Part shown: in pieces, positions 1 to 33,086 of the stretch
Layout of the letters: each line of letters starts with the position of its first letter
Numbering within the stretch: position 1 is the stretch's first letter
DNA from: Solirubrobacterales bacterium
GTDB lineage: Bacteria > Actinomycetota > Thermoleophilia > Solirubrobacterales > 70-9
Reading direction: 5' to 3'
NCBI GenBank assembly: GCA_019456285.1
Contig: VRUE01000018.1
Location: 1-33,086, forward strand
Length of the DNA: 33,086 nt
Notes under the pieces: generated by a model
Told to the model about the DNA's origin: nothing
Databases searched by the model: none
What the model saw: only the letters and a program-made list of their open reading frames with translations
Made by a program: the position numbers and the translations under genes

Positions 1-1169
1 AGCGAGCGCACCTGCGACGAGCCCTGGAGCTTGCCGAGCGCGGGCGCGGACGGGTGAGTCCGAATCCCCTGGTCGGGGCGGTGATCGTGCGGGATGGTGA
101 GGTGATTGGAGAGGGTTTTCACGCCGAGCTTGGTGATTTGCATGCCGAGCGGGCGGCGCTGGAGGACTGCCGCCGCCGCGGTGAGGACCCCGCCGGGGCG
201 ACGATGTACGTGACCCTGGAGCCCTGCGCGCACCACGGCCGCCAGCCGCCCTGCACCGAGGCGATCCTCGAGGTCGGGATCGAGTGCGTGGTGATCGCTT
301 CCGAGGACCCGACCGAGAAGGCGGCCGGCCGCGGCCCCGGCATCCTCCGCGACGGCGGCGTCGAGGTCGAGCTTGCCGCCGGCGAGGAGGCGACCGCCGC
401 GCGCCTGCTCAACCAGCCCTTCCGCAAGCACGCCCGCACCGGGCTGCCCCTGGTCACCCTCAAGATGGCGATCTCGCTCGACGGGCGCACCTCAACCGCC
501 TCCGGCGACTCGCCCTGGATCTCCGGCGAGCGCAGCCGTGCCCTCGTCCACCGCTGGCGGGCGGATTCCGACGCGATCGCGGTCGGGATCGGCACCGCCC
601 TCGCCGACGACCCGCTCCTTACCGCTCGCGACCCGGAGGCCGCGCGCCAGCCGGTCCGCGTCGTCTTCGACTCCCACGCACGACTTCCCCTCGACTCGCA
701 GCTCTTGAAGACGATCGAGCAGTCGCCGCTGATCGTCGTCACCGCACCCGAGGCCGACTCCGCCCGCGTCAAGGCGCTGCGCGAGGCGGGCGCCGAGATT
801 GCGGTCGCCGGTGGCTCGACCCCCGCCGAACGCATCCGCTCTGCCCTCGCCGACCTCGGCCGCCGGGGCATCACCAGCCTCCTCCTCGAGGGCGGCCAGA
901 CGCTCGCCGCCGCCTTCACCGACGCCGACGCAGTCGACGAGACGCGCCTCTTCGTGGCGCCGGTTCTCCTGGGCGGGGTTGCGGCGGCCCCTCGCGCGGG
1001 AGGCGTCGGGGTGGGGGGTCGTCCGCAGCCCGAAGCCTGCGGAGGGCAGGGCCCCGACCCCGATGCCCCGCGATCGGGCGGGGAGGGCACCCCCACCCTC
1101 CCCCAGCACCGCACCGTAGAGACGGTCGGCGAGGATCTGCTGATCACGGCCCGGTTCAAGGAGTGGTGA
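1..1169 (+). CDS. ribD: Bifunctional riboflavin deaminase/reductase RibD (5' end outside window)
   Basis: RibD carries out two successive steps of riboflavin synthesis: deamination of the pyrimidine made by GTP cyclohydrolase II, then NADPH-dependent reduction of its ribose. The reading frame is open from base 3 and reads RALELAERGRGR before SPNPLVGAV, the usual RibD N-terminus. The GTG at 54 is therefore not the real start, and the gene begins upstream of the window. The deaminase domain shows HAE (zinc ligand and proton shuttle) and PCAHHGRQPPC (two zinc cysteines). The reductase domain starts near LVTLKMAISLDG and contains VGIGTALADDPLLT. Near the C-terminus, after APVLLGG, a glycine/proline-rich stretch of about 35 residues (bases 998-1103) interrupts the normal fold. 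It is a family B palindromic element read in frame. The enzyme end VGEDLLITARF follows intact. First gene of the rib operon; ribE starts 1 nt after its stop. Confidence 0.95.
   Translation, partial: RAHLRRALELAERGRGRVSPNPLVGAVIVRDGEVIGEGFHAELGDLHAERAALEDCRRRGEDPAGATMYVTLEPCAHHGRQPPCTEAILEVGIECVVIASEDPTEKAAGRGPGILRDGGVEVELAAGEEATAARLLNQPFRKHARTGLPLVTLKMAISLDGRTSTASGDSPWISGERSRALVHRWRADSDAIAVGIGTALADDPLLTARDPEAARQPVRVVFDSHARLPLDSQLLKTIEQSPLIVVTAPEADSARVKALREAGAEIAVAGGSTPAERIRSALADLGRRGITSLLLEGGQTLAAAFTDADAVDETRLFVAPVLLGGVAAAPRAGGVGVGGRPQPEACGGQGPDPDAPRSGGEGTPTLPQHRTVETVGEDLLITARFKEW
998..1103 (+). repeat. Family B palindromic element, copy 1, in frame inside ribD
   Basis: The 33-nt core at 1028-1060 matches the recG copy (6200-6232) at 30 of 33 positions by direct comparison. 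The arms pair: GGGTGGGGG at 1009-1017 is the exact reverse complement of CCCCCACCC at 1090-1098. An alternative outer pairing is GGGAGG (998-1003) with CCTCCC (1097-1102). In the ribD frame it encodes GGVGVGG and CGGQGPDP, the same phase used by the recG copy. It is shorter than the other two copies, lacking part of the 3' half. The boundaries are approximate. Confidence 0.75.
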
Positions 1170-1170
1170 G

Positions 1171-1776
1171 GTGTTCACCGGACTGATTCAGGATGTCGGG
1201 AGCGTGGAGGCTGTCGAGGCCGGCAGCGATGGGGCGAGGCTGCGGATCGTCACGGATCTCGGTGCCGAAATCTCCCCCGGGGACTCGGTGGCTGTCGACG
1301 GCGCCTGCCTGACCGCGACCGGCGCCGATGCGGGCAGCTTCGAGACGGAGGCGATGAACCAGACGTTGGAGGTGACGTCGCTCAAGGGACTTGAGGCTGG
1401 GAGCCGGGTCAATCTGGAGCTGGCGATGAAGGCCTCGGATCGGTTGGGCGGGCACATCCTCCAAGGCCATGTCGACGCTGTGGGCGAGGTGGTCTCGATC
1501 GAGGAGGACGGCTTCGCCCGGCGCCTCCGCGTCGCGCTTGAGCCGGAGTTGCTGCGCTACGCGGTCGAGCGGGGATCGATCGGCCTGAACGGGACCAGCC
1601 TCACCGTGGCTGCGCTGGGCGAGGGGTGGGTGGAGGCGTCCCTGATACCGGAGACGCTGCAGCGCACCAACCTGGGCGACGCGGCGCCGGGCGACAAGCT
1701 GAACGTGGAGTGCGACATTGTGGCGAAGTACGTGGAGCGGCTGGTGTCACCATTCGTTGGAAAGGAGCAAGCGTGA
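1171..1776 (+). CDS. ribE: Riboflavin synthase, alpha subunit
   Basis: It catalyses the last step of riboflavin synthesis, dismutation of two 6,7-dimethyl-8-ribityllumazine molecules into riboflavin and the pyrimidine intermediate. The 201-residue protein begins MFTGLIQDVG, the family N-terminus, from a GTG start. It contains two tandem lumazine-binding barrels: the first has VDGACLT, and the second starts near GGHILQGHVDAVG and contains SIGLNGTSLTV. The length is normal for the family (about 200-220). It starts 1 nt after ribD, and its TGA overlaps the GTG start of ribBA, so translation of the operon is probably coupled. Confidence 0.96.
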   Translation: MFTGLIQDVGSVEAVEAGSDGARLRIVTDLGAEISPGDSVAVDGACLTATGADAGSFETEAMNQTLEVTSLKGLEAGSRVNLELAMKASDRLGGHILQGHVDAVGEVVSIEEDGFARRLRVALEPELLRYAVERGSIGLNGTSLTVAALGEGWVEASLIPETLQRTNLGDAAPGDKLNVECDIVAKYVERLVSPFVGKEQA

Positions 1777-3098
1777 GCCATATGACGGAGACGACCAGGA
1801 GAGGGAACGCGGGGCAGGCGGTGGGCAAGAGCCCGTTCGCGACGATCGAGGAGGCGATCGAGGAGATCCGCCGCGGCCGCATGGTCGTCGTCTGCGACGG
1901 CGAGGACCGCGAGAACGAGGGCGACCTGGTGATGGCGGCGCAGTTCGCCACCCCGGAGGCGGTCAACTTCATGGCCAAGGAGGCGCGCGGGCTGATCTGC
2001 CTGGCGCTGACCACCGAGCGCTGTGAGAAGCTCGGCCTCAACCTGATGGCGGCCAAGAACGAGGCGCCGCTGCAGACCGCCTTCACGGTGACGATCGAGG
2101 CGGCGGGCGGGATCAGCACCGGGATCTCCGCGCATGACCGCGCCCACACGATCCAGGTCGCGATCGACCCCAACTCCGGCCCCGGCGAGATCGTCGTCCC
2201 CGGCCACATGTTCCCGCTGCGCGCCAAAGACGGCGGCGTGCTGGAGCGCACCGGCCACACCGAGGCCAGCGTCGACCTCGCCCGCCTCGCCGGCCTCACC
2301 CCGGCCGGGGTGATCTGCGAGGTGATGAACGACGACGGCACGATGGCCCGCGTCCCCGACCTCGTCCCCTACTGCGAGCGCCACCGCCTGAAGATGGTCA
2401 CGGTCGCCGACCTGGTCGCCTACCGCCGCCGCACCGAGAAGCTGGTCGAGCGGGTCGTCTCGACCGCGCTGCCGACCGTGTTCGGCGACTTCAGCGCGGT
2501 CGGCTACCGCTCCCTGGTCGACGACAAGCACCACGTCGCGATGGTCAAGGGGGAGGTCGACGGCGTCGAGGACGTGCTGGTCCGCGTCCACAGCGAGTGC
2601 CTGACCGGCGACGTCTTCCACAGCATGCGCTGCGACTGCGGCGAGCAGCTGGCGGCGGCGCTGACGATGATCGAGCGCGAGGGGCGGGGCGTGCTGCTCT
2701 ACCTCTCCCAGGAGGGGCGCGGGATCGGCCTGCTCAACAAGCTGAGGGCCTACAAGCTGCAGGAGAAGGGCGTCGACACGGTCGAGGCCAATCTGAAGCT
2801 GGGCCTGCCGGCCGACCTGCGCGACTACGGGATCGGGGCCCAGATCCTCGGCGACCTCGGCCTGACCAGCATCCGCATCCTCACCAACAACCCGAAGAAG
2901 ATCGTCGGGCTGGAGGGGTACGGGCTCTCGGTCAGCGAGCAGGTGCCGATCGAAACCGTCCCCAACGCCCACAACGAAGGCTACCTGCGGGCGAAGCGCG
3001 ACAAGCTCGGCCACACCCTCCACCACCAGGGGCTCGCCTTCGACGAGGAGATGATCCACGACGAGGAAGAACGCAACGCGGGGGCCGGGGGTGACTGA
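1773..3098 (+). CDS. ribBA: Bifunctional DHBP synthase / GTP cyclohydrolase II
   Basis: This fusion supplies both riboflavin precursors: 3,4-dihydroxy-2-butanone 4-phosphate from ribulose 5-phosphate (N-terminal RibB half) and the pyrimidine from GTP (C-terminal RibA half). RibB shows DGEDRENEGD (metal site) and GHTEASVDLARLAG. RibA shows the zinc cysteines in CLTGDVFHSMRCDCGEQL and the GRGIGL loop. The GTG at 1773 was chosen because AAAGGAG at 1761-1767 is 5 nt upstream and it overlaps the ribE stop as GTGA. The ATG at 1782 is possible but poorly spaced. The protein is 441 residues, somewhat longer than typical, with a polar tail (EEERNAGAGGD) past the RibA domain. ribH overlaps its 3' end by 8 nt. 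Confidence 0.95.
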   Translation: MSHMTETTRRGNAGQAVGKSPFATIEEAIEEIRRGRMVVVCDGEDRENEGDLVMAAQFATPEAVNFMAKEARGLICLALTTERCEKLGLNLMAAKNEAPLQTAFTVTIEAAGGISTGISAHDRAHTIQVAIDPNSGPGEIVVPGHMFPLRAKDGGVLERTGHTEASVDLARLAGLTPAGVICEVMNDDGTMARVPDLVPYCERHRLKMVTVADLVAYRRRTEKLVERVVSTALPTVFGDFSAVGYRSLVDDKHHVAMVKGEVDGVEDVLVRVHSECLTGDVFHSMRCDCGEQLAAALTMIEREGRGVLLYLSQEGRGIGLLNKLRAYKLQEKGVDTVEANLKLGLPADLRDYGIGAQILGDLGLTSIRILTNNPKKIVGLEGYGLSVSEQVPIETVPNAHNEGYLRAKRDKLGHTLHHQGLAFDEEMIHDEEERNAGAGGD

Positions 3099-3582
3099 GG
3101 CCGGAGCGTTCCTGGAGGCGTTCAGCGAGGAGGAGCGCGCGACCCTGGCGCCGCTGCGGTTCGCGGTCTGCGTCGGCCGCTTCCACGAGGACCTGGCGGA
3201 ACGGCTGCTGAGCGGCGCCAGGGAGGGATTCGAGCTGGCCGGCGTCCCGGCCTCCTCGGTGAGCCAGGCCTCGGTCCCCGGCGCCTACGAGCTTCCCTTC
3301 GCCGCGAAGCTCCAGGCGCGGACCGGCCGCTTCGCCGGGATCGCCTGCCTCGGCGTCGTGATCCGCGGCGAGACCGACCACTACGACTTCGTCTGCGCCG
3401 AGGCCGCCCGCGGCATCCAGGACGTGCAGCTGGGGACCGGCGTGCCCTGCGCCTTCGGGGTGATCACCTGCGACACGATGGAGCAGGCGCTGGCAAGGGC
3501 CGGCGGCGGCAAGCGCGACCAGGGCCGCAGCACCGCCCTGACCGTCGCCCGGATGGCGCTGCTGCAACGCCAGCTGGGTTAA
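3091..3582 (+). CDS. ribH: 6,7-dimethyl-8-ribityllumazine synthase
   Basis: It condenses the RibA/RibD pyrimidine with dihydroxybutanone phosphate to give lumazine, the substrate of RibE, usually within an icosahedral or pentameric assembly. Family motifs are VPGAYELPFAA, LGVVIRGETDHYDFVC (catalytic His) and PCAFGVITCDTMEQALARAG. The 163-residue protein has a slightly long N-terminal leader before FAVCVGRFHEDL. The GTG start overlaps the ribBA stop by 8 nt. It is the last gene of the rib operon, and a family A palindromic element follows 53 nt after its TAA. Confidence 0.95.
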   Translation: MTEAGAFLEAFSEEERATLAPLRFAVCVGRFHEDLAERLLSGAREGFELAGVPASSVSQASVPGAYELPFAAKLQARTGRFAGIACLGVVIRGETDHYDFVCAEAARGIQDVQLGTGVPCAFGVITCDTMEQALARAGGGKRDQGRSTALTVARMALLQRQLG

Positions 3583-3635
3583 GAATAAGAACGAGATTCC
3601 GACAACGCCCACAGCGGGGTGCGGTGTCGGTCCTC

Positions 3636-3799
3636 AGTGACTATCCGAAAACCCGCGTGTGTGGCTGGCGAGCGCCGGACCAAGCGGGGCGAGGACGCAG
3701 GGAGGCCGAATAGCCGGGCGCTATTTGGCCGACCGAGGACGCAGCCCCGCGCAGCGTCCGCCGCCGCCGGGCGTGTGCGGGGGTTTTCAGATAGTCACT
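3636..3799 (+). repeat. Family A structured palindromic element, copy 1 (ribH-rpmB)
   Basis: The outer arms AGTGACTATC (3636-3645) and GATAGTCACT (3790-3799) pair perfectly. After one mismatch the stem continues with GAAAACCC (3647-3654) and GGGTTTTC (3781-3788). Inside are motif 1, GAGGACGCAGGGAGG (3691-3705), then an inner hairpin of GGCCGAATAGC (3704-3714) with GCTATTTGGCC (3720-3730), 11 pairs including one G-T. Motif 2, GACCGAGGACGCAG (3731-3744), follows. The order stem, motif 1, hairpin, motif 2, stem recurs in the other family A copies. Its right arm ends 5 nt before the rpmB -10 box. Confidence 0.85.
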
Positions 3800-3803
3800 T
3801 AGC

Positions 3804-3809
3804 TACCAT
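3804..3809 (+). promoter_or_regulatory. -10 box of a near-leaderless rpmB promoter
   Basis: TACCAT lies 10 nt before the rpmB ATG, within TTAGCTACCAT. The same TANCTACCAT string precedes rpmF at the identical distance and also rplS. No clear -35 was found. Confidence 0.55.
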
Positions 3810-3819
3810 GCACGACCCG

Positions 3820-4011
3820 ATGGCCAAGGTATGCCACAGCTGCGGCAAGGGGCCGGCGTTCGGCAACTCCCGCAGCCACTCGATGGTCGCGACCAGGCGG
3901 CGCTTCGACCCGAACCTGCAGAAGGTCCGGATCCAGGACGGCGGCGCCAGCCGGCGCGTCTACGTCTGCGTCCGCTGCCTGAAGTCCAACAAGGTCACCA
4001 AGGCCGCGTAG
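3820..4011 (+). CDS. rpmB: Large ribosomal subunit protein bL28
   Basis: A 63-residue ribosomal protein of the 50S subunit. It starts [12 protein letters not shown] and contains [12 protein letters not shown]. Four cysteines in two pairs (CHSC and CVRC) indicate the zinc-binding form of L28. The ATG at 3820 was preferred over upstream in-frame starts because it gives the canonical MAKVC start and sits 10 nt after a TACCAT -10 box. It lies alone between the rib operon and the DAK2 gene, each with its own promoter. Confidence 0.95.
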
Positions 4012-4055
4012 ACCCGGCCGTAGCCGCCACTGCTCTCGCGTCCGAGCGCGGTAGC

Positions 4056-4061
4056 TAGATT
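4056..4061 (+). promoter_or_regulatory. -10 box of a leaderless promoter for the DAK2 gene
   Basis: TAGATT ends 7 nt before the ATG at 4069, so transcription would begin at or next to the start codon. No Shine-Dalgarno sequence is present, in agreement with a leaderless message. The ilvD promoter has the same hexamer at 9 nt. Confidence 0.55.
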
Positions 4062-4068
4062 TCGGTCA

Positions 4069-5700
4069 ATGCCCGACCCCAGCATCGCGCGATTCCGGCG
4101 CGTCATCACCTCTGCCTACGCGTACCTCGAGGAGCGCCGCCAGGAGGTCAACGACTTGAACGTGTTCCCGGTCGCCGACGGCGATACGGGCGACAACATG
4201 GCGATGACGATGCGCGCCGTGATGGAGGAGCTGGATCGGCTCGACGGGCTCGAGGTCGACGAGGTCGGCCGCACCCGGCTGGTGCAGGCGCTGGCCCGCG
4301 CCGCGTTGATGGGGGCGCGGGGCAACTCCGGCGTCATCCTCAGCCAGATCGTGCGCGGCGCCGCCGAGGAGCTGGCCAGCCGTCCCGGGGAGCTGGTCGA
4401 CCCGGTCCTCGTCGCGTCGGCCTTCGCCAGTGCCGCCGAGGCCTCCTACGAATCGGTTCGCGAGCCGGCCGAGGGGACGATGCTGACCGTCTTCCGCGAG
4501 ATGGCGCACTCGATCGCCCGCCAGCTCGCCCACCTGGAGGCCGGCAGGCAGCGGTTCGACCGCGGCGTCAGCGACAAGCGGCAGGACGCCGTCCTCGCGG
4601 AGGTCCTGGAGCGGGCGATCGCCGACGGCCAGAGGGCGGTCGAGCGGACGCCGGAGCAGCTCGACGTGCTGCGCGAGTCCGGCGTCGTCGACGCCGGCGG
4701 CTACGGCCTGGTGCTGATCCTCGCCGGGGTCGTCGCCGGGCTGCGGGGCGACTCCGCCGAGGCGCCGGAGATCTCCCACCACGGGGCGCCCCGGCTCAGC
4801 CGCCCGCAGCACGAGGACAGTCGCTTCCGCTACTGCACCAACTTCATCGTTTCCGGGACCGGTCTGGAGGGCCGTGACTTCCTTCCCCGGCTGGAGGGGC
4901 TCGGCGACTCGGTCCTCGTGGTCGGCGACGAGGTGACGCTCAAGGTCCACGTCCACACCGACGAGCCCGAGGCGGCCGTCACCCTCTTCGAAGGGGCGGG
5001 CCGGGTCACCAACCTCGACGTCGCCGACATGCGGGAGCAGATCGCCAAGCGTCGCGCCCGCCTGGAGAACGGGCGGACAGGGGTCCTGGCGGTCGCCGCG
5101 GGCGAGGGGCTGGAGCGGTTGTTCGGGGAGCTGGGCGCTCACGTCGTGTGCGGCGGCGAGACGCTCAACCCGTCGACCTACGAACTGCTGGCCGGGATCC
5201 ACGAGATCCAGGCGGAGGAGGTGCTCGTCCTGCCCAGCTCCTCCAACGTGGTCATGGCGGCTGAGCGCGCCTGCGAGCTGTCGGAGAAGCCGGCCCGGGT
5301 CGTGGCCGCGACCTCGCAGCAGGCGAGCCTGCTGGCCCTGGTCGAGCTCGACCCCGCCGCCTCGGTGGAGGAGAACGCGGGGCGGCTCGACGCGGCGCTG
5401 GCGGACGTCGCCAGCGGCGGCGTCGCTCCCGCCGCCCGAGACGACGCCCGGGGACGCTTCCGTCAAGGCGACGCGGTCGGCTTCGCCGGCGATGAGATCG
5501 TCGCCTGGGGCGGCGCCGGCTCGACCCTGGCGGCGACGATCGAGCGCCTCGCGCAGGGGGCCGAGATCGTCACCGTGCTTGCCGGCGACGGCGCGCCGAT
5601 CCCGCTGGCGGAGATCGACACGCACGTCCCGGGCGGGGTTGAGGTCGAGACCCACGAGGGTGGTCAGCCGAGCTGGTGGTGGCTGCTCGCCGCCCAGTAG
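4069..5700 (+). CDS. DAK2 domain fatty acid kinase-like protein (FakA/YloV family)
   Basis: The N-terminal DhaL/DAK2 domain, residues about 10-200, has the metal and nucleotide aspartates in VADGDTGDNMAMTM and the phosphate-contacting loop ARGNSGVILSQI. The middle and C-terminal parts (residues about 250-543) match the FakA architecture. In characterised members FakA phosphorylates fatty acids bound to FakB (DegV) proteins, which links exogenous fatty acids to phospholipid synthesis. Its 543 residues are normal for the family (about 550). It follows rpmB and precedes recG, the standard actinobacterial and firmicute neighbourhood. Its TAG overlaps the recG GTG by one base. The kinase role is inferred from family membership. 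Confidence 0.9.
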   Translation: MPDPSIARFRRVITSAYAYLEERRQEVNDLNVFPVADGDTGDNMAMTMRAVMEELDRLDGLEVDEVGRTRLVQALARAALMGARGNSGVILSQIVRGAAEELASRPGELVDPVLVASAFASAAEASYESVREPAEGTMLTVFREMAHSIARQLAHLEAGRQRFDRGVSDKRQDAVLAEVLERAIADGQRAVERTPEQLDVLRESGVVDAGGYGLVLILAGVVAGLRGDSAEAPEISHHGAPRLSRPQHEDSRFRYCTNFIVSGTGLEGRDFLPRLEGLGDSVLVVGDEVTLKVHVHTDEPEAAVTLFEGAGRVTNLDVADMREQIAKRRARLENGRTGVLAVAAGEGLERLFGELGAHVVCGGETLNPSTYELLAGIHEIQAEEVLVLPSSSNVVMAAERACELSEKPARVVAATSQQASLLALVELDPAASVEENAGRLDAALADVASGGVAPAARDDARGRFRQGDAVGFAGDEIVAWGGAGSTLAATIERLAQGAEIVTVLAGDGAPIPLAEIDTHVPGGVEVETHEGGQPSWWWLLAAQ

Positions 5701-7958
5701 TGCGCTCCTTCGCCGGCGTCTCCAAGCTCACCAGGGCGCAGCTGCGCGACGCGCCGGTCCGCTGGCCGCGGCCGAGCACCCTCGACCGTCCCCTGACCAC
5801 ACTCGCCGGTGTCGGGCCGAAGCTCTCCGAGGCAGCCGCGGAGGCCGGCATCGAGACCGTCGGCGACCTCCTGCTGCGCGTCCCCCACAGCCATCGCGAC
5901 CGCACGATCGAACCTCTGGGGGAGATCGAACCAGGTCGGCAGGCGACCGTCCATGTCGAGGTGCTCGGCACCAGACCTCGTCCGTTTCGGCGCCGCGGCC
6001 TGAGCATCGTTTCGGTCAAGGTCGGCGACGACAGCGGATCCACCAGGGCCACCTGGTTCAACCAGCCCTGGGTCGCGCAGAAGCTGACCGCAGGGACCCC
6101 GCTGCTCTTAACCGGCTCAGCGGATAAGCGCGGCTTCCGAGTGTCGGAGTACGAATTCGTGTCTGCCGCGGGTGGCGTCGGCGTGGGGGGGACTCCGCCG
6201 CCCGGAGGCTGCGGAGGGCAAGGCCCCGACCCTGCCACCGACCGGTCCCTTCGCCCGGAGCAGCGCGCAGGGCAAGGAGGGCGCCCCACCCGGCGACAGG
6301 ACCCGCGGCCGACCAGGATCGTCCCGGTGCATCCGGCGACCGAGCGGCTGAAGCCGCGGCGGTTGCGGCAGTGGATGGAGCAGGCCTGCGTCCTAGCCGG
6401 GGACGCGATCGAGCCGCTGCCCGCGGAGCTTCGCGCTCGCCGCGGGCTCGCCCGAGTGGGCGATGCTCTCTGTGCCGTCCACTTTCCCGAGGACGAGGTG
6501 GACGCCGAGGAGGCGCGGCGGCGGCTTGCCTTCGAGGAGCTGTTCCTCTACCAGGCCATCCTGGCTACTCGCAAACGTGCGCACCGGGTCGCCCGGCCCG
6601 CGCCGAGGCTGGGGGAGGCCGGGGAGCTGGTGGGACGGTGGGTCGAGTCGCTGCCGTTCGAGCCGACCAAGGGCCAGCTGGCGGCGTTCGACGAGATCGA
6701 CGCCGATCTCGACTCCGGCGAGCCGATGCAGCGGCTGCTGATGGGGGAGGTCGGGTCGGGGAAGACCGTCATCGCCCTCTACTCGATGCTGCGGGCATTG
6801 GAGGCTGGGTTTCAGGGGGTGCTGATGGCGCCCACCGAGACACTGGCCGAGCAGCATGCGGCGACCCTGGACCGGTTGCTCGTGCACGAGCCGCTGCCGT
6901 TCGCGCGGCTGACCGGCGCGACGCCGGCGGTGCTGCGGCGCGAGGCGCTGGAGCGGCTGGCCACCGGCGAGCTGGGGTTGGTGGTCGGGACGCATGCGCT
7001 GATCGAGCCGGCGGTCGAGTTCGCCCGCCTGGGCCTTTGCGTGGTCGACGAGCAGCACCGCTTCGGGGTCGAGCAGCGCCGGGCGCTGGACTCGAAGGGG
7101 CCGGAGGGGATGGCGCCCCACGTCCTCCACATGACCGCGACGCCGATTCCGCGGACCCTCTCGCTGACCGCCTACGGCGACCTCGACACGACGGCGCTGC
7201 GCGAGCTGCCGGCGGGACGGCGCCCGGTCGAGACCCGCCTGGTCGGGGAGGACGACCGCGCCGCCGCCTACGAGTTCGTCCGCGAGCGGCTGCGCGAGGG
7301 GCGCCAGGCCTACGTCGTCTGCCCGCTGGTCACCGAGTCCGAGAAGCTTCAGGGCCGCGCCGCCGAAGGGGAGGCCGAGCGGCTGGCGGCGGGCGAGCTG
7401 CGCGGCTTCGCGCTCGGCGTCCTGCACGGCCAGATGCCCTCGGCCCGCAAGAGCGAGGCGATGGAGGCCTTCGCCGGCGGCGGGCTCGACGTCCTCGTCG
7501 CGACCACGGTGATCGAGGTGGGGATCGACGTGCCCAACGCGACGGTGATGCTGATCGAGGGGGCGGAGCGCTACGGCGTCTCCCAGCTCCACCAGCTGCG
7601 GGGGCGGGTGGGGCGCGGCGAGCACGAGTCCCACTGCCTGCTGCTCGCCGAACGGGCGGGCGAGCCGGCGCGGCGGCGGCTGCGGGCGGTCGTGCGGGAG
7701 CGGGACGGCTTCAAGCTCGCCGAGGTCGACCTCGGCCTGCGCGGCGAGGGGGAGGTGCTCGGCACCCGCCAGCACGGCATGCCGCGTTTCGCGGTGGCCG
7801 AGCTTCCCGAGGACACTCCGACCCTGCTCGCGGCGCGCGATGAGGTACTGGCCCTGCTGCGCCGCCACCGTTCGCTCGATGCCCCGGAGCTTGGCCCGCT
7901 GCTGGAGGCGGCGCGGCGCCGGTTCGGCGCCGGCGCGGCCGACCCGATACCACTCTGA
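5700..7958 (+). CDS. recG: ATP-dependent DNA helicase RecG (with in-frame palindromic insertion)
   Basis: RecG reverses stalled replication forks and branch-migrates recombination intermediates. The wedge (OB) domain spans residues about 35-210 and includes LAGVGPKLSEAAAEAGI. The helicase core has Walker A GEVGSGKT, the DEQHRFGV box (motif II), TATPIP (motif III), and motifs V/VI in TTVIEVGIDVPNA and LRGRVGRG. The GTG at 5700 overlaps the preceding TAG. In the wedge domain, between SEYEFVSAA and RIVPVHPATE, about 48 residues (156-203) rich in Gly, Pro and Arg come from a family B element at 6166-6308. The frame continues normally, so the enzyme is probably functional with an enlarged surface loop. 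The total of 752 residues exceeds typical RecG (about 690-740) partly for this reason. Confidence 0.95.
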   Translation: MRSFAGVSKLTRAQLRDAPVRWPRPSTLDRPLTTLAGVGPKLSEAAAEAGIETVGDLLLRVPHSHRDRTIEPLGEIEPGRQATVHVEVLGTRPRPFRRRGLSIVSVKVGDDSGSTRATWFNQPWVAQKLTAGTPLLLTGSADKRGFRVSEYEFVSAAGGVGVGGTPPPGGCGGQGPDPATDRSLRPEQRAGQGGRPTRRQDPRPTRIVPVHPATERLKPRRLRQWMEQACVLAGDAIEPLPAELRARRGLARVGDALCAVHFPEDEVDAEEARRRLAFEELFLYQAILATRKRAHRVARPAPRLGEAGELVGRWVESLPFEPTKGQLAAFDEIDADLDSGEPMQRLLMGEVGSGKTVIALYSMLRALEAGFQGVLMAPTETLAEQHAATLDRLLVHEPLPFARLTGATPAVLRREALERLATGELGLVVGTHALIEPAVEFARLGLCVVDEQHRFGVEQRRALDSKGPEGMAPHVLHMTATPIPRTLSLTAYGDLDTTALRELPAGRRPVETRLVGEDDRAAAYEFVRERLREGRQAYVVCPLVTESEKLQGRAAEGEAERLAAGELRGFALGVLHGQMPSARKSEAMEAFAGGGLDVLVATTVIEVGIDVPNATVMLIEGAERYGVSQLHQLRGRVGRGEHESHCLLLAERAGEPARRRLRAVVRERDGFKLAEVDLGLRGEGEVLGTRQHGMPRFAVAELPEDTPTLLAARDEVLALLRRHRSLDAPELGPLLEAARRRFGAGAADPIPL
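6166..6308 (+). repeat. Family B palindromic element, copy 2, in frame inside recG
   Basis: The terminal arms CCGCGGGT (6166-6173) and ACCCGCGG (6301-6308) are perfect reverse complements. Pairing continues with GTCG (6177-6180) to CGAC (6294-6297) and GTGGGG (6183-6188) to CCCCAC (6284-6289). The 33-nt core is at 6200-6232. The 3' half contains TCGCCCGGAGCAGCGCGCAG, which has a close counterpart in copy 3. It stays open in the recG frame and encodes CGGQGPDP and, further on, RSLRPEQRAG. Total length is 143 nt. Confidence 0.85.
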
Positions 7959-7961
7959 GCC

Positions 7962-8504
7962 ATGCGGATCATCGCCGGAGAGCTGAGGGGCCGGCGCCTC
8001 GTCGCGCCGCGCGGCTGGAAGGTGCGCCCGACCTCCGACCGGGTCCGCGAGGCGATCTTCTCCGCCCTCGGGGAGGTCACCGGGGCCCGCGTCCTCGACC
8101 TCTACTGCGGCACCGGCGCGCTGGCGATCGAGGCGCTCTCGCGCGGCGCCGCCGACGCGGTGCTCGTCGACCGCGACACCCGTCCCGCGCTCGGCAACGT
8201 CGAGCGGCTCGGGCTCGGCGACCGCGTCGAGCTGGTCCGCTCCGACATCCCCCGCTGGCTGGCCGGCCACCCGGAAGGCCCGGAGGCGCCCCGCTTCGAC
8301 CTCGTCTTCGTCGATGCTCCGTATAGACTCGCCGAGCGCGTGGGGCAGGAACTGGACACCCATCTGCCGCGCCTTCTCGCGGAGGGGGGCCGGGCGATCG
8401 TCGAGAGCGGCGCCCGCCGCCCGCTTCGCGTCGAGTCCCTCGACCGCCTCCGCCGGCGGCGCTACGGGGCCGCCGACGTCTCTTTCTACGGAGAGGCGTC
8501 GTGA
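7962..8504 (+). CDS. rsmD: 16S rRNA m2G966 methyltransferase RsmD
   Basis: A Rossmann-fold SAM-dependent enzyme that methylates N2 of G966 of 16S rRNA during 30S assembly. Its 180 residues begin MRIIAGELRGRRL, the family signature, followed by RPTSDRVREAIFSAL. The SAM loop is LDLYCGTGALAIEALSRGA. The catalytic motif, usually DPPY or DPPF, reads DAPY here. It starts 3 nt after recG, and its TGA overlaps the coaD GTG start (GTGA), the usual rsmD-coaD pairing. Identification is secure. The DAPY substitution is an observation whose effect is unknown. Confidence 0.93.
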   Translation: MRIIAGELRGRRLVAPRGWKVRPTSDRVREAIFSALGEVTGARVLDLYCGTGALAIEALSRGAADAVLVDRDTRPALGNVERLGLGDRVELVRSDIPRWLAGHPEGPEAPRFDLVFVDAPYRLAERVGQELDTHLPRLLAEGGRAIVESGARRPLRVESLDRLRRRRYGAADVSFYGEAS

Positions 8505-9001
8505 CGCAGCGCGACGGCACGGTCGTCTGCCCGGGCAGCTACGACCCGGTCACCAACGGCCACATAGACATCATCACCCGCACCTCCGCCGTCTTCGAGC
8601 GGGTTGTCGTCGGCGTCGTCGACAACCCGATCCGCAAGGAGAAGACGCTGTTCACCGCCGCGGAGCGGCGGGCCTTCATCGAAGGGGCCACGGCCGACCT
8701 GCCGAACGTCGAGATCGAGATCTTCTCCAACCTGCTGGTCGCGTTCGCCCGCGAGCAGGGCGCCAAGGCGATCGTCAAGGGCCTGCGGGCGATCTCCGAC
8801 TTCGAGTACGAGTTCGAGATGGCGCAGCTCAATCGCAAGCTCGACCCCGGGATCGAGAGCATCTACGTGATCGCCTCTCCCCACTACAGCTTCCTCTCCT
8901 CGACCGGCGTCAAGGAAATGGCGACCTTCGGAGGCGACGTTTCCGACCTGGTCCCGGACCCGGTCGCGGCTGCGATGTCGCAGCGCCTGGGCGACAGGTA
9001 G
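8501..9001 (+). CDS. coaD: Phosphopantetheine adenylyltransferase
   Basis: It catalyses the penultimate step of coenzyme A synthesis, transfer of AMP from ATP to 4'-phosphopantetheine. The 166-residue cytidylyltransferase-like protein has PGSYDPVTNGHIDII (the T/HxGH nucleotide site), KGLRAISDFEYEFEMAQLN and SSTGVKEMA, all expected. The GTG start overlaps the rsmD stop by 4 nt. It is the last gene of the rsmD-coaD unit; a 104-nt gap with a small GC hairpin (GCTTCG/CGGAGC near 9003-9019) separates it from the next gene. Confidence 0.95.
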   Translation: MTQRDGTVVCPGSYDPVTNGHIDIITRTSAVFERVVVGVVDNPIRKEKTLFTAAERRAFIEGATADLPNVEIEIFSNLLVAFAREQGAKAIVKGLRAISDFEYEFEMAQLNRKLDPGIESIYVIASPHYSFLSSTGVKEMATFGGDVSDLVPDPVAAAMSQRLGDR

Positions 9002-9087
9002 GCTTCGGCGGGCGGAGCGGCGGTGGGCGAGAGTTTGCATGGAGCCGAGGAAATGACCGCTTCGTCACCAAAGAAGGCTCTGACACG

Positions 9088-9093
9088 TAGGCT
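9088..9093 (+). promoter_or_regulatory. Candidate -10 box for the SepIVA-like gene
   Basis: TAGGCT lies 12 nt before the ATG at 9106. No clear -35 or ribosome binding site is visible. The same hexamer precedes thiD (24522-24527). Confidence 0.4.
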
Positions 9094-9105
9094 TACGACC
9101 TGCTG

Positions 9106-9585
9106 ATGGATGTACTGGTCCTCATAGACAAGCTGGACGATGTCGTCCACAACGCCCGGCCCGTCCCGTTGACGGATCAGGTTCGCGTGGACCGCGAGGA
9201 GATCTACGACCTCCTCGACCAGATGCGCGCCACGATCCCCGAGGAGATCAAGCAGGCGCGCTGGATCGTCAAGGAGCGCCAGGAGATGCTGGCCGAGGCG
9301 AAGCGCGAGGCGGAGCGGGTCATCCGCGAGGCGCGGGAGCAGCAGGCCCGCCTGATCTCCGACGAGGAGGTCACCAAGCAGGCCGAGCGGGCCGGCGACG
9401 AGATCGTCGAGGACGCCCGCACCCGGGAGCGTGAGATCCGCCTTGGAGCCGAGGACTACGCCGACGAGATCCTCAACACGCTCGAGATCAACCTGCAGAA
9501 GTTCCTCGCCGCCGTGCAGCGCGGCCGCGACCGGCTCGCCGGGCGCGACGAGGAGCCGGTCGCCGAGCTCGACGAGCAGCAGTAG
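9106..9585 (+). CDS. sepIVA: SepIVA/DivIVA-like coiled-coil cell division protein
   Basis: A 159-residue, highly charged, almost wholly helical protein. It starts MDVLVLIDKLDDVVHNARPVPLTDQVRVD, and a long Glu/Arg/Ala coiled coil occupies residues about 45-125. The N-terminal segment and the position immediately after coaD match the actinobacterial SepIVA (DivIVA-paralogue) family, often misannotated as ATP synthase F0 subunit B. In mycobacteria SepIVA acts in septation and cell envelope growth; here the role is inferred from family and context. No membrane segment is present, so it is not a true AtpF. Confidence 0.75.
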   Translation: MDVLVLIDKLDDVVHNARPVPLTDQVRVDREEIYDLLDQMRATIPEEIKQARWIVKERQEMLAEAKREAERVIREAREQQARLISDEEVTKQAERAGDEIVEDARTREREIRLGAEDYADEILNTLEINLQKFLAAVQRGRDRLAGRDEEPVAELDEQQ

Positions 9586-9589
9586 GTGC

Positions 9590-9607
9590 GGACGGGGCCG
9601 GGCGTCC
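9590..9607 (+). terminator. Hairpin after the SepIVA-like gene
   Basis: GGACG (9590-9594) pairs with CGTCC (9603-9607) around a G/C-rich loop, 4 nt after the stop. A T-rich stretch follows at 9620-9625. The stem is short, so termination is only suggested. Confidence 0.35.
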
Positions 9608-9638
9608 CTCTTCGCTCAACTTTTTCGGTGGATCGTGG

Positions 9639-9654
9639 TCGGCTGGCCAGCCGA
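9639..9654. promoter_or_regulatory. Perfect 16-bp palindrome TCGGCTGGCCAGCCGA
   Basis: The 16 bases equal their own reverse complement, lying between the convergent SepIVA-like and DUF177 genes. A second palindrome, CCCATATGGG, is at 9677-9686. They could be a protein-binding site, a hairpin in the 3' UTR of either gene, or the scar of the local inversion. Nothing in the sequence decides between these. Confidence 0.4.
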
Positions 9655-9709
9655 TGGATGTGTCTGAACTTAACCCCCCATATGGGTGGACAACCTCAGG
9701 CACCCCCTG

Positions 9710-10225
9710 CTACTCCAGCTTCAGGTCCTTGAGCTTGTTCCAGCGGGGGTCGGGCCCCGTGCCGTGCTCGTGGGCCGAGGGGTCCGCGTCGTTGAGCGAC
9801 TCGCCGCAGACGGGGCAGAGGCCGGCGCAGTCGGGCCGGCAGAGGACGCGGGTCGGGATTGCCAGGACCGCGGCGTCGTGGACCCAGCGGCCCAGGTCCA
9901 GCTCTTCGTCGACGACGTAGGGGCTGTGCAGCTCCTCGTCGTCGGTGCCGTGCTGGTCGACCTCGCGGGCGTCCACCTCCGTCTTCGCCGCCGCGGTCTC
10001 CAGGCAGCGCATGCAGGGGCCCTCGAAGTGGAGGGGGAAGCGGAGCCGGAACGCGTAGCCGCCGCTGGGGCGGGAGACGTCGAGCCGGGCCCGGAGCGAC
10101 CCGGGCGTCGCCGCGTAGGCCTGCCCGCCCAGCTCCAGCGGGTCGAGCCGGACCGGGAAATCCAGCCGCTTCCCCTCCCCGTGGGACAGGGTGAGCCGCG
10201 CCAAGTCGACGATCGTGGTGGGCAC
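9710..10225 (-). CDS. DUF177 (YceD-family) protein, inverted relative to rpmF
   Basis: A 171-residue protein of the DUF177/YceD family, whose bacterial members sit directly upstream of rpmF and are linked to 23S rRNA accumulation or 50S assembly. Visible features are GPCMRCLE followed by VLCRPDCAGLCPVCGESL, giving the family's conserved CxxC and C-x3-C-x2-C pattern, and the acidic VDEELDLG segment. Here it is on the minus strand, separated from rpmF by a methyltransferase gene, so it cannot be co-transcribed with rpmF. Start uncertain: GTG at 10225 gives VPTTIVDLARL. A GTG at 10240 sits directly on GGAGGA and is too close to it. Confidence 0.85.
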   Translation of the reverse strand: MPTTIVDLARLTLSHGEGKRLDFPVRLDPLELGGQAYAATPGSLRARLDVSRPSGGYAFRLRFPLHFEGPCMRCLETAAAKTEVDAREVDQHGTDDEELHSPYVVDEELDLGRWVHDAAVLAIPTRVLCRPDCAGLCPVCGESLNDADPSAHEHGTGPDPRWNKLKDLKLE

Positions 10226-10285
10226 TTGGGCTATCAGCACTCCTCCGTGCCACTTACGATGGCATCCTCCCGACGAGATTACGAG

Positions 10286-10780
10286 ATGGGTCAATTCGAC
10301 TGGACACCGGAGACGTATCTGGAGCGAATTCGCTCCAAGGTCCCCCGCTACGACGAGCTGCAGGAGCAGGCCGTCGCCGCGATCCCCTTCCCGCCGGAGC
10401 GGGTGCTGGAGCTGGGGCTGGGGACCGGCGAGACGACGCGACGGCTGATCGAGGCCCACCCGGACGCCTGGGTGGTCGGCCTCGACTCGAGCCCCGACAT
10501 GGTCTTCCGCGCCCGCCAGACCTACGACGACGTCCAGCTCGCCCGCATGGAGGACCCGCTCCCCGACGGCCCCTGGGACCTCGTCATCTCGGTCCTCTCG
10601 GTGAGCGACCTGACCGACGAGCAGAAGAAGTCCCTCTTCCGCCGAGTCCGTGAGCACTCCGGCGCCCTCGTGATCGGCGACGTCTTCGAACCGGAGCGGC
10701 TGGAGAATCTCGTCGAGTGGTGCGATGGAGAGATCGTCTGGCGGGCGGATGACCTGGCGGTGGTGCGAGCCGTCTACTAA
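10286..10780 (+). CDS. Class I SAM-dependent methyltransferase, substrate unknown
   Basis: A small (164-residue) Rossmann-fold methyltransferase. Motif I is VLELGLGTGETTRRLI, the acidic end of strand beta2 is VGLDSSPDMV, and strand beta4 is WDLVISVLSV. The N-terminus FDWTPETYLERIRSKVPRYDELQ resembles stand-alone methyltransferases found beside ribosomal or cofactor genes, but the substrate cannot be read from sequence. An upstream ATG at 10259 would add nine residues. 10286 was preferred because TACGAT, a possible -10, occupies 10255-10260. It lies between the inverted DUF177 gene and rpmF, a position empty in the usual actinobacterial order, so it is probably an insertion. Confidence 0.75.
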   Translation: MGQFDWTPETYLERIRSKVPRYDELQEQAVAAIPFPPERVLELGLGTGETTRRLIEAHPDAWVVGLDSSPDMVFRARQTYDDVQLARMEDPLPDGPWDLVISVLSVSDLTDEQKKSLFRRVREHSGALVIGDVFEPERLENLVEWCDGEIVWRADDLAVVRAVY

Positions 10781-10785
10781 GTAAC

Positions 10786-10791
10786 TACCAT
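10786..10791 (+). promoter_or_regulatory. -10 box of a near-leaderless rpmF promoter
   Basis: TACCAT lies in GTAACTACCATTCCGC, 10 nt before the rpmF ATG. The hexamer, its context and the spacing repeat those of rpmB, and the longer string CTACCATTCCGC recurs upstream of rplS. A promoter here explains how rpmF is expressed without DUF177. Confidence 0.6.
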
Positions 10792-10801
10792 TCCGCGACC
10801 G

Positions 10802-11038
10802 ATGGCCGTCCCGAAGAGGAAAACTTCCAGCGCCCGCCGCGACAAGCGGCGGGCCACGCACAAGGCGGCGAAGCCGCGGCTCAACCGCTGCCCGCGCTGC
10901 CACAGCCCCCGTCTTCCGCACCGCGTCTGCCCCACCTGCGGCACCTACGCCGGGCGCGAGGTGATCAAGCACCCGATCGCCGAGGCCCCGGCGAGCCCCC
11001 CCGAGGTCGCGGCGGACACCCCCGAGACCGAGGAGTGA
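10802..11038 (+). CDS. rpmF: Large ribosomal subunit protein bL32
   Basis: A 50S subunit protein starting MAVPKRKTSSARRDKRR, the L32 signature. Zinc ligands are CPRCH and CPTCG. At 78 residues it is longer than usual (about 57-60) because of an acidic tail (PEVAADTPETEE), paralleling the acidic extension of L19 in this window. The rpmF-plsX junction overlaps (TGATG), the widely conserved arrangement linking ribosome and lipid synthesis. Confidence 0.95.
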   Translation: MAVPKRKTSSARRDKRRATHKAAKPRLNRCPRCHSPRLPHRVCPTCGTYAGREVIKHPIAEAPASPPEVAADTPETEE

Positions 11039-12078
11039 TGCCAGCCGGGCGCGGCGTGACCGTCGCCCTGGACGGCTTCGGGGCGGAGCGGGGCTTCGGC
11101 GTGCTCGCCGAGGGCGCCCGGCTGGCCGCTGCGGACGGGATACGCCTCCGGGTCTTCGGCCCACCGCGGGAGCTGGGCCTGGACGGGGTCGACGGAGTCG
11201 AGGTGATCCCGACCTCGGAGTGGGTCGGCAACGAAGACGACCCGGTGCCCGCCGTCCGCGCCGTGAAGGAGGTATCGGTGGTCCGGGCCGCCCGCGACGT
11301 CGCCGCAGGGCGGGCCGGCGCGATGGCCAGCCCCGGCTCGACCGGGGCGACGATGGCCGCCGCGACCTTCGGCCTGCGGCGGCTGCGCGGCGTCCAGCGC
11401 CCCGCCCTCGCGGTGCGGCTACCCGTCCCCGGCAAGCCGGTGCTCTTCCTCGACGCCGGCGCCAACGTCGAGGTCCGCGCCCAGCACCTGGTCCAGTTCG
11501 CCTTCCTCGGCGCCGCCTTCAGCGAGGCGGTGCTCGGGGTCGAGCGCCCCCGGGTCGGGTTGCTCTCGGTCGGCGAGGAGGCCGGCAAGGGCAGGGAGGA
11601 GACCGTTGCCGCCCATGCGCTGCTCTCGGAAGCCGGGGGCATCGAGTTCAGCGGCAACGTCGAGGGCAGCGACCTGCCGGCCGGCGCCGCCGACGTGGTG
11701 GTCACCGACGGCTTCACCGGCAACGTCGCGCTGAAGCTGATGGAGGGGACGGCGCGCACGGTCACCGCGGCGATCCGCGACGCCGCCCGCTCCAACCCGC
11801 TCGCCGCCCTCGGCGGTCTGCTGATGCGCCCCGCCCTCGGCGGCCTGCGCCGCGAGCTGCATCCCGACACGACCGGCGGCGCGATCCTGCTCGGGCTGCG
11901 GAGCATCGCGGTCGTCGGCCACGGCAGCTCGGGGGCGGAGGGGATCGCGAACGCGGTGCGGCTGGCGGCGCGCTGCGCCGAGGTCGACGCGGCGGGTCGC
12001 ACGGCGGCGCTGCTGCGCGAGGGCGGAGTGACCCGCGGCTCGCTCGCGGCGGGTCGCAGGGACGGCGTCGACGCGTGA
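11038..12078 (+). CDS. plsX: Phosphate acyltransferase PlsX
   Basis: PlsX converts acyl-ACP to acyl-phosphate, the donor for the first acylation of glycerol 3-phosphate. Family features are SPGSTGATMAAATFGLRR (corresponding to the usual GNTGA segment), DAGANVEVRAQHLVQFAFLG, NVEGSDLPAGAADVVVTDGFTGNVALKLMEG split over the active-site region, and GSSGAEGIANAVRLA near the end. The N-terminus reads VALDGFGAERGF, where most PlsX proteins have DAMGGDxxP, a marked divergence. 346 residues is normal. ATG 11038 was chosen over GTG 11035 for better spacing from GAGGAG (11029-11034). Confidence 0.88.
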   Translation: MPAGRGVTVALDGFGAERGFGVLAEGARLAAADGIRLRVFGPPRELGLDGVDGVEVIPTSEWVGNEDDPVPAVRAVKEVSVVRAARDVAAGRAGAMASPGSTGATMAAATFGLRRLRGVQRPALAVRLPVPGKPVLFLDAGANVEVRAQHLVQFAFLGAAFSEAVLGVERPRVGLLSVGEEAGKGREETVAAHALLSEAGGIEFSGNVEGSDLPAGAADVVVTDGFTGNVALKLMEGTARTVTAAIRDAARSNPLAALGGLLMRPALGGLRRELHPDTTGGAILLGLRSIAVVGHGSSGAEGIANAVRLAARCAEVDAAGRTAALLREGGVTRGSLAAGRRDGVDA

Positions 12079-12097
12079 TGGGAAGATGGGGAACCCG

Positions 12098-12343
12098 ATG
12101 ACCCGCGACGAAGTCCTCGCCCTGGTCCGCGACCACCTCGCCGAGGAGCTCGAGGTCGACGCTGCGCAGATCGGCGAGCAGACCCGCCTCAAGGAGGATC
12201 TCGACGCCGACTCCCTGGACCTGTACGAGCTGGTGATGGAGCTGGAGGACCGCTACGGGATCTCGGTCTCCGAGGAGCAGGCGGCGCGGATCGAGACGGT
12301 CGGCGACGCGGTCGCATTCGTCCTGGAGCACGCTCCGGCGTGA
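12098..12343 (+). CDS. acpP: Acyl carrier protein
   Basis: An 81-residue acidic four-helix carrier. The phosphopantetheine attachment serine is in DADSLDLYELVMELEDRYG, the DSL motif. It carries growing acyl chains in fatty-acid synthesis and supplies substrate to PlsX, encoded just upstream. Start chosen at ATG 12098 (MTRDEVLALV), which has GGGGA 5 nt upstream; an in-frame ATG at 12086 would add MGNP with no usable spacing. The stop overlaps the GTG of rnc by 4 nt. Confidence 0.93.
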   Translation: MTRDEVLALVRDHLAEELEVDAAQIGEQTRLKEDLDADSLDLYELVMELEDRYGISVSEEQAARIETVGDAVAFVLEHAPA

Positions 12344-13017
12344 GCGTCGCGGCGCTCGCGGCGCTGGTCGGGGACCTCCCCGGCGGCCTGCGGCGCCAGG
12401 CCCTCACCCATTCCTCCTGGACCGAGGACCGGCTGGAGTCCTTCGAGCGCCTCGCCTACCTCGGCGACAGCGTGCTCGCGCTCGCCGTCGCGTCCGATCT
12501 GTACAGGCGCTTCCCGGAGGTCGACGCCGGCGGCCTCACCAAGATCCACAACCAGGCGGTCAGCGGCGCCTCCTGCACCGAGGTCGGCCGCCTGCTCGGC
12601 GTGCCGGAGATGCTGCAGGCGGCCGAGCCGGACGGCGAGCTGGCGATCCCCGCCGGGATCCTGCTCAGCGGCGCCCGGCCGCTGCCCGAGGTGACCGAGG
12701 CGCTGATCGGCGCCTGCCACCTCGCCTTCGGCTTCGAGCCCGCCGCGGCCGCGGTCAGCGCCGCGTTCGAGCCGCAGATCGAGTGGGCGGCTGAGCACCC
12801 GATCGACTTCAAGTCCGCGCTGCAGGAGCTGCTCGCGCGTCACAAGGCGCGGGTAAGCTACGACGTGATCGCCGAGTCCGGCCCGGCGCACCGGCGCACC
12901 TTCGAGGTGGCGGCGGTCGTCGACTCCGAGCGGGTCGGGAAGGGGATCGGCCGAAGCAAGAAGGCTGCCGAGCAGGCGGCGGCCGAGCAGGCGCTGAAGC
13001 GGCTCGGGGACAGCTAA
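12340..13017 (+). CDS. rnc: Ribonuclease III with atypical active site
   Basis: RNase III cleaves double-stranded RNA in rRNA precursors and other transcripts. The 225-residue protein has an RNase III domain (ALTHSSW, then ERLAYLGDSVL, then TEALIG) and a full C-terminal dsRNA-binding domain (DFKSALQELLARHK to KKAAEQAAAEQALKRL). Compared with E. coli numbering, E38, D45 and E117 are kept. E41 is Ala (ERLAYLGD for ERLEFLGD), E65 is Ala (VDAGG for VDEGD) and D114 is Glu (PEVTEALIG for ADTVEALIG). Mg coordination may thus be altered. GTG start overlapping acpP. The gene often found between rnc and smc (mutM) is absent. Confidence 0.9.
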   Translation: MSVAALAALVGDLPGGLRRQALTHSSWTEDRLESFERLAYLGDSVLALAVASDLYRRFPEVDAGGLTKIHNQAVSGASCTEVGRLLGVPEMLQAAEPDGELAIPAGILLSGARPLPEVTEALIGACHLAFGFEPAAAAVSAAFEPQIEWAAEHPIDFKSALQELLARHKARVSYDVIAESGPAHRRTFEVAAVVDSERVGKGIGRSKKAAEQAAAEQALKRLGDS

Positions 13018-13058
13018 CGGTGCGGCGTCGCGTCCGACTCACCTACGAGCCTTAGAAC

Positions 13059-13112
13059 CTATCTTGATAGAGCCCATACCCCTGGGGCACGCTCCCTGCC
13101 GGGATAGGCTCT
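13059..13112. repeat. Inverted repeats upstream of smc
   Basis: A small palindrome, CTATC TT GATAG (13059-13070), is followed by a larger imperfect hairpin in which AGAGCC (13069-13074) pairs with GGCTCT (13107-13112) and parts of CATACC pair with GGGATA. It occupies the 123-nt rnc-smc gap and could terminate rnc transcription or cover the smc promoter. It lacks the family A and B core motifs. Confidence 0.45.
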
Positions 13113-13140
13113 TAGCGATTCAGAACCGAGGACGAGAGCG

Positions 13141-15546
13141 ATGTATCTGAGATCGATCGAGCTGAAGGGGTTCAAGTCGTTCCCCGAGCGGGCGAAGCTG
13201 GAGTTCTCGCCCGGCGTCAGCGTGATCGTCGGCCCCAACGGCTCGGGCAAGTCGAACATCACCGACGCGGTGCTCTGGGCGCTGGGCGAGCAGAGCCCCA
13301 CCGCGATCCGCGGCGCCTCGATGCAGGACGTGATCTCGGCCGGCGGCAAGGGCGTCGGGCAGCGCCGCGCCGCGGAAGTCGAGGTCGTGATCGACAACTC
13401 CGAGGGCCGCGCCGCCTCCGAGCTCTCCGAGATCTCCGTGCGGCGCCGCCTCGACCGCTCCGGCGAGGGGACCTACCGGCTGAACGGCGCTCGCTGCCGC
13501 CTCGTCGACGTGCTCGAGGTCCTCTCCGACGCCAACCTGGGGCGCGAGATGCACTCCGTGATCAGCCAGGGCCGGATCGAGTCGATCGTCCACTCGAACC
13601 CGCGCGAGCGGCGGCTGTTGATCGAGGAGGCGGCGGGGCTGGGCAAGCACCGCAAGCGCCGCCGCCGCGCCGAGCTGAAGCTGCACGCGACGCGCGACAA
13701 CCTCGATCGGGCGCTCGACCTGGAGCGCGAGGCGCGGGCCCGGCTGCGGCCGCTGAAGCGCCAGGCGCAGGCAGCCGAGCTGGGGGCGCGGATCGAGCGC
13801 GAGGAGCTGGGGCTGCGCGGTCGGCTCGTTGCCGAGGAGCTGCGCTTTGACGAGGACCGCGCCCAGCTCGCCGAGCGGGCAGCCGAGCGGGCACGGGCGG
13901 CGCGGGCCGAGGTCGAGCGGCGCCTCGCCGAGGTGAGCGAGCGGCGGCGAGCCGCCGAGGAGCGCTTCGCCGCCCGCGACCGCGAGCGCACCCGGGCATG
14001 GGGCCTGCTGACCAAGCTGGGCGGCGAGCAGCAGCGGATCGCGGTGCGCGCCGCAGGCCTCGCCGATCGCGAGGGCGAGCTGGCGGCGGGCCTGGAGGCG
14101 CTGCGCGCCGAGCTGGGCCCGCTGACCCTGGGCGTCGGCGCGGGAAGCGCCTCGGCCGAGCGGGCCCGCAAGCTCGAGGAGGAGCTGGGCGAGATCGAGG
14201 CCGGCCTCTCCGGGGCGTCCGACGGCCTCGCCCGCGCCCGTTCGGCTGAGGCCGCCGAGCCGGCGTGCGAGAAGGCGCTGGGGGCGGTGCGAAGCGGCGC
14301 CGAGCGGGCCTCCCGGCACGCCCGCCGGGCGGAGGGGCTGCTCGGCGAGCGCCACCGCGAGGCGCTGCGCAGGCGGGTGGCCGCCGGTGAGGAGCTGCTG
14401 GAGGAGGTGCGCGCCGCCGCCGCCGCGGTGACCGCGGTCGAGGCGGCGATCCGCGCCCGGGTCGAGCGAGCCGAGGGTAGGGTGGTCGGCGGCGACGGCG
14501 ATGGCGACGAGATCGCCGAGGAGATGCGCGCCTGCTCGCAGCGTGAGTCCGAGCTGCAGGTGGAGATGAAGGCCGCATCCGACAAGCTGACCGAGGCGGA
14601 GGTCGAAGCCGCCCACCGCGGCGACCGCCGCGCCGAGGCGGCCAAGGAGCTGGCCTCGATCGCCGCGCGCCTCGGCGAGGAGATCGGCCCGGCCGAGCAG
14701 CCGCTGAGCGAGGAGGAGCGCACCGGGATCGACCGCCGGCTGGAGCGGCTGGAGCGCCGCCGCGCCCAGATCGGCCCGGTCAACCCGCTCGCCGGGCAGG
14801 AGTACGAGGAGGCGCGCGAGCACGTCGAGTCGCTGCGGATCCAGCGCCAGGACACCGAGCGCGGGATGCGCGAGCTGGAGGCGCTGATCCGCGAGATCGA
14901 GCGCGAGATCGAGCGCGCCTTCGAGCAGGCCTTCGAGGCGACCGCCAAGAACTTCGAGGAGATGATCGAGCACCTCTTCCCGGGCGGGCGCGGGCGGCTG
15001 CGCCGCATCAGCCTGCGGCCCGTCCGCGACGCCGAGGAGGCGGGCGGCGAGGACTCGGACGAGGAGGACGAGGAGCGCGAGGAGCTCGGGGTCGAGATCG
15101 AGGTCACTCCGGCCGGCAAGTCGACCCGGAGGCTCTCACTGCTCTCCGGCGGTGAGAAGTCGCTGGTCGCGCTGGCCTTCGTCTTCGCCGTCTTCCTCGC
15201 CCGCCCCTGTCCCTTCTACATCCTCGACGAGGTCGAGGCGGCGCTCGACGACGCCAACATCGATCGCTTCCTGCAGCTGATCCGCCGCTTCTCCAGCCGC
15301 GCCCAGTTCGTGATCGTCACCCACCAGAAACGGACGATGGACGCCGCTGACGTGCTCTACGGCATCAGCATGGGCGGCGACGGGGTCACCAAGGTCGTAT
15401 CCCGCCGCCTCCCCCGCGAGGTGGAGGCCGCCGAGGAGGGCCCGCCGCCCTTCGCGGGGATCGCGGCCGGCGACGAGGACGCAGACCCGCAGGCCGCCGC
15501 AGCCCCCGGCGGGGTGGCGGCGCCGGGATCGGCCGAGGCCGCGTAG
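13141..15546 (+). CDS. smc: Short, apparently hinge-less SMC chromosome segregation ATPase
   Basis: The N-terminal head has MYLRSIELKGFKSF and Walker A GPNGSGKSN at residues 31-39. The C-terminal head has the ABC signature LSLLSGGEK near 665 and Walker B FYILDEVEAALDD near 690-705. SMC dimers compact and segregate chromosomes. This one has only 801 residues against about 1,150-1,200 normally. The segment between heads (about 170-600) is Glu/Arg/Ala coiled coil throughout; I see no globular hinge and no YExAxExALG motif. An acidic insert (EDSDEEDEEREE) precedes the signature, and the tail is Ala/Pro-rich. The frame is continuous and followed by ftsY as usual. GAGGA at 13128-13132 is the likely ribosome site. 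Confidence 0.88.
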   Translation: MYLRSIELKGFKSFPERAKLEFSPGVSVIVGPNGSGKSNITDAVLWALGEQSPTAIRGASMQDVISAGGKGVGQRRAAEVEVVIDNSEGRAASELSEISVRRRLDRSGEGTYRLNGARCRLVDVLEVLSDANLGREMHSVISQGRIESIVHSNPRERRLLIEEAAGLGKHRKRRRRAELKLHATRDNLDRALDLEREARARLRPLKRQAQAAELGARIEREELGLRGRLVAEELRFDEDRAQLAERAAERARAARAEVERRLAEVSERRRAAEERFAARDRERTRAWGLLTKLGGEQQRIAVRAAGLADREGELAAGLEALRAELGPLTLGVGAGSASAERARKLEEELGEIEAGLSGASDGLARARSAEAAEPACEKALGAVRSGAERASRHARRAEGLLGERHREALRRRVAAGEELLEEVRAAAAAVTAVEAAIRARVERAEGRVVGGDGDGDEIAEEMRACSQRESELQVEMKAASDKLTEAEVEAAHRGDRRAEAAKELASIAARLGEEIGPAEQPLSEEERTGIDRRLERLERRRAQIGPVNPLAGQEYEEAREHVESLRIQRQDTERGMRELEALIREIEREIERAFEQAFEATAKNFEEMIEHLFPGGRGRLRRISLRPVRDAEEAGGEDSDEEDEEREELGVEIEVTPAGKSTRRLSLLSGGEKSLVALAFVFAVFLARPCPFYILDEVEAALDDANIDRFLQLIRRFSSRAQFVIVTHQKRTMDAADVLYGISMGGDGVTKVVSRRLPREVEAAEEGPPPFAGIAAGDEDADPQAAAAPGGVAAPGSAEAA

Positions 15547-15553
15547 GCCCCGG

Positions 15554-15559
15554 TAGCCT
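15554..15559 (+). promoter_or_regulatory. -10 box of a near-leaderless ftsY promoter
   Basis: TAGCCT lies 10 nt before the ftsY ATG, 8 nt after the smc stop, with no Shine-Dalgarno sequence between them. Confidence 0.45.
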
Positions 15560-15569
15560 CCGCCGTCCG

Positions 15570-16562
15570 ATGCCGACCGCCTGGGAGGAGATCCTCGACC
15601 TCGGCACGCGCCGGGCCGCTGCGCCCCCGCCGCAGGCCGAGGAGGAGCGGCGCGGGGTGTTCCGCCGCCTGCGCGAGAGCCTCTCGAAGAGCCGCCGCGC
15701 CCTCGCCGAGGAGATCTCCGCCAGCCTCTTCGACCGGATCGACGAGCAGGCATGGGAGCGGTTGGAGGAGGCGCTGATCCTCGCCGACGCCGGCGTCCCC
15801 ACCACCGCCGCGGTGGTCGAGCGGCTCGAGCACGAGGTCGAGGCCGGCATGGTCTCGGCCGACGGCGAGGCGGTGCACGAGCGGCTGATCGAGATCCTCG
15901 CCGAGGTCGCCTCGACCGGGCGCGGGCCGATCGACCTCAGCGGCGAGCCCGCCGTGTTGCTGATGGTCGGCGTCAACGGCACCGGCAAGACGACGACGAT
16001 CGGCAAGATCGCCTGGCACCTCTCCAAGGAGCTCGGCCTCTCCGTCGTCCTCGCCGCCGCCGACACCTACCGCGCCGCCGCCGCCGAGCAGCTTGCCGAG
16101 TGGGCCGAGCGGGCCGACGCCGACCTGATCCGCTCGGTTCCCGGCGGCGACCCCGGGGCGGTCGCCTTCGACGCGATCGAGGCCGCCCGCGCCCGCGGCG
16201 CCGATGTGGTGATCGTCGATACCGCCGGCCGTCTCCACACCCAGGGCAACCTGATGGACGAGCTGGCCAAGGTGCGCCGGGTGATCGGCAAGCAGCTCCC
16301 GGGCGCCCCGCACGAGACGCTGATCTCGATCGACGCGACCACCGGCCAGAACGGGCTGCGCCAGGCGAAGGTCTTCTCCGACGCGGTCGAGGTCGACGGG
16401 GTCGTCCTCACCAAGCTCGACGGGACCGCGAAGGGCGGGATCGTGCTGGCGATCGCCAACGAGCTGGGCATCCCGGTGAAGCTGATCGGCACCGGCGAGT
16501 CGCTCGAGGACCTGCGCCCGTTCGACCCCGCCGACTTCGCGCGGGCCCTTCTGTCCGAGTAG
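15570..16562 (+). CDS. ftsY: Signal recognition particle receptor FtsY
   Basis: The SRP receptor GTPase docks ribosome-SRP complexes at the membrane. In 330 residues it has a short charged N-terminal region, the NG domain's four-helix N part (residues about 30-115) and the G domain. G-domain motifs are GVNGTGKTTTIGK (G1), ADTYRAAA (G2), DTAGRLHTQ (G3), TKLDGTAKGG (G4) and GTGESLEDLRPFD (closing loop). There is no long acidic A domain or transmembrane segment, as in many actinobacterial and firmicute FtsY proteins. It lies in the conserved smc-ftsY-ffh cluster. Confidence 0.95.
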   Translation: MPTAWEEILDLGTRRAAAPPPQAEEERRGVFRRLRESLSKSRRALAEEISASLFDRIDEQAWERLEEALILADAGVPTTAAVVERLEHEVEAGMVSADGEAVHERLIEILAEVASTGRGPIDLSGEPAVLLMVGVNGTGKTTTIGKIAWHLSKELGLSVVLAAADTYRAAAAEQLAEWAERADADLIRSVPGGDPGAVAFDAIEAARARGADVVIVDTAGRLHTQGNLMDELAKVRRVIGKQLPGAPHETLISIDATTGQNGLRQAKVFSDAVEVDGVVLTKLDGTAKGGIVLAIANELGIPVKLIGTGESLEDLRPFDPADFARALLSE

Positions 16563-16577
16563 CCACCCGCCTGTCTC

Positions 16578-16583
16578 TAAGCT
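16578..16583 (+). promoter_or_regulatory. -10 box of a leaderless ffh promoter
   Basis: TAAGCT ends 8 nt before the ffh GTG start; no ribosome binding site intervenes. Confidence 0.45.
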
Positions 16584-16591
16584 AGGGGCCG

Positions 16592-17956
<1,365 letters not shown>

Positions 17957-17969
17957 CCTCTCGCGGCTT

Positions 17970-18224
17970 ATGGCTGTGCGGATAAGACTCAGACGGGTGG
18001 GCTCGAAGAAGAACCCGATCTGGCGGATCGTCGTCGCCGACAAACGCTCGCCGCGCGACGGGCGGACGATCGAGACGATCGGCCGCTACAACCCGCAGAC
18101 CGAGCCCTCGACGATCGAGCTCGACGAGGGGCGCGCCCGCCACTGGCTGAAGCACGGCGCCCAGCCGTCGGAGACCGTCGCCACCCTGATGCGCGTCAAG
18201 GGCATCGCCGTCTCCGGCAGCTGA
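17970..18224 (+). CDS. rpsP: Small ribosomal subunit protein bS16
   Basis: An 84-residue 30S protein. The N-terminus [32 protein letters not shown] is characteristic (shown in parts: RIRLRRVG, then [12 protein letters not shown]), followed by [11 protein letters not shown]. It heads the rpsP-khpA-trmD-rplS group, in which rimM is normally the third gene but is missing here. Confidence 0.96.
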
Positions 18225-18236
18225 GATGGCCAACTG

Positions 18237-18467
18237 ATGGCCGAGCTGCTGGAGTTCCTCGTCAGGGCGCTGGTCGAGGATCCCGAGGCGGTTGTCGTCG
18301 AGGAGCTGGAAGAGGACGACAGCCTGGTCTACGAGATCACCGTCGCCGAGGATGACCGTGGCCGGGTGATCGGCAGGGGGGGCCGGGTGGTGAACGCGAT
18401 CCGGACGATCGCCAAGGCCGCTGCGGTGCGGCTCGACCGCCGTGTCATCGTCGACATCATCGACTGA
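18237..18467 (+). CDS. khpA: KhpA, KH-domain RNA-binding protein
   Basis: A 76-residue single KH-domain protein. The RNA-binding GxxG loop is GRVIGRGGRVVNAIRTI, and the C-terminus RVIVDIID is typical. KhpA works with KhpB as a global RNA chaperone and in firmicutes affects cell elongation; the role here is inferred by family. It lies between rpsP and trmD as usual. Its 3' end is followed by family B copy 3. Confidence 0.93.
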   Translation: MAELLEFLVRALVEDPEAVVVEELEEDDSLVYEITVAEDDRGRVIGRGGRVVNAIRTIAKAAAVRLDRRVIVDIID

Positions 18468-18480
18468 CCCGAGCGGCCGC

Positions 18481-18615
18481 CGGGGTCCTGTCGTCGGGGG
18501 TCGCCTGTCGGCGCCCTACGCGCTGCTCCGGGTGGAGGGACCTCGCACTTCCAGGGTCGATGCCTTTCCCTCCACAGCCTTCGGGCACCGACACCCGACC
18601 CCCGACGCCACCCCG
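18481..18615 (-). repeat. Family B palindromic element, copy 3, in the khpA-trmD gap
   Basis: A long imperfect hairpin. CGGGGT (18481-18486) pairs with ACCCCG (18610-18615), GTCGGGGGTCG (18493-18503) with CGACCCCCGAC (18596-18606), and TGTCGG (18506-18511) with CCGACA (18588-18593). The 33-nt core is on the minus strand at 18554-18586 and matches the recG copy at 28 of 33 positions. On the minus strand it has an open frame in the same phase as the recG insert (CGGKGIDP, then RSLHPEQRVG). It nearly fills the 228-nt gap where rimM would be expected. Confidence 0.85.
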
Positions 18616-18695
18616 CGGACAGCGCTCCTGCATTACGGCGCGGCCCCAGGTGGCGGGGACAAGTCACCCGCGGACGAGATCGCGAGAATGACGCT

Positions 18696-19373
18696 GTGAG
18701 ACTCGACATCTTCACCCTGTTCCCCGAGGCCTTCGACTGGTTTCAGTCGCAGCGGTCGGTGCAGAACGCGCTGGCCGAGGGGAGCGAGCTGCGGTTGTTC
18801 AACTACCGCGACACGACTCCACTCAACGCGGGCCAGGTTGACGATTCGCCGTACGGGGGTGGGGCGGGGATGGTGCTGCGGGTCGATGTGGTCGATGCGG
18901 CGTTGCGGGCCGCCTACCCGAGCGAGGAGAGGCCCCGGGTCGTGCTGCTCTCGCCCACCGGCAGGATGCTGGACGACGCGCTCGCCGACGAGCTGACCGC
19001 GGAGCCCCATCTGGCGCTGCTCTGCGGGCGGTACGAGGGGTTCGACGAGCGGGTGCACGAGCACCTGGCCAACGACGAGGTCTCGATCGGGCGCTACGTG
19101 CTGGCCGGGGGGGAGCTGCCGGCGATGGTGCTGGCCGACGTGGTGATGCGGAAGCTGCCGGGCGCCCTGGGGCACGCGCAGAGCGCGGTCGAGGAGTCGT
19201 TCAGCCAGATGCTGGAGGGCGCGCCCGAGTACCCCCACTACACGCGGCCCGTCCTCCACCGGGGCTGGGGCGTGCCGGACGTCCTGCTCTCCGGCGACCA
19301 CGAGCGGGTGCGCCGCTGGCGCGCCGAGCAGAGCCGCGCGCGGGCCGCGCAGCTCGATCCCCGCGCCGAGTAG
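18696..19373 (+). CDS. trmD: tRNA (guanine-N1)-methyltransferase TrmD
   Basis: TrmD makes m1G37 in tRNAs, preventing +1 frameshifting. The 225-residue SPOUT (knotted) methyltransferase shows MRLDIFTLFPEAFD, DDSPYGGGAGMV, CGRYEGFDERV, GGELPAMVLADVVMR (the catalytic Asp retained) and EYPHYTRP. The usual SIGDYVL reads SIGRYVL, an unusual Asp to Arg change beside the SAM knot. GTG start, no evident Shine-Dalgarno. It normally follows rimM; here a palindromic element precedes it. Confidence 0.95.
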   Translation: MRLDIFTLFPEAFDWFQSQRSVQNALAEGSELRLFNYRDTTPLNAGQVDDSPYGGGAGMVLRVDVVDAALRAAYPSEERPRVVLLSPTGRMLDDALADELTAEPHLALLCGRYEGFDERVHEHLANDEVSIGRYVLAGGELPAMVLADVVMRKLPGALGHAQSAVEESFSQMLEGAPEYPHYTRPVLHRGWGVPDVLLSGDHERVRRWRAEQSRARAAQLDPRAE

Positions 19374-19374
19374 C

Positions 19375-19423
19375 TACCATTCCGCCACCGCGCGGCGCCC
19401 GAGCCCGGGCCCGGCGGTTTTTT
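19375..19423 (+). promoter_or_regulatory. rplS promoter -10 box and GC hairpin with T6 in the leader
   Basis: TACCAT (19375-19380) in TAGCTACCATTCCGC matches the rpmF promoter string, but the start codon is 50 nt downstream. The intervening leader has GCCCG (19397-19401) pairing with CGGGC (19406-19410) and TTTTTT at 19418-19423, 7 nt before ATG. This resembles an intrinsic terminator and could be an attenuator for L19 control, although the hairpin and the T run are 7 nt apart. Confidence 0.4.
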
Positions 19424-19430
19424 CTCGCCA

Positions 19431-19955
19431 ATGAGCAGCGCCATCGACAGCATCGAGCGTCGCCAGCTGAGGCAGGGGCTTCCCCGCTTCGGCCCCGGTG
19501 ACCGCGTTCGCGTCCACTTCCAGGTGGTCGAGGGCAGCCGCCGCCGCACCCAGGTGTTCGAGGGGATCGTCCTGCGGCGGCAGGGCTCGGGCGCTCGCGA
19601 GACGTTCACGGTCCGCAAGCAGTCCTTCGGCGTCAGCGTGGAGCGCACGTTCCCGCTGCACTCGCCGAAGATCGAGAAGCTCGAGGTCGCGGCGCGCGGC
19701 GACGTGCGGCGGGCGAAGCTCTACTACCTGCGGGGCAGGACCGGCAAGGCGGCCCGCGTCGCCGAGCGGCGCTGGGGGATCGACGAGGAGCTGGTCTCAG
19801 CGCCGACCGCGGCGGCAGAGCCGGAGGCGGTCGACGCCGAGGGCGCGACCCAAGAGGAGATCGAGACCGCCGAGGCACAGGAGGCCACCGAGGGCGAGGA
19901 GGCCACCGAGGGCGAGGAGGCCGCGACCGGCGACTCCGGCGAGGGCTCGGCCTGA
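19431..19955 (+). CDS. rplS: Large ribosomal subunit protein bL19 with acidic C-terminal extension
   Basis: A 50S protein at the 30S-50S interface. Residues 1-115 are typical L19: [52 protein letters not shown] split across the fold, and [15 protein letters not shown]. Residues about 118-174 are an extra tail rich in Glu, Ala and Thr. It includes the duplicated block [14 protein letters not shown], encoded by an 18-nt tandem repeat near 19885-19920. Most L19 proteins end at about 115-120 residues. The tail is probably disordered; its purpose is unknown. Confidence 0.94.
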
Positions 19956-19993
19956 CAGCGTCGATCCCGAAGCCGAAGACCCGTGGCGGCGGG

Positions 19994-20572
19994 TTGGCCG
20001 AGCTGGTCGTCATCGTCGCGCTGGCGCTGGGGCTGGCGCTGGGGATCCAGGCCTGGCTCGTCAAGCCCTACCAGATCCCCTCGCAGTCGATGGAGCCGAC
20101 CCTGGATGTCGGCCAGCGGGTTCTGGTAAACCGCTTCCTCTACCACTTCACCGACCCCGGGGTCGGCGACATCATCGTCTTCCACCCGCCGGTCGGCGTC
20201 GAGAACGGCACCCAGTGCGGGGCGCCGCACCCGCCGCAGCAGGCCTGCGCGGAGTCGACTGCGGCTCAGTCCAGCCAGAACTTCATCAAGCGGATCGTCG
20301 CCGGGCCGGGGGACAGGCTCAGCGTCCGCAACGGGCACCCGGTGGTCAACGGGGTCGAGAAGACCGACGAGCCCTACACGCTCCCCTGCGGCAACGGCGG
20401 CGCCTGCGACCTGCCGAAGCCGATAACCATTCCGCCCGGCCATTACTTCATGATGGGCGACAACCGTGGGGCGAGCGACGACAGCCGTTTCTGGGGCCCC
20501 GTCCCGAGAAAGTGGATCATCGGCAAGGCCTTCGCCACCTACTGGCCGCCCGACCGCGTCGGGGTCTTCTAG
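19994..20572 (+). CDS. lepB: Signal peptidase I (type I leader peptidase)
   Basis: The membrane-anchored Ser/Lys protease removes signal peptides from secreted proteins. An N-terminal transmembrane helix (ELVVIVALALGLALGIQAWL) precedes box B IPSQSMEPTLDVGQ with the catalytic Ser. Box D is FIKRIVAGPGD with the catalytic Lys, and box E is GDNRGASDDSRFWGPV. An insert with CGAPHPPQQAC may form a disulfide outside the cell. The start is uncertain: the only standard candidate is TTG 19994, but the open frame extends back to a CTG at 19952 directly overlapping the rplS stop. That start would add [13 protein letters not shown], a plausible cytoplasmic leader. Confidence 0.9.
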   Translation: MAELVVIVALALGLALGIQAWLVKPYQIPSQSMEPTLDVGQRVLVNRFLYHFTDPGVGDIIVFHPPVGVENGTQCGAPHPPQQACAESTAAQSSQNFIKRIVAGPGDRLSVRNGHPVVNGVEKTDEPYTLPCGNGGACDLPKPITIPPGHYFMMGDNRGASDDSRFWGPVPRKWIIGKAFATYWPPDRVGVF

Positions 20573-20588
20573 GGCGCACCGGCGCAGG

Positions 20589-21236
20589 CTGGCGCGGACA
20601 CAGCGGCTCTTCGCCTTCGACCGCGGGCTCGGCAGCCGCCTCGTCGCCGGCGCCGACGAGGCCGGGCGGGGCTGTCTCGCCGGCCCGCTGGTCGCCGCCG
20701 CGGTGCTGATCGACTACGAGGCGCTGCCGCACCGCGACCGCCGCGCCCTATCCGGCCTGCACGACTCCAAGCAGCTGAGCGCCGAGTGGCGCGAGCGGCT
20801 CTACCCGGCCGTGCTGCGGGCCGCGGCGCGGGTCAGCGTCGTGGTGCGTTGCGTGCGCGGGATCGACGACCGCGGTCTGCATGTCACCAACATGGAGGCG
20901 CTGGCCAGCGCCCTGGAGCGGCTGCAGCCGCCCGCCGAGACCGCGACCTGCCTGGTCGACGGCTTCTCGCTGCGCGGCTGCTCGGTGCCGCACCGGGCGG
21001 TGATCGAGGGGGACGGGACCAGCGCCGCGATCGCCGCCGCCTCCGTGGTCGCCAAGGTGACCCGCGACCGCTACATGCACGGCGCCGGGCGCGAACACCC
21101 GGGCTGGGGCTTCGAGGAGCACGTCGGCTACTCGACTCCGGAGCACCGCGAGGCGATCGGGCGGATCGGGATCTCGCCGCTGCACCGCCGCTCGTTCCGG
21201 TCCGTGGCCTACTCCCAGCTCGAGCTGGCCGGGTGA
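20589..21236 (+). CDS. rnhB: Ribonuclease HII
   Basis: It removes ribonucleotides from RNA-DNA hybrids. Motifs are VAGADEAGRGCLAGPLVAA (catalytic DE), LHDSKQLSAE, CLVDGFSLRG (Asp), GDGTSAAIAAASVVAKVTRD, and LHRRSF near the end. About 215 residues is normal. No ATG, GTG or TTG exists in frame between the lepB stop (20572) and the conserved core. CTG 20589 (LARTQRLFAF) is the first plausible start. The nearest ATG upstream, 20466, would need a 107-nt overlap with lepB. The TGA stop is inside the left arm of family A copy 2. Confidence 0.88.
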   Translation: MARTQRLFAFDRGLGSRLVAGADEAGRGCLAGPLVAAAVLIDYEALPHRDRRALSGLHDSKQLSAEWRERLYPAVLRAAARVSVVVRCVRGIDDRGLHVTNMEALASALERLQPPAETATCLVDGFSLRGCSVPHRAVIEGDGTSAAIAAASVVAKVTRDRYMHGAGREHPGWGFEEHVGYSTPEHREAIGRIGISPLHRRSFRSVAYSQLELAG

Positions 21237-21354
21237 CGCGCGCGGCGCGGCGCATATCGGCGTCCTCAGTCGGCCGCCCGCGGGTCACGCACTGAAGGTG
21301 CGCTCCCCTTGTCGGCCTCCCTGCGTCCTTGATCTGCTTGGCCACGCGCGCCAC
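21233..21354 (-). repeat. Family A structured palindromic element, copy 2 (rnhB/yraN)
   Basis: The outer arms GTGACGCGCGCGG (21233-21245) and CCACGCGCGCCAC (21342-21354) pair at 11 of 13 positions. The left arm includes the rnhB stop TGA. Reading the minus strand, motif 1 AAGGACGCAGGGAG lies at about 21318-21331 and motif 2 CGACTGAGGACGCC at 21259-21272. The inner hairpin is CGCAC TGAAG GTGCG at 21288-21302. The strings GGTCACGCAC and GTGCGCTCCC around its loop are identical in copy 4, defining a subfamily. It lies between convergent genes. Confidence 0.8.
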
Positions 21355-21360
21355 CGGTAA

Positions 21361-21738
21361 TCAGAACGCACCTTCCAGATGCTCGATGTCTGTGACCTGC
21401 CCCAGCCGGTCGAAGGTGACGCCGACCGCGTCGAAGCGGATCTCGGCGTAGCGGGGGGCGTCCCGCCGCTCCATCATCCAAGCGGTGGCGAGACGGCGGA
21501 TGCGCCGTTGCTTGCGCGGGCCGACCCCGAGCACGGGGCGCTCCGGTCCGAAGGTGGAGCCCTCGCGACCGGCCTTGACCTCGACGAAGACGAGCGCCCT
21601 CCCGTCGACGGCGACGATGTCCAGCTCGCCGTAGCGGGTACGGGCGTTGCGCTCGACGATCTCCCAGCCGTCGGCGGCCAGCCGCGCGGCGACGAGATCC
21701 TCGGCCGCCCGGCCGATCCTCTGGCGCGTCTCGGTCAT
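21361..21738 (-). CDS. YraN/UPF0102 family endonuclease-like protein
   Basis: A 125-residue protein with a restriction-endonuclease-like fold. GRAAEDLVAARLAADGWEIVERN gives the N-terminal helix, GELDIVAVDGRALVFVEVKAG carries the D-ExK nuclease-type residues, and KQRRIRRLATAW follows. The biochemical role of YraN is not established; it is usually next to rnhB and comM, as here. It converges with rnhB across family A copy 2 and diverges from comM. ATG 21738 fits the family start and has a TAGCCT -10 box 7 nt upstream. Confidence 0.9.
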   Translation of the reverse strand: MTETRQRIGRAAEDLVAARLAADGWEIVERNARTRYGELDIVAVDGRALVFVEVKAGREGSTFGPERPVLGVGPRKQRRIRRLATAWMMERRDAPRYAEIRFDAVGVTFDRLGQVTDIEHLEGAF

Positions 21739-21745
21739 CGCGACC

Positions 21746-21751
21746 AGGCTA
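21746..21751 (-). promoter_or_regulatory. -10 box of a leaderless yraN promoter
   Basis: On the minus strand TAGCCT lies 7 nt before the yraN ATG, the same hexamer seen before ftsY. Confidence 0.45.
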
Positions 21752-21786
21752 GGTCGGGGTGGCGCACGGGTGGCGCGCACGGTGTG

Positions 21787-21848
21787 ACAATTCCGAGCCG
21801 GGTGGGCGCCTCCACAGTTCCGGCACAGAGAAGGTCCGGACAATTTTC
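21787..21848. promoter_or_regulatory. Three evenly spaced ACARTTYY repeats upstream of comM
   Basis: ACAATTCCG (21787), ACAGTTCCG (21814) and ACAATTTTC (21840) occur in the same orientation at 27- and 26-nt intervals in the yraN-comM intergenic region. Regular spacing suggests a repeated operator for a regulator of the comM-dprA uptake genes. No matching regulator is known to me, and the third repeat is weaker. Confidence 0.4.
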
Positions 21849-21893
21849 ATCCGGCGCGCCACACATGCGCCGCGACCCGCGAGCGTGCTCGCC

Positions 21894-23390
21894 GTGCTCG
21901 CCACGGTGCGGACATTCACGCTCGACGGCATCGCGGCGCGGCCGGTCCGGGTCGAGGTCGACGTCCACCGCGGCCTGCCTGCATTTTCCGTCGTCGGCCT
22001 GCCGGACGCGGCGGTCAGGGAGGCTCGGGAGCGGGTGCGGGCGGCGCTGGTCAACTGTGGCTTCGAGTTCCCCCTGCGGCGGATCGTCGCCAGTCTCGCC
22101 CCGGCCAGCCTGCGCAAGGCGGGCCCGGGGATGGACCTGGCGATCGCGACCGCGCTGCTGACCGCCTCCGGCCAGCTGAGCTGGGAGGCGCTGTCGCGGC
22201 TGGCGATGGTCGGGGAGCTGGCGCTCGACGGCTCTGTCCGGCCGGTCTCCGGTGTGCTGGCGATCGCCGAGGCCGCCCGGGAGCTGGGCGCCGAGACGAT
22301 CGTGGTGCCGGCCGAGAACGGCCCCGAGGCGGCGCTTGCCGGCGAGATCGACGTGATCGGGCTGGACAGCCTCGGGCAGCTTCCCGCACTGGCGGCGGGG
22401 GAGTGGATGCCCGCGCGGCCGCAGCCGCTCCCGCTCGTGTTAAGCCCGGAGCAGGGCGATCTCGACCTCGCGGACCTGCGCGGCCAGCGCCACCTGCGAT
22501 ATGCGCTCGAGGTCGCCGCGGCCGGTGGCCACAGCCTGCTGATGATCGGCCCGCCCGGTGCCGGCAAGTCGCTGGCCGCCAGCCGGCTGCCCTCGATCCT
22601 GCCGCCTCTGGCCCCCGAGGAGGCGCTGGAGGTGGCGCGGATCGCCAGCGCCTGCGGGCGGTTGGGCGGCAGGCCGGTCGGCGGCAAGCCGTTTCGCGCC
22701 CCCCACCACACGGTCAGCCCGCCGGGTCTGGTCGGCGGCGGCAACCCGCCCAGCCCCGGCGAGGTGACCCTGGCTCACCGCGGCGTCCTCTTCCTCGACG
22801 AGCTCTGTGAGTTTCGCCGCGACGCCCTGGAGGCGCTGCGGGCGCCGCTCGAGACCGGCTGGGTCACGATCGTCCGCGCCGGCGCCTGGCAGCGGCTGCC
22901 CTGCCGCTTCATGCTGGTGGCTGCCGCCAATCCCTGCCCCTGCGGCCGCGGCGACGCCGATGCCGAGTGCAGCTGCGCGCCGCAGTCGGTGCGCCGTTAC
23001 CAGGGGCGGCTGAGCGGGGCGCTGGCCGATCGCATCGACATCCTGGCGGCGATCCGCCAGCCCAGCGCGAAGGAGATCGGCGGCGAGCCCGGGGAGCCAT
23101 CCGCCGCCGTTCGCGAGCGGGTGACGGCGGCGCGGGAGCGGCAGCAGCTCCGCCTCGGCGGGGGCCGGTGCAACGCCGAGATGACCCCGGGCGAGACGCG
23201 CGAGTGCGTGCTCAGCGACGCCGCCGCGGCCCTTCTCGCCGAGTCCTACTCGCGCCGGCGCCTCAGCGGCCGCGCCCACGACCGGGTGCTGCGCCTGGCG
23301 CAGACGATCGCCGACCTGGCCGGCGCCGAGACGATCGAGCGCGACCAGATGGCGCCGGCGCTGCAGCTGCGGAGGCGGGACCATGAGTAG
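21894..23390 (+). CDS. comM: ComM/YifB-family Mg-chelatase-like AAA+ helicase
   Basis: A 498-residue AAA+ protein. In naturally competent bacteria ComM is a hexameric helicase promoting branch migration during integration of incoming DNA. The N-terminal Lon-like domain starts MLATVRTFTLDGIAARPV and has PGMDLAIATALL. Walker A is GPPGAGKS, Walker B GVLFLDEL, and a zinc-like cluster is NPCPCGRGDADAECSC. The C-terminal part has RRRLSGRAHDRVLRLAQTIADL split across the family's sensor region. GTG 21894 was chosen over GTG 21885 because it gives the usual ML-x-V-x-T-F start. The dprA start overlaps its 3' end by 8 nt. Confidence 0.92.
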   Translation: MLATVRTFTLDGIAARPVRVEVDVHRGLPAFSVVGLPDAAVREARERVRAALVNCGFEFPLRRIVASLAPASLRKAGPGMDLAIATALLTASGQLSWEALSRLAMVGELALDGSVRPVSGVLAIAEAARELGAETIVVPAENGPEAALAGEIDVIGLDSLGQLPALAAGEWMPARPQPLPLVLSPEQGDLDLADLRGQRHLRYALEVAAAGGHSLLMIGPPGAGKSLAASRLPSILPPLAPEEALEVARIASACGRLGGRPVGGKPFRAPHHTVSPPGLVGGGNPPSPGEVTLAHRGVLFLDELCEFRRDALEALRAPLETGWVTIVRAGAWQRLPCRFMLVAAANPCPCGRGDADAECSCAPQSVRRYQGRLSGALADRIDILAAIRQPSAKEIGGEPGEPSAAVRERVTAARERQQLRLGGGRCNAEMTPGETRECVLSDAAAALLAESYSRRRLSGRAHDRVLRLAQTIADLAGAETIERDQMAPALQLRRRDHE

Positions 23391-24537
23391 GGAGTCCACC
23401 CAAAAACCCCCCGCGCACGCCTGTCCGGAGTGCCTGCGCCGCTCCCGGTTGCTCGCCCATCTCGCCCCCTACATCGAGAAGGTTGCGAGCGGCGCCCCGG
23501 GGTCGCGCTCGCCCGAGCTGCTGCGGCTCTCCAACCAGGACCTGGCGGCCGCCGTGGCGCCGCAGGTCGCGGACCAGGTGCTCACGCAGGTCGCCGCCGT
23601 TCCCGAGGCCCGTCTCATGGCCGACCTGACGGCGGCGCAGTGCTGGGCCTGCTGCCATCACGACCCGCTCTACCCGGTCGGCCTTCGCGACGCCGCCGAC
23701 GCCCCCTGGGCGCTGATCGGCAGGGGGGACCCGGCGCTCCTGGAGGGTCCCGGGCCGGATGGGGTCGTCACGGTCGTCGGCGCGCGGCGGGCCAGCCCCT
23801 ACGGCCGCGAGGTCGCCCGCGATCTGGGCCGTGAACTGGCGGCCGCCGGGCTTGTCGTGGTCAGTGGCCTCGCCTTCGGCATCGACGCCTGCGCGCATCG
23901 GGGGGCGCTCGATGCCGGCCTCACCTTCGCCGTCCTCGGCTGCGGCGCCGATCTCGCATACCCCGCCGCGCACCGCTCGCTGTGGCGGCGGATCGGCGAG
24001 CGCGGCCTCGTCCTCTCCGAGCTGCCGCCCGGGACCGGCGCCTGGCGCTGGACCTTCCCGGCGCGCAACCGGATCATGGCGGCGCTGGCCGGGATGACCG
24101 TCGTGGTCGAGGCGGCGGAGCGCTCCGGCTCGCTGATCACCGCCGACCTCGCCGCCGATCTCGGTCGTGACCTGGGGGCGGTGCCGGGGCCGGTCAGCTC
24201 GCGCAGCTCGGCGGGCACCAACAACCTGCTGGCGGGAGGCGCCTGCCTGGTCCGCGACGCCCAGGACGTCCTCGACGCGATGCTGGGCCCGGGGGCGCGG
24301 CGGGTCGAGCGGGCCGGGCCCCGGCTCGAGGCTGAGCTGTTGAGTGTGCTGGCGGCGGTGGAGGGGGGAGAGGAGACCTGCGACGCGATCGCGGCGGACC
24401 TCGACCTCTCGGCCCCCGACGCCGCCGCGGCCCTCGCCAACCTCGAGACGCTCGGCTACGTCTCCTGCTCCGTGGTGGGCGTCTACTCGCGAACGCTGCT
24501 CCAACCCCCGTCCATGCTGACTAGGCTGCGGGCGTGA
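23383..24537 (+). CDS. dprA: DNA-processing protein DprA
   Basis: DprA binds incoming single-stranded DNA and loads RecA during transformation; it is widespread even outside known competent species. The 384-residue protein has a Rossmann-type core with VGARRASPYGREVARDLGREL, SGLAFGIDACAHRGAL, AVLGCGADLAYPAAHR and FPARNRIMAALAG, then GSLITADLA. A C-terminal winged helix occupies residues about 315-375. The N-terminal portion (CPEC at 15-18, CWACCHH at about 87-93) contains clustered Cys/His that may bind zinc. ATG 23383 overlaps the comM stop, indicating coupling. Confidence 0.93.
   Translation: MSRESTQKPPAHACPECLRRSRLLAHLAPYIEKVASGAPGSRSPELLRLSNQDLAAAVAPQVADQVLTQVAAVPEARLMADLTAAQCWACCHHDPLYPVGLRDAADAPWALIGRGDPALLEGPGPDGVVTVVGARRASPYGREVARDLGRELAAAGLVVVSGLAFGIDACAHRGALDAGLTFAVLGCGADLAYPAAHRSLWRRIGERGLVLSELPPGTGAWRWTFPARNRIMAALAGMTVVVEAAERSGSLITADLAADLGRDLGAVPGPVSSRSSAGTNNLLAGGACLVRDAQDVLDAMLGPGARRVERAGPRLEAELLSVLAAVEGGEETCDAIAADLDLSAPDAAAALANLETLGYVSCSVVGVYSRTLLQPPSMLTRLRA
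24522..24527 (+). promoter_or_regulatory. -10 box of a leaderless thiD promoter
   Basis: TAGGCT lies 6 nt before the thiD GTG, inside the end of dprA. An internal promoter for thiD is therefore possible even though the two genes overlap by 4 nt. Confidence 0.4.
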
Positions 24538-25361
24538 GCTCACCGCGCGTTCCAGCCGTGCTCTCGATCGCCGGCTCCGACTCCGGCGGCGGTGCGGGGA
24601 TCCAGGCCGACCTGAAGGCGTTCGCCCGCTGCGGGGTGCACGGGATGACCGCGATCACCGCGATCACCGCGCAGAGCACGGTTGGGGTGAGCGCCGTGGA
24701 GTCGGTTTCGCCGGCGACGATCGTCGCCCAGGTGCGGGCGGTCGCCGAGGACATCGGGGTCGACGCGGTCAAGATCGGGATGCTCGGGACCGCGGAGACG
24801 GTCGACGCGGTCGTCGAGGCTCTGGGCCTGCTCGGCGAGGCCCCGGTCGTCGTCGACCCGGTGATGGTCGCCGAGAGCGGCGCTGTCCTGCTCGACGAGG
24901 AGGCGCGGGAAGCGCTGGTCGAGCGGCTGCTGCCGCTTGCCGCCGTGGTCACCCCGAACATCGCCGAGGCGCGGGCGCTGAGCGGGGCGGGCGAGCGGGA
25001 CTCCCGGGAGGACCTGGCCCGCGAGGTGCTGGCGTTGGGGCCGCGCGCGGTGGTCGTCACCGGCGGCCACAGCGAGCAGGTGGTCGACGTCTTCTACGAC
25101 GGCAGGGAGTCGGCTGCGATCTCCGGCCGGCGCCACCCGGACGGCGCCTCCCACGGCTCCGGCTGCACCCACTCCTCGGCGCTTGCCGCCTTCCTCGCCC
25201 GCGGCGAGACGCCGCTGGAGGCGGCTCGCAAGGCGCACCAGGTCGCCTCCTCCGCGGTCGCCGCCGGCCTGCGGGAGATCGGCGCCGGCGCCGGCCCGGT
25301 CGACGTCTTCGGTCTGACCGCCCAAGAGGCCGCCATGCGGCGTCCTCAGTCGCCCGAATAG
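24534..25361 (+). CDS. thiD: Hydroxymethylpyrimidine/phosphomethylpyrimidine kinase
   Basis: ThiD phosphorylates HMP and HMP-P to the pyrimidine pyrophosphate used in thiamine synthesis. This ribokinase-family protein shows LSIAGSDSGGGAGIQADLKAF (substrate and nucleotide loop), VDPVMVAESGAVLL, VVVTGGH and GSGCTHSSALAAFLA (anion hole and catalytic region, with Ser-Gly-Cys). 275 residues is normal. The last residues AAMRRPQSPE are encoded by sequence matching family A motif 2 (25339-25352), so the C-terminus was probably remodelled by a repeat. Its GTG overlaps the dprA stop. Confidence 0.94.
   Translation: MSSPRVPAVLSIAGSDSGGGAGIQADLKAFARCGVHGMTAITAITAQSTVGVSAVESVSPATIVAQVRAVAEDIGVDAVKIGMLGTAETVDAVVEALGLLGEAPVVVDPVMVAESGAVLLDEEAREALVERLLPLAAVVTPNIAEARALSGAGERDSREDLAREVLALGPRAVVVTGGHSEQVVDVFYDGRESAAISGRRHPDGASHGSGCTHSSALAAFLARGETPLEAARKAHQVASSAVAAGLREIGAGAGPVDVFGLTAQEAAMRRPQSPE
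25339..25352 (-). repeat. Family A fragment at the 3' end of thiD
   Basis: GGCGTCCTCAGTCG is identical over 14 nt to the motif 2 region of family A copy 2 (21259-21272), in the same orientation, and similar context (a CGC...AT...CGG string before, a GCCCG string after) surrounds it. No paired outer arms or motif 1 were found nearby, so it looks like a remnant. Confidence 0.5.
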
Positions 25362-25409
25362 GCCCCTTGGTGACCTCTGGACCTCGTCATCTCACGGCCG
25401 ACGTGATCA

Positions 25410-25466
25410 GAAGGGCCACGGCCCTTCGGGCGCGCCCCGGCGCCGCGCGGCACCGGGGCGGCGCGC
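25410..25466 (+). terminator. Two strong GC hairpins between thiD and ilvD
   Basis: GAAGGGC CACG GCCCTTC (25410-25427) is a perfect 7-bp stem with a 4-nt loop. It is followed by a larger hairpin in which GCCCCGG (25434-25440) pairs with CCGGGGC (25453-25459), extended by GCGC/GCGC across a 3-nt bulge (to 25466). Neither has a T run. They probably end thiD transcription just ahead of the ilvD promoter. Confidence 0.5.
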
Positions 25467-25470
25467 TGAC

Positions 25471-25476
25471 TAGATT
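25471..25476 (+). promoter_or_regulatory. -10 box of a near-leaderless ilvD promoter
   Basis: TAGATT in CTGACTAGATTC lies 9 nt before the ilvD ATG. The same hexamer precedes the DAK2 gene. Confidence 0.5.
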
Positions 25477-25485
25477 CACTGTCCG

Positions 25486-27180
25486 ATGAGTTCCAACGGC
25501 GCCACCAAGACGAGCCTGCCCCGCCCCCGTTCCAGCGCGGTCTTCGACGGCCCCGACCGCGCCGCCGCCCGCGCCTACATGAAGGGCATCGGCTTCGACG
25601 ACGACGCGCTCAGCCGGCCGACGATCGGGATCGCCAACACCTGGACCGAGGCGATGCCCTGCAACTTCCACCTGCGCGGCCTCGCCGAGCACATCAAGGA
25701 GGGGGTGCGCGCCGCCGGCGGCACCCCGATGGAGTTCAACACCGTGGCGATCTCCGACGGGATCACGATGGGCACCGAGGGGATGAAGACCTCCCTGGTC
25801 AGCCGCGAGGTGATCGCCGACTCGATCGAGCTGGCCGCCCGCGGCTATCAGTTCGACGCGGTGGTGGCGCTCTCGGCCTGCGACAAGACGATTCCGGGCT
25901 GCGTGATGGCGCTGGCCCGGCTCGACATCCCCTCGCTGATGCTCTACGGCGGCTCGATCGCCCCCGGCCGCTGGCATGGTCGTGACGTGACGATCCTCGA
26001 CGTCTTCGAGGCGATCGGCGCCCACGCGGCCGGCGAGATGAGCGACGAGGACCTGCGCGAGCTGGAGGGCGTCGCCAGCCCCGGCGCCGGCGCCTGCGGC
26101 GGCCAGTTCACGGCCAACACGATGGCCTGCGCCTTCGAGGCGATGGGGATCAGCCCCGGCGGCTCGGCGATGGTCCCGGCCGAAGACGGCGAGAAGGGGA
26201 CGGTCGCCGAGCGGATCGGCGAGATGGCGATGAAGGTTCTGGCCGAGGACCTGCGGCCGAGCCGGGTGATCACCCGCGAGTCGCTGGAGAACGCGATCGC
26301 CTGCGTCTGCGCGTCGGGCGGCTCGACCAACGGCGTGCTCCACCTGCTGGCGGTCGCCCGCGAGGCCGGGATCGAGCTGGACATCGACGACTTCGAGCGG
26401 ATCTCCCGCCGCACGCCGTTGCTCGCCGATCTGAAACCCAGCGGGCGCTTCGTCGCCACCGACCTCTACCGGGCCGGCGGCGTGCCGCTGGTCCTCAAGC
26501 GGCTCGCCGAGGCGGGCATCCTGCACGGCGACGCGATCACGGTCAGCGGTCGCACGATCGGCGAGGAGGCCGCGGCGGCGGCCGAGGCTGAGGGCCAGGA
26601 GGTTGTGCGGCCGGTCGCCGACCCGCTGAAGCCGGAGGGCGGCCTGGCGATCCTGCGCGGCAACCTCGCCCCCGAGGGCGCCGTGGTCAAGCTCGCCGGC
26701 ACCGAGCGCACCAAACAGGTAGGCCCCGCCCGTGTCTTCGAGTCCGAGGAGGAGTGCTTCCGGGCCGTCAAAGACCGGCAGATCCGGCCCGGCGACGTGA
26801 TCGTGATCCGCAACGAGGGCCCGGCGGGCGGTCCCGGCATGCGGGAGATGCTCCAGGTGACCGCGGCGATAGTCGGCGAGGGGCTGGGCGAGGAGGTGGC
26901 GCTGCTCACCGACGGGCGATTCTCCGGCGCGACCCGCGGCCTGATGGCCGGCCACGTCGCCCCCGAGGCGGTCAAGGGCGGCCCGATCGCCGCCGTCCGG
27001 GAGGGCGACGAGATCGCCTTCGATGTCGAGGCGCGCCGCCTCGACGTGGCGCTCTCCGGCGAGGAGATAGCGAAGCGGGTGGTTGCCTACGAGGCGCCCC
27101 CGCCCGCCTACGAGCGCGGCGTGATGGCCAAGTACGCGGCTGCCGTTTCCTCCGCCTCCCGGGGCGCCGTAACTGCCTGA
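25486..27180 (+). CDS. ilvD: Dihydroxy-acid dehydratase
   Basis: It dehydrates dihydroxy acids to 2-keto acids in valine, isoleucine and leucine (and pantothenate) synthesis. The 564-residue iron-sulfur enzyme has cluster cysteines in [18 protein letters not shown] and [12 protein letters not shown]. Other conserved segments are [53 protein letters not shown] and [12 protein letters not shown]. Length and motifs are complete. It has its own promoter and is not in an ilvBNC cluster. The TGA stop and last codon lie in the left arm of family A copy 3. Confidence 0.96.
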
Positions 27181-27273
27181 CCTGCGTGGGGCAAGCAGTT
27201 CGAGGACGCAGGGAGCGCGGCGTGCACGCGAGCGACCGAGGACGCAGAGATGCGCCGCCCACGCAGGTCAGGC
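27175..27273 (+). repeat. Family A structured palindromic element, copy 3 (ilvD/hydrolase)
   Basis: The outer arms GCCTGACCTGCGTGGG (27175-27190) and CCCACGCAGGTCAGGC (27258-27273) form a perfect 16-bp stem. The left arm holds the ilvD stop (27178-27180) and the right arm the hydrolase stop on the other strand (27268-27270). Inside are motif 1 (AAGCAGTTC then GAGGACGCAGGGAG, ending 27215), a short inner palindrome GCGTGCACGC (27220-27229) and motif 2 GACCGAGGACGCAG (27234-27247), then AGATGCGCCGC. It would act as a bidirectional transcription end for the convergent genes. Confidence 0.85.
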
Positions 27274-28182
27274 CAGGAAATCGTCCAGCAGGGCGTTGAA
27301 GCGGGCCGGGCGCTCGAGCTGCGGCAGGTGGCCGGTGCGCTCGAAGACCTCCAGGCGCGAGCCGGGGATCAGGCGGTGGTAGCCGAGCGCCGCCTCGACC
27401 GGGACGAGGCGGTCGTTCAGCCCCCAGACCACCATGGTCGGGATCTCGATCTCGGGCAGGCGGTGGCGGGTGTCGTAGCCGCGGAGCGCCCGGATCGCGT
27501 CGGAGAAGCCGGGGCTGTTCAGGCCCGGCGCCATCTGCTCCTGGAGAAGCTCGGGCCGCAGCCGGTTCGGGTTGCGGAAGATGCTCCCGAACGCGAGCTG
27601 GCGGCCGCGGGGCCGGGAGAGCCACACCCGGCGCGGGCCGGCGAGGAAGGACATGGCCATGGCCGTTTCGAACGTCCTCAGCCCAGCCTCCGCCCGCCTC
27701 CCCTGCGTCCCGGCGAAGCTGATCCCGGCGGCGGAGACGAGCACCAGCCGCTCGAAGCGCTCCGGCTGCTCGATCGTGGCCTCGGTGGAGACGAAGCCGC
27801 CCATCGAGTTGCCGACCAGCGCCGCGACCCGGTCGATCCCCAGCTTCTCGCAGAAATCGTGGATGAGGCGCCCGTAGGCGGGCATCTCGATCGGCCAGGA
27901 GGGCATCGGGCTGTGCCCGAAGCCGGGCAGGTCGAGCGCGATCGCCCGGTGGGTGCGGCCGAGGTGGGGGAGGTTCTCCAACCAGTTGCGCCAGCAGCCG
28001 CCGAGCCCGTGCACGAGGAGAATCGGATCGCCCTCGCCGACCTCGGCGTAGTTGACCTCGGCGCCCGGCAGCTCGACCCGGCGCAGGTGCTGGCGCCAGT
28101 CGACCCTCAGCCACTCGGGGTCGGGGTTCCCGTAGTCCGACGCCGGGAAGATCGGCGGCTCGCCGATCAGCGTCTCAGGCAT
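27268..28182 (-). CDS. Alpha/beta hydrolase, substrate unknown
   Basis: A 304-residue alpha/beta hydrolase. The oxyanion loop is HGLGGCWRNW, the nucleophile elbow GNSMGG (Ser), the acid WGLNDRLVP (Asp) and the catalytic His is in RTGHLPQLERP. A cap region lies at about residues 150-215. The pattern resembles C-C bond hydrolases, haloperoxidase-like or esterase families, but the substrate cannot be fixed. ATG 28182 overlaps the end of the upstream cyclo-ligase-like gene (ATGCCTGA), so the two are co-translated. The stop is embedded in the right arm of family A copy 3. Confidence 0.85.
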   Translation of the reverse strand: MPETLIGEPPIFPASDYGNPDPEWLRVDWRQHLRRVELPGAEVNYAEVGEGDPILLVHGLGGCWRNWLENLPHLGRTHRAIALDLPGFGHSPMPSWPIEMPAYGRLIHDFCEKLGIDRVAALVGNSMGGFVSTEATIEQPERFERLVLVSAAGISFAGTQGRRAEAGLRTFETAMAMSFLAGPRRVWLSRPRGRQLAFGSIFRNPNRLRPELLQEQMAPGLNSPGFSDAIRALRGYDTRHRLPEIEIPTMVVWGLNDRLVPVEAALGYHRLIPGSRLEVFERTGHLPQLERPARFNALLDDFLA

Positions 28183-28906
28183 ACCCCATCCTTTCCAGGA
28201 GCGGTATCTCGCGGATCTGCGGTGGCTGCAAGTGGTCCCAGAGGATCCCACGGGGTCGCGCGTACTGACACTCGACGTCGATCACCGCCCGCGGCGTCGC
28301 GATCAGGTCGATCGGCAGGTCGTGCGAGGTCACCATCAGGTGGCGGCGGAGGATCTGGATCGGGTGGACTGTGGTCGCCACCGTGGTGCGGTCGTCGATC
28401 TTGCCGGCGTCGATCAGGATCCCGTACTCGAGGTCGGAGTAGCCGCCGCCCTTGCCGACCCGCGCCCCGCTCAGGTTGACGGCCACCGAGCCGCAGAGCA
28501 CGAAATCGATCTCCGGCAGCTCGTCGAGCGCGATCACCCGCCCGTGCTTCAGCGCCCCCTTGATCGTCGCCGCCTCCTTCACCGCCTGCTTCGACAGCTT
28601 CTTGGGGTCGAGGACGCGGAAGGGATGGAGGTCGCGCAGCCGTGGCACGGCCATGATCACCGTCTTGCCCTCTTCCAGCGCGATCCGGCGGGCGTGGGTC
28701 TGGGGGGAGTCGGGGTTCGCCTTGATCACCCGGGCCCGCTTCCAGGGCCGCTGGCCGGCGAGCTTCTCGGCGGCCAGCTTCGCCCCGGCGAAGTTGGGGA
28801 TGCGCCCTGCGGCGCCGGGGAAGCGGGAGACGCCCTCGCGGTCCATCGCCGTCCAGACCTCCTCGCGGATCTCGCCCTTGGAGCGCACCTGTCGAAAGAT
28901 ATCCAC
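28175..28906 (-). CDS. 5-formyltetrahydrofolate cyclo-ligase family protein
   Basis: A 243-residue protein of the 5-FCL-like fold. Supporting segments are RFPGAAGRIPNFAGAKLAAEKLA (N-terminal), ALEEGKTVIMAVPRL, LCGSVAVNLSGARVGKGGGYSDLEYG (the glycine-rich nucleotide/folate loop typical of MTHFS, shown as GARVGKGGGYSDLEYG) and TTVHPIQ. True cyclo-ligases are about 180-200 residues; this longer form matches the uncharacterised MTHFSD-like or archaeal-type branch, so the reaction is uncertain. GTG start. It heads a two-gene operon with the hydrolase and diverges from the L,D-transpeptidase gene. Confidence 0.8.
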   Translation of the reverse strand: MDIFRQVRSKGEIREEVWTAMDREGVSRFPGAAGRIPNFAGAKLAAEKLAGQRPWKRARVIKANPDSPQTHARRIALEEGKTVIMAVPRLRDLHPFRVLDPKKLSKQAVKEAATIKGALKHGRVIALDELPEIDFVLCGSVAVNLSGARVGKGGGYSDLEYGILIDAGKIDDRTTVATTVHPIQILRRHLMVTSHDLPIDLIATPRAVIDVECQYARPRGILWDHLQPPQIREIPLLERMGYA

Positions 28907-28958
28907 CGCGAGCCGCCCGCCCCCGTATCCGCACGCGGTTTTGCAGGGAAGCTGTCCC

Positions 28959-28987
28959 TTGCGGCCGAAACAAGCCCTGCCTACACT
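28959..28987 (+). promoter_or_regulatory. Sigma70-type promoter for the L,D-transpeptidase gene
   Basis: TTGCGG (28959-28964) and TACACT (28982-28987) are separated by 17 nt, the clearest two-box promoter in the window. Transcription would start near 28994, giving a leader of about 37 nt with a GGGAG ribosome site, unlike the leaderless genes nearby. Confidence 0.6.
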
Positions 28988-29030
28988 TCACGAAGGTCCT
29001 TTACGAGTGAGCTGATTGGGAGATGGCCAG

Positions 29031-30068
29031 TTGGGACGCAAGACGCAAATCGCAATCGTCACCGCTGTCCTGGTGCTGGTCCTCGGTGCGGTCGGCGCCT
29101 ACGCGTACGACAGCACCCAGAAGGACAGGATCGCCGCGGGTGTGACGATCGGCGGGGTCGACGTCGGCGACCTCGACGTCGCCGAGGCGAAGCGGGCGGT
29201 GCGCAAGCAGCTGCTGGCGCCGCTGCGCCACTCGCTCCGGGCCAGCTACGACGGCCAGAGCTGGGAGCTGCCGGGGAAGAGCCTCAAGGTCCACGCCGAC
29301 CTCGACGACGCCGTCGACGACGCCGTCGCCAACAGCCGCGACGGGGGGCTGCTGGGCCGCCTCGTCCGCTACGTCTCCGGGGGCAGCGTCGAGAAGCGGA
29401 TCTCCGCCGACGTCACCTACTCGCAGCGCGCCGTCAATCGCTTCGTGCGCAGGGTCGCGAGGGCGGTCGGCCGCGACGCCCGGGACGCGACGGTCAGCGC
29501 CAGCGGCGCCTCGCTCGACATCGTCCCGGCGGAGAACGGCCGCAAGCTCCGCGACAACCTGCTGACCCGGCAGCTGAACGCAGCGGTGCTGAGCGCCAAT
29601 GCCGACCACACGATCGTCGCCCGCACCAGCCCGGTCAAGCCGGAGGTGACGACGGGCGAGGTCGCCGCCGCGTACCCGTTCTACCTCACCCTCGATCGGG
29701 ACAGCTACACGCTGCGCTTCTGGAAGGACCTGAAGCTGGCCGAGACCTTTACCGTGGCGGTCGGCCAGGTCGGGCTGGAAACGCCGGCCGGCCTGTACCA
29801 CATCCAGAACAAGCAGGTGAACCCCACCTGGAACGTGCCCACCTCCGACTGGGCAGGTGACCTCGCCGGGCAGTCGATCCCGCCCGGCCCGTCCAATCCG
29901 CTGAAGGCGCGCTGGATGGGGATCTTCTCCGGAGCCGGCATCCACGGCACCGACGCCACCGACTCGCTCGGCACCGCCGTCTCCCACGGCTGCGTGCGGA
30001 TGGCGATCCCCGACGTGATCAAGCTCTATGGCGAAGTGGAAGTCGGCACCCCGATCTACATCGGCTGA
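29031..30068 (+). CDS. L,D-transpeptidase (YkuD) with peptidoglycan-binding domain
   Basis: An envelope enzyme forming 3-3 peptidoglycan crosslinks or anchoring proteins. An N-terminal membrane anchor (QIAIVTAVLVLVLGAVGAYA) precedes a VanW-type PG-binding domain (about residues 35-190; GVTIGGVDVGDLDVAEAKRAV in parts). The catalytic YkuD domain follows from about 215, with GQVGLETPAGLYHI, HGTDATDSLG and the active-site SHGCVRM (Cys). The TTG at 29031 was chosen because GGGAG lies 8 nt upstream; TTG 29016 would add five residues. The TGA lies at the start of family A copy 4. Confidence 0.9.
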   Translation: MGRKTQIAIVTAVLVLVLGAVGAYAYDSTQKDRIAAGVTIGGVDVGDLDVAEAKRAVRKQLLAPLRHSLRASYDGQSWELPGKSLKVHADLDDAVDDAVANSRDGGLLGRLVRYVSGGSVEKRISADVTYSQRAVNRFVRRVARAVGRDARDATVSASGASLDIVPAENGRKLRDNLLTRQLNAAVLSANADHTIVARTSPVKPEVTTGEVAAAYPFYLTLDRDSYTLRFWKDLKLAETFTVAVGQVGLETPAGLYHIQNKQVNPTWNVPTSDWAGDLAGQSIPPGPSNPLKARWMGIFSGAGIHGTDATDSLGTAVSHGCVRMAIPDVIKLYGEVEVGTPIYIG

Positions 30069-30191
30069 GAGTCGCGATAGGCATCGCATCTCGCGGTCCT
30101 CGGCGGATCGCCTCGGTCACGCACCAAGCTGTGCGCTCCCATCGGCAATTCGCCTGCGTCCCGGGATCTGCTCGCCTCCCGCGACTCTCAG
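30065..30191 (-). repeat. Family A structured palindromic element, copy 4 (L,D-transpeptidase/xer)
   Basis: The outer arms CTGAGAGTCGCG (30065-30076) and CGCGACTCTCAG (30180-30191) pair perfectly over 12 bp, extended by AGGC (30079-30082) with GCCT (30174-30177). The left arm contains the stop of the preceding gene. On the minus strand motif 1 reads GAGCAGATC then CGGGACGCAGGC, and motif 2 reads CCGAGGACCGCGAGATGCG. The inner hairpin has GGTCACGCAC and GTGCGCTCCC around a 6-nt loop (30115-30140), identical to copy 2. Confidence 0.82.
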
Positions 30192-30238
30192 GAACTTCAT
30201 ACAAAGGATGCAACCGGTTTGGCGGCGAACACTGGTCT

Positions 30239-31126
30239 ATGAGCTGGGAAGAGGCGCTGGCTGATTTCGACCGGGACCTGCGCGCCCGGAGCCTGGCCGA
30301 GCGGACACGGCGGGCCTACGGTGTCGATCTCGGGCAGTTCGTGGAGTGGGCGCGGCAGCGTGGGCTCGAGCCCGGTGAGGTCCGCCACCGCGACGTGCGC
30401 CGCTACGGCGCGGGGCTCTCGGGGGCCGGCGCCGCCGCGGCGACGGTTGCCCGCAAGCTGGCCGCGATCCGCGGCCTCTTCGACTTCTTGGTCCGCACCG
30501 AGCGGGTCGGCCAGAACCCGGCCGACCTCGTCTCCAGCCCGAAGCGGGAGAGGAAGCTGCCGCGGGTGCTCTCTTTCGAGCAGCTGCGCACGCTGCTGGA
30601 GGGGATCCCGGCGCGGACGCCGCTGGAGCTGCGCGACCGGGCGATGCTGGAGCTGGCCTACGCCTGCGGGCTGCGCTGCGAGGAGATCGTCAACCTCGAC
30701 CTCGGTGCGCTGGACTTCGAGACCGAGCAGCTGCGTGTCCTCGGCAAGGGCTCGAAGGAGCGGCTGCTCCCGGTCGGCGAGCCGGCCCAGCAGGCGCTGA
30801 GGCGCTACACGGAGCGGGGCCGCCAGGTGCTCGCGGCCGAGCGCCGCGAGCCGGCGCTCTTCCTCTCCAAGGGCGGCCGGCGCCTCTCAAGCTCCGACGT
30901 GACCCGCCGGCTCGGCCTCTGGGTGCGCGAGATGGCGCTTGCAGGGGGAGTTTCGCCGCACTCGCTGCGTCACAGCTTCGCCACCCACCTGCTAGAAGGG
31001 GGAGCGGACCTGCGCACGATCCAGGAGCTGCTGGGGCATTCGTCGATCTCCACCACCCAGATCTACACTCGCGTCGACGCCGCTCGTCTGCGCGACACCT
31101 ACGCTGCAACCCATCCCCGCGCATGA
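30239..31126 (+). CDS. Tyrosine recombinase XerC/XerD
   Basis: A 295-residue site-specific recombinase that resolves chromosome dimers at dif. The N-terminal SAM-like DNA-binding domain spans residues about 1-90 (ADFDRDLRARSLAERTRRAY). Catalytic residues are Arg in ACGLRCEEI, Lys in LGKGSKERLLPV, His-x-x-Arg in HSLRHSFATHLLEGGADL, His in LLGHSSISTTQIY, and the Tyr of that last motif. Length is typical of XerC/XerD; they cannot be told apart here. ATG 30239 was chosen because it gives the standard N-terminus. It precedes a WhiG-type sigma gene, as in many actinobacteria. Confidence 0.92.
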   Translation: MSWEEALADFDRDLRARSLAERTRRAYGVDLGQFVEWARQRGLEPGEVRHRDVRRYGAGLSGAGAAAATVARKLAAIRGLFDFLVRTERVGQNPADLVSSPKRERKLPRVLSFEQLRTLLEGIPARTPLELRDRAMLELAYACGLRCEEIVNLDLGALDFETEQLRVLGKGSKERLLPVGEPAQQALRRYTERGRQVLAAERREPALFLSKGGRRLSSSDVTRRLGLWVREMALAGGVSPHSLRHSFATHLLEGGADLRTIQELLGHSSISTTQIYTRVDAARLRDTYAATHPRA

Positions 31127-31149
31127 CCGCGAAAACCACATTGCGACCC

Positions 31150-31155
31150 TAGAAT
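31150..31155 (+). promoter_or_regulatory. Candidate -10 box for the sigma factor gene
   Basis: TAGAAT lies 13 nt before the ATG at 31169, followed by an A-rich run (31160-31165). No -35 is obvious. Confidence 0.45.
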
Positions 31156-31168
31156 CGAGAAAAAAGCC

Positions 31169-31942
31169 ATGGAGGCCAGGGTAAAAGAGGTGGAGCTGCG
31201 CGACCTGTGGCGCCGCTACAAGGAGGAGGGCGACGCGACGGCGCGGGAGCGGCTGGTGGTTGCCTACTCGCCGATGGTCAAGTTCGTCGCCGGCCGGCTC
31301 GGGGCCGGGCTTCCGTCTCACGTCGAGGACGCCGACCTGATCTCCTACGGGTTGATGGGCCTGATCGGGTCGATCGAGCGCTACGAGCCGAAGCGCGGGA
31401 TCAAGTTCGAGACCTTCGCGATGACCCGGATTCGCGGCGCGATCATCGACGAGCTGCGCTCGCTGGACTGGGTGCCGCGCTCGGTGCGCTCGCGGGCTCG
31501 CGAGATCGAGACGGCCCAGTCGAAGCTCGAGCACAAGCTGCAGCGAGCGCCGACCGAGGAGGAGCTGGCCGCGAAGCTCGAGATCAGCGAGGAGGAGCTG
31601 CAGTCCTCGCTGCTGGAGATCGCCAACTCCTCGGTCTACGCGCTGGACGAGCTGTGGACGATCTCCGACTCCTCCGGTGACCGGGTCTCGTTGCTGGACA
31701 CGATCCCCGACCCGGGCGCCGACGACCCGCAGGAGGCGCTCGCCAGCAGCGAGATCAAAGACCGCCTCACCGAGGCGATGACCTCGCTGCCGGAGCGGGA
31801 GCAGCTGGTCGTCGCCCTCTACTACCACGAGAACCTCACCCTGCGGGAGATCGGCGAAGTGCTCGGCGTCACCGAGTCGCGCGTCTCCCAGCTCCACACC
31901 AAGGCAGTGATGCGGTTGAAGTCGGGGTTGCAGCGGGTGTAG
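31169..31942 (+). CDS. FliA/WhiG-type RNA polymerase sigma factor
   Basis: A 257-residue sigma28-class factor. Region 2 runs from about residue 25 to 105 and includes VEDADLISYGLMGLIGSIERYEP (2.2), FETFAMTRIRGAIIDELRSLDWVPRSVR split across 2.3-2.4. Region 3 contains RAPTEEELAAKLEIS. Region 4 includes LPEREQLVVALYYHENLTLREIGEVLGVTESRVSQLHTKA in parts. In actinobacteria the homologue WhiG directs sporulation; FliA directs flagellar genes. Which applies here is unknown, and no anti-sigma gene is adjacent except possibly the small frame at 31997. Its place after xer fits the WhiG locus. Confidence 0.92.
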   Translation: MEARVKEVELRDLWRRYKEEGDATARERLVVAYSPMVKFVAGRLGAGLPSHVEDADLISYGLMGLIGSIERYEPKRGIKFETFAMTRIRGAIIDELRSLDWVPRSVRSRAREIETAQSKLEHKLQRAPTEEELAAKLEISEEELQSSLLEIANSSVYALDELWTISDSSGDRVSLLDTIPDPGADDPQEALASSEIKDRLTEAMTSLPEREQLVVALYYHENLTLREIGEVLGVTESRVSQLHTKAVMRLKSGLQRV

Positions 31943-31996
31943 CTTCCCCGGGCGCCGGACCTGCGCTCGATCAGCGCCGGCCGAGCCGATTTCACG

Positions 31997-32086
31997 ATGG
32001 AGTTCGAGCGCTACGAGGAGGTGCCGGCGCACCTCTCCGCAAAGGTCGTCGCAGCGGCCCGCGAGGGCGCTGAGGTCAGCGCATAG
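31997..32086 (+). CDS. Possible 29-residue ORF after the sigma gene
   Basis: The 29-codon frame starts [16 protein letters not shown] and ends REGAEVSA before TAG. It is in the same frame as the sigma gene: after the sigma stop (31940-31942) the frame stays open through 18 codons to this ATG. It may be a small protein, a fragment of a decayed gene (for example an anti-sigma factor), or chance. No ribosome site precedes it. I do not recognise a family. Confidence 0.25.
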
Positions 32087-32103
32087 GCCGCTTGGCCCGC
32101 TGG

Positions 32104-32109
32104 TAGCTT
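32104..32109 (+). promoter_or_regulatory. -10 box of a leaderless promoter
   Basis: TAGCTT lies 6 nt before the GTG start at 32116. GGGGGAG between them could also act as a ribosome site if transcription starts further upstream. Confidence 0.4.
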
Positions 32110-32115
32110 GGGGGA

Positions 32116-32661
32116 GTGAGCCCCGACGAAACCTGCGCTGTCTGCGGCCGCACGATCCTGGCCGGAGAGCGGACCCGGACCTACATCAGCCCGAAGGGCG
32201 GCCACCCCCGGGTTGTCTGCGAGCTCTGCCGTGCTCGCGCTGAGCGGCTCGGCTGGGTCGATCCGGCGGCGCCCGGCGCGAACGTCGGGCGGCGGGCCGA
32301 GGCCTCCGAGCCCCCCGAGGGCCGGCTGGAGCGGGCGGTCGCCCGCTTCAACGCCAGCGAGGCCGCCCGTACGGTCGCCGGGCTGATGCGGACGCTGGGC
32401 GAGCCGTGGGTCTCGGTCGGCGCCGCCGCCGGTTCGCCGAACGAGGTGCGGATCACGGTCGCCTGGGAGCTGACCTGGTACCAGTGGGGAGTCGACCTGG
32501 GGAACGAGCTTCGCGCCGTCTTCCAGCTCGACAAGGGCCACGAGGTCGGCCAGCTCGACGGCTCGGCCCGGCAGTGGAACGCGACCGCCGCGGTGGGCGG
32601 CCAGCTCATCCTCGGCGCGCTCGCAGAGGGTCGAGCCCCCGACGGTGAACCGGTCGGCTGA
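32116..32661 (+). CDS. Unrecognised protein with N-terminal four-cysteine zinc motif
   Basis: A 181-residue protein I cannot assign. The first 40 residues hold CAVCGRTI and CELCRAR, 28 residues apart: a likely four-Cys zinc ribbon similar to treble-clef fingers. Residues about 45-70 are a polar Gly/Pro/Glu linker. The rest forms a compact domain with LERAVARFNASEAARTVAGL, EVRITVAWELTWYQWGVDL and AVFQLDKGHEVGQLDG. There is no signal peptide or membrane segment. It overlaps the RNase HI-like gene by 17 nt, so a shared nucleic-acid role is possible. Confidence 0.75.
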   Translation: MSPDETCAVCGRTILAGERTRTYISPKGGHPRVVCELCRARAERLGWVDPAAPGANVGRRAEASEPPEGRLERAVARFNASEAARTVAGLMRTLGEPWVSVGAAAGSPNEVRITVAWELTWYQWGVDLGNELRAVFQLDKGHEVGQLDGSARQWNATAAVGGQLILGALAEGRAPDGEPVG

Positions 32662-33064
32662 CCCCTTGGAGAAGCTGGTGGTCAACGTCGACGGCGGCGC
32701 CCGGGGCAACCCGGGCCCGGCGGCGATCGCCGCCGTGGTGCAGGGCCCTGGCGGCGAGGTGTTGGAGGAGCGCGGCGAGCGGATCGGCAGGACGACCAAC
32801 AACGTCGCCGAGTACAGGGCGCTGCTGCTCGGCATCGAGCGGGCGGCGGCGCTGGGGGCGAGCGAGCTGGAGCTGGTCGGCGACTCGGAGCTGATCGTCC
32901 GCCAGGTGAAGGGCGAGTACAAGGTCAAGAACGCGGCGATGCGCGAGCTGCACGCTGAGGTGGGGCGCGCCCTGGAGGAGTTCGACCGCTGGTCGATTCG
33001 CCACGTCCTCCGCGAGCAGAACGCCGAGGCCGACCGCCTCGTCAACGAGGCCCTGGACACCTGA
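32645..33064 (+). CDS. RNase HI family protein
   Basis: A 139-residue single-domain RNase HI of the compact (archaeal or Sto type) form. The catalytic carboxylates are Asp in VNVDGGARGNPGPA, Glu in NNVAEYRALLLG, Asp in LVGDSELIVRQVKGEYKVKN (parts) and Asp in NAEADRLVNEAL. It cleaves RNA in RNA-DNA hybrids, complementing RNase HII encoded 12 kb upstream. The GTG at 32645 overlaps the preceding gene by 17 nt. A TTG at 32666 would give a shorter start just before the first strand. Confidence 0.88.
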   Translation: MNRSADPLEKLVVNVDGGARGNPGPAAIAAVVQGPGGEVLEERGERIGRTTNNVAEYRALLLGIERAAALGASELELVGDSELIVRQVKGEYKVKNAAMRELHAEVGRALEEFDRWSIRHVLREQNAEADRLVNEALDT

Positions 33065-33071
33065 GCCGGGC

Positions 33072-33077
33072 TATACT
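33072..33077 (+). promoter_or_regulatory. -10 box for a gene beyond the window
   Basis: TATACT, close to the sigma70 consensus, lies 8 nt after the RNase HI stop and 9 nt before the window end. No good -35 is present at 17 nt. Confidence 0.4.
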
Positions 33078-33086
33078 CGCCCCTCG

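What the first reader, a model, noticed from the sequence alone, without database searches (positions are those of the whole stretch)
12340..13017. RNase III with altered catalytic residues
The signature ERLEFLGD reads ERLAYLGD, so E41 (E. coli numbering) is Ala. E65 is Ala and D114 is Glu, while E38, D45 and E117 and the dsRNA-binding domain are intact. E41 and D114 help coordinate the catalytic Mg ions in studied enzymes. The protein could be slow, metal-shifted, or a dsRNA binder with reduced cleavage. It is the only rnc visible and sits in the normal locus.
Basis: partly seen in the sequence, partly recalled or inferred. Interest (0 to 1): 0.62.

Follow-up and report, generated by a model that had tools for sequence, protein, structure and literature searches.

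The report
Order-wide RNase III with rebuilt active site
A whole order of soil bacteria carries, as its only RNase III, an enzyme that has lost a glutamate normally used to hold a catalytic magnesium ion and has gained an arginine at the spot where Dicer-type enzymes keep a catalytic lysine, so either RNA cutting works with a different metal chemistry there or the protein has become a dsRNA binder.

Summary
ORF 12340-13017 is the only RNase III found in this genome, in its usual place (plsX-acpP-rnc-smc). E41 is Ala, E65 Ala, D114 Glu; E38, D45, E117 and the dsRBD are intact. It is not a private mutation: E41A is in 115 of 115 sequences of its order (Solirubrobacterales), in 0 of 74 other class sequences and 0 of 64 other bacteria, and needs one change on the tree. 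D45 and E117 never vary. D114 was already lost in most other families of the class. The order also gained a basic residue at E. coli position 110 (window R113; 113 of 115), the site of the catalytic lysine of Dicer and Rnt1, and it carries two or all three substitutions of the engineered 'bacterial Dicer' (E38A/E65A/Q165A). No second RNase III appears in 91 of 91 order genomes with a match. The gene is under purifying selection and 23S rRNA flanks still form long stems. Best reading: a working RNase III whose metal-A site is weakened and partly replaced by arginine. The main rival is a non-cleaving dsRNA binder. Nothing here measured activity.

The parts
12340..13017 (+). rnc, RNase III-like protein, 225 aa, GTG start overlapping the acpP stop
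   Evidence: PF14622, PF00636, PF00035 above gathering; TIGR02191 152 bits, below its 166.25 cut-off
12445..12468 (+). signature motif ERLAYLGD (E36-D43); A39 = E. coli E41, D43 = E. coli D45
   Evidence: E41A 115/115 order, D45 115/115
12526..12528 (+). A63 = E. coli E65
12565..12567 (+). G76 = E. coli 78; Arg in most other families of the class
12676..12678 (+). R113 = E. coli S110 = position of the eukaryotic catalytic lysine (four residues before D114)
12688..12699 (+). E117 (= E. coli D114) to E120 (= E. coli E117, invariant)
12811..13005 (+). dsRNA-binding domain (residues 158-222), with A166 = E. coli Q165
12086..12343 (+). acpP, upstream neighbour (normal locus)
13141..15546 (+). smc, downstream neighbour (normal locus; short form, see Noticed in passing)

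Best explanation
This is the sole RNase III of Solirubrobacterales, still a dsRNA-cleaving dimer, but with a rebuilt catalytic valley. The metal-B ligands D45 and E117 are kept. The metal-A ligand E41 is gone, so metal A is held by E117 alone (in the window's clade perhaps helped by Glu at 114) or is absent, and Arg at position 110 takes over part of its charge-stabilising work, as Lys does at the same position in Dicer. Loss of E65, often E38, and of Q165 lowers the negative charge of the valley and the sequence preference, favouring tight, less specific dsRNA binding. Shown: residue states, their order-wide fixation, one origin of E41A, lack of a second copy, fold by prediction, purifying selection, retained 23S stems. 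Inferred: that it cleaves, the dimer, the metal count, and the roles of R113 and E117.
For: E41A 115/115 in the order with D45 and E117 invariant, one change on the tree; basic residue at 110 in 113/115, the position of Eh K112, KpDcr1 K217, Rnt1 K313 and human Dicer K1806, said to stabilise the phosphorane; mutational table: E41A, D114A and E65A keep weak activity in excess Mg in vitro while E117A/K/Q are dead; exactly one PF00636 hit in each of 91 matching order genomes of 101; median dN/dS 0.25 (310 pairs); 23S flank stems in 11 of 11 order genomes (10 at 0/200 shuffles, one at 2/200) including the window's own, with compensatory changes; AF2 pLDDT 96.3 with E. coli and A. aeolicus RNase III on top.
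Against: No activity data. E65A alone abolishes activity in vivo in E. coli. Arg110 is not tied to E41 loss alone: three class sequences with E41 intact also have it, and the link between loss of 114 and a basic residue at 78/110 is not significant once relatedness is controlled. dN/dS is somewhat higher than in the rest of the class (0.25 against 0.19; 0.30-0.45 for the window's own pairs). 16S stems stand out in only 6 of 11 order genomes. Stems can be kept for rRNA folding, and the invariance of D45/E117 could reflect a salt bridge with Arg.
Confidence: 0.55

Rival explanations
1. Order-wide pseudo-RNase III: the protein no longer cleaves; Arg113 neutralises D43 and E120 in place of metal, and the protein acts as a dsRNA-binding or rRNA-stem chaperone while other RNases process rRNA.
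For: Loss of E41, E65, often E38, and D114; the valley falls from 6 acidic positions to 2-4; non-cleaving RNase III relatives exist, such as mL44 (fold match; its inactivity is recalled) and trypanosome KREPB proteins (listing and abstracts).
Against: D45 and E117 invariant in 115/115 across an order; single E41A mutant of E. coli keeps weak activity; it is the only RNase III and 23S stems persist.
Confidence: 0.25
2. Ordinary two-metal RNase III: the substitutions are tolerated because water, E117 and in this clade Glu at 114 complete the shell of metal A, so kinetics and metal need are near normal.
For: D114 does not ligate Mg directly in the E. coli complex; Glu at 114 in 33/115 order sequences could reach metal A; D114 varies elsewhere in bacteria (10/64 outgroup).
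Against: E41 is invariant in 138/138 sequences outside the order that cover it, and E41A gives weak activity only in excess Mg in E. coli; 82/115 order sequences have neither E41 nor an acid at 114.
Confidence: 0.15
3. Artefact: sequencing or assembly error, or misalignment of the active site.
For: The genome is fragmented (146 contigs).
Against: Same E41 state in 115 genomes, several of them single-contig assemblies.
Confidence: 0.01

Closest known systems
E. coli / A. aeolicus / M. tuberculosis RNase III (class I)
   Same: RIIID plus dsRBD, 225 aa, single rnc, D45 and E117; AF2 model best matches 2nug, 7r97, 2a11
   Different: E41, E65, E100 and the G97-E100 loop gone; D114 is E or S; Arg at 110; Q165 is Ala
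EcEEQ, the engineered 'bacterial Dicer' E38A/E65A/Q165A (PMC9291653, passages)
   Same: E65A plus Q165A in the window; the exact A/A/A triple in 7 of 115 order sequences
   Different: EcEEQ keeps E41 and D114; here it is natural and combined with E41A
Eukaryotic RNase III (Dicer, Rnt1p, KpDcr1)
   Same: Basic residue four positions before the D114 equivalent (Lys there, Arg here)
   Different: They keep the acidic quartet and an Asn; overall the window protein is a bacterial class I type
RNase III of other families of the same class
   Same: D114 mostly lost, Q165 mostly Ala, same loop changes
   Different: E41 and E65 kept; Arg usually at 78, not 110 (three exceptions)
mL44 / KREPB pseudo-RNase III proteins
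   Same: RNase III fold with a degenerate site (recalled for mL44; abstracts for KREPB)
   Different: Fold match only for mL44; their residue states were not compared here

Membership tests
Bacterial class I RNase III | RNase III domain followed by C-terminal dsRBD | tested here: met
   PF14622 59.7, PF00636 47.6, PF00035 65 bits, all above gathering
Bacterial class I RNase III | NCBIfam equivalog TIGR02191 above curated cut-off | tested here: not met
   152 against 166.25 bits; 115 of 299 class genomes pass it
Bacterial class I RNase III | catalytic quartet E41, D45, D114, E117 | tested here: not met
   A, D, E, E
Bacterial class I RNase III | RNase III fold | tested here: met
   AF2 pLDDT 96.3; 2nug Z 19.1 rmsd 3.3 over 207, 7r97 Z 19.0 rmsd 3.5 over 212
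Bacterial class I RNase III | usual locus and single copy | tested here: met
   plsX-acpP-rnc-smc-ftsY; one PF00636 match in the genome
Bacterial class I RNase III | metal-dependent dsRNA cleavage | not testable with these tools
   needs purified protein
Eukaryotic-type RNase III active site (quartet plus Asn and Lys) | basic residue at the Lys position | tested here: met
   R113; 113/115 in the order, position from PMC5357909 and PMC13334501
Eukaryotic-type RNase III active site (quartet plus Asn and Lys) | full acidic quartet and Asn | tested here: not met
   E41A and D114E; position 78 is Gly; the match of 78 to the Asn is by offset, inferred
Pseudo-RNase III (non-cleaving) | loss of cleavage | not testable with these tools
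   D45 and E117 retained in 115/115 speaks against but does not decide

The most novel reading that the evidence does not exclude
A natural RNase III lineage that cuts with one firmly bound Mg per site: metal A was given up with E41 (after D114), its work passed to an arginine at the Dicer-lysine position, and the valley was stripped of charge as in the engineered bacterial Dicer, giving unspecific dicing of dsRNA in a whole bacterial order.
Probability: 0.27. Interest if true: 0.78.

Novelty: new variant of a known kind. Interest (0 to 1): 0.58.

Why it matters
RNase III is the textbook two-metal dsRNA nuclease. An order in which a metal ligand that is invariant elsewhere in my samples has been Ala since the common ancestor, with an arginine placed where Dicer keeps a catalytic lysine, is a natural experiment on whether the second metal and E41 are needed and on what the eukaryotic lysine does. 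It would also warn that automatic 'ribonuclease III' labels in this order rest on an altered site.

Tried and rejected
A sequencing or assembly artefact was rejected because the same E41 state recurs in 115 genomes. A second rnc was looked for and not found: PF00636 in the own genome and in the order (91 of 101 genomes with a match, one each; 10 had none, all but one of them under 90% complete). The weak second match in G148 (E 1e-3) was not followed.

A replacement acidic residue in the metal site was sought by column statistics. The only acid gained next to the 110-117 stretch is at E. coli position 109 (0.88 of the order), which the window itself lacks (A112). Glu at 114 is the only candidate in the window's own clade.

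The idea that Arg110 arose to pay for E41 loss was weakened: class sequences L276, L278 and L282 have Arg110 with E41 intact. A test of 114 loss against basic 78/110 was significant without control for relatedness (Fisher p 1e-16) but not with it (independent pairs, median p 1).

A first rRNA-stem script (duplex folding of whole flanks) was noisy and ran into its time limit; it was replaced by a local complementarity search. In one search the row of G157 is probably out of register and G017 was not anchored; both were left as they fell.

The motif search over the phylum was narrow because E38 varies; 4 of 396 genomes matched, two of them order members' rnc, the other two (L262, L263) not RNase III. 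Paper searches: searches found no paper; the listings showed nothing on this order or on a natural bacterial RNase III lacking E41. The absence claim rests on those searches only.

Full report
Observation. The ORF at 12340-13017 (+) encodes 225 aa with an RNase III domain and a dsRNA-binding domain, all three Pfam models above gathering. NCBIfam's RNase III equivalog gives 152 bits, under its 166.25 cut-off. Its neighbours are plsX, acpP, smc and ftsY, the usual locus. The genome (G000, 2.11 Mb in 146 contigs, 92.5% complete) holds one PF00636 match.

Extent. I aligned E. coli, the window and 239 fetched loci (L001 and L032, which are the window itself, were dropped). The order set is the window plus 114 loci (L033-L146), 115 of the 138 genomes with a match among 151 searched. 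The class set is 45 loci: 30 of them the best-scoring to the family model and so biased to canonical residues, 15 picked from the list. Four loci (L176-L179) were added by sequence similarity, giving 49. To offset the bias I fetched low-scoring class genomes (27 genomes, 28 loci). The outgroup is 63 loci from many phyla plus E. coli. The order is named from record titles of near-identical loci: 'Solirubrobacterales' in L163, L164, L168 and L175; 12 of 13 named loci L163-L175 share their protein core with my order set.

Residue states. E41 is Ala in 115 of 115 order sequences. It is Glu in 49 of 49 class sequences, in 25 of 25 further class loci that cover the position (3 fragments do not), and in 64 of 64 outgroup sequences. 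D45 and E117 are unchanged in all that cover them. E65 is lost in 114 of 115 order sequences, and E38 is variable. D114 is Ser in most of the order and Glu in 33 of 115, and in the class mostly Ala; it also varies in 10 of 64 outgroup sequences. Q165 (E. coli) is Ala in 95% of the order and 84% of the class and Gln in 90% of the outgroup. Of the six acidic valley positions, order members keep 2 to 4, class and outgroup members 5 or 6. No two order proteins are identical.

A gained arginine. E. coli position 110 (window R113), four residues before the D114 equivalent, is R, K or H in 113 of 115 order sequences (exceptions L128, L129, both with Arg at 78), in 0 of 49 class and 0 of 64 outgroup sequences, and in 3 further class loci, L276, L278 and L282, which keep E41. 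This is the position of the catalytic lysine of eukaryotic RNase III: Entamoeba K112 with D116/E119, KpDcr1 K217 (hydrogen bond to the nucleophilic water), Rnt1 K313 (to the 5'-phosphate) (PMC5357909, passages), and human Dicer K1806 with D1810/E1813 (PMC13334501, abstract and passages). In most other class families an arginine sits instead at 78, which by offset is the eukaryotic Asn position (human Dicer D1709/N1742; inferred).

History. On a tree of 91 proteins built without the six variable active-site columns, the order is one side of a branch (SH-aLRT 98); E41 needs 1 change, basic 110 needs 2, 65 needs 3, and 114 and 78 need 9 each. On a wider tree of 119 proteins E41 again needs 1 change and basic 110 needs 4. 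So E41 was lost once, at or before the ancestor of the order; that D114 began to vary earlier is inferred from its loss in most class families. A link of 114 loss with a basic residue at 78 or 110 looks strong in raw counts but fails the test that controls for relatedness.

Is the protein still working? For: median dN/dS 0.25 over 310 order pairs (class 0.19, 32 pairs), 0.30-0.45 for the window's pairs (simple Nei-Gojobori, crude at this G+C). PF00636 hits exactly once in each of 91 order genomes with a match, of 101, so no spare RNase III is seen. The flanks of 23S rRNA form long stems in all 11 order genomes in which I tested an operon, the window's own included (score 88 against a shuffle maximum of 53, 0 of 200); one genome (G160) was reached by 2 of 200 shuffles, the others by none. 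The three sister genomes and E. coli rrnB also do. Over 10 of the 11 order genomes the stem keeps 79% pairing against 71% when partners are shuffled (0 of 2000), with 14 columns showing double changes against 9.2 (2 of 2000). Against or neutral: 16S stems stand out (at most 5 of 200) in 6 of 11 order genomes and not in the other 5, and stems may be kept for rRNA folding.

Structure. AF2 with a 68-row alignment gives mean pLDDT 96.3. The best solved matches are A. aeolicus 2nug (Z 19.1, rmsd 3.3 over 207) and E. coli 7r97 (Z 19.0, rmsd 3.5 over 212), then the M. tuberculosis nuclease domain; Rnt1, Dicer, Drosha and mL44 follow.

Mechanism. In the E. coli postcleavage complex MgA is held by E41 and E117, MgB by D45 and E117, and D114 touches no Mg (PMC9291653, passages). 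E. coli E41A, D114A and E65A keep weak activity in excess Mg in vitro, E65A none in vivo, E117A/K/Q none (PMC8708148, table and passages). The order therefore keeps the MgB pair and loses half of the MgA pair. I read this as an enzyme with a weak or absent MgA whose charge is partly supplied by Arg at 110, as proposed for Dicer's lysine, and in the window's clade perhaps by Glu at 114. Loss of E65, Q165 and in part E38 copies the engineered 'bacterial Dicer' EcEEQ, in which the changes stabilise the protein-RNA complex and remove the +3 G preference; 7 of 115 order sequences have the exact A/A/A triple. The simple alternative, Arg salt-bridged to D45 and E117 in a metal-free dsRNA binder, is not excluded.

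Verdict. A real, order-wide variant of class I RNase III. It fails two defining tests of the canonical enzyme (full quartet, equivalog cut-off) and passes fold, architecture, locus and single-copy tests. I found no paper on it in the held library. Interest is moderate to good because a simple biochemical test would decide between a novel metal chemistry and a bacterial pseudo-RNase III.

Noticed in passing
window 13141-15546 (+), smc: The SMC protein next to rnc is only 801 aa and has no SMC_hinge match; the own genome has no PF06470 hit, nor do 8 of 12 tested genomes of its family (own included), while 26 of 29 of the other families of the order have it. Named relatives L163, L165, L167 and L168 have frames of 814-842 aa there. 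A hinge-less SMC lineage would be worth its own look.
   Followed up: partly
class-wide rnc, E. coli positions 96-107 and 114: In this class the G97-E100 loop and D114 of RNase III are lost in most families although E41 is kept; D114 is also N, A, S or C in 10 of 64 other bacteria.
   Followed up: partly
L276, L278, L282 (rnc): Three class members outside the order have Arg at position 110 and no Arg at 78, with E41 intact: the arginine seems to swap between the two positions.
   Followed up: no
L279, L280, L281, L283, L155, L156 (rnc): Some class members read RDELLGD or RYE(F/L)LGD in the signature, with D114 kept.
   Followed up: no

What the first reader, a model, noticed from the sequence alone, without database searches (positions are those of the whole stretch)
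13141..15546. SMC of 801 residues with no recognisable hinge
Both ATPase heads are complete and the frame is unbroken, but the section between them is about 430 residues of coiled coil without the globular hinge and its conserved GY(E)...ALG segment. The hinge is the main dimerisation site of SMC proteins. A hinge-less version would have to dimerise through its coils or heads, as in Rad50- or MukB-like variations, and would have arms about two-thirds of normal length.
Basis: partly seen in the sequence, partly recalled or inferred. Interest (0 to 1): 0.68.

Follow-up and report, generated by a model that had tools for sequence, protein, structure and literature searches.

The report
A bacterial SMC that lost its hinge
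This bacterium's only chromosome-organising SMC protein lacks the hinge that normally joins two SMC arms into a ring; the same loss has happened at least five times among its relatives, giving natural cases in which to ask what the hinge is for.

Summary
The ORF at 13141-15546 is the genome's only SMC. It sits in the usual rnc-smc-ftsY-ffh order and both ATPase heads are complete. It has no hinge: PF06470 is absent from the protein and from the whole genome in six frames. It is not an artefact: 28 distinct sequences from eight genera of the same family share the trait, while three sister genera keep the hinge. About 370 residues (hinge plus outer arms) have been replaced by about 75 residues, predicted as a helical hairpin tip with a conserved RRxExLLGxR patch and no zinc-hook cysteines. 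ScpA, ScpB, ParA, ParB and a parS-like site beside dnaA are present. Among 154 actinobacterial SMCs I found 51 hinge-less ones, in at least five independent losses. The kind is not wholly new: a 2025 paper reported hinge-less SMCs from marine Actinobacteria. New here are the Solirubrobacterales clade, genome context, sister forms that show loss, the tip, and the recurrence. Best reading: a working Smc-ScpAB motor reduced to its core, with arm tips closing the dimer (inferred, not shown). Recent work assigns the hinge to obstacle bypass rather than loop extrusion, so these proteins give a direct test.

The parts
13141..15546 (+). smc gene, 801 aa, hinge-less SMC (P0001); the only SMC in the genome
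13141..13641 (+). N-terminal ATPase head (residues 1-167; Walker A GPNGSGKSN at 31-39, Q-loop Q143)
13642..14127 (+). N-terminal arm helix (residues 168-329), collinear with full-length relatives
14128..14370 (+). Tip that stands in for the hinge (residues 330-410): loop 330-337, helix 338-367, turn 368-372, start of helix 373-449
   Evidence: segment model mean pLDDT 86.7; no significant homology at 330-404 to full-length forms
14311..14370 (+). Conserved tip patch (residues 391-410, RxARRxExLLGxRxxxxLxxR)
14371..14976 (+). C-terminal arm (residues 411-612), homologous to the C arm of full-length relatives
14977..15420 (+). C-terminal ATPase head (residues 613-760; signature LSGGE at 668-672, Walker B YILDE at 693-697, H-loop H728)
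12340..13017 (+). rnc, ribonuclease III (152 bits, slightly under the NCBIfam cut-off of 166; position fits)
15570..16562 (+). ftsY, SRP receptor
16592..17956 (+). ffh, SRP protein
11035..12078 (+). plsX, phosphate acyltransferase

Best explanation
This is the organism's housekeeping Smc, descended from an ordinary hinge-bearing Smc by in-frame loss of the hinge and the outer third of the arms. It still works as Smc-ScpAB: ParB at parS near dnaA loads it, and ATP-driven head engagement with the ScpA/ScpB bridge moves DNA. The arms now end in a short helical hairpin tip, and two tips pair (probably as a small helix bundle around the RRxExLLGxR patch) to close the dimer. In effect it is a natural core-only SMC motor that has given up the hinge channel. 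Shown: no hinge, intact heads, conserved helical tip (predicted), single copy, retained ScpAB/ParABS, purifying selection. Inferred: that it is an active loader/extruder, that the tips dimerise, and that hinge-gated obstacle bypass is absent.
For: Heads complete and conserved. Single SMC in the genome, canonical locus. ScpA (241 aa) and ScpB lie side by side in the same genome; ScpB in 39 of 41 relatives and in 20 of 21 genomes of the other hinge-less lineages. ParB, ParA and one parS-like site in the yidC-dnaA gap. Tip predicted as a confident hairpin (segment model mean pLDDT 86.7, pTM 0.61). Tip patch 381-410 is a conservation peak (JS 0.59-0.62 against 0.40-0.47 in much of the adjacent coil), with dN/dS 0.07-0.26. 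Literature: B. subtilis Smc supports normal growth when the hinge is swapped for the unrelated Rad50 zinc hook (PMC5344682); a Wadjet core without elbow-to-hinge still extrudes DNA if its ring is closed, but cannot bypass obstacles (PMC12647877).
Against: No direct evidence of tip-tip contact: dimers could not be modelled here. The tip patch could be conserved for packing inside one chain (end of N arm against the hairpin) rather than for dimerisation. In the full-length model the heads were poorly predicted (overall pTM 0.33). No functional data exist for any member. Whether this arm length suits B. subtilis-type function cannot be judged from sequence.
Confidence: 0.6

Rival explanations
1. 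The arm tips do not dimerise. The two Smc chains are held only by head engagement and by the ScpA-ScpB bridge, and possibly by arms lying side by side as rods, so the complex is an open tweezer rather than a closed ring.
For: No known dimerisation fold in the tip; Foldseek finds no specific match beyond generic helical hairpins (best E = 0.019). Tip sequence differs greatly between the independent hinge-less lineages, which fits loss of a constraint.
Against: Within the clade the tip patch is strongly conserved, more than a mere turn needs. In Wadjet the hinge-less core stopped working when its ring was opened (PMC12647877).
Confidence: 0.25
2. The protein has been repurposed away from chromosome organisation (for example to repair), as the marine paper suggested was possible for its hinge-less SMCs.
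For: PMC12153180 raises a changed function for the marine forms; no functional data exist.
Against: It is the only SMC, at the canonical locus, with ScpA, ScpB, ParB and parS all kept, and scores as an SMC_prok_B equivalog.
Confidence: 0.07
3. A hinge exists but is too diverged to recognise, or is supplied in trans by another gene.
For: L226 shows that a hinge can diverge past the HMM while still visible by eye.
Against: Only about 75 residues are available between the arm homologies, predicted all helical. No PF06470 hit in six frames of the genome or of the single-contig relative G005.
Confidence: 0.02
4. Assembly or deletion artefact in one MAG.
For: The window comes from a draft MAG (146 contigs).
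Against: 28 distinct sequences from many assemblies and environments, eight genera.
Confidence: 0.01

Closest known systems
Canonical bacterial Smc of Smc-ScpAB (B. subtilis Smc, TIGR02168)
   Same: Heads, arm parts near the heads, locus, ScpA/ScpB and ParB/parS partners, single copy
   Different: No hinge; arms about 0.6-0.7 of the usual length; helical tip in place of the hinge
Hinge-less SMC cluster from marine Actinobacteria (PMC12153180, 2025)
   Same: SMC without hinge and without zinc hook, predicted as head plus plain coiled coil, in the same phylum
   Different: Marine gene-catalogue sequences, described there as one monophyletic clade without genome neighbourhood; identity with any lineage here untested (sequences not available). 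A low-GC family here (f16, 736-790 aa) is a candidate, unproven
Engineered Smc with Rad50 zinc hook (PMC5344682)
   Same: Smc working without the Smc hinge fold
   Different: Engineered, with a known dimer module; the natural tip has no CxxC
Engineered Wadjet core lacking elbow-to-hinge (PMC12647877)
   Same: Outer arm and hinge removed, core kept
   Different: Engineered and held by a disulfide; a different SMC family (JetC)
Rad50/SbcC and MukB
   Same: SMC-like ATPases with other apex arrangements
   Different: No CxxC hook here; MukB has its own small hinge and other partners

Membership tests
Bacterial Smc (SMC_prok_B, TIGR02168) | Full-protein score over curated cut-off | tested here: met
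   606.5 against 567.35 bits
Bacterial Smc (SMC_prok_B, TIGR02168) | Complete ABC-type heads: Walker A, signature, Walker B, H-loop | tested here: met
Bacterial Smc (SMC_prok_B, TIGR02168) | Central hinge domain PF06470 | tested here: not met
   So it is an Smc by descent that lacks this defining domain
Bacterial Smc (SMC_prok_B, TIGR02168) | Partners ScpA and ScpB in the genome | tested here: met
Bacterial Smc (SMC_prok_B, TIGR02168) | Forms an Smc homodimer and binds ScpA | not testable with these tools
   needs biochemistry or multimer prediction
Rad50/SbcC | CxxC zinc hook at the arm apex | tested here: not met
   no CxxC in 51 hinge-less SMCs
Rad50/SbcC | Curated family score | tested here: not met
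   at most 70.9 bits against a cut-off of 700 (Rad50); SbcC 37.1 against 478.5
MukB | MukB family match | tested here: not met
   no MukB family in the Pfam list or among the listed NCBIfam hits
Archaea-specific SMC-related protein (NF045487) | Curated family score | tested here: not met
   60.6 against 300 bits
Marine hinge-less SMC cluster (PMC12153180) | No hinge and no CxxC hook | tested here: met
Marine hinge-less SMC cluster (PMC12153180) | Belongs to the same clade | not testable with these tools
   their sequences are not held; the heads tree shows several separate hinge-less lineages in the phylum

The most novel reading that the evidence does not exclude
Bacterial Smc has repeatedly (at least five times in Actinomycetota) been cut down to a hinge-less motor whose arm tips are a new kind of dimer closure, giving up hinge-gated obstacle bypass while arms stay short or get shorter. 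This runs against the proposed trend that loss of the hinge channel goes with longer arms.
Probability: 0.45. Interest if true: 0.87.

Novelty: new variant of a known kind. Interest (0 to 1): 0.72.

Why it matters
The hinge is treated as the universal SMC dimerisation domain. Two lines of work say it may not be needed for the motor itself: B. subtilis tolerates a zinc hook instead (PMC5344682), and a Wadjet core without hinge still extrudes DNA but cannot pass obstacles (PMC12647877). A natural, single-copy Smc that lost the hinge several times is an independent test of that idea. It asks how the ring is closed, whether loop extrusion survives, and how cells then cope with roadblocks. PMC12647877 notes that loss of the hinge channel tends to accompany longer arms; here the hinge is lost with shorter arms, so either obstacle bypass is dispensable or another mechanism (such as ParB-directed loading) covers it.

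Tried and rejected
Zinc-hook (Rad50-like) apex: no CxxC. Hidden or split hinge: no PF06470 in six frames of the genome. Second SMC or paralogy: only one SMC; the other weak hit (C28, E = 8.5e-5) is one of a set of about 1000-aa frames also hit weakly in most relatives, probably UvrA by comparison with the PDB hits. Assembly error: refuted by relatives. One single loss for all hinge-less forms: type A plus type B as one clade rejected (p-AU 7e-40). I first took the 824-890-aa SMCs of family f7 for more hinge-less forms from their length; they keep the hinge. L226 was hinge-negative by HMM but shows a diverged hinge by eye and is not counted. Foldseek on the full model finds only SMC-family heads and coils among its best hits, on the tip only generic helical bundles. 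A helical-wheel check of the tip helices did not decide between a two-helix hairpin and a four-helix bundle.

Full report
WHAT IS THERE. The frame 13141-15546 (+) encodes 801 residues. It is an Smc: TIGR02168 gives 606.5 bits against a cut-off of 567.35. Residues 1-212 and about 536-760 align with solved Smc heads over every ATPase motif. The gene lies in the order plsX-rnc-smc-ftsY-ffh. The window is part of a 2.1 Mb draft genome (146 contigs, 92.5% complete), and it is the only SMC there. Relatives retrieved by sequence are labelled Solirubrobacterales and other Actinomycetota MAGs.

NO HINGE. PF06470 is absent from the protein at E = 10 and from every frame of the genome (controls ring). 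It is absent from all 24 sequences of the short form that were aligned and present in 26 of 28 longer relatives. A hinge HMM built here from hinge-bearing relatives splits 154 SMCs cleanly: 102 with E of 1.4e-14 or better, 52 with E > 1. One of the 52 (L226) has a recognisable diverged hinge by eye, leaving 51.

WHAT WAS LOST. HMMs of blocks of the short form against full-length relatives: residues 210-330 match 210-328 of hinge-bearing L067 (E = 4e-17). Residues 405-455 match the C arm at about 700-738 (best E = 8.5e-5), and 452-545 match 739-830 (E = 1e-31). So about 370 residues, the hinge and the outer part of both arms, are gone, and about 75 residues (330-404) without clear homology stand in their place. 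There is no room for a 150-200-residue hinge.

THE TIP. AlphaFold2 on the whole protein with 24 sequences gives arm helices 168-329 and 454-544/551-612 and tip helices 338-367 and 373-449 (the heads are poorly predicted, pTM 0.33, so only the arm and tip are used). The segment 290-470 alone gives the same helices at mean pLDDT 86.7 and pTM 0.61. By my reading of the lengths, the N arm runs out to about 329, a loop and a 30-residue helix continue to a turn at 368-372, and one long helix returns to the C arm. The patch around 391-410 (RxARRxExLLGxRxxxxLxxR) is a conservation peak, largely kept in the most divergent clade members, with dN/dS 0.07-0.26 in close pairs. There is no CxxC in any hinge-less sequence. 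Foldseek with the tip finds nothing specific.

A CLADE, AND A LOSS. In the same GTDB family, genera g1, g2, g4, g5, g7, g10, g11 and g12 have the short form and no hinge anywhere in the genome (apart from two sub-threshold hits outside smc), while g3, g8 and g9 keep a 1070-1090-aa hinge-bearing Smc. The single-contig relative G005 also lacks any hinge. In the tree of the heads, short forms and these three full-length forms make one supported group (100/99). One origin of the short form is not rejected (p-AU 0.31).

RECURRENCE. Other hinge-less SMCs turned up in the phylum: type B in family f2 (936-949 aa; L101, L108, L140), f16 (736-790 aa, all ten genomes read, GC 31-40%), f34 (885-893 aa), f41 (916 aa) and f13 (1017-1041 aa, seven genomes). 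On the heads tree starred branches force at least five changes between hinge and no hinge. Types A and B as one clade are rejected (p-AU 7e-40). f16 and f34 join on long branches and are counted once. The sample is uneven, so no frequency is claimed.

PARTNERS KEPT. ScpA (241 aa) and ScpB are adjacent in the window's genome. ScpB is in 39 of 41 relatives and in 20 of the 21 genomes sampled from the other hinge-less lineages. The window's genome has ParB and one parS-like site GTTTCACGTGGAAC between yidC and dnaA; genus-mate G002 shows the same arrangement with ParA directly next to ParB.

HOW IT MOST LIKELY WORKS. Shown: heads, arms near the heads, partners and loading site are those of Smc-ScpAB; the hinge is gone; the tip is conserved and predicted helical. 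From the literature: in B. subtilis the fold of the dimerisation domain is not critical, because a Rad50 zinc hook supports normal growth (PMC5344682). In Wadjet, the hinge and outer arm are dispensable for extrusion but required for obstacle bypass, and the ring must be closed (PMC12647877). Inferred: the two tips pair to close the dimer, the motor still loads at parS and moves along DNA, and hinge-gated bypass is absent. PMC12647877 notes that SMCs without a hinge channel tend to have longer arms; here arms are shorter, so threading large obstacles through the arm lumen should be harder, and ParB-directed loading is the remaining known way to avoid collisions. The main rival is an open complex held only at heads and ScpAB.

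WHAT IS KNOWN. PMC12153180 (June 2025) described a hinge-less SMC cluster from marine Actinobacteria, without CxxC, and considered paralogy, viral origin or an unknown lineage. So the kind has been reported. The present data add genome context (single copy, canonical locus, ScpAB, ParABS), sister genera that show loss rather than paralogy, the replacement tip, and several independent losses. Further literature searches found no other natural hinge-less Smc, within an open-access library only.

VERDICT. Observation confirmed. Interpretation partly supported. New variant of a recently reported kind, of high interest because it makes the question of what the hinge is for testable in natural proteins.

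Noticed in passing
L113-L135, L143 (family f7, same class): SMCs of 824-890 aa that keep the hinge (starting near residue 374-407) but have very short arms, in the same family as 1118-1184-aa forms: arm shortening without hinge loss.
   Followed up: partly
L101, L108, L140 (type B, 936-949 aa): Independent hinge-less SMC in which a helical-looking segment with conserved tryptophans (WQKSWTDLRQL, WAETWKDVRRV) stands where the hinge was.
   Followed up: partly
L182-L191 (family f16, genomes of 1.3-2.1 Mb, low GC): All ten genomes read have hinge-less SMCs of 736-790 aa; possibly the marine clade of PMC12153180, but organism names were not available.
   Followed up: partly
L199, L200, L220, L221, L236, L237, L241 (family f13): SMCs of 1017-1041 aa with no hinge but nearly full-length coiled coil: hinge loss without strong arm shortening.
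   Followed up: partly
L226 (family f42): Hinge so diverged that the actinobacterial hinge HMM misses it, though its pattern is visible by eye.
   Followed up: no
L012/L053 and L018/L059: Type A smc genes broken by a frame change near the C-terminal head in two MAGs; assembly error or real not determined.
   Followed up: no
L242:7973 (G000:C82:16972-16985): Only one parS-like site (GTTTCACGTGGAAC, up to 1 mismatch) found in the genome, between yidC and dnaA.
   Followed up: yes
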